IMG/VR virus record: IMGVR_UViG_3300005329_000004
Coordinates: 1 to 56,399 of that record
Strand: one strand, 5' to 3'
From: a virus
Length of the DNA: 56,399 bases
The notes under the pieces were generated by a model. It was not told the DNA's origin. It ran no database searches and saw nothing but the letters and a program-made list of their open reading frames with translations. Each line of letters starts with the position of its first letter. Within the stretch, counting starts at the first letter, position 1. The position numbers and the translations under genes are program-made. Positions 1 through 56,399 of the stretch are shown one piece after another.

Positions 1-110
1 CATCCGCCGGCGCGAGGCGCGCTCGAGCGACCTCTCGCTGACGGAGATCGCGGTGCTACATCGCGCTGGCCTCGCGATCTCGATCGTGCAGCACGTCGAG
101 CGCGACGGGC
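1..110. repeat. Terminal 110-bp overlap, left copy
   Basis: Bases 1-110 are identical to bases 56290-56399. The overlap lies inside the endolysin gene, whose frame continues cleanly from the right end into the left end. This is what an assembler leaves when it cuts a circular or circularly permuted molecule. A true short direct terminal repeat is possible but less likely inside a coding sequence. Confidence 0.95.
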
Positions 111-574
111 CGCCGTGGTGGACACCGTGGGCCGAGAAGGGAACCGAGTACGGCATCACCGCCGCACGCGCGTGCGGCGAGCTGACGATTCCTCGTGGCG
201 TCACGGTGTGGCTCGACTTGGAAGGGATCATGCCCGGCACGGACGTCGGCCAAGTCGACGCGTATTGCCGTGCATGGTTTGAACCGGTGCAGCGTGCGGG
301 CTACGTCCCCGGGCTCTACGTCGGCTACGGCGCGGTGCTGGGGCCCGCTGCGCTCTATCGGCTGCCGTTCACACGCTACTTCGCGGCGTACAACCTCGAT
401 GAGGATCAGTATCCCGCGACGCGTGGCTGCTGCATGCGCCAGCACGAGCAGAAAGCTGGCGACGTCCCAACGGGCGTTGCGTTCCCGCTCGATACCGACG
501 TCGTGGAAGCGGACGCGCTCGGCGGATTGCCGACGATGTTCGCGCCCGACGAATGGGATGGAGCGCTCGCATGA
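2..574 (+). CDS. Endolysin, DUF1906 glycoside-hydrolase-like (3' part)
   Basis: This is the larger part of a gene that begins at 56174 and crosses the contig junction; joined, it encodes 229 residues. The N-terminal part (GFD, then GYRFAARYI) and the following LTEIAVLHRAGLAISIV match the DUF1906 (Rv2525c-like) family, a TIM-barrel glycoside-hydrolase-like fold often used as a phage lysin. WLDLEG after the middle and the final DTDVVEAD segment supply acidic residues in the expected places. No signal peptide is seen, so export would depend on a holin. It follows two membrane-protein genes and overlaps the next gene by ATGA. The peptidoglycan-cutting role is inferred from family and position. 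Confidence 0.82.
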   Translation: MRRREARSSDLSLTEIAVLHRAGLAISIVQHVERDGPPWWTPWAEKGTEYGITAARACGELTIPRGVTVWLDLEGIMPGTDVGQVDAYCRAWFEPVQRAGYVPGLYVGYGAVLGPAALYRLPFTRYFAAYNLDEDQYPATRGCCMRQHEQKAGDVPTGVAFPLDTDVVEADALGGLPTMFAPDEWDGALA

Positions 575-687
575 CGCGCTACGACCGCTACCGGATCAAG
601 CTCGAAGCGTGGCGCGATCGCCCGGAGCTCTGGCTCGCGCTCGCGGGCGTGGTCGTGTTGCTCGTGCTCGCGGTACTGGCCCAATGA
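571..687 (+). CDS. Small single-span membrane protein in lysis region
   Basis: A 38-residue protein with a charged N-terminus (MTRYDRYRIKLEAWRD) followed by one hydrophobic span (residues about 20-37) that ends at the C-terminus. It overlaps the endolysin stop and the next start by ATGA at both ends, which argues for real, coupled translation. Its place after the endolysin suggests a holin, antiholin or lysis accessory, but nothing in the sequence proves it. Confidence 0.6.
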   Translation: MTRYDRYRIKLEAWRDRPELWLALAGVVVLLVLAVLAQ

Positions 688-1139
688 GCACAAAAGTCTT
701 CTGGCTTGAGCCGACCGAAGAGACGCGCGAACGTGTCGTCGAGTGCAAGTGTGGCAAGCCCGATTGCGCCATCAATGGCTCGATCGCGCACGAGAAACTG
801 TATCGACGCTCGGACACCGGTGACCTCATGACACTTCGCGACGCGCCAGTCGGTGCGATGTGGGACGCGACGTGGTACGACGACGATCCGGCCTACACCG
901 GCGCGGACGGCATCACGCTCGTCGTTCGCACGCCCGGTGGATCGTGGAACGTCGACGGCGAGGCGTCCAACTGCACCCGGAAGGGCGATCGGTCGCACAA
1001 GTGCTGGGTGCGACATGGCGATCCGCGAAAGCCGGAAACGTTGCACGTCGACAAAAACGGCAATACGTGCAGCGCCGGCGCCGGCTCAATTCTGTGCGGC
1101 AACTATCACGGATTCCTTCACCACGGAGAGCTCACATGA
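684..1139 (+). CDS. Conserved phage protein of unknown function
   Basis: 151 residues, starting at the ATGA overlap with the preceding gene. A Cys pair region near residue 23 (CKCGKPDC) may bind metal. The rest (LYRRSDTGDLMTLRDAPVGA, then CWVRHGDP and HVDKNGNTCSAGAGSI) resembles a protein family I know from many phages, usually next to lysis genes, with no known function. It is shorter at the N-terminus than most members I recall. Overlaps the next gene by ATGA. Confidence 0.7.
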   Translation: MSTKVFWLEPTEETRERVVECKCGKPDCAINGSIAHEKLYRRSDTGDLMTLRDAPVGAMWDATWYDDDPAYTGADGITLVVRTPGGSWNVDGEASNCTRKGDRSHKCWVRHGDPRKPETLHVDKNGNTCSAGAGSILCGNYHGFLHHGELT

Positions 1140-1402
1140 GCGCCGGTGATCGCACGCCGGGTGTGCGCGGCGCCGATGGTGATTGGACGACCGATCGTCA
1201 ACCCGGCGAATACTGGCGCAACGGTGATCGTTGGTGCGGGATCACGCCGCTCCCATTCGCGCACTACGTCGACGTCACGACGTGGACCGTCACCGAGCAC
1301 GAGGACCAGACGATCACGGTGTCGCCCTCGATCTTCGTCAACCGAGGCAGGCCGAACGCCTGGCACGGCTTCCTCGAGCGCGGCGTGTGGAGGGAAGTAT
1401 GA
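1136..1402 (+). CDS. Small conserved phage protein, unknown function
   Basis: 88 residues, acidic, with WTVTEHEDQTITVSPSI and a closing NAWHGFLERGVWREV segment that recurs in phage genomes. No membrane span, signal peptide or catalytic motif is visible. It sits between two ATGA overlaps inside the lysis operon, so it is translated with the lysis genes. Confidence 0.68.
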   Translation: MSAGDRTPGVRGADGDWTTDRQPGEYWRNGDRWCGITPLPFAHYVDVTTWTVTEHEDQTITVSPSIFVNRGRPNAWHGFLERGVWREV

Positions 1403-2070
1403 TCTCCCTCAAGCACTGGCCCGCGATCTCGCTCGCCGCTGGCCTCGCGGCGGTCGTCATCCTCGCGACGTTCACGTATTGCCACGCCGAGCCGACGGCG
1501 ATGAGCAGGGCGAATCAGAAGTCGATCGACTCGCTCGACGCCACGAAACCGGCGTTCCGCGCTGCGGTTGACACCATCATTAAACGCGAAAGCGTGTTCG
1601 TCCGCGAATCGGCTATAAATCGCGGAGGAGCGATCAAATCCGCGCACGCGGCAGATTCGTTGCGCGACGTCGCGATCGCGTGGGAGCGGGCCGCCTTGGC
1701 GCAAAACGATACGTCGTCGCGCTGGTACGAGGTCGCGAAAGTGCGCGGGCAGGAAAACGATTCGCTGCGCGTTGCGAATAGCGGATTGCTCGCCTCGTTG
1801 GAAGAGCAGACCCAAGCGCGGACGTCGGCGGATGCACGCGCCGCGCTCGATTCGTCTCGCCTCGCGGCGACCGAACGCCTCAATGCGAACCTCGCGCGCG
1901 ACCTCGCCCAGGCCGATCCGCCGTGTCACGTGCTGCCGTTCGTTACATGTCCCTCACGCACGGTCGTCGCGATGGCCGCCGCGGCGACGGGCTACGCGCT
2001 CTCTCGGCCGGACGTCCGCTCGGCCGCCCGAAAAATTGTGACCGCTCCGTTTTCTCTCCTCACTAAATAG
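1399..2070 (+). CDS. i-spanin-like (Rz-type) membrane coiled-coil protein
   Basis: 223 residues. Residues about 8-28 form one hydrophobic span (ISLAAGLAAVVILATFTY), followed by a long, charged, Ala/Arg/Glu-rich helical region (about residues 40-170) that should form a coiled coil in the periplasm. This single N-terminal anchor plus coiled coil is the architecture of inner-membrane spanins, which disrupt the outer membrane in the last step of lysis of diderm hosts. A second mildly hydrophobic stretch lies near residues 188-203. The next gene, 10 bases downstream, encodes a putative lipoprotein, as expected of a spanin partner. Assignment rests on architecture and position only. Confidence 0.55.
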   Translation: MISLKHWPAISLAAGLAAVVILATFTYCHAEPTAMSRANQKSIDSLDATKPAFRAAVDTIIKRESVFVRESAINRGGAIKSAHAADSLRDVAIAWERAALAQNDTSSRWYEVAKVRGQENDSLRVANSGLLASLEEQTQARTSADARAALDSSRLAATERLNANLARDLAQADPPCHVLPFVTCPSRTVVAMAAAATGYALSRPDVRSAARKIVTAPFSLLTK

Positions 2071-2080
2071 GACTCCGATC

Positions 2081-3268
2081 ATGCGCCGCCTGTTCTTGCT
2101 CGCGTCCCTCGTCGCCTCGTGCGCTGGGCCCACACTCCTCACGGCACAAACCGCCAAGGACTCGGCGACGGCCAAGATCGTCGGCCCCGCGCTCGATTCA
2201 GCGATCAAGCACGACCGCCAGCTCTGCAAAACCAAGAGCGCACCCAAATACATCTGCGCGAGCGGCGACACGACGCGCCTCACTCAAGCCGCTGCGGCCA
2301 CCGCGGCGCTGCTCGTCGCACCAGCTCCGACCCCAACGCCGACGCCCGCACCAGCTCCGACGCCAGCGCCCGTCGACACGAGCATGACGGTCTTCGGTGC
2401 CGTCAACTTCGACGATGGCACGATCGGCACCTGGTTCGATCCCTACGCGAGTGTGTTGCCGGGCGAACTCTCAATTATCGCCGATCCCACGAACTCGGGT
2501 CACGGCAAGGTGATGCGCCTCCACTACTACAACCAGCCATCGGGCGGCTGGTACGACAACAACTACGCCATCGAGCCCGACCCCGCCCTCGCGTCGACGC
2601 ACGCCACGAACGGTGATCAGGTCCAGTTCGATGGCGATTTCTATCTCGTCCGGACGGCCAGCACCGACACAGTGAACAACGGCTACGGGCTCCGAAAGCT
2701 CAACTACTGGTGCTCAGCGATTGGTCCGAGCCACGCGTGCTACGTGTTGGTGACGCAGCCATCCGTCGTCGGGGGATATATCGCTTCGGGCACCGTGCCG
2801 GACGAGAAGTTGATGTCGTCGATCTCCCTCACGAGCACGACGGGGATTCCCTGCGACTGCCCGTATTACGACGCCACGGTCTCGAGCAACGCGTGGCATC
2901 ATCTAACGATCGTGATGCGGCTGAACTCGACGAATGCGAAGCGCGACGGCGGACTCAAAGTCGTGCTCGACGGGCGCGTCGTGACGGACCGGAGCGATGT
3001 CCAGTGGGTCGATCCCGCCTCGACGACGCCGATCGATTGGAGCGATTGGCGGATCGGCGAACAACTCAACTCATCGCATCAGGTCGACGAGCCGCGCTAC
3101 TGGGACAATCTGCGATTCGCGATCAAGCGCGCGCCGGTCGTGGCGGCCGCGACGTTCTCAGTCAGACGCCCGGCGATGGCGACGAAGCGACCGACGTATC
3201 CCAAGTCCTTCGAAGGGCCACCCAAGTTCGCGGCGCCCGAGAAGCGCATCCCTGTTCGAAAGCCGTAA
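2081..3268 (+). CDS. Putative lipoprotein with Pro-rich linker and lectin/lyase-like domain
   Basis: 395 residues. The N-terminus is a signal peptide (MRRLFLLASLVASC) with a lipobox-like VASC, so lipidation at Cys14 is possible; an alternative signal-peptidase I site follows LLTAQ. A Pro/Thr/Ala-rich linker (PAPTPTPTPAPAPTP) lies at about residues 80-100. The remaining 290 residues begin GAVNFDDGTIGTWFDPY and carry alternating strands with Trp/Tyr (GGWYDNNYAIEPD, WHHLTIVMRLN), as in concanavalin-A-like lectins or polysaccharide lyases. It directly follows the i-spanin candidate. It may be an o-spanin carrying an extra carbohydrate-binding domain, or a secreted polysaccharide-active protein. 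Confidence 0.6.
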   Translation: MRRLFLLASLVASCAGPTLLTAQTAKDSATAKIVGPALDSAIKHDRQLCKTKSAPKYICASGDTTRLTQAAAATAALLVAPAPTPTPTPAPAPTPAPVDTSMTVFGAVNFDDGTIGTWFDPYASVLPGELSIIADPTNSGHGKVMRLHYYNQPSGGWYDNNYAIEPDPALASTHATNGDQVQFDGDFYLVRTASTDTVNNGYGLRKLNYWCSAIGPSHACYVLVTQPSVVGGYIASGTVPDEKLMSSISLTSTTGIPCDCPYYDATVSSNAWHHLTIVMRLNSTNAKRDGGLKVVLDGRVVTDRSDVQWVDPASTTPIDWSDWRIGEQLNSSHQVDEPRYWDNLRFAIKRAPVVAAATFSVRRPAMATKRPTYPKSFEGPPKFAAPEKRIPVRKP

Positions 3269-3384
3269 CCACCCGCAACCCACACGCCACCACGCGCAAC
3301 GTCGGCCTTTCTACTTCTCTCGATCACAGGGTTCATCTTCAAGGTCAAACACTAGTGCATTCCGTCCATTCGGAGATTCCGACG

Positions 3385-3507
3385 ATGGCATCCTCCACGT
3401 CTTCAGCGCCGCCCGTTGTCTCACCGCCTCCGGTCTCAATCCCAGACGTCACGCTCGACGTGCAGGATGGCACGATCGGCTCGACCGGCGTGAACGTTCG
3501 CAACTGA
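3385..3507 (+). CDS. Small Pro/Ser-rich protein
   Basis: 40 residues, with a Ser/Pro-rich N-terminus (PPVVSPPPVSIPDV) and a DVTLDVQDGTIGSTG end. It sits alone between the lipoprotein and a small appendage protein, without a convincing Shine-Dalgarno site. The composition suggests an unstructured linker peptide. It could be a real small gene or chance reading; I keep it because the gap on both sides would otherwise be unusually large here. Confidence 0.4.
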   Translation: MASSTSSAPPVVSPPPVSIPDVTLDVQDGTIGSTGVNVRN

Positions 3508-3548
3508 GCATCGGAACCCAGTTCTCTTTCCTCCCGCTGGAGATACCC

Positions 3549-3923
3549 ATGGCCAAACAAATCGCCAACGCCGTGCTGGACGCAGCATGCGCCAAGATCG
3601 CGACGTCAACGCATCAGACCGTGTGTTCAGGTGAGCCGGCCAACTTCGCGGGCATTGCCGCGGTCACACTCGCCGCGAAAACCGTCGTAGCAGGCGACGG
3701 CAATGGCGTCTACACGATCGCCGACGGGACGACGAGTGGCCGGAAGGTCACGGTCGCGCAGCAATCCGCCGTCCCGATCACGGCGACTGGCACGGCGACG
3801 CACATCGCGTATGACGACGGGACGACGCTCTTGGCGGTGACGACGTGCACCTCGCAAGCGTTGACGTCGGGCGGGACGGTCACCGTGCCAGCGCACAAGT
3901 TCGAGTTCGCCGACCCGACGTAA
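3549..3923 (+). CDS. Small virion-appendage-type protein
   Basis: 124 residues, Ala/Thr/Val-rich, with regular short strands (TVVAGDGNGVYTIADGT, KVTVAQQSAVPITATGT) and no charged clusters. This composition is typical of small beta-rich tail or decoration proteins. It lies just upstream of the large repeat-containing fibre gene. No catalytic motif is visible. Confidence 0.6.
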   Translation: MAKQIANAVLDAACAKIATSTHQTVCSGEPANFAGIAAVTLAAKTVVAGDGNGVYTIADGTTSGRKVTVAQQSAVPITATGTATHIAYDDGTTLLAVTTCTSQALTSGGTVTVPAHKFEFADPT

Positions 3924-3938
3924 TCCAGGCCGCTTCCA

Positions 3939-5774
3939 ATGGCGGCGAGCTTTCGGAGTGCGGGAACGTGGTCGTTCACAGCGAACAACGTGGCGACCCC
4001 GTTCACGTGCACGCCCGGCGCCCCGGCGAGCGTCGCCGTGGGCGACTGTCTCGTGCTCATTGCCGAGTCGCGGAGTATTACCGCGACCATGGCGACGCCG
4101 AGTGGGTGGAATCTCGTTACCGCGTTCCCCAAGCGAAGCGGTACGGCCTCCGGCGGGTCGATCTATGTCTTCACACGAATAGCTGACGGCACAGCGAACG
4201 ACACGCCGAGTCCAGTCTGGTCAGGGCTGACGACGGGCACGAGCGGTGACGCGAGCGGGTGCGGCATCCTCTGCTACATCGGACTGTCGGAGACGCTTGA
4301 TGGGACTGTCCAGGCATCAGTCCTGACGTCGCAGACGTCGACGAGCGTCATCCCGGCATTCACGACCGGAACGAACGGCAGCATGGTGATCGGTGTCGCC
4401 ATGAAGCTGCTCGAGTCAAGCGCGCAGACGTCGACCGTCGCGACGTTCACCGAGCGGGCCGATAATTCGACCACGAGCGGCACGGGCCACATTGTCGAAG
4501 TCTGTGATTTGTTGAAGGCGACGGCCGGAAGTTCAGGGACTGCGACGGTCACGTGGTCAGCCACGACGTCAGCGAGCGCGCTCGCGGTATCGCTTGGGCT
4601 CAAAGCCGCCATCACGCTCGTCACGCTGGTCGTTGCCGATGCCGCGCTCGCGCTCGCCGCCGACACGCCGGATCTGATACAAGCGAATACGCTGGCGATC
4701 GCGGACGCTGCACTGGCGCTCGCGGCCGACAGCCCATCGCTCGTTCAAGCGAATACCATCGCCGTCGCCGACAGCGCATTCGCCTTGGCCATCGAGAGTC
4801 CGACGTTGGCGCAATCGTTCACGCTCGCGCCGAGCGACTGCGGGTTCGCACTCTCGGTCGACTCCCCATCGCTGGCGCAGGCGAGTATGCTGGCCGTCTC
4901 AGACGCCGCGTTCCAAGTGGCATTCGATAGCCCAGCGCTCGTGCAGGCGAACGTGATCGCCGTGGGCGACGCGGTGTGCAACCTCACGGTTGATTCGCCG
5001 ACGCTGGTCGTCGCATTCATGCTCTCGGTCGACGATGTCAGCCTCGCACTCGGAGCTGATGCACCGAACCTGGCGCAGGCGAATATTCTCGCCCCGGTGG
5101 ACAGCGCAATCTCGCTGACCGCTGACGCGATTCTGCTCACGCAAGCATCGACCGTCTCCATCAATGATGCGGCGTCGGCCCTACAGCTCGACGCGCCGGC
5201 ACTCTCCGAAGCCGCAACCGTTGCCGTCGACGATGCGACGGTCGCGCTCGGCGCGGACGGTCCGATGCTCGCGCAGGCGAACGTCCTCCACATCGCCGAT
5301 GCGCTGATTGCCCTGCAACTCGATGCGCCGACTCTCGCGAGCGGCCTCGCGCTCGATGTGGCCGACAGCGCGGTGGCCGTGGCAGCCGATTCGCCAATAC
5401 TGGCGGAAGCGGCGACGCTCGCCGTGGCTGATAGCATCCTCGGACTGCTTGCCGATTCGCCATCGCTCGCCGCAGGTGTAACCCTGGCGGTCGACGACGC
5501 GCTTGTTGCCAATGCCTTCGACGCGCTGGGGCTGACACAGGCGAATGTGCTCGCTATCAGTGATGCCGCGGTTCGTCTTGTCAGCGACTCCCTCTTACTG
5601 TCGCTCCCAGGCGATGTTGTCACAAACGTCGTCGCGATTTCACGCTCGTGCATCGACATTGCCGCAACCTGTGTCTCGACGAAATGGACCGGGGCGAATC
5701 TGACCCTCGACGCGATCGCGCAGTCGCGTCCTCTCACTCTTGCCGTTTCTCTTTCCGGAGCATTCGATGGCTGA
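3939..5774 (+). CDS. Tail fibre or appendage protein with fifteen 22-residue repeats
   Basis: 611 residues. Residues 1-227 form a Thr/Ser/Gly-rich beta-type domain. From residue 228 to 557 the protein is fifteen uninterrupted 22-residue repeats with a core like LAVADAALAL followed by ADSPSLVQA. Asp at repeat position 7 and Asp/Glu at position 15 are nearly constant. The last 54 residues leave the pattern. Similar short repeats rich in DA and AD occur in other phage fibre-like proteins I recall. It lies between virion-type genes and overlaps the next gene by eight bases. A shaft built from the repeats is the simplest reading. Confidence 0.7.
   Translation: MAASFRSAGTWSFTANNVATPFTCTPGAPASVAVGDCLVLIAESRSITATMATPSGWNLVTAFPKRSGTASGGSIYVFTRIADGTANDTPSPVWSGLTTGTSGDASGCGILCYIGLSETLDGTVQASVLTSQTSTSVIPAFTTGTNGSMVIGVAMKLLESSAQTSTVATFTERADNSTTSGTGHIVEVCDLLKATAGSSGTATVTWSATTSASALAVSLGLKAAITLVTLVVADAALALAADTPDLIQANTLAIADAALALAADSPSLVQANTIAVADSAFALAIESPTLAQSFTLAPSDCGFALSVDSPSLAQASMLAVSDAAFQVAFDSPALVQANVIAVGDAVCNLTVDSPTLVVAFMLSVDDVSLALGADAPNLAQANILAPVDSAISLTADAILLTQASTVSINDAASALQLDAPALSEAATVAVDDATVALGADGPMLAQANVLHIADALIALQLDAPTLASGLALDVADSAVAVAADSPILAEAATLAVADSILGLLADSPSLAAGVTLAVDDALVANAFDALGLTQANVLAISDAAVRLVSDSLLLSLPGDVVTNVVAISRSCIDIAATCVSTKWTGANLTLDAIAQSRPLTLAVSLSGAFDG
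4620..5609 (+). repeat. Array of fifteen 66-bp coding repeats
   Basis: Fifteen back-to-back units of exactly 66 bases with no length variation. The DNA units differ a lot from each other, while the encoded 22-residue pattern is kept (hydrophobic at positions 3-5, Asp at 7, Asp/Glu at 15, Leu at 19). This indicates old duplication and selection on the protein. Confidence 0.9.
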
Positions 5775-6096
5775 CCCGATGCAGATCGCGAGAGGCGAGG
5801 CATGGAAATACTCGTGGCGCGTGACACGCGACGGCGCCGCGATCGACGGCGACCGTGTCGTGAACGCATGGCTCTCGCGCACGTTCAAGGGCGATCCGGT
5901 GACGCCGGAGAGTGTGCTGCCGCTCAGCCGCGGACGACTGCTGTTGCGCGCCGACGAGCGAGAGATCTGGTCGGCCCCGCTTCACGCGGACGCCGTGACC
6001 GCTGCGCTCGCGTCGATCTTTACCGGGTACACCGTATGGGAGGTGATCGAGATTGACGGCGAGCGGAAGTCCAATGCGCTCACCGTGGTCGACTAG
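5767..6096 (+). CDS. Small conserved phage structural-type protein
   Basis: 109 residues. I choose the ATG at 5767 because a GGAG lies just upstream and it gives an eight-base overlap with the fibre gene stop. The sequence (MADPMQIARGEAWKYSWRV, then AWLSRTFKGD) looks like a small beta-rich protein of the kind found beside fibre genes. It is the last rightward gene before the convergent lysogeny operon. Confidence 0.62.
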   Translation: MADPMQIARGEAWKYSWRVTRDGAAIDGDRVVNAWLSRTFKGDPVTPESVLPLSRGRLLLRADEREIWSAPLHADAVTAALASIFTGYTVWEVIEIDGERKSNALTVVD

Positions 6097-6102
6097 CCCG
6101 TG

Positions 6103-6324
6103 CTACTCACCGTCGTCGCGTCGGTTCTCTTCGGCGACGATGAACGCCGTCACGCGCGCCTCGAGGCCGAGCCGTCCCCATAAGCGCTGCACGGCAATCG
6201 GAACGTAGAGACGCCAGTCGGACGTCGCGTCGTCTGCGTTCCACTGCGGATGCGCGATCAGATCGAACACGCGCGGCTCAAGCCGCTTGGCGGCGAGGAC
6301 GAGATCTTCGGGTGGCGTGGTCAT
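6103..6324 (-). CDS. Small protein, last gene of lysogeny operon
   Basis: 73 residues. The start at 6324 is set by a 4-base ATGA overlap with the upstream gene. It reads MTTPPEDLVLAAKRLEPRVF and ends acidic (EENRRDDGE). No motif is recognised. It is co-transcribed with the repressor, protease and glycosyltransferase, so it may be expressed in the prophage. It converges with the fibre-region gene ending at 6096, and no clear terminator hairpin is visible in the six bases between. Confidence 0.6.
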   Translation of the reverse strand: MTTPPEDLVLAAKRLEPRVFDLIAHPQWNADDATSDWRLYVPIAVQRLWGRLGLEARVTAFIVAEENRRDDGE

Positions 6325-6530
6325 CGAATCACGCGGAGCAATCGAAGGAGCCACGGCAGCACAAGGACGAATACCGTGGCGAAGAGCCCAATGATCAGCA
6401 GGATCTCGCGCCGCCGCCTGGCCCTTGCACGCCCGGACGATCCGTCGACGCGGTACGCCCCACTGTGCCGCATCGGATCTGCCTTGGCTGCGGCACGCAT
6501 GCGGTCGCGTCTATGCAGCATGGTGACCAT
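6321..6530 (-). CDS. Small membrane protein beside GT87 gene
   Basis: 69 residues: a strongly basic N-terminal half (RARARRRRE) and then one hydrophobic span (ILLIIGLFATVFVLVLPWLL, about residues 43-62). The positive-inside rule places the N-terminus in the cytoplasm. It overlaps the glycosyltransferase end by 20 bases and the next gene by ATGA, so it may work with the glycosyltransferase or act in superinfection exclusion. Function unknown. Confidence 0.6.
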   Translation of the reverse strand: MVTMLHRRDRMRAAAKADPMRHSGAYRVDGSSGRARARRRREILLIIGLFATVFVLVLPWLLRLLRVIR

Positions 6531-7575
6531 CGCGGAACGTCACCGCTACCTGAGAGCCGCGAAGCCATGACGGAAACCGGCTCGCGATGCGATCGATGAC
6601 CGCCGGCAGTTCGCCTTCGTTCGGCCGGCGCAGCACCATAACGAGCGCAGGCAGATACATCGCGAGCACAAACGCGGCTTCGCACAGAGGGGCATTGTAC
6701 GCATAGTTCCGGCCGTAATGCGCCGACACCTCTTGCACTGTTGAGGCGATATATGACAGCAGAGCCAAGGTTAACGCTTGCCGCCGAGATGACGGGATCA
6801 GGAATAGCTCGAGTGTTTCGTATGGCGCCAGCGTGTGCGGTACGCAGACCATGAGGAGCAGGAGCCGCGCCTCGGCCAGGCGCCAACGCAATAACGCGAG
6901 CAGCACGATCGGCCCGAATAGGGTCGCGACGAGTGGTTTGGGATGATAACCGCCGACGCGCATGGCCGCGATCCAATCTGCCGGCCAGTGTGGAGCAAGC
7001 TCGAACGACAGCGCCAGGATCACCAGCCCCACTCCGATCGCGGGAACCAGGACGCCACGACGGAGCCTAGCCAGGAGAAGAGCAGCCCCGATGTTGGGCT
7101 TTGCGACCGTGAGCCATGCGAGGCCGGGCGTCAACGCCGCGGCGATCAACAGGGGTGACCATTGCACGGAGTCTGCTGCAATGATAAAGGACGCACTCAG
7201 CACGGCCGGCAGCCGAAACCATCCGTCGCGTGTAATCGTGTAGGTGAACGCAAACGCGCTCAGCCCTACGAATACGAGCCGCGCGGCGAGCATCGGGAGC
7301 CACGCCACAGGCAGGCCGACGACCGCTGCGGTCATCGGATAATAGAAGTTCCACGGCCAGTAGAACGGCTTTCCGGGCCCAATGAGCTGGTACGGGCTCT
7401 GGCCGTGGAGCATCGCATGTGCGGCGAACCAGACTTGATCGAAATCGCGGTGCGCTGGATAGTCGGGCGCTGTGGCGCTTAACCCAGCATAGAGGACAGC
7501 CGCCAACGCTACCAATCCGGCAACGACCAATCGCCGTTTGACCGGAGGTTGTACGAAGGGCGCAATTGAGCTCAC
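6511..7575 (-). CDS. GT87/DUF2029-type polytopic membrane glycosyltransferase
   Basis: 354 residues with a GTG start and about nine hydrophobic segments. Just after the first span comes DFDQVWFAAHAMLHGQSPY, which matches the conserved loop of the GT87 (DUF2029, mannosyltransferase-like) family, including the Asp thought to be catalytic in related GT-C enzymes. YWPWNFYYPMTAAVVGLP continues the family pattern. Such enzymes move a sugar from a lipid-linked donor on the outer face of the inner membrane. Its place in the repressor operon suggests expression in lysogens and a change of the host surface glycan (serotype conversion or superinfection block). Sugar and acceptor cannot be told from sequence. 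Confidence 0.75.
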   Translation of the reverse strand: MSSIAPFVQPPVKRRLVVAGLVALAAVLYAGLSATAPDYPAHRDFDQVWFAAHAMLHGQSPYQLIGPGKPFYWPWNFYYPMTAAVVGLPVAWLPMLAARLVFVGLSAFAFTYTITRDGWFRLPAVLSASFIIAADSVQWSPLLIAAALTPGLAWLTVAKPNIGAALLLARLRRGVLVPAIGVGLVILALSFELAPHWPADWIAAMRVGGYHPKPLVATLFGPIVLLALLRWRLAEARLLLLMVCVPHTLAPYETLELFLIPSSRRQALTLALLSYIASTVQEVSAHYGRNYAYNAPLCEAAFVLAMYLPALVMVLRRPNEGELPAVIDRIASRFPSWLRGSQVAVTFRDGHHAA

Positions 7576-7594
7576 GTCGCCATTTCAAAGTTCA

Positions 7595-8407
7595 TCATGA
7601 ACCCTGCTCCCGAGCACGTCGCGTCTCGCGAATCGTTCGTCGAATCGTGACAGCCGTCCGCTTGTGCCCGGCCCGAGCGAGATCCTCGACGATCGCGAGC
7701 GCGACATTCTCCGTGCAAGTGACGAGTTCGCAATGCGGCATCGCAATCGTATCGTCGCGGTACGCCGAGTGACCTGCACGCCGGCGCACGTGCTCGAGAT
7801 TCACCACTGACCAGGCGCGGCGCGGAATGACGAGCTGCACGAGAGCCGTTGGATCCGGCGCCGGCAGCGGGTCGCGCGTCGCACACCTCGCCATCGCCAG
7901 GAACGCCTCGTCGTCAGGATCCACGAGCTCGAGTTGCTTGGCTCGTCGTGGGCGAATTATACCTGGCGCTGAACGCTTTCTAGCCGGGAGATCGGATTTC
8001 GCTGGTTTGATTATACCTACGTCCGGCCCGCGCACGAGCAGCTCCGCGAATACGTCGGCTTCTTCTTCGCGCACGGCGTCGTACCAGGGCGGAGACACGT
8101 CGTACACCTCCGTCTCGTGCCGCGCGAAGAACGGATCGTGATGGAGATAGAGGTGCGCGAGTTCGTGCGCCGCGAGCATCAATCGCTCTGAATCGGTCGT
8201 TTGCGCCTCGATGATGATCGTCCATCCCGCCGGAAGCGGAACGAGCTGCGCGAGCCGGCCGTGGCGCCGCACTCGAATGCGAACGCCTTCCCTCGCCAGC
8301 GCGGCCTTGAGACCGGCCTTGGTGAGACGGCTGCGGAACTCCGGGTGCATCGCTCGCTTCTGTTCAACACAACGGATGATCTCCGCGCGGCGGTCGCTCG
8401 TAATCAC
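7595..8407 (-). CDS. ImmA/IrrE-family metallopeptidase
   Basis: 270 residues, GTG start in a GTGA overlap with the repressor gene. Residues 81-85 are HELAH, the zinc-binding HExxH motif, and the EEEAD cluster at 114-118 supplies the third ligand, as in ImmA/IrrE peptidases. A region of about 150 residues follows, longer than in minimal ImmA proteins, and is basic near the end. In ICEBs1-type systems ImmA cuts the partner repressor ImmR to start induction. Direct coupling to an XRE repressor here supports the same role for this phage. Confidence 0.85.
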   Translation of the reverse strand: MITSDRRAEIIRCVEQKRAMHPEFRSRLTKAGLKAALAREGVRIRVRRHGRLAQLVPLPAGWTIIIEAQTTDSERLMLAAHELAHLYLHHDPFFARHETEVYDVSPPWYDAVREEEADVFAELLVRGPDVGIIKPAKSDLPARKRSAPGIIRPRRAKQLELVDPDDEAFLAMARCATRDPLPAPDPTALVQLVIPRRAWSVVNLEHVRRRAGHSAYRDDTIAMPHCELVTCTENVALAIVEDLARAGHKRTAVTIRRTIRETRRAREQGS

Positions 8408-8889
8408 TGCTGCTCCCTTAGGTCCTCGATGATGCCCGCGCCGATGGACTCGATCAGTCGCACCTCGTCCGCCGGACTGTAGACGCCGCCGGCGCTCGCG
8501 TGCTCGACGGCTCGCTCGACGAGGCGCATCCAGCGCTTTTCCTGTTCTTCGTTGCCGTCGGTGAGCTCGGCAATGCGTGCCTGGATGCGTAGCCTGGCCG
8601 AACGCGGGGTCTGCTTCGGCGCGTTCGGCTGGAAAGCGTTTCGACTTAGTTCAGACTCGTCACCGCTGAGGACGAAGGCTGGCGTGACGCCATAGACCTC
8701 TGCCAAGCATTCGATCACCCGGAGCGGGATCTTCTTGATCTTTCCTCTCTCATAGTCGGACAACGTCTGACTATGAAGATTCAGCTCGACGCCGCGCTCG
8801 CGTGCGACGGCCCTCGCGCGCTGCGCCGCATCGGCTTGGCTCATCTCGCCGCGCAATTCCTTGAGTCGAATGCGGATTTGTGATGTCAA
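8404..8889 (-). CDS. XRE-family repressor, likely lysogeny regulator
   Basis: 161 residues. The best start is TTG at 8889, because the helix-turn-helix begins almost at once (IRIRLKELRGEMSQ, then SQTLSDYERGKIKKIP as recognition region, then IECLAEVYGVTPAFVLSG). This is the Cro/CI-type XRE fold. The C-terminal 80 residues are charged and lack the Ser/Lys autocleavage module of LexA-like repressors, which fits regulation by the adjacent ImmA protease. It is transcribed leftward from a 106-base spacer shared with the rightward early genes. No clear Shine-Dalgarno site precedes the TTG. Confidence 0.85.
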   Translation of the reverse strand: MTSQIRIRLKELRGEMSQADAAQRARAVARERGVELNLHSQTLSDYERGKIKKIPLRVIECLAEVYGVTPAFVLSGDESELSRNAFQPNAPKQTPRSARLRIQARIAELTDGNEEQEKRWMRLVERAVEHASAGGVYSPADEVRLIESIGAGIIEDLREQQ

Positions 8890-8995
8890 AATCGTAAGTG
8901 CTTTAAGTCGAATGGCTTAGTAGGCCACTGGCGCGATTAAGGCATATCACTTAGAATCCGTCGTCGCCGGAAAGTCCGGAAAACATGGAGAAAGC
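8890..8995. promoter_or_regulatory. Divergent control region between repressor and early genes
   Basis: This 106-base spacer separates leftward lysogeny and rightward early genes and is AT-richer than its surroundings. It has several TAAG/CTTA half-sites: TAAGTG at 8895, TAAGTC at 8904, CTTAG at 8916, CACTTA at 8948, the outer pair being inverted. CCGGAAA occurs twice (8967 and 8976). A GGAG about six bases upstream of 8996 is the ribosome site of the first early gene. Operators for the XRE repressor are expected here; exact promoters are not clear. Confidence 0.5.
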
Positions 8996-9229
8996 ATGGG
9001 CCAGCGCAGTAGAGAAGTCAACAGAACTGTTCAGCCGTCCCTCACCCCGATCTCGACGACGGACGCCAGCAAATCATTTGGCGACGTCATCGACCGCGCG
9101 GCGGACGGCGAGCGATTCGTCGTCACGCGGCACGAGCGCGAGAGAGTCGTTGTGCTCTCGAAGCGTGACTATGACCGGCTTCTCGAGCTGGCCGGCTTCG
9201 AACCGGCCCCCGTCGCCACCGCAGTCTGA
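8996..9229 (+). CDS. Phd/YefM-family antitoxin-like protein
   Basis: 77 residues. TPISTTDASKSFGDVIDRA, then ERFVVTRHERERVVVLSKRDYDRLLEL, is the full Phd/YefM fold: an N-terminal DNA-binding dimer and a helix that normally leads to the toxin-binding tail. The tail is short (AGFEPAPVATAV). A GGAG sits at the right distance upstream. No Doc- or YoeB-like toxin gene follows, so this looks like a solitary antitoxin-type DNA-binding protein in the position where a Cro-like regulator would be expected. Confidence 0.75.
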   Translation: MGQRSREVNRTVQPSLTPISTTDASKSFGDVIDRAADGERFVVTRHERERVVVLSKRDYDRLLELAGFEPAPVATAV

Positions 9230-9290
9230 CAGCAAACGCGCGAGGACGCGCGGCAGGATCTCCCCCAACCGTTCCATCACGAGCGTCAAC

Positions 9291-9707
9291 ATGCTGCCCG
9301 CCCCGCCGAAAGACCTTGGCGATTTCGTCCCACCGACATCAAAGCCCAAGCTCGTCGTCGAGCGCGGTGGACTCTACGTGTCGGGCGAACGACGGGCGGC
9401 GCGGGATCTCGATACGGCGTTCCGGGAAGCCGCGGCGGCCTCCAAGCGCTCGACCAACTCGAAGGCGTATCCGGGCCCCGCGATCGCTGCGTTAGCGCAG
9501 TCGCTCTCGACCGCCATCGCGCGCCGGATCTACGGCCTCTTGTTACAGAACTGGAAAGGCGGCGGCTCGCGGGAGTTTGGGGAGCGGTTGGGTCACGCGA
9601 TTCTCACGTGCAACGCGCAGCTCGAACGGAAGTACGGTAAGCCAGCGAAAACGTCGCAGCACTCGCAGCACTCGCACGATCGCTCAGCGGACAAAGGAGC
9701 CGCCTGA
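9291..9707 (+). CDS. Early protein of unknown function
   Basis: 138 residues from the ATG at 9291; the same frame is open further upstream but there it only shadows the antitoxin gene. The protein is Ala-rich and helical (ARDLDTAFREAAAASKR, AALAQSLSTAIARRIYGLLL), with a His/Ser tail (SQHSQHSHDRS). No family recognised. It follows the antitoxin gene by 61 bases. Confidence 0.55.
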   Translation: MLPAPPKDLGDFVPPTSKPKLVVERGGLYVSGERRAARDLDTAFREAAAASKRSTNSKAYPGPAIAALAQSLSTAIARRIYGLLLQNWKGGGSREFGERLGHAILTCNAQLERKYGKPAKTSQHSQHSHDRSADKGAA

Positions 9708-9710
9708 CCT

Positions 9711-9899
9711 ATGACGCCCCGCGAATTGATCGACCGCATGAAAGCCGCGAACACGCAAGGGAACTTCGGACTACCCGAGGGCATCGTCGACGAGTGGCGT
9801 GCAACGCAAGAGGCGCGGCGATTGTCGGGGACGTCGCACTACACGCGTCTGATCGATGCGGCGACGAACGATATCGTCGCGGAGGTACCGTCACGATGA
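9711..9899 (+). CDS. Small early protein, unknown function
   Basis: 62 residues (MTPRELIDRMKAANTQGNFG, ending NDIVAEVPSR), with a GGAG upstream and an ATGA overlap with the next gene. It is mostly helical and charged, with no recognised domain. Small proteins of this kind early in the rightward operon often act on host functions. Confidence 0.6.
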   Translation: MTPRELIDRMKAANTQGNFGLPEGIVDEWRATQEARRLSGTSHYTRLIDAATNDIVAEVPSR

Positions 9900-10132
9900 C
9901 GCCGCTCGCTCTCATCACCGCCTTCGCCACGCTGTTGCTCGACTTCGCGCGCTTAGGCTTGGTCGCACTCGCCGCCCTGGGGGTGATGTACGCGCTCGCC
10001 AAGGCGATGCAGTCAGTGGCGCGTCGCCGGTCGATCGCCGCCACGAAGCGGGGCTATGCGGCGCTGGCCAGGAAGCCCGTTGCACCGCCGGCGGATCGAC
10101 GGAACCACCGACCGACGAAGCGCGCGGCGTAG
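9896..10132 (+). CDS. Small early membrane protein
   Basis: 78 residues. A hydrophobic N-terminal region (LALITAFATLLLDFARLGLV, then ALAALGVMYALA) makes one or two spans in residues 3-35, and the rest is strongly basic. It starts in the ATGA overlap with the gene before. Possible roles include superinfection exclusion or membrane anchoring of a host-takeover factor; the sequence does not decide. Confidence 0.6.
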   Translation: MTPLALITAFATLLLDFARLGLVALAALGVMYALAKAMQSVARRRSIAATKRGYAALARKPVAPPADRRNHRPTKRAA

Positions 10133-10145
10133 GAACGTAACGCAA

Positions 10146-10187
10146 AACCGCCCAGCGATTCCCGGCAAGGATGTTCGCTGAGCGGTT
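10146..10187 (+). promoter_or_regulatory. Imperfect hairpin in leader of the gene at 10210
   Basis: AACCGC (10146) pairs with GCGGTT (10182), and AGCG (10154) pairs with CGCT (10176), with a two-base internal loop and an 18-base terminal loop. It lies 22 bases before the start codon and could affect translation or message stability. No run of T follows. Confidence 0.3.
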
Positions 10188-10209
10188 CCACAATCACGAG
10201 GAAAGGAAG

Positions 10210-10464
10210 ATGCCTGCCTGGATGACGGAATTCAAGCTCCCGCCTGACCCGAACGCTACCGAGCCGATGTGCCCCAACTGCAAAACGCGCCGCGCGACCC
10301 GCTGGATCTCATGCCCGAGTCAACGCTTTTCCGACAAGCGCTGCTTTCCGTGCCGGTGCGGACTGCTCAGCTATTTCGCGGGGAAGGGCGTGACGGATGT
10401 CAAAGAGGAATTCATCGGGCGCGGCGCGACGGGCGAAGGATCGAACGCGGGCGGTGCCCAGTGA
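10210..10464 (+). CDS. Small zinc-ribbon protein
   Basis: 84 residues, with a strong purine-rich ribosome site (GAGGAAAGGAAG) directly upstream. CPNC near residue 20 and CFPCRCG near residue 50 give two Cys pairs spaced as in zinc ribbons. The protein could bind DNA or a protein partner. It ends in a GTGA overlap with the next gene. Confidence 0.62.
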   Translation: MPAWMTEFKLPPDPNATEPMCPNCKTRRATRWISCPSQRFSDKRCFPCRCGLLSYFAGKGVTDVKEEFIGRGATGEGSNAGGAQ

Positions 10465-10745
10465 TCGCGTTCGAAATCATCGATCTCCGGCAGCTCTCGA
10501 AAGAAGTCCTCGATTGCGCGACCGGTAATCACGCGCCGACCGACATCCTGACGGTGCGCGACGCGTCCGACGTCGCGGCGAAGCAAGTCGGAACCCGCGT
10601 CGGTCGTCCGCTCAATTCGCTCGAGTTGGCGCTCGTCTACATCGCGATGTTCGCCGAGTGGACGCAGCGCCGCGAACGGATGCGCGCGCAACTGCTCGAT
10701 ACGCAGCGCCGCCTCGCGACGGTTCGCCGGAGAATGTTTGTATGA
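10461..10745 (+). CDS. Small helical early protein
   Basis: 94 residues from a GTG start in the GTGA overlap. IIDLRQLSKEVLDCATGNHA is followed by LELALVYIAMFAEWTQRRER and a basic end (LATVRRRMFV). No family recognised. Coupled to both neighbours by 4-base overlaps. Confidence 0.58.
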   Translation: MIAFEIIDLRQLSKEVLDCATGNHAPTDILTVRDASDVAAKQVGTRVGRPLNSLELALVYIAMFAEWTQRRERMRAQLLDTQRRLATVRRRMFV

Positions 10746-11029
10746 GGACGCTTGAATTCCACAGGCCGATGTCGTGCCAGCTCGCCGAAGCCGCCGTCCT
10801 GGCCGAGCACGAAGCCGCGCAGCGGCGCGTCGTCGAAGAGCATGGCCAGCGTCCAGCGTTCGGCGACGAGCCGGTCGAGTTGGTGCGATTCCTCGGCGAA
10901 TCGACGCGCATGGGGCTCATCACGAGCGTCGCGAACGATTTGGAACGCTGCGGTCGCAATGTGGCGATTCGGTGGATTCACGACGACGCCACGCTCATCA
11001 TCGGCGTCGCGATCGTGGAGTTCGCATGA
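10742..11029 (+). CDS. Small early protein, unknown function
   Basis: 95 residues between two ATGA overlaps. An N-terminal helical part (CQLAEAAVLAEHEAAQRRVV) precedes a mixed segment ending VAIRWIHDDATLIIGVAIVE, which looks like a small alpha/beta fold. No family recognised. Confidence 0.58.
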   Translation: MRTLEFHRPMSCQLAEAAVLAEHEAAQRRVVEEHGQRPAFGDEPVELVRFLGESTRMGLITSVANDLERCGRNVAIRWIHDDATLIIGVAIVEFA

Positions 11030-11565
11030 GCGCATTGGATCATCACCTCGGCTGTTCGTGCCCTGTTTGCCGTTGTGTCAGCAGAGCAGCGATGCCGCTC
11101 GGTCAGCAAAGAACTATGACCGTCGAAGCGACCATCGGCGCACCGGCATTCTGGAAGAACGTTGATATGTCCGGCGCCTGCTGGCCATGGCGCGGGCCAA
11201 GTAATCCGCGCGGCTATGGCCGTCTGCGATTCGAGGGAAGAAAGAGTTACGTCCATCGGGCCGTGTATGAGACATTCTTCGGGCCGATCCCGGCGGGATT
11301 GGTTGTGATGCACGTCTGCGATAATCCGAAGTGCGTCCGGCCGAGCCATCTCCGCGTTGGCACGCAGATCGAGAACATGCGCGATATGGCGATGAAGGGA
11401 CGAGGGCGGAAATCGAATCCGTCCAGTCGCGAACAAAGTGCGACGTGCCGGAACGGCCATGAATACGCGCCCTTGAACATCTATCGCGACGGGAAGGGCA
11501 AACGTCGATGCAGGATCTGTATGAAGATCATCAACGACGCGCGCCCGAGAGCGCAATCAGCATGA
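11026..11565 (+). CDS. HNH endonuclease (HNH_3 type)
   Basis: 179 residues. CWPWRGPSNPRGYGRLRFEG begins the typical HNH_3 start, then VHRAVYETFFGPIPAGLVV, and the catalytic box VMHVCDNPKCVRPSHL with its His, Asn and His. The following QIENMRDMAMKGR is the usual DNA-contacting helix region. A C-terminal Cys cluster (CRNGHEY, RRCRICM) forms a second zinc site. Such free-standing nucleases often behave as homing enzymes. The first 30 residues with a Cys group may be extra; an internal ATG is possible. Coupled by ATGA to both neighbours. Confidence 0.85.
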   Translation: MSALDHHLGCSCPVCRCVSRAAMPLGQQRTMTVEATIGAPAFWKNVDMSGACWPWRGPSNPRGYGRLRFEGRKSYVHRAVYETFFGPIPAGLVVMHVCDNPKCVRPSHLRVGTQIENMRDMAMKGRGRKSNPSSREQSATCRNGHEYAPLNIYRDGKGKRRCRICMKIINDARPRAQSA

Positions 11566-11903
11566 GCACGCCCGAAGTCGGAGCCCGTTTCCTCTACGTC
11601 TCGACAAGTCAGATGACCGCTGAACTTGCGGGCAAGCCATGCACCTTGGTTGAAGTCTACGGGCCAGAGATCCAATGGCCGTTTCGCGTGCGTTTCGACA
11701 GCGGCATCGAGTCCGTCGCGGTCGATCGCGACTTGGCGCCGATCGCAGCCGATGGCTCAGTCGGCGAACCGATGCAGCCCGAGCCCGGCTCCCGCAAAGG
11801 CTGGGACGCCTACTCGAAGATGATTCAACACTCACCCAATAAGATCGTCGCCGCCGGAGAATCCGCGAGGGAATCCGCGAGCGCGATCGGAGATGCCGCA
11901 TGA
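11562..11903 (+). CDS. Early protein, unknown function
   Basis: 113 residues. The first 70 residues look like a small beta barrel (ARFLYVSTSQMTAELAGKPC, PFRVRFDSGIESVAVDRDL), the rest is a charged tail. No family recognised. It sits directly before the annealing-protein candidate with an ATGA overlap. Confidence 0.55.
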   Translation: MSTPEVGARFLYVSTSQMTAELAGKPCTLVEVYGPEIQWPFRVRFDSGIESVAVDRDLAPIAADGSVGEPMQPEPGSRKGWDAYSKMIQHSPNKIVAAGESARESASAIGDAA

Positions 11904-13171
11904 GCACAGCACAACGTGGCGAGCCCGGCACGAGCGTCGCACGCCAAGAACCCGAGCGCGATGCGAGATTGACGGCCGATGCGCGGGCGCGGTTGCAAAA
12001 GATTCGGTCCGACAACGCCTTCACGATGGCGGTGACGGCCGAGTCGTGGGGCGATCGCATGACCGTGACGACGCGTCGCGCGTTCGCGGAATTTATTCGC
12101 CGCTTCCGCCTCGACATTTCCGAGGTCGATAATCTCGGCAATCGCCCATACCGAAATGGGTACTACTATCGTCGTCGCGTCGCCGAAATGCGCACGGCTG
12201 GCCAGGTCGATTGGTCATTGGGCGAGCACATCGGTCCGAATAAGGAACTGGACCGGCTCGCGGCCATGACCGAAAGCGATCCGGCTTACGACCCGGAGCT
12301 CACGCAATGGGCGCGAGAGGAGCGACGTCGCCGGGCGCAGGAGCGCATTCGCTGGGAGGTGCCGGAGGACGCATCGCACGCCTACGTCGTGCGCGTCAAG
12401 CTCAAGGGGGATCAGAATCCGCTCGAGGGATGCGATTGGATCACACCCGCTCGAACGAAGAAAGTCAAGAAATGGGAAAACAAGCGATTCGCGGGGTGGG
12501 AAGAGAAAGTCGCGGATCCGGTCGGCGCCGAAGAGCCGGAGAAAACCGTCATCACGCGCGCGTGGCGCCGGTGCGGGTTGCTCGTCGCAGCGGAAATCCC
12601 TGAACTCAAGCAAGAAGAGGCCGTGATGGATTCCGCGGCCGAAGAGATCAGCATCGCGATCGACGAGCGCGATGAGGAGGAGGCGGCACGCGAAGTCTCG
12701 GCGCACCGCCCACGCGAACTGCCTTTGGCCGTGCGCGAAGACAACCCGTACGAAATCGACGACGACGCCCCGGGCAATACACGCGAAGCCGCGCGCGTCA
12801 CGCCCGCCGGGCGTAGCGAAACACACACGCGCGCCGCCGAGACGGCAGCAGCGATGCGCGATCCGTACGACGATCGTGATGAACCCGCGCCGAGCGACGG
12901 GCACGCGGCGACTGATCGCCACGAAATGCAACCCAACCGCGGCGCTATCGACACGACGAAGGGGCCGCACGCGATGCCGTTGCCGTTTAACATCGGCCTC
13001 GCCCGCATCAAGACGCCGCTCCGCGAGATCTCGAATGAGGATCTCGGCAAGGCGCTAGCGTTCGCCCGAAATGTTGGAAAGTACGTGGAGCTAGTCGAGG
13101 CGATTTCGTTGGTGCTCGATGACCGTCGTGCGGGTGACGCGATCGAACCGAAGGCCGAGGCAAGCGCGTGA
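11900..13171 (+). CDS. Candidate ssDNA-annealing-type recombination protein
   Basis: 423 residues. Residues 55-220 follow an order I associate with a broad phage family of putative single-strand annealing or recombination proteins: RPYRNGYYYRRRVAEM, a helical stretch, then HAYVVRVKLKGDQNPLEGC, and DPVGAEEPEKTVITRAWRRC. Residues 230-350 are an acidic, low-complexity linker. The end (LGKALAFARNVGKYVELVEA) is a short helical module. The function is a family-level inference without a decisive catalytic residue. The neighbouring DNA modification and nuclease genes fit a role in phage DNA metabolism. Confidence 0.45.
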   Translation: MSTAQRGEPGTSVARQEPERDARLTADARARLQKIRSDNAFTMAVTAESWGDRMTVTTRRAFAEFIRRFRLDISEVDNLGNRPYRNGYYYRRRVAEMRTAGQVDWSLGEHIGPNKELDRLAAMTESDPAYDPELTQWAREERRRRAQERIRWEVPEDASHAYVVRVKLKGDQNPLEGCDWITPARTKKVKKWENKRFAGWEEKVADPVGAEEPEKTVITRAWRRCGLLVAAEIPELKQEEAVMDSAAEEISIAIDERDEEEAAREVSAHRPRELPLAVREDNPYEIDDDAPGNTREAARVTPAGRSETHTRAAETAAAMRDPYDDRDEPAPSDGHAATDRHEMQPNRGAIDTTKGPHAMPLPFNIGLARIKTPLREISNEDLGKALAFARNVGKYVELVEAISLVLDDRRAGDAIEPKAEASA

Positions 13172-14314
13172 GTGTCGAGACCTCGCGCCTACTACAACGA
13201 ACACGACGCGAAGAAGGCGGCGTGGTTGCGCGAGTTGATCGCGCGGAGATTGATCGCGCCGGGCGACGTCGATGAGCGAAGCATTCTCGACGTGCGGCCG
13301 AGCGATATCGCCGGATACAAACAGTGCCATTTCTTCGCTGGCGTCGGAGTGTGGAGCTACGCCCTCGGATGCGCCGGCGTGCCAGACTGGGCACGCGTGT
13401 GGACGGGAAGCTGTCCCTGCCAACCGTTTAGCGACGCGGGAGACGGCGCTGGATTCGCCGACGAACGCCATCTCTGGCCGGCGCTCTTCGCCCTTGTTCG
13501 CGAGTGCCGACCTCTCATTCTCTTTGGTGAGCAGGTTGCGTCAGCGCTTGGCCTCGCGTGGCTCGACATTGTTTCGGCTGACCTGGAAGGAGCGGCGTAC
13601 CGCGTCGGGGCGTGTGATTTCAGCGCTGCGAGCGTCGGCGCTCCCCACCGCCGCCAGCGCTTGTATTTCGTGGCCGACACCGACGACGCAGGACAGCGCG
13701 AGTTCGCGACGGCATGGGTACATGATCGCGGGTCACGGCGGAACCACCCTGACAGATGCGGCGCATCTGTCAGGGTGGCCAACGCCGACTGCGACGGAGT
13801 TGGGCAATACGCTCGAGAATTACCGGGCGATGAAGGCGAACATGACGTCGGGGTCGCGAGAGGCGATCACGCACTTATCGATCGCCGCGCAACTGGCGTC
13901 GTGGACGACTCCGCAGAGCGGGGACTCGCTGCGGGGCATTTCGGAAGCGCATCGCGCGAAGCAGATCGCCCGGGGCCACGGCACGGCGGAGCTGACGTAC
14001 GATGCGACGCTGGCGCATTGGCCGACGCCGGTTCGGGAGGACTCCGAGTCGACGGGGAAGCGCCCGCAGTCGGACAGCCGTCACAAGGATTCTCACACGT
14101 TGACGAGCGCGGCCCGGTTAACGGCTTCTGGCGAGATGCTGATTGGCTCTACTGCACCGACGACAAGTGGCGGCCGGTTGAACCCGGCGCATTCCCGCTG
14201 GTTGATGGGGCTCCCGCCCGCGTGGGACGACTGCGCGGTTACGGCGATGCCATCGTCGCCCCGCAAGCCCAAGCGTTCATCGAAGCGTACATCGACGTCC
14301 TCGCTAACCGATAA
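13172..14314 (+). CDS. C5-cytosine DNA methyltransferase (Dcm-like)
   Basis: 380 residues, GTG start directly after the upstream stop. Motif I is FAGVG (residues 55-59), motif IV CPCQPF (81-86) with the catalytic Cys, motif VI FGEQV (118-122, Gln in place of the usual Asn), and motif VIII in [12 protein letters not shown] (158-169). It should methylate cytosine in phage DNA, probably against host restriction. From residue 169 to about 320 the target-recognition region holds four spaced elements like VADTD, VANAD, VVDDS and LADAG. The C-terminus ([20 protein letters not shown], then RLRGYGDAI) restores motifs IX-X. A second long frame, 13272-14330, overlaps almost all of it. Confidence 0.85.
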
Positions 14315-14330
14315 GGATTATCACATATGA
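13272..14330 (+). CDS. Overprinted reading frame within the C5 methyltransferase gene
   Basis: 352 residues in a different frame from the methyltransferase. It is not random: [26 protein letters not shown], repeated WPTPT (three full and one variant WTTP, each followed by D or E), [13 protein letters not shown] and [19 protein letters not shown] match a protein family I recall from many phages and bacteria, often near cytosine methyltransferases. Its stop forms the usual ATGA overlap with the gene at 14327, as real genes here do. The start is uncertain; 13272 is the first ATG and has only a weak ribosome site. Its function is unknown. Confidence 0.6.
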
Positions 14331-15196
14331 AATTCTCGCGCATCTCAGTCACGAAGAAGGGCGTCGAGCTCGCGTACGAACGAAAGGACGAACACAAGTC
14401 GGAAGAGGTTGTCGCCAAATCCGCTGAGCGACCGCTGCCATCCTTCGCGGACGCGCTCCAGTCGTTCGCCGCGTTCGTGATCGATCTCTTGGAGATCCCC
14501 GACGAGTGGCGCGAGAACCTGACGATTACGACGCTCAATCTGTCGGAAGACAAGAACGGGTATCGCGGGCTGATCGTCACGGCGACGCGGCCGATCCCGA
14601 AAGCGTATGACCGGCCGCTCGTCATGAACACGCCGCTCGTCCGCGAAGGCAGCGAGGACGCGAGCGACGAGGCGTGCACGCTGTCGGATGAAGTCTTGGA
14701 GCTCGTGTCGCTCGTCGAGGGCGAAGCCGTGCGGTACTTGAACGGCGAGCGCGAGCAGCTCGATCTCTTGAAGCCGTCCAATTCCGAGAACGTCGCCGAG
14801 TTCAACGAAAACGCGGCGCACGCTGAAGTGCAGTCGACGCGGAAGCCGAAAGGTCGGAAGGGCAAAACGCCGCCGCAATCCGAGACGGGTGTCGCGCTCG
14901 TCGTGAACGAACCAGGCGAGCCGCTTGACGACAACGCGCTCCGTCAGTTGCTGCTCATGGTCGAACGGGATGTGCCGATCGATGCGTTGGCCATTCTCAC
15001 GTCGTCCGAGCGCGAAGCGTCCGCCGCATGGGCCAAGGCGCGACAACAGGAGATGCTCGGCACGCTGGATTCGACGGCGATGCCGGCGGAACCCGCCTGT
15101 GTGATCCGCTACGCCACCTTGCCGCTCAAGGCCGACGCGTGGACGGGTGATCACGTGCCGCCCAAGGCGACCGACGTCGAGACTGTGCACGGCTAA
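14327..15196 (+). CDS. Early protein, unknown function
   Basis: 289 residues, starting in the ATGA overlap with the overprinted frame, with AAGGA upstream. Residues 1-130 look folded ([40 protein letters not shown]), residues 165-190 are a Lys-rich linker ([12 protein letters not shown]), and the last 100 residues are a separate helical part. A family with the first domain is common in phage early regions; no function is known to me. Confidence 0.62.
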
Positions 15197-15693
15197 TGGG
15201 CGGCGTGAATATGAGCGCGGTCGACCGAATGGGGCGGCCGATTCGGCGCGGCCCGGAGAGTCCGCAATGGCGGGGCGGGCGCTGCACGAGCAGCGCGTAC
15301 GTGACGCTGCTCGTGCCGGATCACCCGCGCGCCGGAAAACAAGGACGCGTTTGCGAGCACGTGCTTGTCGCCGAACGCGCCTTGGGCAAATACCTGCCCT
15401 CAACGGCTGAGGTTCATCACGTCGACGAGAACAAACAGAATAACGACCCGCATAACCTCGTGATATGCCAAGACCATGCGTACCATGGGCTCCTACATCG
15501 ACGAATGCGCGCATTCAAGGCGTGCGGCAACCCGAATGCGCGGTGCTGCGTGCGGTGCGGATCCTATCGAGATCAAGAGGACATTCGAGTGAGTCGCGGC
15601 GGACAGTCGTATCATCGGTCCTGCCAGGCAAAGCACGAGCGTGAGCGAAAGGCGGCGATCCGCGCAGCAAGGCGTACGAGGGGCTCTGTATGA
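15196..15693 (+). CDS. HNH endonuclease
   Basis: 165 residues with a TAATG stop/start overlap. RGGRCTSSAYVTLLVPDHPR leads to CEHVLVAERALGKYLPS and the HNH core VHHVDENKQNNDPHNLVICQ, with the first His pair, Asn and final His. Two Cys pairs follow (CCVRCG, then C near RSCQAK). This is the HNH type that acts on double-stranded DNA. Second HNH gene in the early region, not closely similar to the one at 11026. Confidence 0.85.
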   Translation: MGGVNMSAVDRMGRPIRRGPESPQWRGGRCTSSAYVTLLVPDHPRAGKQGRVCEHVLVAERALGKYLPSTAEVHHVDENKQNNDPHNLVICQDHAYHGLLHRRMRAFKACGNPNARCCVRCGSYRDQEDIRVSRGGQSYHRSCQAKHERERKAAIRAARRTRGSV

Positions 15694-15857
15694 ACTGCGA
15701 CCGCGAATACGACAAGTTCCGCGCGCTCTTCCCCACGTTTAGCGCCACCAAGGCGGCGCGAGAGTGCGAGCGCGCCTGGCGGAAGTTCCTCCGCGACGCC
15801 AACGAGTCTAACGACAGCCCGTCCCGTCCTCGTCGTGGACCCCAACAGGAGAAATGA
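15690..15857 (+). CDS. Small early protein with repeat-derived tail
   Basis: 55 residues (MNCDREYDKFRALFPTFSAT, then KAARECERAWRKFLRD). The C-terminal PRRGPQQEK is encoded by the start-associated repeat at 15831, so the tail probably came from that element and not from the protein's own history. ATGA overlaps at both ends. Confidence 0.55.
   Translation: MNCDREYDKFRALFPTFSATKAARECERAWRKFLRDANESNDSPSRPRRGPQQEK
15831..15850 (+). repeat. Start-associated repeat, type A copy 1
   Basis: CGTCGTGGACCCCAACAGGA, ending three bases before the ATG at 15854. Its AGGA end serves as the ribosome site. Identical to 16171-16190. Confidence 0.8.
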
Positions 15858-16165
15858 CAGTGCCGCAATTCAGAAAGAAGCCGGTCGTGATCGACGCGTT
15901 TCGGTGGCTTGCGAAGCCGCCCGTGAAGGCATGGAAAGATCTGGATGCGTGGCTCGTGTCGCTCGGACTTCCGCCCGCCGACGAAGCGGAAACGGACGAT
16001 GATTGCCCGCTCTGGGTGAATGGCGACGAGTCGATCACGATTCCAACGCTCGAAGGCGATATGCGATGTGACATCGGCGATTGGATAATCCGAGGTGTGA
16101 AGGGCGAGCTGTATCCCTGTAAGGATGAGATTTTCCAAATGACATACGAAGCGGTCGAGCCATGA
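15854..16165 (+). CDS. Conserved small phage protein
   Basis: 103 residues. FRKKPVVIDAFRW at the start and GDWIIRGVKGELYPCKDEIF near the end are the signature of a family widespread in phages of many hosts. Its structure suggests a small ligand- or protein-binding fold; no role is established that I know of. A type A start-associated repeat lies just upstream. Confidence 0.72.
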   Translation: MTVPQFRKKPVVIDAFRWLAKPPVKAWKDLDAWLVSLGLPPADEAETDDDCPLWVNGDESITIPTLEGDMRCDIGDWIIRGVKGELYPCKDEIFQMTYEAVEP

Positions 16166-16170
16166 CCTCC

Positions 16171-16190
16171 CGTCGTGGACCCCAACAGGA
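16171..16190 (+). repeat. Start-associated repeat, type A copy 2
   Basis: CGTCGTGGACCCCAACAGGA, seven bases before the ATG at 16197, here fully between genes. It shares a further CCTCC-type upstream flank with copy 3. Confidence 0.8.
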
Positions 16191-16196
16191 AGGCAC

Positions 16197-16361
16197 ATGA
16201 GAACTTATTTCCGCGTCCCCTACCTGCGCTGGTCACCGCTGCATCGACACTGGCACGTCAAGCGGTGCGATGGGAACCTGCGTGCGATTTGGCGTCATCA
16301 ACTCGCGCAATTCCGCCTCTGGTGGCGCGCCTCCCGTCGTGGACCCGGAGAACGCCCATGA
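16197..16361 (+). CDS. Small basic aromatic protein
   Basis: 54 residues rich in Arg, Trp and His (MRTYFRVPYLRWSPLHRHWH, LAQFRLWWRA). A type A start repeat with AGGA lies upstream. The last residues (SRRGPGERP) come from the next repeat copy. ATGA overlap with the next gene. Similar short basic Trp-rich proteins occur in phage early regions; function unknown. Confidence 0.5.
   Translation: MRTYFRVPYLRWSPLHRHWHVKRCDGNLRAIWRHQLAQFRLWWRASRRGPGERP
16335..16350 (+). repeat. Start-associated repeat, type A copy 3
   Basis: CGTCGTGGACCC followed by GGAG, seven bases before the ATG at 16358. The CAACA part of copies 1 and 2 is missing, but the ribosome site is kept. Confidence 0.7.
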
Positions 16362-16789
16362 GCGACCATGCGATGCTGGAGAAAGGAACGTTCGTCGTGA
16401 CGCTTCGCCCGTTCGCCTACGGCGTCAAGCCGTTCGGACGCGAAATGCGCCACGTGCCGGCTGGCACCAATGGATACGTGGTATCGGCAGAGCCAGAAGG
16501 GCGCGGCGTCACCGTCATTAAGCTCATCGGCCACGAACAGACCTACGCGACGTTCACGGCGGGGATTGCTGAGCAGTTCGCGGCGGTCGAGGCGTACGTA
16601 CCGAGCGAGCTGTGGTTCGCCTGCCTCACAGGCGATTGTCCGCATGAGACGCAAGCCGAGTGCGATGCGTGGATTCGCAACGAGCTACTTGAGCAGGCGA
16701 GAGAAGCCGCTTTACTGCGCGCTCAGCTCGCCGAAGCGCGGGACGAGCTAAAAGAGTGTCGCGAACTGTACGAGGCAAATCATGGCTGA
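16358..16789 (+). CDS. Early protein with duplicated WFAC module
   Basis: 143 residues. The N-terminal half is a beta-type domain (GTFVVTLRPFAYGVKPFG, YVVSAEPEGRGVTVIKLIG). The C-terminal half contains WFACLTGDCPHETQAECDA and then LRAQLAEARDEL, a coiled coil. This Cys/His module is repeated in the next gene. The two Cys-x-n-His groups might bind zinc. It overlaps the next gene by eight bases. Confidence 0.6.
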   Translation: MSDHAMLEKGTFVVTLRPFAYGVKPFGREMRHVPAGTNGYVVSAEPEGRGVTVIKLIGHEQTYATFTAGIAEQFAAVEAYVPSELWFACLTGDCPHETQAECDAWIRNELLEQAREAALLRAQLAEARDELKECRELYEANHG

Positions 16790-17372
16790 CTCCAATACCC
16801 CGCGCGCCGCCGTCGAGTCGATACGCCCAACCGACGAGGAGATCGACGCGGTGATCAAGAGCCTTAGCTCAACGGCTCGGTATGGACCGCGGAAGTCCCA
16901 TCGTGACGAGGCGACCGCTGTCATTCGAATCGTCACCGCGCTCCGCGCTCAACTCGCCGAGGCGACCAAGAACAAGGTCGACGAGACGTGGTTCGCATGC
17001 ATGAGTGGTGACTGCCCCCACGAGACGCAAGCGGAATGCGATGCGCAGTTGCGGACTTCGCTAATCGAAACGACACAGGAAAATATCAAGCTGCGCGCTC
17101 AACTCGCCGAGGCGAGCCGAGACAGGGAGCAAGCGAAAGCCGAGCGCGAGCTGCTCGTCGACGTGGTTCGTCTCGTGGGCGAATCCCACTGGGACGCGCC
17201 GGGGTGGAACCTCATCGTACGTGAGGATAAAGCGCACCTGCTATTCGACATCGCGTATGGATATATCAAGGACTCGCGCCCGAGTGATGGCCTGACAGCA
17301 ACCGCGCTTCGCACTCGGCAGAAACAACTCTTTGCGGCCCGCGCTCTCTCTCCAGGAGAAGCCGCCGAATGA
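16782..17372 (+). CDS. Early coiled-coil protein with duplicated WFAC module
   Basis: 196 residues. RPTDEEIDAVIKSLSSTARY opens a helical start, then LRAQLAEATKN, the module WFACMSGDCPHETQAECDA shared with the gene before, a second LRAQLAEASRD, and a C-terminal domain (LLVDVVRLVGESHWDAPGW). The repeats suggest that recombination within this small-gene region built the protein. Function unknown. Confidence 0.62.
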   Translation: MADSNTPRAAVESIRPTDEEIDAVIKSLSSTARYGPRKSHRDEATAVIRIVTALRAQLAEATKNKVDETWFACMSGDCPHETQAECDAQLRTSLIETTQENIKLRAQLAEASRDREQAKAERELLVDVVRLVGESHWDAPGWNLIVREDKAHLLFDIAYGYIKDSRPSDGLTATALRTRQKQLFAARALSPGEAAE

Positions 17373-17614
17373 GCCGATTCATTGACGCCTATCAAGGCCC
17401 CTGCCCGACATGCGACGGCGACGGATCAGACGACGCACCGTTCGACGCGAACTGTCCAGCGGCATGGGCGCATCGCTTCATCGAATCGCGCGGCGGTATC
17501 ACGTCGCACGACATGGCCGCATCGCGAGCGTTCCGCAACATTGGCCGCGCTCCCGCTTCTCCTCCCCTCGCGTCGTCGCCTCGTGGAGCCAAAACACCTG
17601 AGACGCCCCAATGA
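17369..17614 (+). CDS. Small protein with CPTC motif
   Basis: 81 residues starting in an ATGA overlap. CPTCDGDGSDD resembles half of a zinc site. The last residues (LASSPRGAKTPETPQ) are encoded by a type B start-associated repeat, and the same LASSPRGA tail ends the protein at 18496-18873. Confidence 0.52.
   Translation: MSRFIDAYQGPCPTCDGDGSDDAPFDANCPAAWAHRFIESRGGITSHDMAASRAFRNIGRAPASPPLASSPRGAKTPETPQ
17571..17595 (+). repeat. Start-associated repeat, type B copy 1
   Basis: A 25-base unit with core CCTCGTGGAGCCAAAAC, 15 bases before the ATG at 17611. All 25 bases equal 18471-18495. The upstream CTCG flank is shared with copy 3 as well. Confidence 0.8.
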
Positions 17615-17853
17615 AACGCCCTCGCGAATTATCGAACGCAGACGTCCGCGTGCTCCTCAAAGTGGAGTGCGATCTGGCCGGATCGCAGCGAGCGTGGGCG
17701 AAGGCGCACGGGGTGAGCGCCGCGTACGTGAGCGATGTGCTAGCTGATCGGCGTAACCCTGGCCGTTCAATCCTCGCACCGCTCGGCCTCATTGAGACCA
17801 CACGATACGTGCCGATTGCGCGCACGTACGCACCGGAGACGCCCGAGCGATGA
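17611..17853 (+). CDS. Small helix-turn-helix protein (Cro-like)
   Basis: 80 residues. GSQRAWAKAHGVSAAYVSDV followed by LADRRNPG is a compact XRE-type helix-turn-helix, with GVSAAYVSDVLADRR as recognition helix. Only about 20 residues follow. Such small HTH proteins act as Cro-like repressors or activators of phage operons. ATGA overlaps on both sides. Confidence 0.68.
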   Translation: MKRPRELSNADVRVLLKVECDLAGSQRAWAKAHGVSAAYVSDVLADRRNPGRSILAPLGLIETTRYVPIARTYAPETPER

Positions 17854-18461
17854 GCGCACCCGTGAAACTCGTTCGCGAAAGCGATGGCGCGGCTGTCGCT
17901 CACGCGTGTGCAACGTGCGGGCGCGTCTACAGCCTCAACGACGCGTTCGCGGAGCGGTGCTGTGACCGGCATTGCGAGGACTGTAATGCGTCGCTCTCGC
18001 CCGACTTTCGTAAGCAACCATACACCGTTTGCGATCGGTGCCGCGCGAAGCGCGAGGCCGCTCGCGACGCAGCAATGATTGCCAAGGCGTCGCGAGTTCC
18101 CGCTTCCGAATATGATGGGCCGGTCTACGTCGATGGTGCGTGGAACGACGGCTATCTGCGCGACCTCGACGAATTTGAGGAGTGGTGGGAATGCGAGCAC
18201 GACGAAAGCGACCCGATGCCGTCCGAGGTGTGGGCCTGTACGACGCGCCGCATCCAGATCCCGAGCGCCGATAGCATCGTCGAGCAGGCGACGCAGGATG
18301 AGTACGACGGCGCGTACGACGCAATGCCGCCGATCGACGCGCTTCAAGCAGCAATCGACGTCTACAACGCGAGCGTCACCGCCGAATCGTGGGAGGTCGA
18401 CTATTCGCGGCGCATCGTGCTGCCCGTCTCGCCGCTCGGCGCCAGCGTGGAGCCCACATGA
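17850..18461 (+). CDS. Cys-rich zinc-binding early protein
   Basis: 203 residues. Four Cys groups in the first 75 residues (CATCG, CCDRHCEDC, CDRC) point to two zinc sites. The rest is acidic (EFEEWWECEHDESDP) with a helical end (PPIDALQAAIDVYNASVTAE). The family recurs in phage early regions. A role in DNA or protein binding is plausible, not shown. Confidence 0.6.
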   Translation: MSAPVKLVRESDGAAVAHACATCGRVYSLNDAFAERCCDRHCEDCNASLSPDFRKQPYTVCDRCRAKREAARDAAMIAKASRVPASEYDGPVYVDGAWNDGYLRDLDEFEEWWECEHDESDPMPSEVWACTTRRIQIPSADSIVEQATQDEYDGAYDAMPPIDALQAAIDVYNASVTAESWEVDYSRRIVLPVSPLGASVEPT

Positions 18462-18470
18462 CCGGTTCGG

Positions 18471-18495
18471 CGTCGTCGCCTCGTGGAGCCAAAAC
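18471..18495 (+). repeat. Start-associated repeat, type B copy 2
   Basis: Identical over 25 bases to 17571-17595 and ending directly at the ATG at 18496. It has no obvious Shine-Dalgarno run beyond GTGGAG. Confidence 0.8.
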
Positions 18496-18873
18496 ATGAG
18501 CACTCACCAATGGTTCGACGCGTCCAGCGAGTTTCCGCATCTAACGCCCGGTGCAGAGAGTTGTCGCGTGTGTGGTGCGATGCGCGGCCCGGTGAACGAA
18601 GCGCGCCAGTGTCCGGGCCCCGTTTCGATGTCGATTGACGATTGGTTTCGCGGCGAACCTGTGGGAGAGTGTTCGCGATGCCATCGGCCAATCGCGGACT
18701 TCTCACCGCCGATGCCAGGCCACATGACCGCAGGCTACTACGTCGCGAGCGCGTGGCAGAAATGCGCGAACCCCGGAGAGGTCTACATCTGCGACGCCTG
18801 CATGTGGGCAGACCCCCGATACATCGCTGACTATGGCCTCGCGTCGTCGCCTCGTGGAGCGCAACCAGAATGA
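18496..18873 (+). CDS. Cys-rich zinc-binding early protein
   Basis: 125 residues with paired Cys groups CRVCG, CSRCH and CDAC spaced for two zinc sites. It begins HQWFDASSEFPHLTPGAESC and ends with the repeat-derived tail LASSPRGAQPE. It is not clearly similar to the zinc protein upstream apart from Cys content. Function unknown. Confidence 0.6.
   Translation: MSTHQWFDASSEFPHLTPGAESCRVCGAMRGPVNEARQCPGPVSMSIDDWFRGEPVGECSRCHRPIADFSPPMPGHMTAGYYVASAWQKCANPGEVYICDACMWADPRYIADYGLASSPRGAQPE
18842..18860 (+). repeat. Start-associated repeat, type B copy 3
   Basis: CGTCGTCGCCTCGTGGAGC, nine bases before the ATG at 18870; the following CCAAAAC of the other copies is here GCAACCAG. The flank CTCG upstream equals copy 1. 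Confidence 0.75.
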
Positions 18874-19199
18874 ACCTCCAGCCTTCGCCCGTGGTCGAGC
18901 AGCAACCCTACTCGCGCGAACCCTCGGACGCGCGCATTCAACGCGAGCGAGATCAAGCCGTCGCGGCCGAATGGCATCAGATCGACCGCGTATTGCGCGT
19001 GCTCGCCACGGCCTTAGACGCGATCGGCGCCAAGCTCGGCGAGGCGCGCGAGACGATCGTGTACGACCAGAACGCCGCGATCGAGATCGTCGACGAGCAG
19101 CGGCAGTCGGTCATCGAAGTGGCGGCGCAACTCCGAACGGCCCGACTTAACCCCGACGCCAACCAGGAACGGAAAGCCGCCGAGGCGGCGAAGCGATGA
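18870..19199 (+). CDS. Coiled-coil early protein
   Basis: 109 residues, almost wholly helical (VAAEWHQIDRVLRVLATALD, IEIVDEQRQSVIEVAAQLRT). It lies directly before the HerA-like ATPase with an ATGA overlap, so it may be its partner or loader. No family recognised. Confidence 0.58.
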   Translation: MNLQPSPVVEQQPYSREPSDARIQRERDQAVAAEWHQIDRVLRVLATALDAIGAKLGEARETIVYDQNAAIEIVDEQRQSVIEVAAQLRTARLNPDANQERKAAEAAKR

Positions 19200-21019
19200 C
19201 GAGTATCCCGATTCTCACGTATAAACCGGCGGGCGCCGGCGTGCACGTCGATCTCGACCGGCTGATCGCGTCCAGGTGTCTCGTCCAGGCGAACAGCGGC
19301 GGAGGGAAGTCGCGCGCGATCCGGCAACTCCTCGAAGAGACGCACGGCCGCGTAATGCATCTCGTGATCGATCCGGAGGGCGAGTTTGTCACGCTGCGCG
19401 AGCGATTCGACTACATCATCGCCGCGAAAACCGGCGGGGACGCGATCGCCGCGCCGAAATACGCCAAGCGCCTGTGCCGCACGTTGGTCGAACTGAACGC
19501 GTCGGCTATTCTCGACCTCTACGACTTGTCGCTCGACGACCGCCGGTGGTACGTGGAGAATTTCCTGACGGAGCTCATGGCGCTCCCGCGCGATCTCTGG
19601 CGCCCGATCATCGTCGTGATCGACGAGATGCACGTCTTTGCGCCGGAAGCCGGGCAGGCGCGATCCGCAGAAGCCGTGACAGCGCTCGCCACGCAGGGGC
19701 GGAAACGTGGATTCGCCCTCGTGGGCGCAACGCAACGCATTTCGAAGTTGCACAAGGATGTCGCCGCGGAACTCCTGAACAAGATGATCGGCCGGACGGG
19801 GCTCGACATCGATGTGAAGCGCGCGGGCGACGAACTCGGCATGGGGAAGGAGGAGCGGAGCGCTCTCAAGACGCTCGCGCCGGGGGAGTTCTTCGTCTAC
19901 GGTCCGGCGATCGCGAACGAAGTCGCCCGCGTCAAGACTGGCGACGTCCTGACGAGTCATCCCGAGGCCGGACGCGTCGGGACGATCGCGCCGCCGCCAT
20001 CGGCGAAAGTCAAAGCGATGCTGGCGCGACTCGCCGATCTCCCAAAAGAAGCCGAAGAAGAAGCGCGCACGATCGACGATTTCAAACGGCAGAATGCGCA
20101 ACTTCGTACGCAGCTCACCAAGGCGCAGAAGTCAGCCACCGTGGTCGAGAAGCCCGTCACCGTGGTCGATCAGAAAGCGATCGATCGCGCCGTCGCGACT
20201 GCCGTTATGCCGTATCGCAAGCTGATCTCGCGCGTGCAGCAACAAATGGCCAGTGCGGTCCAGGCGGTGAAGGCATTGCCCGATCGACTCGAAGCGGTCG
20301 TCGTGACCTTGGACGAGGTCCAACAGATGAACGGACATCATGCGTCTAGCACAGGCTCGGCGTCGTCGGCAGAATCGACGCGTCGGGAGTCACCCGCCGG
20401 TCCGCGTAGTGTTAGCAGCGCTACGCAGTCAGCCGTAGTAGCAACTGGCGAGGATCGTCGGGCCTCTCGCGCCGTTACACCGCGTGCAAGTTCGACCCCG
20501 GTTTCGCGCGCGAGCGAGCCGCGCAGCGATCTCAAGAAAGGCCAGCAGAAGATTCTGAACGCGCTCGCGGAGCTCGAGGCGATCGGCGTCGAGCAGGCGA
20601 CGCGTCACCAACTCGGCATGGTGGCGGGCTACAATCTGACGGGCGGGACCGGTGCCCAGCATATCGCGGGTCTCGGCGCGCTCGGGCTTGTTGAATTGCC
20701 CGACAAGGGCGCTGTGCGCCTCTCGGACGCGGGGAGAGCGGCGGCGGATGCGACGGACGTTCCGACCACGCTCGAGGAGCTCCACGAGCGCGTGCTGCGA
20801 AAACTGCCGGATGGCCAACGCCGCATCGCCGAGTATTTGATCTCCATCTATCCCGAGTCGATCTCGCGCGCGGAGCTCGGCGCCGCGGTGAATTACAATC
20901 TGACCGGCGGAACGGGCGCGCAACACGTCGCTGACTTGGTGACGGTGGGCGCGGCCAAGATCCCGGGGTCCGGCAAAGTGGTCGCGAGCGATCTCCTCTT
21001 TCCGGAGAGCTTGGTTTAA
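19196..21019 (+). CDS. HerA/FtsK-like ATPase with duplicated winged-helix tail
   Basis: 607 residues. Walker A is in QANSGGGKSRA (residues 31-41), Walker B in IIVVIDEMHVF (about 139-149), then ATQGRKRGFALVGATQR supplies the sensor and arginine region of HerA/DUF87 ATPases. A coiled coil (about 275-310) is followed by a Ser-rich linker (about 380-440). Residues 447-607 hold two related winged-helix units, each with YNLTGGTGAQH. HerA proteins form hexameric DNA pumps that work with a NurA nuclease; no NurA is seen here. A role in DNA translocation or recombination is inferred. Confidence 0.72.
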   Translation: MTSIPILTYKPAGAGVHVDLDRLIASRCLVQANSGGGKSRAIRQLLEETHGRVMHLVIDPEGEFVTLRERFDYIIAAKTGGDAIAAPKYAKRLCRTLVELNASAILDLYDLSLDDRRWYVENFLTELMALPRDLWRPIIVVIDEMHVFAPEAGQARSAEAVTALATQGRKRGFALVGATQRISKLHKDVAAELLNKMIGRTGLDIDVKRAGDELGMGKEERSALKTLAPGEFFVYGPAIANEVARVKTGDVLTSHPEAGRVGTIAPPPSAKVKAMLARLADLPKEAEEEARTIDDFKRQNAQLRTQLTKAQKSATVVEKPVTVVDQKAIDRAVATAVMPYRKLISRVQQQMASAVQAVKALPDRLEAVVVTLDEVQQMNGHHASSTGSASSAESTRRESPAGPRSVSSATQSAVVATGEDRRASRAVTPRASSTPVSRASEPRSDLKKGQQKILNALAELEAIGVEQATRHQLGMVAGYNLTGGTGAQHIAGLGALGLVELPDKGAVRLSDAGRAAADATDVPTTLEELHERVLRKLPDGQRRIAEYLISIYPESISRAELGAAVNYNLTGGTGAQHVADLVTVGAAKIPGSGKVVASDLLFPESLV

Positions 21020-21283
21020 ATGCCATCACGAAAGACTGAACTCAAGCCAGTGATCGCATACGCACGGGAAGCCGTCCTCGACGCCACGCAACTCGGCGCG
21101 GCGCTCGGCGTGTCGGCGGCGACCGTCGAGCGCATGGACTTGCCGTTCTTCCGCGCTGGCAATCGCGTGCGCTACATCTATGGGCAGGTGTTGGACGTCC
21201 TCGCGGAACGCGCGAAGGCGATGGGCGCACCCGTGCCGGCGCTCGCCTTTTCGGCTCGGCGGAAGCAGAGGACCGCGTCATGA
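21020..21283 (+). CDS. xis: Excisionase-like HTH protein
   Basis: 87 residues. VLDATQLGAALGVSAATVER then FFRAGNRVRYIYGQVLDVLA is a MerR/Xis-type winged helix (HTH_17 group): recognition helix plus wing with Arg residues. It starts at the base after the ATPase stop and overlaps the integrase by ATGA. Small, basic, and coupled to int, it is the best candidate recombination directionality factor. Some members of this fold instead act as simple repressors. Confidence 0.65.
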   Translation: MPSRKTELKPVIAYAREAVLDATQLGAALGVSAATVERMDLPFFRAGNRVRYIYGQVLDVLAERAKAMGAPVPALAFSARRKQRTAS

Positions 21284-22338
21284 CGCCCGATACGCTGGAC
21301 ATCGACCTCCAATTCCAAGGCGTGGGCCGGATCAATCGACGGAGCGGCACGACGGATCCGAAAGTCGTGAAGCGCATCAAGGCGGCTGCGCGCGCGCTCT
21401 ATCGCGATGGCCGGCTGGATCTCCTGCGCGCGGTGCGCGACAAGCACATCTCGTGGCTCGAGCTCTACGACGCGTACCAGCGTCACACGTTGGCCGCGCT
21501 GCCCGTCGGCAACACTGTTCAAAAAGTCTCGACGGCGATGCGCGCCTGGATCGACGACGCGGCCGATCGCTATTCCGAGAAGCACGCGATTTCGCTCGGC
21601 ACGTCGCTTGGGTATCTCGAGGCCGCGGACGCTGACGCGCGCATCGCTGACTTGCCGCGTGTGCTCGACTCGCTTCGAATGACGCTCGGTCGAAAGCATC
21701 CGCGATCGTTCAATCTGTGCCGATCGGCGGCCCTCGCGTTCGCCCGTTCGACGCTCAAGCGCAATCATCCCGTCTATCTGGCGTGCGCGGCCGTTGAGCC
21801 GGTGAAGGTCGTCAAGCGTGCGCCGCGGCATCCGATCACGCTCACGAGGATGCGCGAACTCTTCCCAAACGCGAGCGGATCCAACGCATACGCGATCGAT
21901 CAGATCGCCTGGTCGATGGCGACGACCGGCATGGGACTCAAAGACTATTGGGGACCGTGGGAGATTCGGCGCGACCGGATCCACATCTTCGGAACGAAGC
22001 GCGCCGGTCGCGATCGCGACGTGCCACTCGTCCGTCGACCCGATGCGCCGCCGCTCTCACGTGATCGATTCGAGAAGGCGTTTCGGAAACGCTTCTCGAC
22101 CGTCATGACGCCGTACCAGCTCCGGCGCACATACGCGCAGTGGATGGAAGAGGCGGGTATCCCGCGAACGCGTAGGCTTCTGTATATGGGCCACGGCACA
22201 CGCGACGTCACCGATCTCTACGAGCGGTATCAAATCGAGGAGTATCTCGCCGCTGATGCTGCCAAGCTGCGCGTCTTCTTGTCGCCGCCAAAGAAATCCA
22301 GCGCACGCAAACCGTCACCCGCGATCAAACTCGCATGA
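21280..22338 (+). CDS. int: Tyrosine-recombinase integrase, divergent catalytic set
   Basis: 352 residues. The C-terminal domain follows the integrase order: TTGMGLKDYW at the box I site, HIFGTKRAGRDRDVPL (beta-hairpin Lys), TPYQLRRTYAQWMEEAG (box II), LLYMGHGTRDVTDLYERY with the nucleophile Tyr. Two usual residues differ: box I has Gly where Arg is expected (a Lys follows two residues later), and box II has Tyr instead of the first His. I recall related phage integrases with the same pattern. attP lies about 105 bases downstream, with xis upstream, a standard integration module. Confidence 0.8.
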   Translation: MTPDTLDIDLQFQGVGRINRRSGTTDPKVVKRIKAAARALYRDGRLDLLRAVRDKHISWLELYDAYQRHTLAALPVGNTVQKVSTAMRAWIDDAADRYSEKHAISLGTSLGYLEAADADARIADLPRVLDSLRMTLGRKHPRSFNLCRSAALAFARSTLKRNHPVYLACAAVEPVKVVKRAPRHPITLTRMRELFPNASGSNAYAIDQIAWSMATTGMGLKDYWGPWEIRRDRIHIFGTKRAGRDRDVPLVRRPDAPPLSRDRFEKAFRKRFSTVMTPYQLRRTYAQWMEEAGIPRTRRLLYMGHGTRDVTDLYERYQIEEYLAADAAKLRVFLSPPKKSSARKPSPAIKLA

Positions 22339-22368
22339 GATATTTTTTGAGCGAATTTTCGATGACTT

Positions 22369-22386
22369 CCCCGAGAAAGTCCCCGA
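22369..22386 (+). repeat. Candidate integrase arm site, left
   Basis: CCCCGAGAAAGTCCCCGA, two CCCCGA units 12 bases apart. A near copy lies at 22560-22577 on the other side of the tRNA-derived core, as expected for arm-type binding sites. Confidence 0.5.
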
Positions 22387-22442
22387 CCGCGACTGCGCTG
22401 GCGATGTGTGGCCGTGCGCGTAAGTCGTTGTCACGTAATAAG

Positions 22443-22489
22443 TGCGCCCAGAGGGACTCGAACCCCCAACCTTCTGATCCGAAGTCGGA
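22443..22489 (-). other. attP: attP core: 3' half of a tRNA-Arg(TCG) gene
   Basis: On the minus strand this stretch is the 3' part of a tRNA: anticodon loop CTTCGGA (anticodon TCG), 3' anticodon stem TCAGA, variable loop AGGTT, T stem and loop GGGGG-TTCGAGT-CCCTC, acceptor strand TGGGCGC and discriminator A. No 5' half exists; the last five bases (TCCGA) pair imperfectly, so host identity probably ends near 22486. Phages that integrate at tRNA 3' ends carry just such a fragment to restore the gene. It lies next to int, between paired CCCCGA repeats. Confidence 0.85.
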
Positions 22490-22559
22490 ATTTCGCCGCG
22501 GCGCGGTAGCATCAAAGGAGCAGAACTCCAGCTGCAGCGCGCACAACTCGCGCAGCCGA

Positions 22560-22577
22560 CCCCGAGTTAGTCCCCGA
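22560..22577 (+). repeat. Candidate integrase arm site, right
   Basis: CCCCGAGTTAGTCCCCGA, 16 of 18 bases equal to the copy at 22369-22386 and in the same orientation. The core lies between the two. Confidence 0.5.
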
Positions 22578-22587
22578 GTTTTTCACG

Positions 22588-22614
22588 CCACGATCACACG
22601 GCGTGTGATCGTGG
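22588..22614. promoter_or_regulatory. 27-bp palindrome upstream of helicase gene
   Basis: Perfect 12-base arms CCACGATCACAC and GTGTGATCGTGG around a 3-base centre, 16 bases before the start at 22631. No run of T follows on either strand, so an operator for a dimeric regulator, or a hairpin acting on translation, is more likely than a simple terminator. Confidence 0.55.
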
Positions 22615-22630
22615 GTCGTCGGCGGTCCGC

Positions 22631-24016
22631 ATGACCGGCCTCTCGTACGCCGGCTTCCTCGAGCGGAAGTCGCAACTCGGAACGTTCGACGGGTTCGCGC
22701 CGCGCTCGCTGCCCTCGTTCTTATTCGATTTCCAGGCCGATCTCGTCGCATGGGCGCTCAGGAAGGCCCGCGCTGGCATCTTCGCCGATTGCGGCCTCGG
22801 CAAATCGCCGATGCTGCTCGCGTGGTCGAACGCCGTCGTCGAGCGCGAGAACAAATCGGTCCTGGTGCTCTCGCCGCTGGCCGTCGCGGCTCAGCTCCAG
22901 CGCGAAGCGCAGAAGTTTGGCATCGACGCGGTTCGCTCGAGCGACGGACGGACCCCCGCCCGGCCGACGATCGTCCTTACCAACTACGAACGACTGCACC
23001 ACTTCAACGCCGACGATTTCGCGGGCGTGGTGTGCGACGAATCGAGTATCCTGAAATCGTTCGACGGCGTGCGCCGGAGCGACATCACGGCGTTCATGCG
23101 CAAGCGAAAGTATCGGCTCTTGTGCACGGCCACTGCGGCCCCGAACGACTACGTCGAACTCGGCACCTCGAGCGAAGCGTTGGGCGAGCTCGGATATGTC
23201 GATGTCTTGAATCGGTTCTTCAAAAACGATCTCAATAATTCGGCGACAGGCCGCGGCTACCTCGGGACCAAGAACGCATGGCGCTTCAAGGGCCACGCTG
23301 AGGAACCGTTTTGGCGTTGGGTCGCCTCGTGGGCGCGTGCGCTGCGGCGGCCATCCGATTTGGGATTCGACGACGATCGATTCATTCTGCCGCCGCTCGA
23401 GGAAGTCGAGCACGTCGTGAGCGCGCTGACGTTGCGTGAGGGCGAGCTCTTCGCGCTTCCGGCGGCCGATCTCCATGAGCAGCGTGAAGAACGTCGTCGC
23501 ACAATCGGCGAGCGGTGCGAGAAAGTCGCGTCGCTCGTGGCCGACACCGGCAAGCCCGCGCTTGTCTGGTGTCATCTGAACGACGAAGGCGATTGTCTCG
23601 AGCGATTGATCGCCGGTGCGGTTCAGGTGTCGGGGTCGGATTCTGACGATGAGAAGGAAGCAAAGCTGCTCGCGTTCGCCGCTGGCGAATCACGCGTGCT
23701 CGTGACCAAGCCCAAGATCGGCGCGTGGGGCTTGAACTTCCAGCACTGCGCGCACGTCACCTGTTTTCCGTCGCATTCGTTCGAGCAGTACTACCAGGCC
23801 GTTCGTCGCTGTTGGCGATTTGGCCAGCGCAACCCTGTTCGCGTCGACGTCGTCACGACTGAGGGCGAGCGGGGCGTCACGGCCAACGTGCAACGCAAAG
23901 CGCGCCAGGCCGACGAGATGTTCGACGCGCTCGTGCGGCACATGCGAGACGCGACGACGATCGCGCGCCGGCGGCCCACCTCGACGCAATTCGCCGAGGT
24001 GCCGTCATGGCTGTAG
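22631..24016 (+). CDS. SNF2/DEAD-type helicase
   Basis: 461 residues. Walker A is in FADCGLGKSPM (residues 51-61), the DEAD-box equivalent is VVCDESS (133-139), motif III is LLCTATAAPND, and the C-terminal half has PALVWCHLNDEGD, VLVTKPKIGAWGLNF and the motif VI region QYYQAVRRCWRFGQ. This is the SNF2-like group often found in phages. It overlaps the methyltransferase gene by ten bases. It may open or remodel DNA during replication or modification. Confidence 0.8.
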   Translation: MTGLSYAGFLERKSQLGTFDGFAPRSLPSFLFDFQADLVAWALRKARAGIFADCGLGKSPMLLAWSNAVVERENKSVLVLSPLAVAAQLQREAQKFGIDAVRSSDGRTPARPTIVLTNYERLHHFNADDFAGVVCDESSILKSFDGVRRSDITAFMRKRKYRLLCTATAAPNDYVELGTSSEALGELGYVDVLNRFFKNDLNNSATGRGYLGTKNAWRFKGHAEEPFWRWVASWARALRRPSDLGFDDDRFILPPLEEVEHVVSALTLREGELFALPAADLHEQREERRRTIGERCEKVASLVADTGKPALVWCHLNDEGDCLERLIAGAVQVSGSDSDDEKEAKLLAFAAGESRVLVTKPKIGAWGLNFQHCAHVTCFPSHSFEQYYQAVRRCWRFGQRNPVRVDVVTTEGERGVTANVQRKARQADEMFDALVRHMRDATTIARRRPTSTQFAEVPSWL

Positions 24017-25056
24017 CCAATCTGATTCCGCGCCAGCGCGTAACGGATCGCTACGCACTATACGAAGGCGACTGCATCGAAACGATGGCGTCGTTTCCTG
24101 ACGCGAGCGTGGGCCTATCCGTGTATTCGCCGCCGTTCGGCGGGCTCTATCAGTACTCGTCGGACGATCGCGACCTGTCGAATTGTCGCGATTACACGGA
24201 GTTCTTCGAGCACTACGCGTACGTCGTGCGCGAGCTCGCGCGGCTCACCATGTCGGGTCGCATGACCGCGGTCCACTGCATGGACGTGCCGTCCGGGAAT
24301 TCGGGAACCGATTATCTCGTCGATTTCCCCGGCGACATCATCCGGCTCCATGAGCGCGAAGGGTTCCGCTACGTCGCGCGGTATGCGATTTGGAAAGAAC
24401 CGCTCGCCGTCCGCAACCGGACGATGGCCAAGAACTTGGCGCACAAGACGATCGTTGACGATTCATCGCGCTGTAGCGTGGCGTCAGCGGACTACCTCCT
24501 CGCGTTCCGGCGAGACGGGAAGAACACGGTTCCGATCGCGCACCAGGTTGGCTTGCTCGAGTATGCGGGCTCGCGCGTGCCGCCGGCGTCCGTGCTTCGC
24601 TATCGCGGCTGGACCGGCAACCAGATCGAAAACCGCTACTCGCATTGGATTTGGCGACAGTACGCATCCGCATTTTGGGACGACATTCGTCTCGATCGCG
24701 TGCTGCCGTATCGCGAGGCGCGCGAGGCCGACGATGAGAAGCACGTGCATCCGCTCCAGCTCGACGTCATTCAGCGCGTTCTTACGCTCTGGTCGAACCC
24801 TGGCGACACCGTACTCACTCCGTTCATGGGTGTCGGATCAGAAGTGTACGAGGCTGTCAGGTCCGCCCGTCGTGGTGTCGGGATAGAGCTCAAGCCGAGC
24901 TACTACCGACAAGCTGAACGGAACGTTGCCGCGGCGCTCCTCCCGGCCTCAGAGCAGGCCGTGTTGTTCGACAAAATCGGCGCAGAAACCCCCGAAAACG
25001 ACCCTGATTCCCCGGTCCAGATCGCCGCGCATTCCGGCGCAAACGAGGCCAAATGA
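24007..25056 (+). CDS. N4-cytosine/N6-adenine DNA methyltransferase
   Basis: 349 residues. Catalytic motif IV is SPPF (residues 41-44) in VGLSVYSPPFGG, and the S-adenosylmethionine motif I, FMGVGS, is near residue 273, followed by GVGIELKPSYYRQA. The order IV then I marks the beta-type N4/N6 amino-methyltransferases; SPPF is compatible with either base. Coupled to the helicase upstream and by ATGA to the replication gene downstream. Likely protects phage DNA from restriction or marks it for a phage function; the target site cannot be read from sequence. Confidence 0.82.
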   Translation: MAVANLIPRQRVTDRYALYEGDCIETMASFPDASVGLSVYSPPFGGLYQYSSDDRDLSNCRDYTEFFEHYAYVVRELARLTMSGRMTAVHCMDVPSGNSGTDYLVDFPGDIIRLHEREGFRYVARYAIWKEPLAVRNRTMAKNLAHKTIVDDSSRCSVASADYLLAFRRDGKNTVPIAHQVGLLEYAGSRVPPASVLRYRGWTGNQIENRYSHWIWRQYASAFWDDIRLDRVLPYREAREADDEKHVHPLQLDVIQRVLTLWSNPGDTVLTPFMGVGSEVYEAVRSARRGVGIELKPSYYRQAERNVAAALLPASEQAVLFDKIGAETPENDPDSPVQIAAHSGANEAK

Positions 25057-25922
25057 GCGAAGCGCCGAGCTTCCCGTTCTACGCCAACGACTTCGTCGGC
25101 GGCCGCGTCGCGACCTATAATCTCGACGAAATCGGCGCGTATTCTCTACTTCTCGCGTTCGATTGGACGCTGAACGGACTCCCAACCGAGCTCGAAAAGC
25201 TCGCGAAGTTGTGTCGAGTCTCGACGCGGAAATTCCAGAAAATTTGGGCGACGATCGCGGATCAGTTCCCCGAACGCGACGGACGTAGGTATAACCCGCG
25301 CCTTGCCTTAGAGCGTGCCAAGAAGGGCATCAAGACTGTCCAAGCGCGAGACGCCGCATCCTTGCGTTGGCAGAGCGGCGGCAATGCGGACGCAGATGCC
25401 GACGCATCGAATCCGCATTACGAAAACGATGCTACCACTACCAGTACCAGTTCCTTACCTAGTAACCAAGTAGAGGTTGTTAGTACCGCGCGCGAGAATT
25501 CGAGCGAAGTCGCCTCAGGAAGCGGTGCCCCGTCGCCGCACATTCGCTTGGTCGTCGCCGCGAACAAAGGGCTCGCCGAACATCCGACGCGACCGCAACC
25601 GGTGCCGCGTCTCTTCGCCGGTCAGGCGAGCTCGCTGCAAGCCGCAGACACGATCCTCCAGGCAGGCGTCCCGCTCGCTTTTGCCGAATCGCGGATCTAC
25701 GGCTTGGCTCGAACGCATAACGCCGACGGCGAAGTGAAGTCGCTCCGCTACTTCGCCGCGGCCACCATCCGCGCGTGGCAGGAACACCTGGCGGCCTCGG
25801 ACGCGAGTAACGCCGTGATCACACCGAACGGCGCGCCGATTAACGGAGCTCGTCGCGAGTCGCCGCCAGGGCCAGGCGAGCGCGGCTACCGCAACAGCGT
25901 CGCAGCCTTGGAGGGGCTCTAG
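25053..25922 (+). CDS. DUF1376-type replication initiator-like protein
   Basis: 289 residues. SFPFYANDFVGGRVATYNLD, GAYSLLLAFDWTLNGLP and LCRVSTRKFQKIWATI form the DUF1376 (YdaU-like) winged-helix domain found in phage replication genes. A low-complexity linker (about residues 110-160) is coded by AT-rich repeats, a candidate origin. The C-terminal part (AADTILQAGVPLAFAESRIY) resembles primosome-type tails. Followed three bases later by a helicase-loader-like gene, it matches the usual initiator-loader pair. Confidence 0.72.
   Translation: MSEAPSFPFYANDFVGGRVATYNLDEIGAYSLLLAFDWTLNGLPTELEKLAKLCRVSTRKFQKIWATIADQFPERDGRRYNPRLALERAKKGIKTVQARDAASLRWQSGGNADADADASNPHYENDATTTSTSSLPSNQVEVVSTARENSSEVASGSGAPSPHIRLVVAANKGLAEHPTRPQPVPRLFAGQASSLQAADTILQAGVPLAFAESRIYGLARTHNADGEVKSLRYFAAATIRAWQEHLAASDASNAVITPNGAPINGARRESPPGPGERGYRNSVAALEGL
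25431..25490 (+). other. Candidate replication origin in initiator linker
   Basis: Within the GC-rich initiator gene this stretch is AT-richer and built of repeated TACC/ACCA units (CTACCACTACCAGTACCAG), then TTACCTAGTAA, a short inverted repeat. Lambdoid phages place their origin as iterons in the linker of the O gene; the same location here suggests an origin. No binding data exist. Confidence 0.35.
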
Positions 25923-25925
25923 CCG

Positions 25926-26516
25926 ATGATCGACAAGGAGATTTTCGCGCAGCGCATGGGGTTGCTCGCCGGTCGCATCGGGCGCGAGCTCGAGGCGCCG
26001 GTGTTTCGGGAGTATTACACGCAACTCTCCGACATGCTGACGACGCAGCAATTCGTCGCCGCGACGGCGTTGGCGTTTCACACGTGGAGCGCCGAGTACC
26101 GGAACTGGCCGTCTCCCAAGCAACTCGTCGAGCTGATCGCGCCCGTCGAGGAGCCCGAACTGTCTGCCGGCGAAGCCTTCGAGCGCGTGCTCGCGATCGC
26201 GGGTCGGTACGTGCACAGCCCCGACTTCGCGCAGCGCATGCCGGACATCCAGAGGCTCGGCGCCAACACGGTGCGCGCATTCCGCGCGGCCGGCGGGTTC
26301 CGAGACTTCTCGAATCCGCTCGAGTCGGAACTCCCGTGGCTTCGCAAGCGATTCGTCCAGGCGTACGAGGCGACGTGTGCGACCGCGGAGTCGGAGCAGG
26401 CCGCGCAGCTCGCGTTAGCATCGGCAAGCGCGCAGGTCGAAGCGCTCACGAATGCGACCGCGGCGAAGCTCGGCGTCGAGCCGTCGAAGCGCATTGCCGC
26501 CGGCGGTGCGCGATGA
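25926..26516 (+). CDS. Helicase-loader-like replication protein
   Basis: 196 residues. EAPVFREYYTQLSDMLTTQQ, FVAATALAFHTWSAEYRNWP and SPKQLVELI give the helical pattern of the G39P/loader-and-inhibitor family, which brings the replicative helicase to the origin. The rest is helical with an Ala-rich end. It follows the DUF1376 gene by three bases. The assignment is from pattern and position and is moderate. Confidence 0.5.
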   Translation: MIDKEIFAQRMGLLAGRIGRELEAPVFREYYTQLSDMLTTQQFVAATALAFHTWSAEYRNWPSPKQLVELIAPVEEPELSAGEAFERVLAIAGRYVHSPDFAQRMPDIQRLGANTVRAFRAAGGFRDFSNPLESELPWLRKRFVQAYEATCATAESEQAAQLALASASAQVEALTNATAAKLGVEPSKRIAAGGAR

Positions 26517-26896
26517 AACACGCCGCCTACTCCGTCGCGGATCACGAACGGGTCCAGCTCGGGATCCACGCCACCGAGTGCACGCCCGAGGACGATCGTC
26601 CCGGCATCTCGGTCCGGTTCCACGTCACGGCGAATCTCAACGCCGGGAACGGGAAAGTGCTCAAGACCAAAGCGCTCGACGCCATCGCGCGGTCGCATGT
26701 GTTCTTGGCCGTCGACTTGAGTGCCGGTGGCTGGGTGGATTCGAACGGGCTGGGCGTGCTCTTATCGATCGCGAATGCGGCACGGCGCGCGGGTGGGGCT
26801 CTGGCAATCGAGGGTGCGGACCCCGACCTCCTGGCGACGTTGGAGCAGACAGGCATGGCAAGGCGATTCGTGATCGCCGAGGGCGCACGTCGATGA
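26513..26896 (+). CDS. STAS-domain protein (anti-sigma-factor antagonist-like)
   Basis: 127 residues. Residues 60-125 match a STAS domain: HVFLAVDLSAGGWVDSNGLG with the conserved DSNG (76-79, Ser77 being the phosphorylation site in SpoIIAA-type proteins), then LLSIANAARRAGGALAIEGA and LLATLEQTGMARRFVIAEGA. In bacteria such proteins bind anti-sigma factors and free sigma. The N-terminal 55 residues are less typical. It is coupled by ATGA to the loader gene and the next gene. A role in redirecting host transcription is possible but unproven. Confidence 0.75.
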   Translation: MKHAAYSVADHERVQLGIHATECTPEDDRPGISVRFHVTANLNAGNGKVLKTKALDAIARSHVFLAVDLSAGGWVDSNGLGVLLSIANAARRAGGALAIEGADPDLLATLEQTGMARRFVIAEGARR

Positions 26897-27159
26897 CCGA
26901 CCGCTGCGTGCACGACTTCGTCCCGATGTGTGACGTGCCATGTGTCGGCGAGCGTGAGTTTGTCTGCGCCAAGTGCGGCCTCGAAGTCGGCATCGGCGGC
27001 GCGCTCGCGAACCCGCGCACGGCGAAGGACGACAGCTATCGCCCGGACATTCCTCTCCGATCGACCGACGCGAACGTCGCCGAGTGGGCCGACGGCATCG
27101 CACGAAAAGCCACACACGAGCCCCCGCAGCACCGCAGTTCCACCCTCTCACGCGAGTAA
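26893..27159 (+). CDS. Small Cys-containing protein
   Basis: 88 residues. VHDFVPMCDVPCVGEREFVC then AKCGLEVGIGG gives two Cys pairs spaced as in a zinc ribbon. The rest is charged and probably unstructured. ATGA overlap with the STAS gene. Function unknown. Confidence 0.55.
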   Translation: MTDRCVHDFVPMCDVPCVGEREFVCAKCGLEVGIGGALANPRTAKDDSYRPDIPLRSTDANVAEWADGIARKATHEPPQHRSSTLSRE

Positions 27160-27165
27160 ACTCTC

Positions 27166-27387
27166 ATGGCCACGAAAGGCACGAAACGCCCCGTCACCCG
27201 CGCGCTCGATCTCGTTCGTCGGACACAATTCCGGAACGACCTGGGCGGCTATGTGCTGCCGATGGAGGACCGCGACGAATTGACCGCGATCCTGCACCAG
27301 ATCGACGCCTCGACGGGGAAACCCGATACCGCACGGCGGCGTGCGCGTAGCAAGAAGCCGGCGAAGAAAGCGAGGGCGCGGCGATGA
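27166..27387 (+). CDS. Small protein with basic, histone-like tail
   Basis: 73 residues. The first 50 are an ordinary mixed domain (LDLVRRTQFRNDLGGYVLPM), the last 20 a Lys/Arg/Ala tail (RRRARSKKPAKKARARR) that could bind DNA or RNA. ATGA overlap with the next gene. Confidence 0.55.
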   Translation: MATKGTKRPVTRALDLVRRTQFRNDLGGYVLPMEDRDELTAILHQIDASTGKPDTARRRARSKKPAKKARARR

Positions 27388-27569
27388 ACCGGCGCTCACA
27401 GCCAGAGCTGCCGAAACACTTTTGCGCTCTCCCGAGTCACGTCGGCCAGAAGCAACTCTCGGCCGGCGTCTACAAGATCGGCGCGTATCGGCCCGCGCCG
27501 GTCTGCAAGGCGTGCGTTGATGCAGCGCTAGCCGTGGGTGTCATCCCAAAGTTTGTAGCAAAAGACTGA
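27384..27569 (+). CDS. Small Cys-containing protein
   Basis: 61 residues (LPKHFCALPSHVGQKQLSAG, APVCKACVDAALAVGV). Three Cys and two His residues could form one zinc site. Coupled upstream by ATGA. Function unknown. Confidence 0.52.
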   Translation: MNRRSQPELPKHFCALPSHVGQKQLSAGVYKIGAYRPAPVCKACVDAALAVGVIPKFVAKD

Positions 27570-27589
27570 CACAGCCGCCCCAGATAATC

Positions 27590-27799
27590 ATGATCACGCT
27601 CTATCTCGCGCGATTCCTCGCCCGGCTCGGTGCCAAATGCGACCGCACCGCCGATCGGCTCTATCGCATCCAGTCGGGTATCGACGCTCGACGAGCGATG
27701 GCGCGGCTCACGGAGAATCACGCGACGAGACGACGCATGCCATTCACCCGGGTTGATCTCACGTACACGCACGAAGCCCACGACGAGAGGAATCGCTGA
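27590..27799 (+). CDS. Small basic protein
   Basis: 69 residues with an amphipathic N-terminal helix (MITLYLARFLARLGAKCDRT) and an Arg-rich remainder. It ends in a TGATG overlap with the next gene. No family recognised. Confidence 0.5.
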   Translation: MITLYLARFLARLGAKCDRTADRLYRIQSGIDARRAMARLTENHATRRRMPFTRVDLTYTHEAHDERNR

Positions 27800-27969
27800 T
27801 GCCGCGCGTCATGAAGGTCATTCAGTCGGAGATCGTTCGCGGTGACGGCACGCCGACGAATATCTCGCGCATGGTCACGCAGTATTTCACCCTCAATGGC
27901 AAGCTGCTCGCCGAACACGATCCATGTCCGCTCGGGATCGATCCATGCGACGAGCCCAAGAAGCAATGA
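27799..27969 (+). CDS. Small conserved phage protein
   Basis: 56 residues (MPRVMKVIQSEIVRGDGTPT, then RMVTQYFTLNGKLLAEHDPC). Small proteins of this type, with an RGDG turn and a YFT strand, occur in many phages as a beta sheet of unknown role. TGATG and ATGA overlaps couple it to both neighbours. Confidence 0.58.
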   Translation: MPRVMKVIQSEIVRGDGTPTNISRMVTQYFTLNGKLLAEHDPCPLGIDPCDEPKKQ

Positions 27970-28160
27970 TCTCGACAACCGCGACGCCGGCGAAGACGGC
28001 CAAGGTGCGTTGCACCGAATGCGGTTTGGAATCGCGTGCACCGATCGTCGTCGAGGTCGGCTCGCGGTCGGAGAACAAAGTCGGCCGCTGCGCCGATCGG
28101 AAAGCGTGTGCGATGCGGAAACGCCGAAGTGAGAATAAACGCAAAGCGGAGACGACATGA
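27966..28160 (+). CDS. Small zinc-finger-like protein
   Basis: 64 residues. RCTECGLESRAPIVVEVGS with a second Cys pair around RCADRKACAM makes a four-Cys zinc site; the end is Lys/Arg-rich (RKRRSENKRKAE). Probably a nucleic-acid-binding protein. ATGA overlaps on both sides. Confidence 0.55.
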   Translation: MISTTATPAKTAKVRCTECGLESRAPIVVEVGSRSENKVGRCADRKACAMRKRRSENKRKAETT

Positions 28161-28441
28161 GCGCCTCACGATTCAAATTCACCGGACGCGGCATCGCGCG
28201 CCCGAGAGCGAACGCCGAAGGGGAAGAACGGCGACAGCACATGCAGCGGCTCGCCCAATCGCGGGCGGAACGCCAACGGTTGCTCGACGCGCGGCGGTCC
28301 GAGGAAGCGGCAGCGTTGGTCGCATTGGCGAGAGCGGAACGCGCGAAGCGCATCGCGGCAGGCAAAGTCGTTGCTCCGAGCTACGAAGAGTGGAAAGAGG
28401 GGTGTGCGCGAACATTCACGGCCATGGGAGACCTGGCATGA
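28157..28441 (+). CDS. Small helical charged protein
   Basis: 94 residues. A long charged helix (EERRQHMQRLAQSRAERQRL, EEAAALVALARAERAKRIA) takes up most of the protein. No family recognised. ATGA overlaps on both sides. Confidence 0.52.
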   Translation: MSASRFKFTGRGIARPRANAEGEERRQHMQRLAQSRAERQRLLDARRSEEAAALVALARAERAKRIAAGKVVAPSYEEWKEGCARTFTAMGDLA

Positions 28442-29100
28442 AACCCTGGACGAAATTCCTCGCCTGGTTGCTGTGGCACGCGAACGCTGTGATGGGATCG
28501 TCCGTCGATCGGTTCGCCGCGTACGCGATCAAAGAGCGGATCCTGCGCCGCTGGGGCAGGTTGGTCGGCGAGGATATTCAACACATCAAGCGCGAATGCT
28601 ACAGCTGCGACGGGTCAGGATACTACTACGCCGGCGAGGACTGTTGGCTCTGCGGCGGGACTGGTATCTACGACGAGAAATGGATTCGCTTGGAGCGCTG
28701 GGAATTCGGCGGCCACATCTTCCATCGTCCGATCGGCAATATGTGGCCGCCGATGAACGGCATGGTGACGGTCGAAGGACGGATTTACCACACCGACCGA
28801 AACGACGCAGCGAGCAACGACGCGTTGCTATGGCTGGCGCTCCTGTTCGATCGACGATTCTTCTCGCAGCAATTGACGCGGGCGCGCGGCCATCGCGAGT
28901 TGTGGCGGCCGATGCTCGCATTGCAAGCGCTCGTCTTCGAGCTCCGGCCGCGCTCGCGATTCCGCCAGTTTGTGATCGCGCGGCGCAACTGCATAATGTG
29001 CCATCGGGATTTCTGGCGGCTGTTCAATCGCGGATCGCATCACCAGTGCGCCGCGTGCTCCGCTCAGCATCTCGCCGTTGACGACGAACTCCCATTCTGA
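28438..29100 (+). CDS. Protein with DnaJ-type zinc fingers
   Basis: 220 residues. CYSCDGSGYYYAGEDCWLCG then GTG gives two CxxCxGxG repeats, the signature of the DnaJ zinc centre, at about residues 54-76. Four more Cys near the end (CIMC, CAAC) form another site. The middle is a helical domain with Trp and Arg residues. No J domain is present, so this is not a co-chaperone proper. It lies before the RuvC-like gene. Function unknown. Confidence 0.6.
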   Translation: MKPWTKFLAWLLWHANAVMGSSVDRFAAYAIKERILRRWGRLVGEDIQHIKRECYSCDGSGYYYAGEDCWLCGGTGIYDEKWIRLERWEFGGHIFHRPIGNMWPPMNGMVTVEGRIYHTDRNDAASNDALLWLALLFDRRFFSQQLTRARGHRELWRPMLALQALVFELRPRSRFRQFVIARRNCIMCHRDFWRLFNRGSHHQCAACSAQHLAVDDELPF

Positions 29101-29102
29101 CC

Positions 29103-29666
29103 ATGAGCCACATGATCATCACCGCGCTCGACCTCTCGCTCACCGCAGCCGGATGGGCCACGACGCATGCCATCGTCACCGATGCGACGAGCGGTGTGCT
29201 CTCACCGCCCAAGGGCCTCGATCGCGGCATGGCCCGCTTGCGCTGGATGCGGTCCAAAGTGATCGACATCGTGGCCGCGAGCAATCTCGTCGTCATCGAG
29301 GGCTACGCCTTCGGCGTGCAAGGACAGCAAGGCCACATCTCGCTCGGGGAGTTGGGCGGCGTCGTCCGGTTGGCGATCGCGGATCGTGGGATTCCCTACG
29401 TCGAGATTCCGCCGAGCTGCGTCAAGCTCTTCGCGACCGGAAAGGGCAACGCACCCAAGGACGAAGTGCTCGCGGCCGCGATTCGGAAACTCGAATACGC
29501 CGGACACGATCACAACGAGGCCGACGCGCTGTGGCTACTCGAGATGGCGCATACCCGATATAGCGATCTCTGGCCGGATGGAGTCTCGGAGTCGGTCAAG
29601 CGCTCGCTAGCAAAAATCCAATGGCCAGCGATGCGCCGCGATGGCGTCATGGCGGAGGCGGTATGA
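29103..29666 (+). CDS. RuvC-like Holliday-junction resolvase
   Basis: 187 residues. The RNase H-fold acidic residues are in place: Asp10 in ITALDLSLTAAGWA, Glu66 in NLVVIEGYAFG, and Asp136/Asp141 in HDHNEADALWLLE. The EGYAFG and NEADALWL segments are typical of phage RuvC-type enzymes. It would cut branched DNA before packaging, consistent with its place just before the terminase region. Length is normal for the family. Confidence 0.82.
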   Translation: MSHMIITALDLSLTAAGWATTHAIVTDATSGVLSPPKGLDRGMARLRWMRSKVIDIVAASNLVVIEGYAFGVQGQQGHISLGELGGVVRLAIADRGIPYVEIPPSCVKLFATGKGNAPKDEVLAAAIRKLEYAGHDHNEADALWLLEMAHTRYSDLWPDGVSESVKRSLAKIQWPAMRRDGVMAEAV

Positions 29667-29730
29667 TCACGCGCCATCCCGCGCATTTCAACGCGCCCGA
29701 TGATTCGCCTCACTAGAGATCGAGAACGCC

Positions 29731-30045
29731 ATGAGCCAAGAGCCCCAGGAACTCGCGCAGCTCGACCCAGCGCAACTCAGCGCCATCGAGGAGCAACTCA
29801 TACTTCTCAGCAACATGTATCGGCGCCCGACGCCAAAAGAGCCGGAGAGCGGACGTCGACGCGTCGATATTGCCTACTGCTTACTGATCGAGCTACCGAT
29901 CAGGGGGGACAATGTCTTTGAGGCGATCCAAGTAAGCGAAGCACTCGGGCACCGAGTGTACGTCGAGCTAGATCGCGGCGGCAAGGAAGGCGCGATTCCG
30001 TATGCGCTCCAGTTCTTCGCCTTTGTCGACGAACGCGGCGGCTGA
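29731..30045 (+). CDS. Protein of unknown function before terminase
   Basis: 104 residues, starting MSQEPQELAQLDPAQLSAIE, with strands later (RRVDIAYCLLIELPIRGDNV, HRVYVELDRGGKEGAIPYAL). No family recognised. It ends three bases before the next start. Confidence 0.52.
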   Translation: MSQEPQELAQLDPAQLSAIEEQLILLSNMYRRPTPKEPESGRRRVDIAYCLLIELPIRGDNVFEAIQVSEALGHRVYVELDRGGKEGAIPYALQFFAFVDERGG

Positions 30046-30048
30046 CTG

Positions 30049-30480
30049 ATGAGCGACGACGAGAAGCCGGACGAGCCGGCGGCGCCAGCGCTCGTGCACC
30101 AGCGGCACGGCGGGGCGATTCGCACTGGCGGTCGTCATCCACGCTTGGACGCGCCGACCGACACCGACTGCGCCGAGGCCGCGCGTCGAGTGCTCTATTC
30201 GGTCATTCCACGGCTAACGCGCATCGCCAGGAACACCCCAGCGCGTGCTCGGAAGAATGATAAACGGACGAAACTCAAGCGCCCGTACAGCGTCGGCTCA
30301 CAACTGAAGGCTATCTCTGAGCTGCGCATGATCGCCATGATGGACCGCACGCTCCGCGAAGGCCGCGTGACGGCCAGTCTCTTCGCGACGCGCGACGAGA
30401 TCATCGAGTTCTTCGACGGCAACCGCGACCACGCCGACGCGCTCATGGCGAAGATCGCGCCGCACTGGCTGGGGATCTAA
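30049..30480 (+). CDS. Basic protein of unknown function before terminase
   Basis: 143 residues, with a disordered acidic start (SDDEKPDEPAAPA), a helical Arg/Lys-rich middle (RLTRIARNTPARARKNDKRT) and a helical end (LFATRDEIIEFFDGNRDHAD). Position and basic helices would fit a DNA-recognition subunit of the terminase, but no terminase motif is visible. Confidence 0.5.
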   Translation: MSDDEKPDEPAAPALVHQRHGGAIRTGGRHPRLDAPTDTDCAEAARRVLYSVIPRLTRIARNTPARARKNDKRTKLKRPYSVGSQLKAISELRMIAMMDRTLREGRVTASLFATRDEIIEFFDGNRDHADALMAKIAPHWLGI

Positions 30481-30505
30481 TACACTCACTGGGAGATCTG
30501 AACAC

Positions 30506-30721
30506 ATGGCGACAACCGCGGAACTGTTTACCATCAACGCCTCGAGCCTCTACGCCAAGGCCAATGGATTCTTGCCATCCGATCGGGTATCGATTCGGAT
30601 AGCGATAGCGACCGGCGAGCTTCCGGCACGGAAATTACCCGGCCCGCGAGGCGCGTGGGTCATAGAGCGCGAACACCTGATCGCCTTTTTCCGCATGCAA
30701 AAGCGCGCCTCGGGCAGGTAG
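30506..30721 (+). CDS. Small HTH protein directly upstream of TerL
   Basis: 71 residues with GGGAG upstream. INASSLYAKANGFLPSDRVS, then GELPARKLPGPRGAWVIER and EHLIAFF, is an HTH_17/excisionase-like winged helix. Being nine bases before the large terminase gene, it may be the small terminase or a late-gene regulator. Confidence 0.55.
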   Translation: MATTAELFTINASSLYAKANGFLPSDRVSIRIAIATGELPARKLPGPRGAWVIEREHLIAFFRMQKRASGR

Positions 30722-30730
30722 CGCCAGCCG

Positions 30731-32281
30731 ATGCTGCGCCTTCGCCAACGCCGATTCGAGAGTGCCTTCGCGGCGCCCAAGCCGTCCGAACCGGCGGAAT
30801 CCGAGCCTCAAATCCCTACCGAGCCCGAAACTCCCTCAGAGCCGGTAGGCAATCCGTTGCGGAATTCCGACGGTTCGCCGATCGGCATTCGCCGCTACTG
30901 CGAGCTCGTCACGCCCGCGTGGAGTTGGTGGTGGCGGCACCTGGTCTATCTCTACGCGTATCTCGATCGGATGGTCGCGGGCGAGCTCGGCCGCCTCGAG
31001 ATCAATCTGCCGACGCGCATCGGGAAGACCGAGTTGCTCGTCCGGTACCTCGCGTACCGGCTCGAGCTCGATCCCAAGATGCCGATCATCATCGGCGCGT
31101 ACAACGCGAAATTCGCGCTCCGGCTGTCGCGGAAAGTGCGACGGCTCTTAGTCGGACGCATACCGCTGTCGCGCGATCGGACGTCAGCCGAGGATTGGGA
31201 AACCGAAGCGGGCGGCGGCGTCCGTGCCGTGGGTGTGGGCGTTGGTGTCGCGGGGTTGCCGGCTAAGCTCATCGCGATCGACGACCCGATCAAGAATCGC
31301 GAGGACGCCTATTCGAAAGCGTTCCGCGACAAGGTCGACGAGTGGTATCGCGAGGACTTGTATACCCGCTTGGAGCCGGATGGCGAAATCGTGCTGTGCA
31401 ACGCGCGGCGCCACGAAGACGATCTCTCGGGCCGTATTCAGGCGAGCGAGGAAGCGTCGGATTGGGAAACGGCGCGGCTGCCAGCGTTGGCGGAATCCGA
31501 AGATCCGCTCGGCCGGAAAGAAGGCGAAGCGCTCTGTCCCGAACGATTCGACGAAGCCTATTACGCGAAGATGCGGCGCGCGATCGGAGAAGCGGCGTTC
31601 GCGTCGATGCAACAGCAACGGCCGGCCCCGGCGTCGGGACTCGTCTTCAAGTCGGAATGGTTCCGGTACTACACGACGCGCGCGCATCCGATCATCGAAA
31701 GCGGACTCGCGGTCCCGATGCTACCCGAGAAGTTCACCGCGCAAGCCATCTCGATCGACTGTAGCTTCAAGGACAAGGCGACGTCCGATTATGTCGCCGG
31801 GTTGGCTGGTGGCCGCCTCGGCGCGAATTGCTATATCTTGCCGGACCACATCCACGATCGACTCGACTTCCCGGCGACGATTAAAGCGGTGCGCGGACTC
31901 TCGGCGCGGAATCCCGGCGCCACGCACAAGCTCGTCGAGGATAAAGCGAACGGGCCGGCCGTGATCTCGACACTCAAATCCGAGATCGCCGGGCTCATTG
32001 GCGTCGAGCCCGAAGGGGATAAGGTGGCGCGCGCGCACGCAATCACGCATCTTTTCGAGGCGGGGAATGTCTGGTTGCCGCATCCGTCGATCGCGCCGTG
32101 GGTCAAGACGCTGACGCTCGAGCTCCTGCAGTTCCCGCTCGGCGCGCACGACGACTTGACCGACGCGTTGACGCAGCTGCTTCGGCGATTTGACAAACAG
32201 ATTCAGGCGGAAGAAGCGGAGAATGAACGCCTCAAGAACGCGAGGCCTCGCGGCGGATCGTACGCGACACACGGAGCGTGA
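30731..32281 (+). CDS. terL: Terminase large subunit
   Basis: 516 residues. After a Pro/Glu-rich N-terminus, the ATPase has Walker A LPTRIGKT (residues 93-100) and Walker B LIAIDDP (180-186), with the coupling segment EIVLCNARRHEDDLSGRI. The nuclease half holds AISIDCSFKDKATSDY, KLVEDKANGPAV and GAHDDLTDAL with the expected Asp residues of the RNase H fold. It cuts concatemeric DNA and drives it into the prohead. The ribosome site before ATG 30731 is weak. Confidence 0.92.
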   Translation: MLRLRQRRFESAFAAPKPSEPAESEPQIPTEPETPSEPVGNPLRNSDGSPIGIRRYCELVTPAWSWWWRHLVYLYAYLDRMVAGELGRLEINLPTRIGKTELLVRYLAYRLELDPKMPIIIGAYNAKFALRLSRKVRRLLVGRIPLSRDRTSAEDWETEAGGGVRAVGVGVGVAGLPAKLIAIDDPIKNREDAYSKAFRDKVDEWYREDLYTRLEPDGEIVLCNARRHEDDLSGRIQASEEASDWETARLPALAESEDPLGRKEGEALCPERFDEAYYAKMRRAIGEAAFASMQQQRPAPASGLVFKSEWFRYYTTRAHPIIESGLAVPMLPEKFTAQAISIDCSFKDKATSDYVAGLAGGRLGANCYILPDHIHDRLDFPATIKAVRGLSARNPGATHKLVEDKANGPAVISTLKSEIAGLIGVEPEGDKVARAHAITHLFEAGNVWLPHPSIAPWVKTLTLELLQFPLGAHDDLTDALTQLLRRFDKQIQAEEAENERLKNARPRGGSYATHGA

Positions 32282-32285
32282 GCGA

Positions 32286-32537
32286 ATGGGCGGCGGACGA
32301 ATCGGCAAGCGGGTTGCTAGTATCGGCACAACGGGACGACCGCGAGCGGCCTGGCGCTGCGTCACGTGCGGAGCCAAAGACGCCATCCGGAGTTTCCAGG
32401 CGATGGATCGCTCGGCCGTACGGCGGGCGGCTATCACCGCCCATCACGAAGTGTCACCCCACTGCGTGGGCGATTTAGAGATTGCGATGATCGATGCGAC
32501 GACGGTCGCGGCGGCGCAGAAGATGGCGGTCCAGTGA
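32286..32537 (+). CDS. Small protein after TerL
   Basis: 83 residues. WRCVTCGAKDAIRSFQAMDR and later HHEVSPHCVGDLE suggest one Cys/His metal site. Starts four bases after the terminase stop. Function unknown. Confidence 0.5.
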   Translation: MGGGRIGKRVASIGTTGRPRAAWRCVTCGAKDAIRSFQAMDRSAVRRAAITAHHEVSPHCVGDLEIAMIDATTVAAAQKMAVQ

Positions 32538-32638
32538 GCGACAGCTTTCCGATAAGGGATCTGACATATATCATGCGTGAGAACGAGCCAGGGCACTTCG
32601 AGAGCATGGGTAAGCAGGTCGATAGCGGAGGTGGCCGG

Positions 32639-33073
32639 ATGAGCGACGAGAACACGACCGACATTCCGCCAGCGCTCACGCCGGAGGAATGGAAAGCGCG
32701 CAGATCGCGTCGAGGCGGCGCCGATTTTGGGATTTACAACGACGATCGTCGGCGCGAGGAACGCGAAGCCATGTACGTGTGCGAGCCGAGCAGTCTCGGA
32801 GAATGCATTCCGATCCAGGACGACGCAAACGCCTTCGCCGCACTGATCGCCATCGCCAACGCGGCGATGAACGACGAGGACCCGAGGAAATTCACGCGCG
32901 AGACCGTTCGTCGGCTTCGCACGGTTGCGGCCGACCTACGCGACAGCCACGGTTCTCCATCAGAGCCAGTCTACGACGATCGCGAGGTCATGATCGACAT
33001 CGCATACCTCGACCACTGGCTTGATGACCTCGCCGACGTCATCGAGAGCTATCTGCCGAAGGAGGTGGAGTGA
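32639..33073 (+). CDS. Tandem paralogue 1, unknown function
   Basis: 144 residues from ATG 32639. I prefer this start because GGAGG precedes it by seven bases and because it aligns with the start of the next gene (MSDENTTDIPPALTPEEW against MSDRHTTDIPPALSDEQW). The frame is open back to a GTG at 32534 that overlaps the previous stop, so a longer form is possible. Both paralogues end LADVIESYLP. The body is helical (FAALIAIANAAMNDEDPRKF, TRETVRRLRTVAADL). Confidence 0.55.
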   Translation: MSDENTTDIPPALTPEEWKARRSRRGGADFGIYNDDRRREEREAMYVCEPSSLGECIPIQDDANAFAALIAIANAAMNDEDPRKFTRETVRRLRTVAADLRDSHGSPSEPVYDDREVMIDIAYLDHWLDDLADVIESYLPKEVE

Positions 33074-33486
33074 GCGACAGACACACGACGGACATCCCGC
33101 CAGCCTTGAGCGACGAGCAGTGGGCGAAAGGCGAATACCGAACGATCAGTGTGCGCGCAACGCTCCAAGGCCAATCGCTCGAGATCGTTGACCGCGAGAT
33201 CCATGAGCCTGGGATTGCTGACGTGTCGGACGCCGCTGCGCTCATCGCGTTGCTGAACGAGTTGCTGCGCCGATTCGACGATCCCCGAGCGGTCACGCGC
33301 GAACACGTCTCGCGGCTCAGAGAGATCGCCGAGTGGATCGGCGAGCAACCAGCACCGCGGGCCGGTGACATCACGAACCCGTCCGACGATTCGCAATATC
33401 GTGCGATCGTCGCAGACAGCGAGCGCCTGAATCTCCTGCACGACCTCGCCGACGTGATCGAGTCGTATCTGCCGCCGGCGCCGTGA
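33070..33486 (+). CDS. Tandem paralogue 2, unknown function
   Basis: 138 residues, GTG start in a GTGA overlap, with GGAGGTGG upstream. It matches its neighbour at the start, in the middle (DDPRAVTREHVSRLREIAEW) and at the end (LLHDLADVIESYLPPAP), so the pair arose by tandem duplication. No family recognised. Confidence 0.58.
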   Translation: MSDRHTTDIPPALSDEQWAKGEYRTISVRATLQGQSLEIVDREIHEPGIADVSDAAALIALLNELLRRFDDPRAVTREHVSRLREIAEWIGEQPAPRAGDITNPSDDSQYRAIVADSERLNLLHDLADVIESYLPPAP

Positions 33487-33785
33487 ACACACGCGCGATT
33501 CTAGTCGGCGAATCTGATGATGGCGGCCGTCGCTTGGTGCAGTACCACGTATACGCCCCGGAGTACGGTATCTCCGAATTGATCACCCTTCAGCCCACGG
33601 TCGCCCTTGACCGTTGGCCAACGCGGGGCGAGGGTATCACCGGGCCACAGAGCGTACGGGAATATCTGGAGCGTGAGGCAACGCGCATCGCGGCCCCGAT
33701 TCTCGCGGATCGCATTCGACGAATGTATCAGGACGAACTTGATAGCCCAATCTACGGGCCGGGCGGTTTTGAAATCGACGACTAG
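33483..33785 (+). CDS. Small protein, last gene before portal
   Basis: 100 residues from a GTG in a GTGA overlap. RAILVGESDDGGRRLVQYHV then APEYGISELITLQPTVALDR is mostly strands; the end is helical. No family recognised. It closes the early/middle block. Confidence 0.52.
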   Translation: MNTRAILVGESDDGGRRLVQYHVYAPEYGISELITLQPTVALDRWPTRGEGITGPQSVREYLEREATRIAAPILADRIRRMYQDELDSPIYGPGGFEIDD

Positions 33786-33787
33786 CG

Positions 33788-33817
33788 TTGACTAATTCGG
33801 ACGCGCGGTAGTATGCT
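33788..33817 (+). promoter_or_regulatory. Promoter-like site before the portal gene
   Basis: TTGACT and TATGCT are separated by 18 bases in the AT-richer gap between the middle genes and the portal start at 33899. It fits a sigma-70-type promoter for the head genes. Confidence 0.45.
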
Positions 33818-33898
33818 CTAATCGCTCCACTCGATCCATTCGGTGCGCCGGCCTGGCCGCCACACAGGGCACAGAGTTTCTCTTCAAACTCTCCGACC

Positions 33899-36106
33899 GT
33901 GGCCACGTCCGTCGAACCGTCCGCATCATCCAGCGCACCCGCCGCCACTGCTACCACGGCGACCGATCCGGCGCGCAAGCTCTCGCTGATCGCGCGAGTC
34001 AAGCGGGCACTCAAGCGGCAACCGAAGTCGGGTGCGACGGTCACGCCGCTCTATCCGCCGTCGCCATTCGCGGTGTGGGATTACGACGACGCGGACGCTG
34101 CGGTGGCGAAGGCCGTCGACGATCAGACGATCGACGTCGCGCAGCGCGAATCGAATAGCGTCGCGACGTCTCCGGGCGAAGCGCGATTCCCCGCGGCCCG
34201 CCGGCAGCAAGACCCGATCAACGTCAATCGCCGACTGTACCAGGGCGATCACTGGCTCGACGGCTCCGGCTGGATCGGCCCGCACCCCGACGTGACCGAC
34301 TCCGTCTTTACGAACGTGATGACGGAGATCGCGAACATCTTCACGTCGAAGAATGCGGTCAAGGAAGTCGTCGATCGACATGCCGCCGGCGTCATCGGGA
34401 AAAACTTCCGTTGGTCCTTCGTGCCGCGCCGGACGACGGGTGATCAACAGCCGACCGCGGACGAGCAGAAGGCGATCGACGCCGCGACGGGATTGGTGCG
34501 CGACTGGCTCACCGCGCGGAAAGTACCGACGCTAATGCTCGACGCCGTCGCCACGCTGCTGTTGGCCGAGCGGTCGTCCATCCGGCTCTACACGCCGTAT
34601 GGGCTGACGCAGGCGGATTCGCAGGGACTTCGGACACTCAGCGCCGCGTCGATCTCGGAAGCCCTCTCGAAAATCTGGCCCGAGCACAACCAGCCCGAAA
34701 CGGCCACGGTTGCCTGTGACGCCGATACGAAACTGGAAGCCGGCGTCATCCGCTACGAAGGCGCACAAGACGCGTACGACGATACTGACGAGCTGTCGGA
34801 CTCGGACGCTGAGAACGAGGAGACGCGCGAATACGCCTGGCTCTGTTTCCTGAATCGCGTCGGCGAGACGGTCATTCGGATTCTCTCCGACGACGACGGT
34901 GGCGAAGACAGCGCGAGCGATTCTTCCGAGAGTTCCGCCGAGGCCGATCCCGCCACACCGCATCGAGGCGACGCGGTCCTCAAACTCGGCGGCCGGCTCG
35001 CGATGTTCGAGATGCGTCGACCCGCACTGGCCACCCCACAGGTGCAGCAGAATCAGCGCGCGCTCAATTACGCGGTGACGATGGTGCCGCGGAACATCAC
35101 GACGGGCGGATTCCCCGAACGCCTGCTACTCGACGCCGCTGTGCCGGGAGGATTCCAAAAAGACGCCGCCGGTAACAGCGTCTTTGTGCCGTCGCCGCTC
35201 AAGCTCGGCTCGAGCACCACGAATTTCATTGAGGGCGCGGAATACAAAGTCACGAACGACCAAGGTGAGACGGTCGTCAAACGTGGCTCGCCGTCGGCCG
35301 TGTTTCGGGAGCCCGTCAAGCCGGACGCGTCGATCGCCGCGGCGGCCGAGCACTACGAAGCGATTCTCGCCGAAGTCGGCCAGCGGCATGTGTTGATCGC
35401 GGGCGATGCGACGACGTCCGCAGTCTCGCGTGTCCAGGCGCGCGCCGAGTATCTCAACACGCTGCTCAAGACGAAGGCTGAGGTCGACGCCGCGTTCACG
35501 TGGCTCATCGAAACCGCGCTCGCGATGGCGGAAGCGATCGCGAAACAGCCGGGCCTCTACACCGACATGCTTCGCGTCCAAGGCTCGTGCAAGCTCGACA
35601 CCGGACCGATCACGCCGGAAGAGCGGAAGGCGATCGAGGAATCGATCGGCGTCACGATCAGCCAAGAGACCGCGATGCTCATGCTGGACGTGGACGACGT
35701 CGACGCCGAGCAGTCGCGCATGGCCGACGATCCGGCATCGAAGATCGAATGGGGGAAGGAACTCGGGCTCGCGCTGACGAACCTCACGACGGCGGGCGCG
35801 ACGCTCAAAGGGGCAGCGAAGCTCTTAGGGTTGACGAAGGAGCAGCTCGACGACTTGCTCACGCCGGAAGACTACGCGGCACTCCCGGGCGGCGTCTCGG
35901 TGAAGCAGCCGAAACCAGGCGAGCCCGGCGAAGTCATCGACCCGCAGGACGCGCTCGAGCAGCCGACGCGGGCGGTCAATGCGCCGGCGACCGATGCCGC
36001 GAGGGTCAACGCCGCGGGCGCGCCGACCGGGACCAAGCAAGGATCGACGTCGGGATCGGCGCCGGGCGGCGCCGTGAGCGCCGCGGCGAGTGGAACGGCC
36101 GCGTGA
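33899..36106 (+). CDS. Portal protein
   Basis: 735 residues, GTG start. After a basic N-terminus, NRRLYQGDHWLDGSGWIGPH and SVFTNVMTEIANIFTSKNAV resemble the clip and wing start of phage portals; later LNYAVTMVPRNITTGGFPER and SIAAAAEHYEAILAEVGQRH match the crown-side helices, as does AEYLNTLLKTKAEVDAAFTW. An acidic Ser/Asp/Glu-rich insert lies at about residues 290-350. The Ala/Gly/Pro tail is probably unstructured. The dodecameric portal is the DNA channel and connects terminase to head. Its size is above the usual 450-550, mainly from the insert and tail. Confidence 0.8.
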   Translation: MATSVEPSASSSAPAATATTATDPARKLSLIARVKRALKRQPKSGATVTPLYPPSPFAVWDYDDADAAVAKAVDDQTIDVAQRESNSVATSPGEARFPAARRQQDPINVNRRLYQGDHWLDGSGWIGPHPDVTDSVFTNVMTEIANIFTSKNAVKEVVDRHAAGVIGKNFRWSFVPRRTTGDQQPTADEQKAIDAATGLVRDWLTARKVPTLMLDAVATLLLAERSSIRLYTPYGLTQADSQGLRTLSAASISEALSKIWPEHNQPETATVACDADTKLEAGVIRYEGAQDAYDDTDELSDSDAENEETREYAWLCFLNRVGETVIRILSDDDGGEDSASDSSESSAEADPATPHRGDAVLKLGGRLAMFEMRRPALATPQVQQNQRALNYAVTMVPRNITTGGFPERLLLDAAVPGGFQKDAAGNSVFVPSPLKLGSSTTNFIEGAEYKVTNDQGETVVKRGSPSAVFREPVKPDASIAAAAEHYEAILAEVGQRHVLIAGDATTSAVSRVQARAEYLNTLLKTKAEVDAAFTWLIETALAMAEAIAKQPGLYTDMLRVQGSCKLDTGPITPEERKAIEESIGVTISQETAMLMLDVDDVDAEQSRMADDPASKIEWGKELGLALTNLTTAGATLKGAAKLLGLTKEQLDDLLTPEDYAALPGGVSVKQPKPGEPGEVIDPQDALEQPTRAVNAPATDAARVNAAGAPTGTKQGSTSGSAPGGAVSAAASGTAA

Positions 36107-36402
36107 CGCCAGAGACGCAGGCGCACGACGTCGAACTGGGGACCTACATGGTCCTCTCGGTGGCCGACGACAATTCGTCCTGGTGGCTCTCGCCGGACAT
36201 GTGGGACGAGGCCGACGCCGCCTATCACCACTGGATCGTGCGGCGCATTGATCGGGTGCTGTCGTTTACGACCGATGCCGGCGCGCCACTCTTACTGTCG
36301 GCGAGTCGCATCGGAGCGCTGAGCATGACGACACCCGAGATCCGCGCGCGGATGCGGGCGATCGACGCGGCCCGGAAAGCGGAAGCGGGGTTCGAGGAAT
36401 AG
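36103..36402 (+). CDS. Small protein between portal and head-morphogenesis genes
   Basis: 99 residues, GTG start in a GTGA overlap with the portal. TYMVLSVADDNSSWWLSPDM and DAAYHHWIVRRIDRVLSFTT are followed by a basic helical end. No family recognised. Confidence 0.55.
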   Translation: MTPETQAHDVELGTYMVLSVADDNSSWWLSPDMWDEADAAYHHWIVRRIDRVLSFTTDAGAPLLLSASRIGALSMTTPEIRARMRAIDAARKAEAGFEE

Positions 36403-36413
36403 ATTTGTGAATC

Positions 36414-36611
36414 ATGCCGAAACGCGACGAGACCCCAACGGGCGCCGAGCTCGATCGACTGGCCGAGATCACCGAAGCGGACGTGATGCGCGCCAAACGC
36501 AAGGCGACGCAGCGCGTGCCGCAGGCGACACGGGCGCTCGACGCCACCCGCGATGACACCACGCCGCGGCCTGACATGGGTGACGAGGGCGGCGCAGTTT
36601 CGGGATCCTGA
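36414..36611 (+). CDS. Small charged protein
   Basis: 65 residues (TPTGAELDRLAEITEADVMR, AKRKATQRVPQATRALDATR). It is charged, helical at the start, and overlaps the next gene by 59 bases, which is unusual here. Either it is a real small head-region gene or the next start lies further in. Confidence 0.42.
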   Translation: MPKRDETPTGAELDRLAEITEADVMRAKRKATQRVPQATRALDATRDDTTPRPDMGDEGGAVSGS

Positions 36612-37161
36612 CACCGGGCGCTGGATCACGCGCGTCCAGGTGCGGTCGTGGATCGACAAGTTCATCGCCGCGAGCCAAGCCAAGCTCCTCGAAGCGTCAA
36701 GCGCCTACCGCGCCGGGAATCTCTCGCTCGACGAATGGCAGGCGACGATGCGCGAAGAGATCAAAGACGCGCATCTGACAGCGGAAGCACTGGCGCGGGG
36801 GGGATGGAATCAGCTGACGCCGGCCGACTTCGGTCGTGTGGGGCAACGCGTGCGCGCCCAATATCGCTTCCTCGCCGGGTTCACCGAGGATCTCCGCCGC
36901 GGCGCGGTGCGGTTGGATGGCGCCTTCCTCAATCGCGCGAAGTCATACGCCGGCTCCGCGCTCGCGGGCTTCTACGGGTCGATGGGCGACGTCGCCGCCA
37001 GCGCCGGACTCACGCGCGAACGGTCGATGCTGAGCGTGGCCGAACACTGCCAGGGCTGCATCGACGAGGCCGCGAAGGGCTGGGTGCCAATCGGCACCCT
37101 CACGCCGATCGGCCAACGTCCATGCCTTGGGAACGACAAGTGCCACATGGCCTACGCGTAA
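36553..37161 (+). CDS. MuF-like head morphogenesis protein
   Basis: 202 residues. The C-terminus has the family signature: VAEHCQGCIDEAAKGWVPIG, then PCLGNDKCHMAYA, the Cys-rich end of phage MuF/SPP1 gp7-like proteins. The rest is helical (VQVRSWIDKFIAASQAKLLE). These proteins are minor head components attached to the portal and help DNA exit or capsid assembly. It is shorter than full MuF proteins. Confidence 0.72.
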   Translation: MTPRRGLTWVTRAAQFRDPDTGRWITRVQVRSWIDKFIAASQAKLLEASSAYRAGNLSLDEWQATMREEIKDAHLTAEALARGGWNQLTPADFGRVGQRVRAQYRFLAGFTEDLRRGAVRLDGAFLNRAKSYAGSALAGFYGSMGDVAASAGLTRERSMLSVAEHCQGCIDEAAKGWVPIGTLTPIGQRPCLGNDKCHMAYA

Positions 37162-37203
37162 CCGGATTTACGACCGCATTTACACTCGCCTTAGGAGGAT
37201 CCA

Positions 37204-37317
37204 ATGATCCCGCACACCGCCGCCGACTTCGGACTCATCGCCGTCGCCGCGCTCATCGTCGGATTCTGTTTCGCGATCGGCAAGTGGTTCGGCAATAAGC
37301 TCGTTTCGAAGCCGTGA
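37204..37317 (+). CDS. Small membrane protein in head operon
   Basis: 37 residues: MIPHTAADFGLIAVAALIVG, then FCFAIGKWFGNKLVSKP, one hydrophobic span and a basic end. A textbook AGGAGG lies six bases before the ATG, so it is surely translated, and strongly. It is too short for a usual gene call. Membrane proteins are not expected between head genes; a holin-like or host-effect role is possible. Confidence 0.65.
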   Translation: MIPHTAADFGLIAVAALIVGFCFAIGKWFGNKLVSKP

Positions 37318-37385
37318 TCTGGCGTTGATCGTTCGAGATGTGTGGAGAACGCTGTTGAGCGAGTGTTGACGAATGTGGACAACAT

Positions 37386-37415
37386 TTGACAATTCGATAG
37401 ACCAAAGTGTAGACT
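37386..37415 (+). promoter_or_regulatory. Promoter before scaffold gene
   Basis: A consensus TTGACA (37386) and TAGACT (37410) with 18 bases between. Transcription would begin near 37422, giving a leader of about 195 bases before the scaffold start at 37618. ACGGG and CCCGT (37426-37442) form a small hairpin at the leader's start. Confidence 0.6.
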
Positions 37416-37422
37416 GTTCGGC

Positions 37423-37617
37423 GTAACGGGCTTTGGTCCCGTGCATCGCCTCGTCGGATCCGACTCCGGATCGATGTCGAGAGGCCGCAGGAGTCGCGAG
37501 CGCGTTGCCGCTCGCATCGCTCAGACGATTCCAGATCAGCGCAAGACCATCGAGCGCGCGGCGCGCGTTCGGGCAGCATCAGCCAGTGATGCTGTTCACC
37601 TCTCGCGTTGCCACGGC
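37423..37617 (+). other. Long leader or N-terminal extension before scaffold gene
   Basis: The frame of the scaffold is open back to a GTG at 37441, but the encoded residues (SRGRRSRERVAARIAQ) are Arg-rich and unlike a scaffold. This may be an untranslated leader with a hairpin at 37426-37442, or a cleaved basic extension. Together with 37318-37422 it makes 300 bases without a sure gene. Confidence 0.4.
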
Positions 37618-38580
37618 ATGGCCAAAGACAAAGGCAAGAACGGCAAAGGCGCGGCTCGATCAGACGACGTCGACGACGATCTGGACGATCTGGACGATCT
37701 CGACGACGAGCTGCCGTCGGGCAGTCCGCGCGACGTGACCCGCGGGGTCCTGGATCGCATCTTCAATTCGCCCAACTTCCGCGCGTCCGCGCACGAAGAG
37801 ATTCGGAAACTCGAACGTGAGAACTTCCGACTCCGCCGCCGCCGCGCCGATGACAAAACGCGCATCGCAGAACTCGAAGAACTGACGCCGGACGATGGTG
37901 GGCGCGTGCTCTCGAAAGACGAAGCCGCCGACTACGACGCCTTCAAGGCGCTCAACCTGAAGCCGGCCGAACTCAAGACGCTCGTCACCGAACACGGCGA
38001 GTTGAAGAAGAAGGACGCCGAGCGATCCGACGAAGAGCTATACGTCGATGCCGCCGACGCCCTCGGATTCCAGAATCTCGCGCTCTTCATGCGCACCATG
38101 CAGCGCGAAGGCCTGCACTTGGAATTCAAAGAGGAGCGCATCCGGAACGACGAATCGGGCAAGCTCGAGACGGTGCACGTGCCGATGGTGCGCCCCAAGG
38201 GCGACGACAAGGCGCAACTCGAATCGTTGTCCGACTATCTCGATCGCGAGCTCGGCCCCGAGTTCATCGCCGCCTTCGAGGCGGAAGCCGCCGACGGTGA
38301 AAGCGACGATGCGGCCGACGAGACCGAAGTCACCGCGACCGGCACCGCGGGCTTTGCGCAACGCGCCACGCGGTTCGGCGCTGGTGATGCTGGCGCGCGA
38401 CGCACTGCACTTGCCGCGATCGGCAACGGAAACAACGCAACGCAACAGACCGGGAATGGCGGTGTGACGATGCCCGTCACGCGCAACGCCCGTCCATCGA
38501 GCGGTCGCTCGGCTGAGGCCAAGCGGCAGAAAGAGGCGTACGAGGAAAAGCGCAACAACCCCGCGTACGCATCGCTCTAA
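37618..38580 (+). CDS. Capsid scaffolding-like protein
   Basis: 320 residues from ATG 37618 (MAKDKGKNGKGAAR). It is highly charged: an acidic run (DDVDDDLDDLDDLDDELP), a coiled coil (EIRKLERENFRLRRRRADDK), then helical and low-complexity parts, and a basic end (AEAKRQKEAYEEKRNNPAY). That make-up, just before the decoration and capsid genes, is typical of phage scaffolds, which fill the prohead and leave before packaging. No protease motif is seen. The ribosome site is weak; the longer frame from 37441 cannot be excluded. Confidence 0.68.
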   Translation: MAKDKGKNGKGAARSDDVDDDLDDLDDLDDELPSGSPRDVTRGVLDRIFNSPNFRASAHEEIRKLERENFRLRRRRADDKTRIAELEELTPDDGGRVLSKDEAADYDAFKALNLKPAELKTLVTEHGELKKKDAERSDEELYVDAADALGFQNLALFMRTMQREGLHLEFKEERIRNDESGKLETVHVPMVRPKGDDKAQLESLSDYLDRELGPEFIAAFEAEAADGESDDAADETEVTATGTAGFAQRATRFGAGDAGARRTALAAIGNGNNATQQTGNGGVTMPVTRNARPSSGRSAEAKRQKEAYEEKRNNPAYASL

Positions 38581-38584
38581 AACG

Positions 38585-38602
38585 TGCTAGAGCGATCTAG
38601 CA
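38585..38602 (+). other. Hairpin after scaffold gene
   Basis: TGCTAGA and TCTAGCA pair perfectly around a GCGA loop (GNRA type), four bases after the scaffold stop. No T run follows. Likely an RNA stability or processing element rather than a terminator. Confidence 0.6.
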
Positions 38603-38707
38603 TCAACACGTAGGACCGTAACACCGAAGACGACACACATCGCAGCATAGTGACGGCACCCGGGCGGTGCTCATTCCCCAACGCACCGCCCACGAGGAGC
38701 CGCACAC

Positions 38708-39115
38708 ATGGCCGAAACAGTCGTCACCAAGAGCGCGAAGGCGTCCATCGACGCGACCACGGCGCTCGTCAACCAGTCGATCACAGGCCTCCTCGCCGGC
38801 GAGAACATCGCCGAGTGCGATCTGGTCTACATCAAAAGCGACGGCAAGGTGTGGCGCGCCACCGCCGCCGCCGCGAACGCCGCCGCGAAAGCGGTCGGCA
38901 TCGCGCCGCGCCAAGCGAACACGGGCGAGCCGTGCACGATCCTGGTCGGCCCCGGCCAGATCGCGAAGTATTCCGACGCCGGCCTGACGCCCGGCGCGAT
39001 TCTCTACGTCGGCGAAACCGCGGGCGCGCTCTCCTCGATCGCGACCACCGGTGACGCGGTCGGATTCGCCCAAGCGATCGACAGCTCGAACATCCAGTTG
39101 ACGCGCCGCATCTAA
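38708..39115 (+). CDS. Capsid decoration-type protein
   Basis: 135 residues. SITGLLAGENIAECDLVYIK, then SDGKVWRATAAAANAAAKAV and GEPCTILVGPGQIAKYSDAG, is the small beta-barrel pattern of DUF2190-like decoration proteins. It lies directly before the major capsid gene with AGGAG upstream. Trimeric decoration proteins stabilise the shell; the role here is by family and order. Confidence 0.72.
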   Translation: MAETVVTKSAKASIDATTALVNQSITGLLAGENIAECDLVYIKSDGKVWRATAAAANAAAKAVGIAPRQANTGEPCTILVGPGQIAKYSDAGLTPGAILYVGETAGALSSIATTGDAVGFAQAIDSSNIQLTRRI

Positions 39116-39121
39116 GCGCAT

Positions 39122-39158
39122 CCCACGGCACGAACACCAACAGCGGAGCCGCCGTGGG
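39122..39158 (+). other. Hairpin between decoration and capsid genes
   Basis: CCCACGGC (39122) and GCCGTGGG (39151) form an 8-base stem with a 21-base loop. A smaller hairpin, ACCC/GGGT (39187-39198), lies just before the capsid ribosome site TAGGAG. Confidence 0.5.
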
Positions 39159-39210
39159 CGCTCCCGAAGACACCACCGTCGCATTCACCCCTTCGGGTAG
39201 GAGCTAGACG

Positions 39211-40275
39211 ATGCCTGGCGCAAACGTAGGCAATCTCGGAATCAAAGACCTGCTCGAGGTCCGGTTCCTCTCGGCCGAACGGTTCGGCCTCGATATCATC
39301 GAGCAGGTCTTGAATCGCGACATGGCGATTCACAACGCCCTGATGACGGACATGGTTAGTACGTTCGCTGACGTCTCGACCGACATCCAGCGGCTCTATG
39401 GCTCGGGCTCGACGCTCCGCTTTAGCCAGGTCGACGAGTACGGACGCTCATCGACGCAGAAGGCCACCGCGGGCTCGGCGGTCGGGTTCCCGCTGCGCCG
39501 CTTCCAGGCGGCGATCGGCTGGACGGCGGACTATCTCAAACGCGCCACGCCGCGCGACATGGCGCAGACGCAGATCGCCGTCCAGAACGGCCACGCGCTC
39601 CAGATTCGCTCGGAGCTCCAGGCCGCGATCTACGGCTCGTCGAACTACACGTTCCGCGACTTCCTCGTGCGGAACTTCTCGATCGGCGTCAAGCGATTCG
39701 TGAACGCCGATGGCGCGGAGATTCCGACCGGGCCCAATGGCGAGACGTTCGACGGCTCGACGCACACGCACTATCTGGCCGGCGCCTCGCTCACCGGCAC
39801 GCTCGCCGACTCGCTCGTCTCGACCGTGACCGAGCATCACCAGAACGGCGAGCCGCAGATCTTCATCAACGCCGCCGACGAAGCGACGTGGCGCGCGCTC
39901 ACGAATTTCAAGCCGTACATCGATTCGCGCCTGACGTTGAACACGGCCGCGAACCAGCCGACGTCGCGCTTGAATCCGTTCAAGACGAACAACCGGCCGA
40001 TCGGGCTCTACGGCGCGGCCGAAGTCTGGGTCAAGCCGTGGGCCGTGTCGGGCTACGCGGTCTGCATGGACGTGAGCGCCGATGCCGGGAAGCCGCTCGT
40101 CGCGCGCGTTCGCGAAGGCACGCAGATCGTGCTCCAGCCGGCCGCCGAGATCGTGTTGTTCCCGCTCCAGGCCAAGTACATGAACTCGGAATACGGGTTC
40201 GGCGTCTGGACGCGCACCAACGGCGCGGTGCTGGACTTCGGCCACGGCTCCTACACGGATCCGGCCGTCCTGTAA
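39211..40275 (+). CDS. Major capsid protein
   Basis: 354 residues. The N-terminal helices (LGLDIIEQVLNRD-like segment near residue 30), FPLRRFQAAIGWTADYLKRA, SELQAAIYGSSNYTFRDFLV and the C-terminal strands (PLVARVREGTQIVLQPAAEI) match phage major capsid proteins, presumably with the HK97 fold. Position after scaffold and decoration genes supports it. A TAGGAG site and leader hairpins precede it, and a 14-base-pair hairpin follows, as for a very highly expressed gene. Confidence 0.85.
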   Translation: MPGANVGNLGIKDLLEVRFLSAERFGLDIIEQVLNRDMAIHNALMTDMVSTFADVSTDIQRLYGSGSTLRFSQVDEYGRSSTQKATAGSAVGFPLRRFQAAIGWTADYLKRATPRDMAQTQIAVQNGHALQIRSELQAAIYGSSNYTFRDFLVRNFSIGVKRFVNADGAEIPTGPNGETFDGSTHTHYLAGASLTGTLADSLVSTVTEHHQNGEPQIFINAADEATWRALTNFKPYIDSRLTLNTAANQPTSRLNPFKTNNRPIGLYGAAEVWVKPWAVSGYAVCMDVSADAGKPLVARVREGTQIVLQPAAEIVLFPLQAKYMNSEYGFGVWTRTNGAVLDFGHGSYTDPAVL

Positions 40276-40285
40276 TTCGATGACG

Positions 40286-40319
40286 CACGCAGCGATGCGT
40301 ATTCGCGCATCGCTGCGTG
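40286..40319 (+). other. Strong 14-bp hairpin after major capsid gene
   Basis: CACGCAGCGATGCG and CGCATCGCTGCGTG are perfect arms around TATTCG, ten bases after the capsid stop. This is the strongest hairpin I found. No T run follows, so it may block 3' decay or slow transcription partially. Confidence 0.7.
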
Positions 40320-40368
40320 GTGATGGTGATCATGCTCGCACGTGGACGCACTTTCACGGAGTGGACCG

Positions 40369-40635
40369 ATGGCGAAGAAAGACGCAACCGATCAGACGGA
40401 TCAAGCCAGTCAAGCGGGTCAAGGCGACGCGCCGGACTCGATCGCGTTCACCGAAGTCGAGAAGGTCGAGAAGGTCGCGAAGCCCGACGAAACGATTCCC
40501 GGCGGGAAGTATCGGAACGCCGACGGCTCGCTCAAGAACGCGCACGGGCAGTTGATCGACGAGAACGGCAAAGTGCTCCCGGGTCAGGCGCCGCCGACGC
40601 CCGTCGAGATTCCGTCGCCGCTCCCGCCGCAGTAG
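40369..40635 (+). CDS. Small acidic protein after capsid gene
   Basis: 88 residues from ATG 40369, GGAG upstream. It is low complexity: ATDQTDQASQAGQGD, then EVEKVEKVAKPDE, GGKYRNADGSLKNAHGQLID and a Pro-rich end. The NADGSLKNAHGQLIDENGK part recurs in small phage proteins downstream of capsid genes. Function unknown. Confidence 0.58.
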   Translation: MAKKDATDQTDQASQAGQGDAPDSIAFTEVEKVEKVAKPDETIPGGKYRNADGSLKNAHGQLIDENGKVLPGQAPPTPVEIPSPLPPQ

Positions 40636-40674
40636 GCAGCAGTAATCCGCAGCTAACGCAGTAGGAGGTCGCTC

Positions 40675-40857
40675 GTGGGTCGACCACTCGGACCATTCAA
40701 CGCGCCGCCGCTGCCGAGCGGCGCGTTGGAGTTTGATCGGCCAAAGAATTTCACCGGCACGTGCGATCCGCGCGATTTCGCGCGCGCCCTGCAGCAAGAG
40801 AAAACGCACGACGACGTCGCCGCGACGCGCGTGCTATCGCCCGACGAACAGCCGTAG
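40675..40857 (+). CDS. Small head-region protein
   Basis: 60 residues, GTG start with GTAGGAGGTC upstream, a strong ribosome site. MGRPLGPFNAPPLPSGALEF is unstructured, the rest charged. No family recognised. Confidence 0.52.
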   Translation: MGRPLGPFNAPPLPSGALEFDRPKNFTGTCDPRDFARALQQEKTHDDVAATRVLSPDEQP

Positions 40858-40874
40858 ACCGTAGGAGAATCCTC

Positions 40875-41054
40875 ATGCAACCCAAACTCGGCAAACTCGG
40901 CAGCGGCGCCCGATTCGCGAAACTCCGGCGCGTCCTCGCGGCGCGCCGTGGCAAGAAGAAAGTGAGCGATCCCGGGGCCCTTGCGGCGTATATCGGAAGA
41001 AAGAAGCTGGGCGCTACGCGGTTTGCTAAGCTGTCGGCGAAAGGACGGAAGTAG
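40875..41054 (+). CDS. Small basic head-region protein
   Basis: 59 residues, very basic: KLGKLGSGARFAKLRRVLAA, then DPGALAAYIGRKKLGATRF. The DPGALAAYIGRKKLG segment belongs to a small protein family common in phages near head-tail genes. GGAGA lies upstream. Function unknown; binding to DNA or RNA is possible. Confidence 0.62.
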   Translation: MQPKLGKLGSGARFAKLRRVLAARRGKKKVSDPGALAAYIGRKKLGATRFAKLSAKGRK

Positions 41055-41057
41055 GCT

Positions 41058-41468
41058 ATGGCACTCGCGCCCACCGGGTTCATTTCGCCGCTTGGCGACC
41101 TCACGACATCGCTCTTTCCGAACGAAGACCGGAATGCGCTGAGCGTGCGCGTGTCGGCGTACCTCGAGGCGGCGCCCGACGACGCGCGGGTCCAGGCCAT
41201 CATCGCGGCCGATGCGACGAAGACGGACGCCGCAACGCGCGCCTATGTGTACTGGCGTGCGTACCGCGCGGTGGTGCAGCGGATGAACACCGAACCGCTG
41301 ACGGTCAGCGTCACCGAGAAAGGTTCACACGGCTATTCCGCCGCGCAGATCGGCGCGATGCAGCAGTTGGCGGATGGATACGATCAACAGCTCGACGGCC
41401 TGCTGCCCGTCGCTGAGCAGCCGGCGCACGCGCAATCGGTCGGCGTGCCCACCGTGTTCACGTGGTGA
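41058..41468 (+). CDS. Head-tail connector-like protein
   Basis: 136 residues, helical (VRVSAYLEAAPDDARVQAII, YVYWRAYRAVVQRMN), with a SVTEKGSHGYSAAQIGAMQQ loop. Helical proteins of this size after the capsid gene are usually adaptor (gp6/gp15-like) connectors, and the TEKG loop is often seen in them. Confidence 0.6.
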   Translation: MALAPTGFISPLGDLTTSLFPNEDRNALSVRVSAYLEAAPDDARVQAIIAADATKTDAATRAYVYWRAYRAVVQRMNTEPLTVSVTEKGSHGYSAAQIGAMQQLADGYDQQLDGLLPVAEQPAHAQSVGVPTVFTW

Positions 41469-41488
41469 GCACCGAGGCGCGCTGACCG

Positions 41489-42079
41489 ATGCTCACGCCA
41501 CTCTACGCCATCGCGAATGTGCCGGCGACGATCACCGTCGTCGCGCCGGGCGCTGCGCAGGGCGATGCGACCGTGCCGGTCGACTCGCTCACGATCGCGC
41601 TCCCGAATGGGACCATCGTCGATTTCGGCTCGGCCAAGTTCGCCAAACTGGTGCTCGCCGCCGCGATCGGTGACGACGCGCTGGCCACGGACCTGCTCCC
41701 GACCGCGCTCGTGGCGGGCGACGTCGCGACGATTGCTGGATCCTCGGCGTCGCCGCTCCTCTCGGAGAAGTGGGCCAAGCTCAAGACGGACGCCGATCGC
41801 ACGGCGCTCCATCTGGCGGCGGAAATGATGCTCGGCCTGGTCGCCCCGGTCTACACGGGCGATGACGCTGACATGCTCGGTTTCGCGATCGTTCGGCAAA
41901 TCAACTTCATGCTCGAGCATGGGGTGACGCCGAGCGTGGTCCAGAGCGCGGCTGATGGGAATCGTGGCACGACGACGACCTATCGCAATCGCTGGGTTGA
42001 TCCCGACGCCGCGGCGATCGTCGCGTTGGTCACGGGTGCCAAGCCGGTTCGGTTCGAACCGGCGACGGTGGGAGTCTGA
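41489..42079 (+). CDS. Head-tail joining region protein
   Basis: 196 residues. The first half is beta-rich (PATITVVAPGAAQGDATVPV, DSLTIALPNGTIVDFGSAKF), the second helical (DADRTALHLAAEMMLGLVAP). Located between the connector and the tail-completion gene, it probably takes part in the neck. No exact family recognised. Confidence 0.52.
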   Translation: MLTPLYAIANVPATITVVAPGAAQGDATVPVDSLTIALPNGTIVDFGSAKFAKLVLAAAIGDDALATDLLPTALVAGDVATIAGSSASPLLSEKWAKLKTDADRTALHLAAEMMLGLVAPVYTGDDADMLGFAIVRQINFMLEHGVTPSVVQSAADGNRGTTTTYRNRWVDPDAAAIVALVTGAKPVRFEPATVGV

Positions 42080-42082
42080 TGC

Positions 42083-42661
42083 GTGGCCGGCTATCTCGAC
42101 GTCTCCGTCACCTACACGCCACGGCTCACGCGGGGCGAGCAGCAGCTGGCGGCCCTGCCCTCGAGGCTGCGCAATCTTCGGGCGGTCGTCGAGCAGGGCA
42201 TCGCACCGCTCGCGATCGCGATGATCGAACGCCACAAGGAGTCCCAAGGCGCGGCGTTCGGCCATCCGTGGGCCGCGCTTGCCCCGTCGACGATCGCGCA
42301 ACGGCTCCGACGTGGCACGCTCGAGAACGGAATCCTCGACGACACCGGACATCTCTTCCGCGCGATTTTCGAATCGCTGGCGAACGGGCAACGCATTCAG
42401 CCGTCGCGCGGCGGCTATCGGCTCGACTTGGGCTCAGCCGGCATCTCCGATCCGATCGAGGCCATGAAGTTCCGCGTTCACTTTCGCGGCATCGACGGGC
42501 GCATGCCGGCTCGGCAACCCGTCCCCAGTCCGCTGCCGCGATCGTTCCGCGACGCGTGCCGTCAGGTCGTGCACGACTTCATCGCCACGGGTCGTCTTCG
42601 TGGCGCCGGCGGGCAGTTCGTCGCCTTCGGTACGACTGGGGCCGCAGGGGCTGTGCAATGA
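42083..42661 (+). CDS. Phage virion morphogenesis/tail-completion protein
   Basis: 192 residues, GTG start. RHKESQGAAFGHPWAALAPS, then TIAQRLRRGTLENGILDDTG and LFRAIFES, with the later MKFRVHFRGIDGRMPARQPV, is the pattern of the Mu gpG/HK97 gp10-like virion morphogenesis proteins (the 'W-A-L-x-P-x-T' and 'L-x-D-T-G-x-L' stretches). It joins head and tail. ATGA overlap with the next gene. Confidence 0.7.
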   Translation: MAGYLDVSVTYTPRLTRGEQQLAALPSRLRNLRAVVEQGIAPLAIAMIERHKESQGAAFGHPWAALAPSTIAQRLRRGTLENGILDDTGHLFRAIFESLANGQRIQPSRGGYRLDLGSAGISDPIEAMKFRVHFRGIDGRMPARQPVPSPLPRSFRDACRQVVHDFIATGRLRGAGGQFVAFGTTGAAGAVQ

Positions 42662-43188
42662 TTCGCGAATCGGTGCAGCTCATCGCGGCCTTCCTCGCGG
42701 ACGCCACGTACGGCATCAACGCGATGGCGGCGGATCTGCCGCGGGACAAGATCGGCGGGGGCTCCGAGGACGCGCCGGGGACCGTCAACATCTACAACGA
42801 CCGCGACGACGCTGGGGTCGCGAAGAACCTCACGCCACCCGAGTTCCCGTCGATCATCGTGTTCGGCGAGACGCGCGAAGTCGCCGATGGGTTCGATGAC
42901 AAGCCGCAGACGCCGCACCCGATCACGATTGCGATTGGGTACGTGACGAACGACGGGGCCGACGAGCTCACGTCGCAGGCGGCGTGCGCGATCCTCATTC
43001 GCGCCGCCAAGCGGTCGCTCCGACGCTACAACACGCAGACGGCGTCCGCGGGCTATCGCGAGCTGAATGGCATTCGCGTGATGAAGGTGACCAAAGCGCT
43101 TGAACGATTCGTGACGGTCGTCGCGGAGCAAACGAAACTGTGGGGCTGGCTCGAAGTGCATCTGACCGTCGTCGACGGTGTCGCGTAA
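42658..43188 (+). CDS. Tail terminator/neck-type protein
   Basis: 176 residues from the ATGA overlap. PSIIVFGETREVADGFDDKP, then HPITIAIGYVTNDGADELTS, and a helical middle (CAILIRAAKRSLRRYN) form an alpha/beta fold with a final strand (GWLEVHLTVVDGV). Such proteins just before the major tail gene are commonly tail terminators. Confidence 0.6.
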   Translation: MIRESVQLIAAFLADATYGINAMAADLPRDKIGGGSEDAPGTVNIYNDRDDAGVAKNLTPPEFPSIIVFGETREVADGFDDKPQTPHPITIAIGYVTNDGADELTSQAACAILIRAAKRSLRRYNTQTASAGYRELNGIRVMKVTKALERFVTVVAEQTKLWGWLEVHLTVVDGVA

Positions 43189-43236
43189 TCACGGGCCGCA
43201 CCTCTGGCCTAATCACTCTTTGCGAGGATTCTGAAT

Positions 43237-44058
43237 ATGCCGCCCGTCGATATGAGTCTCATCAACGACTCGCGCCTCTACATGATTGGCGCGGGCATCG
43301 TCGAGATCAACCAGAAGGACCCCGTCACGGGGCTCCTCACCGGCTACCGCGATGCGGGGAACGCTACGATCGTCCAGCCGACGAACTCGGACGAGCGATT
43401 CCAGAAGTTCGAATCGCGGACGCGCTACCGCGCGCTGGCTGCGGATCTCTTGCTGCGCCGCAACACGCAGATCGAGTTCGCCTTCGACGAGTGGTCGTCG
43501 TTCCTCGTGGGGCTCTGGCTCCAGGCGACGATCAGCGACGAAGGCACGCAGGCCGCGACGCCGGTGGTGGACGAAGTCGTGACGACGGCCGCGGTGCTCG
43601 GCGACTCGTACCTCTTGGCCAAGCGCGGGCCGATCTCGGCCGTCACCGCCAAGGGCGGTCCGACCGGCACCGTGTCGCTCACGGCGGGCGTCGACTACAC
43701 GATCGACGACACGAATGTCGGCGTGATTCGGCTCTTGCCGGGCGCGGTCAGCATCGCGACGGGCGACACGCTCAAGGTGAGCTACACGCCGACCGCGTAC
43801 GCGGGCGGCCTCGGAAAGCAGTTCGACATCGGCACCATCTCGACGGTCGAATGCGCGATCCGGTTCATCGGCGATCCGGCCAACGGACCGCGGCTCATGT
43901 GGGACTGGTGGCTCACCGCGATTCGTCCGAACGGCGCGCTTCCGCTGATCACTTCGGGGAATGAAAACACGCCGCTCAACATGATCGCGCAGGTGAAGAC
44001 GGACTACACGAACCATCCGACGAACCCGATCGGCCGCGTGATCGAGCTGCCGGCGTAG
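43237..44058 (+). CDS. Major tail protein
   Basis: 273 residues. It is beta-rich throughout (NTQIEFAFDEWSSFLVGLWL, GGPTGTVSLTAGVDYTIDDT, TLKVSYTPTAYAGGLGKQFD), with few helices, the tail-tube make-up. It comes between the terminator and the tail chaperone with a frameshift, the canonical siphovirus order. GAGG lies upstream, and a nested hairpin follows. Confidence 0.75.
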   Translation: MPPVDMSLINDSRLYMIGAGIVEINQKDPVTGLLTGYRDAGNATIVQPTNSDERFQKFESRTRYRALAADLLLRRNTQIEFAFDEWSSFLVGLWLQATISDEGTQAATPVVDEVVTTAAVLGDSYLLAKRGPISAVTAKGGPTGTVSLTAGVDYTIDDTNVGVIRLLPGAVSIATGDTLKVSYTPTAYAGGLGKQFDIGTISTVECAIRFIGDPANGPRLMWDWWLTAIRPNGALPLITSGNENTPLNMIAQVKTDYTNHPTNPIGRVIELPA

Positions 44059-44125
44059 TCACTACGTCTCGCTTGTGACAACTGAAGGACTTCACCAAGA
44101 GACGCTGTCCGCGAGTTATGAAGGC

Positions 44126-44172
44126 CGGGGCGCTCGTATGACGAGAGGCAACTCATCGTCAGCGGCGCCCCG
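44126..44172 (+). other. Nested hairpin between major tail and chaperone genes
   Basis: Outer arms CGGGGCGC (44126) and GCGCCCCG (44165), inner arms TGACGA (44139) and TCGTCA (44156). The following bases are T-rich but broken (CATTCGTTTTCGTTCG), so partial termination after the highly expressed tail gene is possible. AAGGAG for the chaperone follows at 44194. Confidence 0.5.
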
Positions 44173-44207
44173 CATTCGTTTTCGTTCGTTCTTAAGGAGA
44201 AGTGACC

Positions 44208-44834
44208 ATGGCCACTGCTTTACTCGATCGTGTGGATGCACCAGCGCCGCAACTGCCCGTCGTGTTTCGTCTCAAGGGTGCGCCGTATCGGCTCGCCGGC
44301 GAGGCGATGACGATGGCGCAGCAAGTGTTCGTCGGCGTCCGGTTGCGGAAAGCGGGCATCGCGGGCCGCGTGCCGATCGATCCGACCGATACCGCCGCGC
44401 AGTTCTCGCTCGCGCGGGACTTCGAAGAGGCCACACTCGCCGCATTCGACAGCGGGGCGATGTACGAGATCCTGGGTGGGATCCTGGTCGCGGATGGCAC
44501 GCGGTGGGACAAGCAGCAGGCCTTGGCCACGGCCAAGATCATCGAAGGCCTCACGGATTTCGACGAGCAATCGCCGCTCTTCGAATTCGCTGCGGAGATC
44601 GTGCTCGATTTTTTCACACGAGCCGCGGGATTGAACGGGACTTTGGCGAAGTCTTCGTCGTTCGAGCCGAGCGACGACCAACCCCGCGGCACGAGCGATA
44701 CGCCGGACGCGTCTTCGAATTCCGACGCAAACGTCCCGACATCGAGCCCGCCACCGATCGATTCCGCGGCGACCCCGAGCACGACTACGGGATCTACAAC
44801 CCCATCGTCCGCGAGCTCGCCCAGTGGGATGTAG
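44208..44834 (+). CDS. Tail assembly chaperone, short form (gpG-like)
   Basis: 208 residues from ATG 44208 with AAGGAG upstream. FRLKGAPYRLAGEAMTMAQQ and LARDFEEATLAAFDSGAMYE make the folded part (to about residue 140). Beyond the slip site the frame becomes low-complexity Ser/Thr/Pro, as expected of the tail of an unshifted chaperone. It works with the tape measure during tail assembly and is not in the mature virion. Confidence 0.75.
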   Translation: MATALLDRVDAPAPQLPVVFRLKGAPYRLAGEAMTMAQQVFVGVRLRKAGIAGRVPIDPTDTAAQFSLARDFEEATLAAFDSGAMYEILGGILVADGTRWDKQQALATAKIIEGLTDFDEQSPLFEFAAEIVLDFFTRAAGLNGTLAKSSSFEPSDDQPRGTSDTPDASSNSDANVPTSSPPPIDSAATPSTTTGSTTPSSASSPSGM

Positions 44835-45022
44835 ATCGGTACGCGGTCGTCGCGTCGTGGCCCATCCGGGAAGCGCTCTTGGCGTACGTCGAGGTGCTCA
44901 AGCGCGACGCGCGCGAGGCGTACGCGCGGGAGCTCGATCGCTTCTACCACGGGCGCGTGATGAAGGACGCGCCCACGCCGCCGCCCATTCTCGCGTCGCC
45001 CAGCAGTCAGGTGCCGCCGTGA
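44208..45022 (+). CDS. Tail assembly chaperone, -1 frameshift form (gpGT-like)
   Basis: At 44609-44615 lies T TTT TTC in the zero frame, a classic X XXY YYZ slippery heptamer. A -1 shift there adds 135 codons that end at 45022 (FHTSRGIERDFGEVFVV, then YGIYNPIVRELAQWDVDRYA), for 271 residues in all. The downstream frame is a well-formed helical domain with no start of its own. This matches the conserved gpG/gpGT strategy of tailed phages. Confidence 0.78.
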
Positions 45023-45066
45023 GCGCTATGAACGCTACTAACACCACACGTCAAGCGAGATAGCGT

Positions 45067-48000
45067 ATGGGCTTCTCTGGCGACGATATCGACATTGGCG
45101 TCAATGTCCACGCGAACCCGGACGCCGCGCAGACCATCACCGCGTTTCGGCAACAACTCGCCGCGCTACGGGCCGACTTGGCACAAGCGGCGCAGAAGAG
45201 CGCGACGATCGGCGATGCCGCGGCGGATTCAACCGCGATCAATCGCGCAATCGGCGCATTCCAGAAGCTGGGCCAGCAAGTCGACATCAATAGCCAAAAA
45301 ACCGTCGCCGGGTTTCGCGCACAGGGCGACGCCGTCGCGGCCTTTCTCGCCAAGCTGGGCGCCACCGATGCAGAGCTCAACAAGATCGGCGCCACCATCT
45401 CTAGCGTTGAGCAGCGCGCCGGCGCCGCGGCCGCGGTTGTGGGACGAGTTGTCCCTGATGAATTGCCAGCGCGTGTCAACGCGTCGACGTTCGCCATCCG
45501 CCGAGGCGCGGACGCGATGTCGAGCATGGCGTTCGCCGCGACCGCCGGGCGGGCCAGTCTGCAGAATATGAGTATTGGCGCTGGGAGCATGACATCCGCC
45601 GTTGTGTCTCTCGCCGGCGGAACGCTACTCGCGTCGACTGTCGTCGGCGGGCTTGTCACGATCGGCCTGACATTGATCGGAGTCCTGGACGACGCCAAAA
45701 AGAGCGCCAAGGAAGCCGACAAGGAGCTCGAGAACTTCGCAGGCCTCTCGGCCGACATCATCGCGCAGCGCGCCAACGACACGCGGCAGGAGATCGCGAC
45801 CCTCACGCGCCTCCAGGCGCAGCTGCGCGAGTTGTCGAAAACGGCGCCCTTGGATCCGCAGTCGGCCCAGCTCACCGAGCAAGGCCGCAAGACGCGCGAA
45901 GCGATCCAGGGGTTGGCGAACGATCTCAAGCTCGTCAACACGGATAAGTCCGGCCACGTGCTGGACGCCAAGAAGATCATCGACGCCAACGACATTTCGA
46001 ACGCGATCGACAAGATCGAAGAGAAGCTGATCGAGCTCACGGGCCTCCAACTCAAACAGTCGAAGGCCGCGCAGGAGGCCCAGGCCAAGGCCGACACGGA
46101 GATTCTCGATCAGCAAATTCACAACATTCAAGCGGCCGAAGTCGCGCGCATCGCCTCCACCCAGGGCGAGTCGGCCGCTCGTCGCCGGCAGATCCAGTTC
46201 GACCTGGACAACGAACTCCAAGCGATCAAGACGTCGGGCGCGCGCGCCGATCTGCAGGCGTCCGCCACTCGCGCCGCGCGCGAGAAGAACGTCGCCGACC
46301 TGACCAAGTTCGACGCCGAGCAGGCGCAGAAAGCGGCCGAGTCGCGCGCCGCGGCTGAGACCAAACAGATCAAGGCGATCGAAGACACGCGGATCGCATC
46401 GGCCAAGGACACCGAGGCCGAAACCGACGCCGTCACGCAGCACGCACGCGATGCGCGGGACATCAGCGAGCGCGAGGCGATTGCGCGCCGGCGCGATGCG
46501 ACGTTGGCCGAGATCAACGCCGAAGAATCGGCCCGCCTCCGGTCGATCGGCACGCAGATCTTTGCGCAGAACAAACTCCTCACGGCCACGGTCGACCCAG
46601 AGAAGCGGAGCGCGATCGCGAAAGGAATCGAAGATCTCGAGACGCAACAGACCAAGGTCGTCACGGACGCGAACCAAAAACGCACGAAAGTGCAGACGGA
46701 CGCGGCGCGTGAGACGGCCACGGTCACGCGACAGCTCCGGCAAGAGGTCGAACAGGTCAGCGTGCAATCGCTCGAGGAGCAGGGGCGATTCTTGGAGGCC
46801 GCCAAGATCCAAGTGCAGCGCGAGTCTCGGGACGCGATCCTCGAAGCCTCGGCGGCCGGTGACGCGGCAGCGCTGTCGGCCATCCGGCAACGGATCGCGG
46901 CGATCATTCATCAGGCGCAAGCGCGCGAGATCGAAACGACCGCGACCGAGGCCATCACCGCCGCCCAGTCCGCGCTCCAGCGGATCAACCTCCAGGTGCA
47001 GGCGCGCGCGATCACCCCGAGTGCCGGACGGTCGCAGATCGTCGACGAGCTCACGAAAGAGCGCGACGCGGTCGCGAGCTTGCTGCCGTCGCTGGAGCGC
47101 GTCGCGGTCGATCTCCCGGGCAACGCCGAAGCCCAGGCGAAGCTCGAACGGTACCGGACGGAACTCGTCCGTCTCAATCTCGACATTGGCGCCGCGGCCG
47201 ATCAGTTCCACGATCTCAAACTCGCGAGCATCGACGCCTTCCAGCAGGGACTAGCGCGGTTCTTCGAATCGCTCTCGAGCATCGGCCCGACCGACGAGCA
47301 GAAATCCAAGATCGGCGCGCTCAAGGACGAGCTGCGGTCGACCACCGACGAGTTGAACGCGCTGTTGAGTGCCCCGGCGAGCCAACGCACACCCGAGAAC
47401 GATCGGCGCATCACCGATCTTCGGAGCCAGGTGAGCGCGCTCAATCAAGAGTTGAACGACTCCAAGCATGCCGTGACGACGCTCGCCCAGGTCTTCGGAC
47501 AGGCGGCGCTCAGCATCGTGCAGTCGATCCAGCGCATCGTCTCGCAGATGCTGGCGCAACTCGCCGTGCAGCGGTTGCTGCAGGCCTTTGGCGGATTCCA
47601 AGGCGCAGGCGACGGCGGACAATCGGCATTCGTGAACGCGATCGCGGGCCAAGCGATTCCCGGGATTCAGATCATTGGCCACGCGGGCGGCGGTGTCATT
47701 CGCGGGCCAGGCACCGGTACGTCGGATTCGATCCTCGCGCGCGTCTCGAATGGCGAGGGGATCGTGACCGCGCGCGCGATGTCGCGCGAGGGCGTGGCCA
47801 AGCTGGACGCGCTCAACGCAGGGCAGGCGACGATTCTCACGCGCGACGCGGTTCGCGTGATTCGCGGATTTCGGGATGGCGGTGTCGTCTCGCTTGACCC
47901 GACACCATCCGGGTCCGGTTTACTCGCGCCAGGCGAGATAGGACGATCCGCGAGCGGCGGCCCGACGACATTCGAGCATCACTTTGTGCTCGATGTGCCA

Positions 48001-48108
48001 CCGGGGTTCATCCTCCGGCATTTGGATTCGCCGGCGGCCGAGCAGCAGGTCGTGCGCATCGTCACGCGGCACGCGAACGCGGTGAACGCGGGGCTTGGCC
48101 GCCGATGA
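45067..48108 (+). CDS. Tape measure protein
   Basis: 1013 residues, the longest gene. It is mainly a coiled coil of Ala, Gln, Glu and Arg (residues about 20-160 and 230-760). A hydrophobic segment (TSAVVSLAGGTLLASTVVGG, then LVTIGLTLIGVL) lies near residues 177-213 and could insert into the host membrane at DNA entry. The C-terminal part is Gly-rich (GGGVIRGPGTGTSDS). It directly follows the chaperone pair, and its length sets the tail length, by the usual 1.5 angstrom per residue roughly 150 nm. Confidence 0.9.
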   Translation: MGFSGDDIDIGVNVHANPDAAQTITAFRQQLAALRADLAQAAQKSATIGDAAADSTAINRAIGAFQKLGQQVDINSQKTVAGFRAQGDAVAAFLAKLGATDAELNKIGATISSVEQRAGAAAAVVGRVVPDELPARVNASTFAIRRGADAMSSMAFAATAGRASLQNMSIGAGSMTSAVVSLAGGTLLASTVVGGLVTIGLTLIGVLDDAKKSAKEADKELENFAGLSADIIAQRANDTRQEIATLTRLQAQLRELSKTAPLDPQSAQLTEQGRKTREAIQGLANDLKLVNTDKSGHVLDAKKIIDANDISNAIDKIEEKLIELTGLQLKQSKAAQEAQAKADTEILDQQIHNIQAAEVARIASTQGESAARRRQIQFDLDNELQAIKTSGARADLQASATRAAREKNVADLTKFDAEQAQKAAESRAAAETKQIKAIEDTRIASAKDTEAETDAVTQHARDARDISEREAIARRRDATLAEINAEESARLRSIGTQIFAQNKLLTATVDPEKRSAIAKGIEDLETQQTKVVTDANQKRTKVQTDAARETATVTRQLRQEVEQVSVQSLEEQGRFLEAAKIQVQRESRDAILEASAAGDAAALSAIRQRIAAIIHQAQAREIETTATEAITAAQSALQRINLQVQARAITPSAGRSQIVDELTKERDAVASLLPSLERVAVDLPGNAEAQAKLERYRTELVRLNLDIGAAADQFHDLKLASIDAFQQGLARFFESLSSIGPTDEQKSKIGALKDELRSTTDELNALLSAPASQRTPENDRRITDLRSQVSALNQELNDSKHAVTTLAQVFGQAALSIVQSIQRIVSQMLAQLAVQRLLQAFGGFQGAGDGGQSAFVNAIAGQAIPGIQIIGHAGGGVIRGPGTGTSDSILARVSNGEGIVTARAMSREGVAKLDALNAGQATILTRDAVRVIRGFRDGGVVSLDPTPSGSGLLAPGEIGRSASGGPTTFEHHFVLDVPPGFILRHLDSPAAEQQVVRIVTRHANAVNAGLGRR

Positions 48109-48118
48109 GGGTTTGTCA

Positions 48119-49018
48119 ATGACGACGCTCGCGGCGCCGACACTCTTTCCGATCGGCCCCGACTCGCGCGCGAGCATCACGGACTCGCGGTCGTTCCTCA
48201 CCGATGTGCAGCGGACGCGATCGGGGAAAGAGATTCGCCAGGCGTGGCGCTCGGTGCCGGTCCGACGTATCACGTTCACGCTCTCGACCGTCGACGGCGA
48301 TGAGCTATCGCAGTTCATCTCGCTCTGGCTCTTGGCGACCGAAGCGCTCCGGTATCTGGTGCCGCTCTGGCCCGAGGTGACGCAACCCACCGCGTTCCCC
48401 GACGCGCACACGATCACGTGCGACACGACGAACCGCGATTTCGTCGCCGGCGCCCAGGCGCTGCTCTCGCTCTCGGACACCGTCTCCGAACTCGTCACGA
48501 TCGACACCGTGGCGGCCGATCACATCACCACGGTCGGCGCGATCGTCGGCGCGTGGGGATCGTACCCGGTTGGGTCAGTCGCGCTCGCGCCCGTGATGAC
48601 GGGATGGCTCACGCCGCCGACGCGCACGCAGCGCACGCCATACATCGAAGAGATCGCGCTCACGTTCGACGAAGAGTTGCCATCGGTCGCCGGGATGGAC
48701 TCCTCGATCGGCGCGGCGGCGACACCGGCTGGGTATTCGATCACGCTCTCGAGCGACGACTTCGAAACGCAGTGGATCGGGAAGAAATACCACACCCTAA
48801 CGGCGCGCGTGTACGACGAATCCGGGCAGCAGATCCGCGAGCCGAATATCACGTGGACGATCACGCCGCTGGGTTCACTCCACGTCGGTGACCCCGGCGT
48901 CGTCGTCACGTTCCCGCAAAACAAACAGCAGGTGCATTTCGCATTCGTCGCCTCGATCTTCGACTACTTCACGGTGACGGCGACCTACGGCGCGGTCTCG
49001 GCGAGCAAGAACATATGA
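48119..49018 (+). CDS. Tail protein with C-terminal Ig-like domain
   Basis: 299 residues from ATG 48119; the frame is open to a TTG at 48095 inside the tape-measure end. The first 200 residues (LFPIGPDSRASITDSRSFLT, RITFTLSTVDGDELSQFISL) look like a distal tail or tip component. The last 100 (YHTLTARVYDESGQQIREPN, ITWTITPLGSLH) form a bacterial Ig-like domain, which often binds cell surfaces weakly. Right after the tape measure is the usual place for the distal tail protein. Confidence 0.65.
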   Translation: MTTLAAPTLFPIGPDSRASITDSRSFLTDVQRTRSGKEIRQAWRSVPVRRITFTLSTVDGDELSQFISLWLLATEALRYLVPLWPEVTQPTAFPDAHTITCDTTNRDFVAGAQALLSLSDTVSELVTIDTVAADHITTVGAIVGAWGSYPVGSVALAPVMTGWLTPPTRTQRTPYIEEIALTFDEELPSVAGMDSSIGAAATPAGYSITLSSDDFETQWIGKKYHTLTARVYDESGQQIREPNITWTITPLGSLHVGDPGVVVTFPQNKQQVHFAFVASIFDYFTVTATYGAVSASKNI

Positions 49019-49040
49019 GTCGCCGTATGAGGATCCGCTG

Positions 49041-49718
49041 ATGCCGCCGACCTACGCGACCACGCTGACCGATACCGGCGAGCCGCTCCTATTGATGGAG
49101 CCCAATGGCGTCGATCGATCGAACGGGTTGACGCTCCAAGGCGCCGCGGTTGGCGTGCAATCCGGCGCGCAGTTCTTCGACAAGGATCTGGCGAAGGGCG
49201 CGGCGCGGTACGTGTTCGAATTCCTCTGCGTCGATCGCGTCGAGCTCAAGGCGCTCCGCGCGTTCTTCGACGCGCGCGAGGGCCGCGCGCAAGGCTTCTG
49301 GTTTCCGACGTGGGGCGGCGAGCTCCTCGAGGTCTACGACTACAACGATCCGGGCGTATTGCTCGACTACGGGTGGTTCTACTCGCGCGGCTATGACGCG
49401 CTCTTCGCGACGGGCAACATGAGCTATCGCCGCGTGCTCTTCGTCTTCGGCGACGAATTCTCGACGCACAAGATCCTGAACGTCGCGGTGGGTGTTCCCT
49501 CCGCCGGCATCGACCAACTCGGCATGCAATGCGTTGGGCAGTCGGCGGGGTTCACGGTCGGGCGGCCGTGGGTGCCACGCAACGGTGTCTTCTGCTTCCC
49601 GCTGCGATTCTTCCGGTTCGACACGGATGAATTCTCGGTCGACACGCGCCCCAACGGCGGCGGCGTCGTCGCACTCCCCATTATCGAGACGCCAGAGATG
49701 GCCGTCTTCTCGGCCTAG
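49041..49718 (+). CDS. Minor tail protein (tip)
   Basis: 225 residues. FFDKDLAKGAARYVFEFLCV, DRVELKALRAFFDAREGRAQ and GFWFPTWGGELLEV fit the tip proteins seen in phages and gene transfer agents; the FDAREGRAQGFW stretch is characteristic (DUF2460-like). It leads into the DUF2163-type gene. Confidence 0.62.
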   Translation: MPPTYATTLTDTGEPLLLMEPNGVDRSNGLTLQGAAVGVQSGAQFFDKDLAKGAARYVFEFLCVDRVELKALRAFFDAREGRAQGFWFPTWGGELLEVYDYNDPGVLLDYGWFYSRGYDALFATGNMSYRRVLFVFGDEFSTHKILNVAVGVPSAGIDQLGMQCVGQSAGFTVGRPWVPRNGVFCFPLRFFRFDTDEFSVDTRPNGGGVVALPIIETPEMAVFSA

Positions 49719-49720
49719 CG

Positions 49721-50545
49721 ATGGGCTACTCGGATCTTGAGAAAGCGGGCGGCAAACCGCGCGAGCTCTACACGTTCGCGCGTTCGGACCAGCTCTGGCG
49801 CTATGCCTCGGGGGCAACGGCGGTCAGCGTCACATATCCGATCAAAGGCACGCCGACCATCTATCCCGCCGCCGTGATCTCGCGCGGGCGGATTCAGCGC
49901 TCGAATGAAACAGGGACACTGACCGTCCACGTCACGCTCGCGCACACGCTGCCCGTCGCCGCCGCGCTCCGAGAATTCCGCACGATGCCGATGGTGTTGG
50001 GCATTCACCGCCAGCAAGACGATCCGTCGTCGCTGCCCGTGCTCATGATGTACGGCAACGTGGCCAACGTCACGCTCAACGAAGGACTCGTCGAGGTGGA
50101 CGTGATCTCGGACGAAGCGCGCTTCGGTCAGCCGTTCCCGAAGTTGCTCATTGACCGGACGTGCCAACTGGCGTTTGGCAGCGCACGGTGCGGCGTGAAC
50201 GAAGACGACTTTGGCTTCGATACCACGATCACCGCCATTGGACGTTCACAGCTCACGCTCGCGGCGACCGCCTTGGTGCCACCCGAGTATTACGACGCGG
50301 GGCAGATCGTCTTCACGGCCACGCGCGAGCGGGCGTTCATCGCCAAGCGCCTGCTCACGGGTCCGACGTTCTTCATCTTCGGCCAAGTGCCGAGCGGGGT
50401 CGCGATCGGCGACGCGGTGAAACTGATCGCGGGCGATGACAAGTCCCGCGATACGTGCCGGGACAAGTTCAACAACGTCGCGAATTTCTTTGGCTTCAAT
50501 GAACTGCCATCGACCGATCCGATGGTGACGGGGATCGTCGTATGA
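49721..50545 (+). CDS. DUF2163/BR0599-type minor tail protein
   Basis: 274 residues. The two Cys-containing C-terminal signatures are present: LIDRTCQLAFGSARCGVNED and RDTCRDKFNNVANFFGFNEL, ending STDPM. These occur in the phage BR0599/DUF2163 family at the tail tip of many siphoviruses and gene transfer agents. Position just before the hub protein supports this. Confidence 0.75.
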   Translation: MGYSDLEKAGGKPRELYTFARSDQLWRYASGATAVSVTYPIKGTPTIYPAAVISRGRIQRSNETGTLTVHVTLAHTLPVAAALREFRTMPMVLGIHRQQDDPSSLPVLMMYGNVANVTLNEGLVEVDVISDEARFGQPFPKLLIDRTCQLAFGSARCGVNEDDFGFDTTITAIGRSQLTLAATALVPPEYYDAGQIVFTATRERAFIAKRLLTGPTFFIFGQVPSGVAIGDAVKLIAGDDKSRDTCRDKFNNVANFFGFNELPSTDPMVTGIVV

Positions 50546-50592
50546 GCGCACTCGTGAACGGCCCGATGGGCACGACGATGAGGACTCGCTGA

Positions 50593-52974
50593 ATGTTCTG
50601 GTTTGTCCAGATCGGACTCTTGCTCCTGACGACGTTCGCGGCGCGCGCCATTACGTCGTGGATTCAGGCGCGACAGAAGCCGCCGGGCCTTCCTGAATTC
50701 CAGGCGCCGATCGTCGCGACCGGCACGCCCATCACGGTGCACTACGGCACGTGCCGATTCCAAGGCGTGACCGCGTGGTTCGGTGGCGCGGAGCTCGTGG
50801 AAGTCAACCTGAGCACGATCGACAACGTGTTCCGGATTGGCCGCACGAGAACGCTCGCCTATCAGTACAAAGTCACGCTGATGCAGGTGCTGTGCTGGGG
50901 CCAGGTGACGGAGATCAAGAACATGATCTTCGGCAACCGCCCGCTCTCGGATCAGGCGCTGTCGCAGCAGTTCGATTTAGGTGACGGGGTCGTGGTCCCT
51001 GTCCCGACGTTCGGGGGCGTCAACATCTTCGATGTCCCGCCCGGGAGTGTCGGGTCGATCGAGATCTATCACGGCGGCGTGGCAGCGGCCACGCTCTTCT
51101 TGCCCAACATCTTCGGCGGTCGGGGCCGGGGCGGCGGGTTCACCGCCGGCGGCGGCGACGCGAACAATCCCTACGGCGGATTCCTTCGCTTCTACATCGG
51201 GAATCGCAACACCGATCCGGACCCCGTGATGGAGGCGGCACTGGGCGTTGGGAACGTGCCCAACTACAACGATCTCTGCTACATGGTGTGGGATGGCGTC
51301 AACGTCGGCGAGTCGTCCCAAGTGCCGGCGATCGACTACATCCTCTTCCGCGGAGCGCAGTTCACGTTCGCCGGGGTCGGCGCGAACGTCGGCACGCGGA
51401 GTATTGCCGGGGCCAAGTCGGATTGGCAGATGGTCGATTACAGTCCCGTCGCGATCCTCTACGACATGCTGGTGAATCCGATCTACGGGCTCGGGTTCTC
51501 TCCCGACATGATCGACACCGCGAGCCTCCAGGACGCGCACACGCAGCTGGTGCTCGTCGAAGGCTTGGGCATGTCGATGAAGTTCGCCGGCGACCGATCG
51601 TCCGTCGAGGAGGCCATCCGCGAGATCGAACGCACCGTCGACGGCGTGTTGAATCGCGACCCGTTCACGTTCAAGTGGACGTTCAAGCTCATTCGCGACG
51701 AGGCGCCCGACGCGCCGTCGTTCGCCGCGCTCCGATCGTTCGATGAATCGAGCATCACCGGGCTCAAACTCAACAGGTCGGAGTGGATCGACACGTTCAA
51801 TGTGCTGACGGTCGAGTTCACGGACGCCGAACGGCTGCTCGAGAAGAACACCGTCACGCTCCGGAACGACGCCAACATCGCGATGACGGGCGGCGAGCGC
51901 GCGATGCCCAACGTGCAGTATCTCGGTATCACAGACCGCGCGACGGCGCTCAAACTCAACGCGCGTGATCTTCGAAAGACGTCCGTCCCCCTCTGGAAAG
52001 GCCAGATGAAGACCACACGCGCCGGCTGGGATTTGGAGCGGGGCGACGTGTTCAAGCTGACGTACGCCAAGTATGAGATCTCGGAGCTCGTGATGCGCGT
52101 GCTCGCGATCGATTACGGCACCGAAGACGACAACGAGATGACGATCGACATCGTCGAGGACGTGTTCCACTACGACACGATCGCCACGCCGTCGGCTGTA
52201 CCGTCGCCGCCAGTGCTGACGTCGAGCGCGATTCGGCCGACGGTAATCTCGGTGTCGCAAACGAAATCCGGCGCCGTCGGCACGCTCACCTTCACGCCGC
52301 TCGATCCAGAGCACCGCATCACCGAAGTCGCCGTCAACACGATGGCCGGCGGCGGGAGCCCAAGCGGGTGGGTCGTGCTCGCGACCGGCACGCCGATGGA
52401 CGACCTGTCGCACCCGTTCAGCGCCACGGTGGCGCTCAATTCGCTGGGCGACAGTTCGATCGCCTACCGCATCACGTACGATTGGTTCGGCCAGAGCTTG
52501 ACGCTCGAAGACGAATTCGTGTTCCCGATGGGCGCGGCGTCGGGCTCGACACAGGTCACCGGCTCGCCATCGGGTGGTGTGATCACGTGGGACGTCACGG
52601 GCAAAACCGACGAGACGCTCTCCGTCATCCTGAGCGCGAACGCGAGTCTCGTGATCACCGGGCAGACGAATGGGTTCCGTGGCCGCGTGCTCGTGACATC
52701 GACGGGCGCGGGTGGCTATTCGCTGACGCTCCCGCCGGGGAGTCTCTACGGCACCGGCGCGTCGTCGGTCGTTACGCTCGGCCTCAAGGATGAGTTAGAG
52801 GTCTACTACGACGGCACGTATTTCTGGTGGTCGCTACTCGTGCACATCACGACGCTGCCACCGATTCCGCTCAACGCGACGCTCGACGCGCGCGTGACGA
52901 TGGACGCGACACTCAACGGATCGGGCTCGACGATGCACGTCGAAGGCAGCGCGACCGGCGATCTCAGTATCTAG
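50593..52974 (+). CDS. Tail tip hub / receptor-region protein (gpJ-like)
   Basis: 793 residues. An N-terminal hydrophobic segment (FVQIGLLLLTTFAARAITSW) is followed by APIVATGTPITVHYGTCRFQ and a long baseplate-hub region to about residue 540 (VAILYDMLVNPIYGLGFSPD, SVEEAIREIERTVDGVLNRD, FKWTFKLIRDEAPDAPSFAA, TLRNDANIAMTGGERA), matching the putative phage tail/hub family. The last 250 residues are Ser/Thr/Gly-rich strands, likely fibronectin-like or fibre domains. It forms the tail tip and probably positions the receptor-binding fibres downstream. Confidence 0.75.
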   Translation: MFWFVQIGLLLLTTFAARAITSWIQARQKPPGLPEFQAPIVATGTPITVHYGTCRFQGVTAWFGGAELVEVNLSTIDNVFRIGRTRTLAYQYKVTLMQVLCWGQVTEIKNMIFGNRPLSDQALSQQFDLGDGVVVPVPTFGGVNIFDVPPGSVGSIEIYHGGVAAATLFLPNIFGGRGRGGGFTAGGGDANNPYGGFLRFYIGNRNTDPDPVMEAALGVGNVPNYNDLCYMVWDGVNVGESSQVPAIDYILFRGAQFTFAGVGANVGTRSIAGAKSDWQMVDYSPVAILYDMLVNPIYGLGFSPDMIDTASLQDAHTQLVLVEGLGMSMKFAGDRSSVEEAIREIERTVDGVLNRDPFTFKWTFKLIRDEAPDAPSFAALRSFDESSITGLKLNRSEWIDTFNVLTVEFTDAERLLEKNTVTLRNDANIAMTGGERAMPNVQYLGITDRATALKLNARDLRKTSVPLWKGQMKTTRAGWDLERGDVFKLTYAKYEISELVMRVLAIDYGTEDDNEMTIDIVEDVFHYDTIATPSAVPSPPVLTSSAIRPTVISVSQTKSGAVGTLTFTPLDPEHRITEVAVNTMAGGGSPSGWVVLATGTPMDDLSHPFSATVALNSLGDSSIAYRITYDWFGQSLTLEDEFVFPMGAASGSTQVTGSPSGGVITWDVTGKTDETLSVILSANASLVITGQTNGFRGRVLVTSTGAGGYSLTLPPGSLYGTGASSVVTLGLKDELEVYYDGTYFWWSLLVHITTLPPIPLNATLDARVTMDATLNGSGSTMHVEGSATGDLSI

Positions 52975-53010
52975 CAGCATCGAGCAGTATCTCAACGTGA
53001 GGCCAAGGCA

Positions 53011-54039
53011 ATGACGCTGATCAATTTCGACGGGTTCGACCAAGGCTTGAATAGCGGCTCCGCATGGAACGACGACTACTGGGACAACATGGGCAGTCAG
53101 TCGCTGTCCAATTCCGTGACCCGGTTCGGCACCGGGTTTTCGCTCGCCATGCCGAACGGAACGGAGCTATTCAAAACGATTGGATTCAACGTTAGTGAAA
53201 TCATCACCGGTCTCGCGCCGTACGCGACCGCGTCGGGCGGCGCCACGACGGCGCCGTTCTTCACGTTTTACGATGGTGCGACAGCCCAGTGCACGATTTG
53301 CGGAGAGACGAACGGCGACGTCACACTCCGGCGCGGCTCGTACACCGGAACCATTGTCGCGACGATCGCATCGAAGTTCTTTCGCGATGCGCCGATGGAC
53401 GGATTCGGATTTCGCGTCAAGTTCAGCGCGACGGTCGGCGAGTTCCAGGTCTGGAAGAACGGGGCGTCGATTCTCAACGTCTCGGGTCTCAACTCTATCT
53501 CGACCGCCAACGCGTATTGCACGAAATACTCGGTGGGACCGAGCACGCATTTTTCGACGTTCGCGGACGACGTATTCGCCCTCGCCGTCGACGCGACCGC
53601 TCCGAATACCTTCCCCGGCGACACGCGCGTCTATTCGCTGCTTCCAGATGGTGCCGGCGCATCGACCCAGTGGACACCCAACACCGGGTCAAACTTTTCG
53701 AATGTTGGGCGGGCGAGCGGCACCGAAGATAGCAACTACAATTCCGACAGCACGCCGGGCCACCTGGACGAATACACGCTCGGCAACCTCCCAGGCGGAT
53801 TTCTCGGGACCGTGCTCGCGTTTCAAGCGAACGGGCGAGCTCGGAAAGACGACGCCGGCTTGCGGCAGTACGCGATCCGCATGAATTCGGGCGGGACGAC
53901 GCAGGACTGCGCGACGCAAACGCTCGGCGGCTCTTACGCCACGCATCGCGAGCATTTTGTCAAAGACTGGAACGGCAACGTCGATTGGACCGCTACCGCG
54001 ATCAACGCGCTGAAACTCGGGCCGCTCGAAGTGGCATAA
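53011..54039 (+). CDS. Tail fibre with lectin-like fold
   Basis: 342 residues. NFDGFDQGLNSGSAWNDDYW begins a jelly-roll of ConA-like type (FGFRVKFSATVGEFQVWKNG, SILNVSGLNSISTANAYCTK), and the C-terminal part (SYATHREHFVKDWNGNVDWT) recurs in phage fibre proteins. It likely binds host surface glycans. First gene after the hub. Confidence 0.68.
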   Translation: MTLINFDGFDQGLNSGSAWNDDYWDNMGSQSLSNSVTRFGTGFSLAMPNGTELFKTIGFNVSEIITGLAPYATASGGATTAPFFTFYDGATAQCTICGETNGDVTLRRGSYTGTIVATIASKFFRDAPMDGFGFRVKFSATVGEFQVWKNGASILNVSGLNSISTANAYCTKYSVGPSTHFSTFADDVFALAVDATAPNTFPGDTRVYSLLPDGAGASTQWTPNTGSNFSNVGRASGTEDSNYNSDSTPGHLDEYTLGNLPGGFLGTVLAFQANGRARKDDAGLRQYAIRMNSGGTTQDCATQTLGGSYATHREHFVKDWNGNVDWTATAINALKLGPLEVA

Positions 54040-54042
54040 CGA

Positions 54043-54618
54043 ATGGCGAATCGGGTCTCGCAGATCACGGGGCAGGTTCTCGCCGCACCAACCGGCGCGA
54101 ATGCGCGAGTCAGTCAGGTCACCGGCCAAGTGATGGCCGTCCCGACGAGCGCTAATGCGCGCGTCAGTCAGGTCACAGCGCAAGTCTGGGCGACGATCGT
54201 CAACCCGCAGCACGCGATCGCCGGGTATCTCAAAGATCAACTCATCACGCATCTCTTCCGGACGGCGTCGTTCGCGAAGGTCACGACGGGCCTCTGGATC
54301 GCGCTCTACACCGTCGTTCCGACCGACGTCACGCTCTGGACCGAAGTGACGGGCGGCTCGTACGCGCGCGCGATGATTCTCCCGCGCGACGACAACTGGT
54401 CCGCGCCCGTATCCGGCGACGGCACGACGCACAATCTCGTCGACGTGCTCTTTCCGACGCCGACCGCCGACTGGGGAACGATTCTCGGCTACGCGATCCT
54501 CGACGCACCGACCGGCGGCAACATGCTCTTCTTCTCGACCCTGACGACCGTGCAGGCTGTCACGGTCGGATCAAATCCGCGGTTCCTCGCGACCAAACTG
54601 ACCGCGACCCTCGACTAG
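54043..54618 (+). CDS. Tail fibre paralogue 1 with N-terminal repeats
   Basis: 191 residues. Three 18-residue repeats at the start (RVSQITGQVLAAPTGANA, RVSQVTGQVMAVPTSANA, RVSQVTAQVWA...) precede a C-terminal domain of 140 residues (LITHLFRTASFAKVTTGLWI, EVTGGSYARAMILPRDDNW) that is paralogous to the next gene. The domain family is known from phage tail proteins. Repeats may act as an adaptor to the fibre upstream. Confidence 0.65.
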   Translation: MANRVSQITGQVLAAPTGANARVSQVTGQVMAVPTSANARVSQVTAQVWATIVNPQHAIAGYLKDQLITHLFRTASFAKVTTGLWIALYTVVPTDVTLWTEVTGGSYARAMILPRDDNWSAPVSGDGTTHNLVDVLFPTPTADWGTILGYAILDAPTGGNMLFFSTLTTVQAVTVGSNPRFLATKLTATLD

Positions 54619-54660
54619 TCCTCGACTCACTCTCGAACATTCCTCGACTCAGAGCCCGCC

Positions 54661-55074
54661 ATGAGCTTCGCACTGTCTGACTATCTCGAAGGGCAACTCA
54701 TCGCCCATCTGTTCCGCACCGCGTCCTTCTCGAAGCCGAGCGGGCTCTGGATCGGACTCCTCACGGTGTCGCCAACCGATTCGACGGGCGGCACCGAAGT
54801 CACCGGTGGCTCCTACGCCCGGGTGTCTGTCCCGCCACTCGACGCCAACTGGGCCGCGCCGGTCTCGGGGAACGGCAAAACGAGTAACGTCAACGCCGTC
54901 ACGTTCCCCTCACCGACTGCGAACTGGGGCACGGTCGTCGCGATCGGCATCTTCGACGCGTCGAGCGCTGGCAACCTCCTCTTCTACGGCGCGTTGGTCC
55001 CGACCAAAACGGTCAACAACGGGGACGCGGCGCCGACATTCGCTCCGGGGGCCCTCGTCATCACGTTCGACTGA
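54661..55074 (+). CDS. Tail fibre paralogue 2
   Basis: 137 residues, corresponding to the C-terminal domain of the gene before (LIAHLFRTASFSKPSGLWIG, EVTGGSYARVSVPPLDANW, NWGTVVAIGIFDASSAGNLL). It is a small, beta-rich, common phage tail module. Tandem duplication of this module gives two versions of a putative receptor-binding unit. Confidence 0.68.
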   Translation: MSFALSDYLEGQLIAHLFRTASFSKPSGLWIGLLTVSPTDSTGGTEVTGGSYARVSVPPLDANWAAPVSGNGKTSNVNAVTFPSPTANWGTVVAIGIFDASSAGNLLFYGALVPTKTVNNGDAAPTFAPGALVITFD

Positions 55075-55252
55075 TCGCGCCTCGTCTGCGCGGATGCATT
55101 GCAATCGACTCTCGCACTTTTAGTGTCTTCATAGTAGCGTATACGGTGTAGGCGTAAGTGCAGGTGTAGTCCCGCAGGTCTGTGGCCAGCGCGGTGCGCG
55201 GCCGTCGTGTGTGGTACTTCCGACGTCCGAACGCCCAACTCTCGACTCTCCA
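55075..55252 (+). other. Gap between fibre and lysis genes
   Basis: 178 bases without a gene. The part 55118-55160 is AT-richer and contains GTATAC and two GTGTAG copies; it could hold a lysis promoter, but no good -35/-10 pair is visible. Confidence 0.3.
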
Positions 55253-55777
55253 ATGAGCGAGCCGCGCATGGCCGTGCTTCCAATGCAATCCGTTCCCCCG
55301 CCGTCAGCCGCCGATACCGAATGGTGGAAGCTGATCGCGGCCACCGCCCTGGGCTTCCTCGGGTCGCTCGTCAGTTTCCGCACGCGATTCTACGCCTTGA
55401 AGCGCGACATCGACGACGAGCGGCGAGCGCGGGATGCCCACAAAGAGGAAGTCGCTGAGAAGCTCGTCGCGGTCGAGACGCGCATCGCGGAGTCGATCGA
55501 CGCGATCCGCCGGTCGGTCGAAGACCGGCGCAATTCGGAGTCGGCGGCCGAACTCCGCGGCGAAGCCCATACGCGGGACGCGCTCAACGCCATCCGCCGC
55601 GACAACGACAAAAACCACGAAGAGAACCGCGACCGACTCCGCGCGATGCGGCAACAGTTGATCGCGATGGTGCAACTCGTGGGGAAGATCGCGCGCGTCA
55701 CGCAGGGCGTCGATCAAGACGAAGTCGACATGATGCTCGGTCGCTTCCTCATGGTCGAAGTCGAACGGGCCGACTGA
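55253..55777 (+). CDS. Membrane-anchored coiled-coil lysis-region protein
   Basis: 174 residues from ATG 55253. One hydrophobic span (WWKLIAATALGFLGSLVSF, about residues 24-42) is followed by a long charged coiled coil (KRDIDDERRARDAHKEEVAE, IAESIDAIRRSVEDRRNSES). It may be a holin regulator, an antiholin or part of the spanin-type system. It lies first in the lysis cassette. Confidence 0.55.
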   Translation: MSEPRMAVLPMQSVPPPSAADTEWWKLIAATALGFLGSLVSFRTRFYALKRDIDDERRARDAHKEEVAEKLVAVETRIAESIDAIRRSVEDRRNSESAAELRGEAHTRDALNAIRRDNDKNHEENRDRLRAMRQQLIAMVQLVGKIARVTQGVDQDEVDMMLGRFLMVEVERAD

Positions 55778-55796
55778 AAAACAACGGAGAGATTCG

Positions 55797-56177
55797 ATGA
55801 CGAAACTCCTAGCGATCACGGACGAGAACTCGACGACGCTCAAGCTCGAAGCGACACGGCCGAGCATTTGGGCCATCATCCCGGGCTTCATCATCTTCTT
55901 GGTCGGCGCGGCGATCCTCTATCCCGAGATCCGGATCTCGATCGCGACCAAACAAGAGCCCCACATCTGGCACCTCCTGCTCTCGGGCGGCGTGTGCGTG
56001 CTGGGCGTGATGATTCCGTTCTATCGGCAGATCACGCCGGGGATGCGGCAGCTCTCGGTCTTCATTGCGCCGTACGTGCCGAAGTTCAATGGTAGTCGCC
56101 CTGGCGATCCGCAGGCTGACGGCTCGGTCAATCCGCCGAATCCGCCGACGAGTGGAACTACGGGGCCAGGGCAATGA
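55797..56177 (+). CDS. Holin candidate (two membrane spans)
   Basis: 126 residues with GGAG upstream. Two hydrophobic spans, IWAIIPGFIIFLVGAAILYP (about residues 24-43) and WHLLLSGGVCVLGVMIPFY (about 58-77), then a Pro/Gly-rich hydrophilic tail. Two spans with a hydrophilic end fit class II holins. It overlaps the endolysin start by ATGA, the usual holin-endolysin order. Confidence 0.6.
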   Translation: MTKLLAITDENSTTLKLEATRPSIWAIIPGFIIFLVGAAILYPEIRISIATKQEPHIWHLLLSGGVCVLGVMIPFYRQITPGMRQLSVFIAPYVPKFNGSRPGDPQADGSVNPPNPPTSGTTGPGQ

Positions 56178-56399
56178 GCCAAGTCGTCACGGTTCCCGCC
56201 ACGACTCGCGGCTTCGATTGCAACGCGACCATCAACGCCGCCGCCGCGGCCGCGCTCTTCACGCACGGCTACCGCTTCGCCGCACGCTACATCCGCCGGC
56301 GCGAGGCGCGCTCGAGCGACCTCTCGCTGACGGAGATCGCGGTGCTACATCGCGCTGGCCTCGCGATCTCGATCGTGCAGCACGTCGAGCGCGACGGGC
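56174..56399 (+). CDS. Endolysin, DUF1906 type (5' part)
   Basis: N-terminal part of the endolysin, beginning at the ATGA overlap with the holin candidate and running off the right end; it continues at base 111 after the duplicated terminus. It starts MSQVVTVPATTRGFDCNATI and reaches the family's RYI motif. Joined length is 229 residues. Confidence 0.85.
   Translation, partial: MSQVVTVPATTRGFDCNATINAAAAAALFTHGYRFAARYIRRREARSSDLSLTEIAVLHRAGLAISIVQHVERDG
56290..56399. repeat. Terminal 110-bp overlap, right copy
   Basis: Exact copy of bases 1-110. Joining the two copies closes the genome at about 56,289 unique bases and restores a full-length endolysin gene. Confidence 0.95.

Follow-up and report, generated by a model that had tools for sequence, protein, structure and literature searches.

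Why should a phage DNA methyltransferase gene carry a second long reading frame over nearly its whole length, and what, if anything, does that frame encode? The question arises in a viral record (IMG/VR IMGVR_UViG_3300005329_000004), of which positions 1 to 56,399 are called the window here. An earlier note, made from the sequence of the window, had described two long frames overlapping for more than 1 kb and had read them as a natural overprinted gene pair. Both open reading frames are indeed there (genes A and B in Table 1): they share 1,043 bases of the same strand, with B in the +1 frame of A, starting 100 bases into A and leaving only its last 16 bases outside. In this register, the second base of a B codon is the third base of an A codon, and the third (wobble) base of B is the first base of A. 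The stop codon of B overlaps the start codon of the next gene in the ATGA arrangement that the note had likened to that of neighboring genes, and an AAGGA Shine-Dalgarno sequence directly follows the end of A (14314). No promoter, terminator, or known RNA element was found in the methylase region. Two HNH endonuclease ORFs (Pfam HNH_3; 10774 to 11565 and 15196 to 15693) lie on either side of it, and a small ORF of unknown function (15854 to 16165) matches phrog_419 (E = 1.2e-29) and phrog_4502 (E = 3.8e-20).

Table 1. Features of the overlapping methyltransferase locus (positions in the window)
Feature	Position	Strand	Remarks
Gene A, large domain of a C5-cytosine methyltransferase, with motifs I-VIII and X	13172..14314	+	GTG start, 380 aa; PF00145, phrog_363
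Gene B, proposed small (recognition) domain subunit	13272..14330	+	ATG start, 352 aa; phrog_1008, phrog_31772, coding constraint
A, motif I (FAGVG)	13334..13348	+
A, motif IV with catalytic Cys (CPCQPFS)	13412..13432	+
A, motif VI (GEQV)	13526..13537	+
A, motif VIII	13640..13669	+
A, motif X	14237..14266	+
B, conserved block, predicted beta hairpin after helix	13563..13637	+	Nearly invariant columns; sole confident part of the AlphaFold2 model
B, putative recognition region, four WPTP/WTTP repeats (13671, 13776, 13902, 14019)	13671..14030	+	Homologous to repeats of one-frame methylases
B, motif IX-like block	14178..14225	+	Present in 144 of 151 B proteins
ATGA overlap, ATG of next gene (14327) and TGA of B (14328-14330)	14327..14330	+

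The assignment of A to the C5 methyltransferases, also made in the note, is borne out by the catalytic PCQ and by matches to phrog_363 (E = 3.5e-74) and to Pfam PF00145 (E = 1.7e-12; 47.9 bits with a cut-off of 22, over profile positions 66 to 165 of 324 only). Its motif X reads GDAI in the window; among 151 relatives, GNAI occurs in 136 and GDAI in 4. In the window, B matches phrog_31772 (E = 1.9e-26) and phrog_1008 (E = 1e-35); the latter is matched by each of the 80 B proteins that were aligned. The family features quoted for B beforehand are present in its translation. Given these PHROG and Pfam matches, the families of both proteins are known from many phages, as the note had stated. The families phrog_1008, phrog_31772, and phrog_27243 all represent the B frame; the first two are labeled "DNA methyltransferase" although this frame lacks the catalytic motifs.

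The first possibility to be weighed is that B is a shadow ORF, left open by high GC content and codon bias and owing its conservation to that of A. In the window alone, the probability of an open B was 0.01 when the codons of A itself were shuffled and 0.07 with the codon usage of neighboring genes, and many words of B lie opposite conserved motifs of A. Since an open B is thus only mildly unlikely, relatives were needed to decide. The homologue set comprised 151 loci with A proteins less than 90% identical, fetched via A and via B; expected stops were obtained by shuffling each A gene's own synonymous codons, and stops were counted between A motifs I and X. In this region, frame B contained 11 stops (431 expected) and was fully open in 142 of the 151 homologues (7.9 expected), so that the check for stops in the second frame, proposed in the earlier note, came out in favor of a maintained frame. 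Stops were not depleted in the +2 frame of the same homologues (1,816; 1,613 expected) or in neighboring genes as a control (473; 481 expected), and the depletion in B was the same for loci picked by A alone.

Codon choice in A follows the same line. Of 403 Leu and Val codons that precede a codon starting with A, 7 end in G, compared to 38% before codons starting with G and 32% before those starting with C or T; the final G is avoided because TGA would arise in B. Likewise, xTA before A or G was found twice in about 3,100 cases, because TAA or TAG would then arise in B. Furthermore, in 30 independent phage pairs having homologous neighboring genes, four-fold sites differed at 0.088 in A and at 0.249 in the neighbors, the roughly threefold reduction of synonymous variation that the note had asked to be looked for. 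The A protein is nevertheless less conserved than the neighbors' proteins, and the direction was the same in 27 of the 30 pairs.

Along the gene, the burden of conservation shifts between the frames (37 pairs). A is conserved more than B over motifs I to VIII (0.937 and 0.866), B more than A in the middle of the gene (0.802 and 0.694), and the two to the same degree at the C-terminal end (0.882 and 0.887). Taken over the entire gene, B is the better conserved of the two in several pairs. In the middle, the most variable position is the first base of A, which is the wobble base of B. Together with the own-codon shuffles, the neighbor-gene control, and the codon choice, this pattern, the synonymous constraint, and the homologues of low GC content listed below all speak against a shadow ORF, which is refuted as a general explanation by the shuffles with their neighbor control and by the synonymous constraint; we assign it practically no probability. 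On comparative grounds, which we regard as decisive, B is a real protein gene under protein-coding selection, and the reading as a natural overprinted pair stands on both stop depletion and synonymous constraint.

The overlap has been retained in phages of great diversity. Both frames were present in 314 of 314 loci tested, and the pair occurs in Vequintavirus, Vibrio, and Jedunavirus phages (44 to 47% GC), in Cylindrospermopsis phages, in Acinetobacter and Bacteroides phages (41 to 42% GC), and in a Paenibacillus phage (45% GC). A marine group of 41 to 55% GC had no stop in B where 65.9 were expected (14 non-redundant members). A DNA pattern for ETWPRSGM retrieved 56 further ORFs, down to 39% GC, over C5-methyltransferase frames, with 15 stops where 186 were expected (52 of the 56 ORFs); this set is biased toward B because the pattern fixes part of its frame, a bias that affects neither the marine group nor the sets chosen by A. 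The ETWPRSGM family had been considered as a stand-alone B and was rejected, since it overlies a C5-methyltransferase frame. Indeed, we found no stand-alone B gene at all: A was present at every locus found via B. Similar DNA was found in 65 of 5,426 Escherichia coli genomes. In the prophage of E. coli Ec1117 (L541:1054-2223), NCBI lists the methylase as a pair of partial pseudogenes next to a frameshifted MT-A70 gene. GenBank sometimes annotates both frames, as in K1ind2 (C-specific methylase and "Mte8-like") and in PhiXhv-5.

What, then, does B contribute? The small domain of C5-methyltransferases consists of a variable recognition region and motif IX (PMC3404938). The motif IX pattern, a sequence resemblance, was found in 144 of 151 B proteins and in none of the 151 A proteins, and therefore we read the large domain in frame A and the small domain in frame B. 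The B profile matches gp70 of mycobacteriophage ShiLan, an ordinary one-frame C5-methyltransferase, at its LPTP repeats and at the LAPAFSEWMMGWPAGW block (E = 5e-7; the set comprised just 13 proteins), and a profile-profile comparison of the B repeats with the repeats of one-frame methylases gave a probability of 95% (E = 3e-8). In the fused methylases, the LAPAFSEWMMGWPAGW block precedes motif X, and in a HMMER alignment, in which this segment alone is not significant, it lies opposite M.HhaI residues 273 onward (LHPRECARVMGYPDSY), that is, motif IX. By homology and position, the WPTP repeats would thus be the part concerned with target recognition. Their number varies from 0 to 7 among B proteins, which suggests exchangeable recognition modules.

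Structure prediction adds to this for the fused enzyme. AlphaFold2 was confident for the catalytic domain and the motif IX-X part of a fused member, not for its repeats, and the best PDB matches of this model were M.HhaI structures. The model of B itself was mostly of low confidence, and a structure search with it was discarded as a guide to its fold, the matches among viral structures being its own family and noise. The B profile had no match in the PDB, and B had no relative in Pfam; an IclR helix-turn-helix (E = 0.0023, below the cut-off, in 1 of 80 members) was rejected.

The relatives of ShiLan gp70 come in three forms. One set is fused in one frame (L464-L479). Most of a second set (L480-L509) are split: A ends soon after motif VIII, and an overlapping +1 ORF carries the repeats and motifs IX and X. 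A third set is overprinted (L510-L540). In a tree of the catalytic domain, the fused and split forms lie together on one side of a branch (support 98/98) and the overprinted forms apart, with a midpoint root and an unsettled bootstrap, and for these two reasons the direction of change among the forms is tentative. With the midpoint root, overprinted first would be the simpler reading. Closely related actinophages differ in being fused or split (L480 compared to L465, L469, and L478) and also in repeat content; frameshift variation, shuffling of repeats, or errors in the sequences may account for this. We lean slightly toward a broader reading, in which an overprinted small recognition domain would be the usual and ancient organization of a phage C5-methyltransferase superfamily in phages of Pseudomonadota, Cyanobacteria, Bacteroidota, Bacillota, and Actinomycetota, the actinophage forms, whether in one frame or simply split, would have been derived later, and a great many phage ORFs called "hypothetical" or "methyltransferase" would be hidden specificity subunits.

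These forms bear on two further explanations. B could be an independent modulator of A (an inhibitor, a chaperone, or an anti-restriction protein) that is overprinted on the methylase and stands outside the enzyme. Its exclusive occurrence with A is what one would expect of a modulator, and nothing in known small domains corresponds to its conserved N-terminal part. However, the C-terminal half of B shares homology with the part of one-frame methylases that comprises the recognition region and motif IX, the latter being absent from A; furthermore, the B-like ORF of the split actinophages has motifs IX and X and therefore must belong to the enzyme there. We consider a modulator improbable. The earlier note had left open whether B acts in modification or in blocking it; the former is favored, because the recognition region and motif IX are present in B and missing from A, and the latter gained no positive support.

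Alternatively, programmed ribosomal frameshifting out of A after motif VIII might yield, besides A, a long fused methylase like that of the actinophages. The fused relatives have exactly this composition, and the differences between close phages in being fused or split would fit as well. However, B has a conserved start region of its own. The 120 bases upstream of motif I contain a frame-B ATG in 142 of 151 homologues, mostly at −36, −54, or −24, and Asp codons placed so as to make such an ATG are GAT in 54% of cases, compared to 28% for other Asp codons there. In the marine group, the start of B is fixed 4 bases after that of A, in ATGAATGAG, with AAT kept in 14 of 14 members. In the window, no Shine-Dalgarno sequence was found close to the ATG of B (13272). 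B is also conserved upstream of motif VIII, a part that would be useless to a frameshift product, and the searches made gave no hint of a shift site. We regard frameshifting as highly improbable.

The locus is therefore best explained, and we think probably correctly, as a two-subunit C5-cytosine DNA methyltransferase whose large catalytic subunit (A) and small recognition domain subunit (B) are written in two frames of the same DNA. A would provide SAM binding and catalysis with motifs I to VIII, plus motif X; B, made up of an N-terminal extension, the WPTP-repeat region, and motif IX, may associate with A in trans, supply target recognition, and close the DNA cleft. The enzyme probably shields the phage DNA from restriction. 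We infer that both frames are translated, that A binds B, and that both are needed for methylation. Cloning of one frame alone would be expected to give an inactive enzyme. Overlaps of about 1 kb that are selected in both frames across very diverse phages are rare, well-supported examples of overprinting over such a length. Many phage ORFs gain a testable role as DNA-recognition subunits, and with the enzyme occurring naturally in fused, split, and overprinted form, the origin of overlapping genes is open to direct study.

The two-polypeptide kind of C5-methyltransferase is already known, and it is its breadth across phages that seems unreported: in open-licence papers, the only mentions found for an overprinted phage methylase were of M.EcoHK31I and M.AquI. 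M.EcoHK31I has its small ORF inside the large one, in a different frame, and B likewise lies within A, apart from its last 16 bases. M.EcoHK31I is a natural two-polypeptide enzyme (YGGCCR) whose large polypeptide has motifs I to VIII and X and whose small polypeptide has motif IX (PMC3404938), the same division as between A, with motifs I to VIII and X and without IX, and B. In this division of motifs and in the nesting, the pair here resembles that kind. The predicted recognition domain of M.EcoHK31I, however, is placed in the large polypeptide (PMC3404938), whereas the recognition-like repeats are in B here. In M.AquI (CYCGRG), the division into two polypeptides, alpha and beta, falls after motif VIII (PMC3404938). 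It resembles the split actinophage state, in which most of L480-L509 have an M.AquI-type small subunit with motifs IX and X and a large one that ends before X; in the window, unlike in M.AquI, motif X is in A. An out-of-frame second protein described in a phage methylase gene is a mobile insertion (PMC11855218); it concerns a different methylase gene and is unrelated to B. Finally, the one-frame methylases of the ShiLan gp70 type have the same catalytic domain, PTP repeats, and motifs IX and X; there, all parts stand in one frame and a second protein is unneeded, whereas the window holds them in two frames.

Follow-up and report, generated by a model that had tools for sequence, protein, structure and literature searches.

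Genome and gene cluster

The window is the whole stretch of DNA that was analysed (56,399 nucleotides) and corresponds to the entire record of an uncultivated virus, which is a virus of bacteria (phage). The record is probably a complete phage genome, since a 110-bp direct repeat is found with one copy at each end. Terminase, major head protein, tape measure, helicase and HerA-like ATPase are encoded. No tRNA and no Rfam match was found in the whole record. The cluster (15196-19199) directly precedes the HerA-like gene; it includes an HNH endonuclease gene, a phrog_419 gene, a gene with a weak HTH match and genes belonging to no family (Table 1). Gene calls were made with a simple purpose-written script and no standard tool, and the genes of the cluster were added by hand. 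The caller missed 16197-16361 and 17369-17614 and trimmed 18496-18873, three small ORFs with poor coding scores.

Table 1. Copies of the repeated element, micro-ORFs and genes lying between the copies
Feature	Position	Strand	Core start	Core start to ATG (nt)	Core end to ATG (nt)	C-terminal tail before stop	Description
Element A1	15831..15850	+	15833	21	11	SRPRRGPQQEK	CGTCGTGGACCCCAACAGGA; ends ORF 15690-15857, leads into ATG 15854
Element A2	16166..16190	+	16173	24	14	TSRRGPQQEGT	CCTCCCGTCGTGGACCCCAACAGGA; within micro-ORF 16162-16200, ahead of start 16197
Element A3	16330..16346	+	16337	21	11	ASRRGPGERP	CCTCCCGTCGTGGACCC; ends ORF 16197-16361, ahead of start 16358
Element B1	17566..17596	+	17581	30	20	ASSPRGAKTPETPQ	ends ORF 17369-17614, ahead of start 17611
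Element B2	18470..18496	+	18481	15	5	SASSPRGAKT	within micro-ORF 18458-18499, ahead of start 18496
Element B3	18837..18861	+	18852	18	8	ASSPRGAQPE	core TCGTGGAGCG; ends ORF 18496-18873, ahead of start 18870
Micro-ORF, 12 codons	16162..16200	+					MTSRRGPQQEGT; ATGA overlap with preceding gene (stop 16163-16165) and following gene (start 16197)
Micro-ORF, 13 codons	18458..18499	+					MTGSASSPRGAKT; ATGA overlap at both ends
Gene between A1 and A2	15854..16165	+					phrog_419 (E 1.2e-29), no function known for family
Small ORF between A2 and A3	16197..16361	+					single, 54 aa
Two genes between B1 and B2	17611..18461	+					17611-17853 (weak HTH match) and 17850-18461 (no family)
Gene between B2 and B3	18496..18873	+					single, 125 aa, several CxxC, no family

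Core: TCGTGGASCC, of CCC type (type A) or GCC type (type B); exact in A1, A2, A3, B1 and B2, one mismatch in B3.

Repeat copies

In the whole 56-kb genome the exact core is found five times on the + strand and never on the - strand, and nowhere beyond the cluster. With the sixth copy, all cores lie on one strand within 15833-18861. The six copies, two types, single orientation and position ahead of start codons reported by the sequence-only reading are thus found again. Its distance of 0-15 bases to the start has to be replaced by the values of Table 1 (core end to ATG). The exact shared stretch is 20 nt for A1/A2, as had been claimed, and 17 nt for A2/A3; for B1/B2 it is 27 nt, not 25, and 20 nt are common to all three type B copies.

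The repeat itself is real and beyond chance. Six exact repeat pairs of at least 17 nt are present in 15690-19199, whereas shuffling the codons inside each gene 500 times gave a mean of 0.004 (maximum 1); genome-wide, there are five pairs of at least 20 nt against none in 60 shuffles. The core with at most one mismatch occurs 16 times in the genome, which is no excess over the chance mean of 12.1; significance therefore rests on the longer matches and on their clustering. Among the six pairs of the cluster, one does not represent the element: it is a coding repeat (RAQLAEA) inside gene 16782-17372. A relationship between types A and B is moderately supported: their best match agrees in 14/19 nt, a level also seen for 9 of 3000 randomly drawn genomic pairs and for 16 of 2556 pairs made from other upstream regions. 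Gene 17850-18461 may end in a degenerate seventh copy (SPLGAS, 4/6 residues).

Repeat pairs of at least 16 nt with both copies in start zones make up 4/11 in this genome (zone fraction 0.071) and 3/782 in 58 other phage contigs (zone fraction 0.053), where such a placement is rare. The 58 contigs are of at least 8 kb, are mostly helicase relatives and were counted without a check for mutual overlap; loci shorter than 8 kb, loci identical to this genome and a set of small loci were left out. One of the three pairs found elsewhere (contig L059) is a start-side repeat of different sequence.

Reading frame and ATGA joins

The distance from core start to ATG is a multiple of three in 6/6 copies. 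The codons CGT GGA SCC (GCG in B3) are read in the same frame in all six and run into a TGA overlapping the next ATG. Every core is therefore part of the C-terminal tail of an upstream ORF that ends in ATGA, where the sequence-only reading had seen such tails in some copies. With an unconstrained frame, and if the copies are taken as independent, the chance that the five others match the frame of the first would be (1/3)^5 = 0.004. This argument leans on ORFs that lack independent support, because several of the small ORFs score poorly for coding. ATGA joins are common in this genome, at 32 of 81 junctions between same-strand genes; the hand-added cluster genes are part of this count.

Six of 91 gene models have the pattern [RP]RG[PA] at most seven residues from the C-terminus, and these are exactly the element ORFs; in three others the pattern is internal. 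By-eye alignment gives length differences of 3 nt (A1/A2), 15 nt (B1/B2) and 3 nt (B2/B3); A3 has a net length change of zero relative to A1, though its end peptide differs. The 12-codon micro-ORF consists of a start and a tail without a body. A GTG start at 18389 would lengthen the 13-codon micro-ORF to 36 codons.

Control through the nascent peptide would mean that the RRGP/PRGA tails delay ribosomes close to the stop and thereby adjust the next start, in the manner of RAGP/RAPP arrest peptides; this is extremely unlikely. RRGP is present 4-5 residues before the stop in all three type A tails, and RAGP, RAPP and RGPP cores support arrest (PMC12992588). None of these SecM/RAPP-type cores occurs in the six tails, which carry RRGP (type A) and PRGA (type B), and RRGP is not among the tested arrest cores in the available text of that report (PMC12992588). 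Peptide residues differ between types A and B, and micro-ORFs of 12-13 residues would leave hardly any nascent chain in the tunnel.

Genes between the copies

One or two whole genes lie between successive copies of the same type, and these genes are mutually unrelated. No homology beyond the tail was found in a protein comparison among the products encoded between copies; the proteins starting at 17369 and 18496 align over 9 aa, i.e. the tail only. The only clear paralogs are 16358-16789 and 16782-17372 (40% identity over the alignment), and no element separates them. Just 3′ of the six ATGs, ungapped identity is 15-25/60 across all 15 pairs; outer left flanks within each type match in 6-11/30 positions. 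DNA similarity between copies is thus confined to the element.

The left flank of A2 equals that of A3 exactly (7/7) and its right flank that of A1 (8/8), while the A1 and A3 flanks match in 3/7 (left) and 2/8 (right). This mosaic would be weak evidence of recombination: the left TCCCG match returns once A1 is given a 6-nt in-frame insertion, so that a substitution plus an indel suffices.

The sequence-only reading had also considered that one recent duplication of a single gene could explain the copies. This is not what is seen, and duplication of the genes between copies was rejected: their proteins are not homologous. It had further opposed cores inside genes to cores before starts; the outcome is ambiguous, each copy being both inside an ORF end and ahead of a start.

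Neutral leftovers are a rather improbable source of the pattern. One junction would have been duplicated a few times by slippage during replication or repair, its copies having no role and inheriting their frame; the common frame could indeed stem from one copied junction without selection for frame. The copies are 164-1271 bp apart, and only identical contigs are known. Tail codons of types A and B differ, by eye, by one synonymous and three non-synonymous changes, so the tail residues bear no visible sign of protein-level selection. Tandem duplication should, however, leave homologous neighbours, and the genes between copies are unrelated.

The product of 17611-17853 matches phrog_3642 (E 0.0025) and PF13560 (E 0.018, below the PF13560 cut-off). 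Stoperators, mentioned in PMC3203893, are repeated asymmetric protein-binding sites of cluster A mycobacteriophages. A comparable DNA operator, perhaps bound by this putative HTH protein, would be in line with the single orientation, the location at gene junctions and the presence of a weak HTH match inside the cluster. It is nevertheless very unlikely: the copies are confined to 3 kb and all lie in ORF ends, and the frame rule would be left unexplained.

Ribosome binding and RNA structure

Mean anti-Shine-Dalgarno (SD) pairing is -5.73 kcal/mol for the six element starts and -5.71 kcal/mol for 84 + strand genes (the six included); an unusually strong SD at the element was therefore rejected. 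In type A the SD follows the core on its 3′ side, but in B2 and B3 the core itself includes the SD. GGAG belongs to the core of B2 and B3, and in A1/A2 it falls in the longer stretch that both copies share; it is absent from the shared stretch of A3 and too far from the start in B1, whose core ends too far upstream for a ribosome-binding site. After A1, GTG 15860 is an alternative start with a better spacing than ATG 15854. No common RNA fold was found across the six copies (z-scores against shuffles from -0.96 to 0.86). Conserved RNA structure was rejected, as no copy clearly beats its shuffles (best z -0.96); Rfam gives no match.

These results bear on a role as start-associated sequence (SAS), i.e. 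a site for translation initiation or control of the downstream gene (an extended ribosome-binding site or an RNA site for a phage protein). All six copies stand ahead of a start, in one orientation and before small non-structural genes, as is typical of SAS, and most contain or adjoin GGAG. Such a role is unlikely, and poorly supported because 16S rRNA pairing is average and one core is too far upstream. The position of the SD relative to the core differs by type, no fold is shared, all copies are in ORF ends, and a strict multiple-of-three spacing is not predicted. The cluster K SAS consensus GGGATAGGAGCCC (13 bp) has no match with at most two mismatches in the 56,399-nt genome. SAS of cluster K lie typically 3-7 bp from the start and carry AGGAG (PMC3203893); the core end is within this distance in one of the six copies. 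A location within an ORF is rare among cluster K SAS motifs, with 6 of 125 (PMC12699233).

Search for relatives

Scans of viral_contigs and genome_contigs with element patterns and proteins found no relative with the cluster; the contigs carrying it are all 100% identical to this genome. No gene gain or loss between copies was seen, because no such relative was found. Beyond the identical contigs, a 16-mer of the element is present in eight contigs (L008-L012, L014-L016) and an A/B consensus in three (L103-L105). The sequence around the match is one and the same in L103-L105, and likewise in L008, L011 and L012; in L009 one such site is present as an inverted pair. These 11 contigs were taken as chance matches, the flanks inspected showing no arrangement like this cluster.

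Protein queries were the HerA-like protein, the helicase, the terminase, protein 17850-18461 and the 16358/16782 pair. They retrieved many contigs sharing helicase/methylase genes only. Neither of two nearer relatives (L019, L102) spans a comparable cluster or has the exact core. A DNA search of the cluster against phages and plasmids gave short matches only; by query positions, these fall within gene 15854-16165 in 13/13 phage records and 2/4 plasmid records. Against phage proteins, 18496-18873 has no match and 17850-18461 one distant match.

Interpretation

At about even confidence, we favour reading the element as a recombination seam whose frame is preserved by translational coupling. Small phage genes would form a translationally coupled chain of cassettes, with the repeats as the seams between them. 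Each element comprises the final codons of one ORF plus the stretch leading to the next start, and an ATGA links the two. Small genes would most likely have arrived by short-homology recombination at the element. A gained gene would thus have an element copy on each side, and unrelated bodies would carry the same tail. Only frame-keeping copies and frame-keeping length changes would have survived, because termination-reinitiation coupling needs the upstream frame to run into the ATGA. The micro-ORFs of 12-13 codons would be empty cassettes, with start and tail and the body absent.

The copies, their common frame, the ATGA joins, the unrelated whole genes between them and the similarity limited to the element are direct observations on this genome. 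Recombination as source, coupling as constraint and the history of empty cassettes are what we infer from them. The genome order of the B copies counts against a seam, as it does not give a simple series of nested insertions. A narrower form is doubtful: in it, a single ATGA-to-ATGA ORF would be the precise unit of exchange, the translated seam would allow insertion, deletion or swap with coupling kept, and the micro-ORFs would be empty slots. The sequence-only reading had offered both translation control and seams for swapping small genes. The second agrees best with the unrelated whole genes, the end of similarity at the element and the gene-less micro-ORFs; the first agrees poorly with the average SD, the lack of a common fold and the location in ORF ends.

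How phages keep acquiring small genes at boundaries with operons intact is an old question. If the favoured reading is true, phages would have a simple built-in answer in a seam that serves both as coding tail and as start of the next gene, with the frame always the same; breakpoints are then predicted inside the element, with insert lengths in multiples of three. The pattern is known from one genome, pending relatives.

Comparison with known systems

In the literature consulted in part on repeats at gene starts, boundaries and coupling, no repeated in-frame tails at ATGA junctions were found, which does not prove their absence from print. Strict translational coupling was observed for 13 of the 14 overlapping gene pairs tested (PMC6728339), and ATGA overlaps with an intragenic SD are common to those pairs and to the present junctions. 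Such coupling is a general feature; in the available text of that paper, a repeated tail is not part of the account.

SAS of cluster K are similarly short asymmetric repeats in one orientation ahead of the starts of small non-structural genes (PMC3203893). As far as the published description available goes, they differ in sequence; here the copies are in ORF ends, 5-20 nt from the start, with a variable SD.

PeSL stands for promoter and stem-loop. The mobile regulatory cassettes of this name in T4-like phages are likewise repeated junction sequences, proposed to shuffle small genes (cited in PMC4503421). The six copies described here differ in being coding sequence without a stable fold or stem-loop.

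Direct repeats around whole genes at stop/start junctions are also found in cluster O mycobacteriophages. Corndog gene 14 has a 17-bp direct repeat on both sides, and relatives have a single copy at that junction (PMC4351075). In YungJamal the left repeat copy of gene 60 falls into the terminal part of the upstream gene, and its changes are mostly synonymous (PMC4351075). Those cases, as described in the available text, concern one gene and an empty site defined by comparison, whereas the present cluster has six copies, two types, micro-ORFs and a common frame, with no comparative empty site. Corndog gene 14 would be the closest precedent for the proposed seam, and the six-copy cluster may be viewed as a variant of repeats flanking a gained gene.

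A possible further copy and other repeats

The end of gene 17850-18461 encodes SPLGAS (18429-18446), in the matching frame and ahead of the ATG at 18458; this tail is possibly a degenerate seventh copy of the element. The ORF carrying the first element lies directly downstream of an HNH endonuclease gene.

Features of the window and of contig L059
Feature	Position	Remark
HNH endonuclease	15196-15693	PF13392
RAQLAEA coding unit, repeated	16714-16739, 16940-16965, 17090-17115	
Degenerate 66-nt (22-codon) repeats	4623-5546	Within gene 3939-5774
WFACxxGDCPHETQAECDA domain	16606-16692 and 16982-17068	Common to adjacent genes
Duplicated C-terminal unit, GYNLTGGTGAQHIA-type, of HerA-like protein	20612-20931	
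L059 start-side module	L059:10882-10965 and 11756-11815	

Other repeats are found inside genes. The RAQLAEA unit is identical over 22 nt at two sites within one gene, and the degenerate repeats are spaced by multiples of 66. The domain shared by the adjacent cluster genes had no match in the family search; among viral contigs it is encoded only by those identical to the window, and none is encoded in the genome contigs searched. The duplicated C-terminal part of the HerA-like protein shows 70% identity in the distant contig L019.

In L059 (another uncultivated phage), a start-side module made of CGCAACAAT units, then GGCGCAAGAATGGAGGACA, is present twice, ahead of two genes, with three CGCAASAAT units at each of both sites.

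Follow-up and report, generated by a model that had tools for sequence, protein, structure and literature searches.

Positions 22369–22577 of the virus record IMGVR_UViG_3300005329_000004, whose 56,399 bases are the window analysed here, very probably form a phage attachment site (attP) that recombines with a host tRNA-Arg(TCG) gene by means of the adjoining integrase gene int (21280–22338). The owner of the site is most likely a temperate tailed phage from soil that is known from metagenomes, and a large terminase and tail proteins are found among the structural genes of the window. The region including attP is 100 % identical in two other metagenome contigs from two other samples, over 11,953 and 7,775 bases, so the virus is a recurring one that carries an intact site. 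The attP is located in the interval between int and a helicase-like gene starting at 22631 (22339–22630), with 104 bp separating the 3' end of int from the attP core.

This core consists of the 3' half of a tRNA-Arg on the minus strand, with the anticodon loop at one end and the discriminator at the other (22443–22486, 44 bases). Read on the minus strand, GACTTCGGATCAGAAGGTTGGGGGTTCGAGTCCCTCTGGGCGCA comprises, in this order, the end of the anticodon-stem 5' strand, the loop, the stem 3' strand, the variable loop, the T arm, the acceptor 3' strand and the discriminator A, and its loop CTTCGGA places TCG at positions 34–36. ARAGORN detected no whole tRNA and no phage tRNA gene in the window, and the Rfam tRNA model matches 22443–22499 weakly with 23.4 bits (gathering threshold 29, E=0.013). 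In BLAST searches, the core aligns to complete tRNA-Arg genes such as that on a Corynebacterium diphtheriae plasmid (44/48), and in silico chimeras of the core with the tRNA-Arg 5' half from four sources were recognized by ARAGORN as complete tRNA-Arg(TCG). A previous sequence-only reading had described a tRNA-Arg 3' half on the minus strand at 22443–22489, which our analysis bears out. Strict identity of the anticodon arm to the tRNAs of two IMG/VR contigs, L016 and L017, stops at 22486, but as 22487–22489 match with one mismatch, the earlier boundary is acceptable as well.

On both sides of the core we find a unit of two CCCCGA elements spaced 12 bp apart on the plus strand, the left one at 22369–22386 (elements at 22369–22374 and 22381–22386; CCCCGAGAAAGTCCCCGA) and the right one at 22560–22577 (22560–22565 and 22572–22577; CCCCGAGTTAGTCCCCGA). 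The two units are identical in 16 of 18 bases, as had been noted before, and the pattern CCCCGA-N6-CCCCGA occurs in the whole 56-kb window at 22369 and 22560 only, which makes the spacing unique to the two flanks of the core. Single CCCCGA elements are not enriched in the window, with 35 copies found versus 42 expected. Of 600 simulated flank pairs, 1 gave a best 18-mer match of 16/18 or higher; for real segments of the window the rate was about 1.7 %, which counts somewhat against the site. The double pairing inside each unit renders a chance match less likely still. Measured to the midpoint of the anticodon loop (22478–22484), the centres of the left and right CCCCGA pairs are approximately 104 and 88 bp away; judging from their sequence and placement, the pairs represent putative arm-type sites of the integrase.

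The anticodon loop itself is bordered by an imperfect inverted repeat, TTCTGA/TCGGAA. On the plus strand, TTCTGA at 22472–22477, in the anticodon stem 3' strand, and TCGGAA at 22485–22490, its inverted copy with 5/6 identical bases, are candidate core-type integrase sites, and the seven bases TCCGAAG between them (22478–22484) would be the overlap region for strand exchange. Integration may thus be pictured as follows: the arm-binding part of Int would occupy the CCCCGA pairs on both sides, while its core-binding part would contact the core sites of the anticodon stem. Strand exchange with the host tRNA-Arg(TCG) gene would then take place in the 7-bp anticodon loop, and the phage copy would take the place of the host tRNA 3' half, so that an intact tRNA would be rebuilt at the int-proximal junction with its 3' end toward int. 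In actinophages, a core of 30–45 bp holding a tRNA 3' half that rebuilds the tRNA, flanked by pairs of putative arm sites, is the norm, as is crossover near the anticodon loop, and mycobacteriophage attachment sites commonly have the crossover in the loop itself (PMC10865867). The site fixes the expected place of integration and provides a concrete tRNA-Arg(TCG) to seek in host genomes. We also considered tRNA-dependent lysogeny, characterized by a short, non-rebuilding core and a phage tRNA gene, and rejected it because the 44-bp core is long enough to rebuild the tRNA and the window is devoid of tRNA genes.

The layout of a tyrosine integrase attP, with tRNA core, arm-type sites and adjoining int, had already been proposed from the sequence alone and gains its best support from an independent relative, IMGVR_UViG_3300037483_000243 (G001), which we found by scanning for the motif TGM[GR]..[DE]YWG. 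Its integrase is 34 % identical to int (E=9e-51) and matches PHROG_1 with E=1.2e-10. Directly downstream of the G001 integrase gene, and in the same orientation as in the window, lies TGCGCCCTGAGGGACTCGAACCCCCAACCACCAGATCCGAAGTC, a tRNA-Arg-like 3' half with TCG. The sequence GATCCGAAGTC around the overlap, and with it the 7-bp loop, is identical in the window and G001. In the left arm, GATGACTTCCCCGAGAAAGTCCCCGACCG of the window aligns with GATGACTCCCCCAATCCGTCCCCCATCG of G001; the distance to the tRNA end is nearly equal, and in both viruses the first and second sites are 12 bp apart. This alignment, with P ~0.03 if its position is not used, is suggestive only; for another short match adjoining the tRNA end, P is ~0.01. 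G001 resembles the window in its homologous integrase, two catalytic changes described below, the tRNA-Arg(TCG) 3' half, the orientation and the left-arm sites. It differs in that its left sites read GTCCCCCA and are joined by a third copy, where the window has two CCCCGA, and in that its right arm features GGTCCGA repeats instead of paired CCCCGA; the right arms do not align, and G001 has no clear counterpart of the right unit. When 7–8 window proteins other than int were compared with 16 kb surrounding the G001 site, none gave a match.

Related tRNA-Arg 3' halves near int are also found in known phages. Mycobacterium phage Angel (BPs group, cluster G) carries a tRNA-Arg 3' half core that is 94.6 % identical over 37 bp, with a tyrosine integrase gene adjoining. 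The Angel core is part of the repressor gene, its tRNA 3' end facing away from int, whereas the core is noncoding and faces toward int in the window, and the Angel integrase shares 18 % identity with int. By analogy to the integration-dependent immunity of mycobacteriophages, the attP might be part of a real gene, ORF 22335–22634, that is switched by integration. This ORF overlaps both int and the helicase gene by ATGA and is free of stops, Angel and Typha carry the same tRNA 3' half within their repressor genes, and an ORF of G001 likewise spans from the int stop through attP. Its codon score of −0.19 compared to a gene median of 0.29, its low third-position GC bias, its frame through the core, which is unlike that of G001, and the lack of a family match nevertheless render this explanation extremely unlikely. 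We rejected a coding ORF across attP on codon statistics and frame, and integration-dependent immunity with attP in a repressor gene because the ORF is not coding-like and matches no family.

The gene int (plus strand) encodes a divergent tyrosine integrase of 352 aa that matches PHROG_1 with E=9.8e-6. Its score against Pfam PF00589 is 14.1 bits, below the cut-off of 27.1, and searches of 50,697 phage and 72,556 plasmid records returned no match; by sequence homology the protein is a tyrosine recombinase remote from described families. In an alignment of five integrases, comprising int, those of G001 and L017 and two mycobacteriophage integrases, the ArgI position of int is occupied by Gly219 (TGMG), which is equally Gly in G001, and the motif around it in both proteins is TGMGLK[DE]YWG. 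The His of HxxR is replaced by Tyr279 in int (YQLR) and by Tyr in G001 as well (YDLR). Neither replacement had been noted in the sequence-only reading. Retained in both viruses are the Lys, ArgII, the second His and the Tyr nucleophile, which in int are Lys240, Arg282, His305 and Tyr314, with R282, H305 and Y314 being invariant in all five integrases. AlphaFold models of int and the G001 integrase are of low confidence (pLDDT 39 and 42).

As ArgI and the HxxR His are absent, the activity of int is not assured, and the tRNA fragment, real in itself, could mark a former or decoy attP left dead by an inactivated integrase. The presence of Gly219 and Tyr279 where Arg and His are canonical, together with the Pfam score below cut-off, would fit such a dead site. 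However, both substitutions are retained in the 34 %-identical integrase of G001, which likewise has a tRNA-Arg 3' half at its side, codon use in int is gene-like, the Lys, ArgII, second His and Tyr residues persist, and the integrase of CTnDOT is active with a displaced Arg (PMC8138268), so we consider a dead site very unlikely. That two distant integrases have kept both substitutions beside matching sites argues, on the basis of sequence comparison, for function.

Altered active sites of a similar kind are described for IntCTnDOT, which uses a displaced Arg, and for the IntDes subgroup, in which the Arg is shifted and Tyr replaces the first His (PMC8138268). As in int, the first Arg of the RKHRH pentad is missing or shifted in both, and IntDes shares with int the Tyr for the first His. 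This likeness concerns active-site residues; the two subgroups differ from the phage-borne int in belonging to Bacteroidetes elements and Desulfovibrio proteins (PMC8138268). It is slightly less likely than not that int and the G001 integrase belong to an undescribed tyrosine integrase subgroup whose target is tRNA-Arg(TCG) and whose altered active site, with Gly at ArgI and Tyr at the HxxR His, is functional. In such enzymes another Arg would perhaps replace ArgI, candidates being the conserved Arg residues in DR[IV] and in R[DE]R, close to the catalytic Lys. The novelty may reside in the integrase as a candidate new subgroup, while the attP itself is of a known, ordinary kind. With two viruses whose 34 %-identical integrases both lack canonical ArgI and whose attP sites match, a functional test on the natural substrate is possible. 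A functional integrase devoid of ArgI, if true, would add to the case of CTnDOT and make a site-specific integrase available that acts on a tRNA gene of uncultured bacteria.

The integrase of L017 (12300–13445), which adjoins a complete tRNA-Arg(TCG), is 19 % identical to int and lacks ArgI (AGVGQAE) as well as the HxxR His, which is replaced by Arg (TQRGLR). A search for its relatives recovered itself alone, and a second att copy was not found in the L017 contig. The contig L006, from the first integrase scan, was discarded since there was no integrase among its ORFs.

Regarding the target, the closest annotated complete tRNAs, which stem from plasmid records, are tRNA-Arg(ACG). One variant of our explanation, not exclusive of it, is that the attP is real and targets tRNA-Arg(ACG), the common form, with a phage mismatch, T at position 34, through which insertion changes the anticodon to TCG. 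All nearest annotated complete tRNAs examined do have ACG, yet G001 has TCG as well, L016 and L017 each end in a complete tRNA-Arg(TCG) gene whose anticodon arm equals that of the core, and a mismatch in the overlap is as a rule strongly deleterious (PMC10865867). We therefore consider this variant unlikely; the anticodon TCG, as assigned by the sequence-only reading, is supported by G001 and by the genes in L016 and L017, the latter of which indicate that TCG is likely genuine and not a phage mismatch. In L016, a virus contig of 43 kb that also holds a Mu GemA-like gene, the complete tRNA-Arg(TCG) is terminal and occupies positions 27–102. A literature search on bacterial tRNA-Arg(UCG) outside Mollicutes returned nothing relevant.

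The direct handle on the host that the tRNA core had been expected to give did not materialize. Exact 45-bp and 36-bp core patterns, both of them strict, gave no match in the genomes of 84,980 bacterial and archaeal species, and no prophage junction, attB or host was found; the relatives of the integrase come from metagenomic virus contigs. The absence of a bacterium with a matching tRNA 3' end had been named beforehand as a result that would speak against the site, and in a technical sense this is what was found, albeit with these strict patterns. The core is similar to tRNA-Arg of actinobacteria and Clostridioides, which does not suffice to name the host phylum. The site at 22369–22577 nonetheless remains, in our reading, an attP for tRNA-Arg(TCG).

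The surroundings of int and attP offer further candidates for regulatory functions. Upstream, an 87-aa ORF on the plus strand (21020–21283) overlaps int by ATGA and is coding-like in composition; profile searches gave no family match. As the gene at the equivalent place in G001 also overlaps the int start by 4 bases and contains an HTH_17 domain, the 87-aa ORF is a candidate excisionase. A perfect 13-bp inverted repeat, CCACGATCACACG/CGTGTGATCGTGG (22588–22614), follows the right arm ahead of the helicase gene and is a possible operator. The helicase-like protein (22631–24016) has 395 relatives in virus contigs, the best outside its own virus being 62–69 % identical, and nothing in the 78 loci of helicase relatives examined, own virus excluded, matched int, the 87-aa ORF or ORF99.

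In the G001 attP, a perfect parS-type sequence, TGTTCCACGTGAAACA, lies a few bases from the tRNA 3' end (L103, G001:C1:20066–20081) and is the sole one in its contig; the equivalent place in the window reads GTTGTCACGTAATAAG only, and a literature search on parS in attP returned nothing relevant. The G001 ORF extending from the int stop across attP (L103 7358–8146, minus strand) encodes 262 aa and ends in a MUG113/T5orf172 domain.
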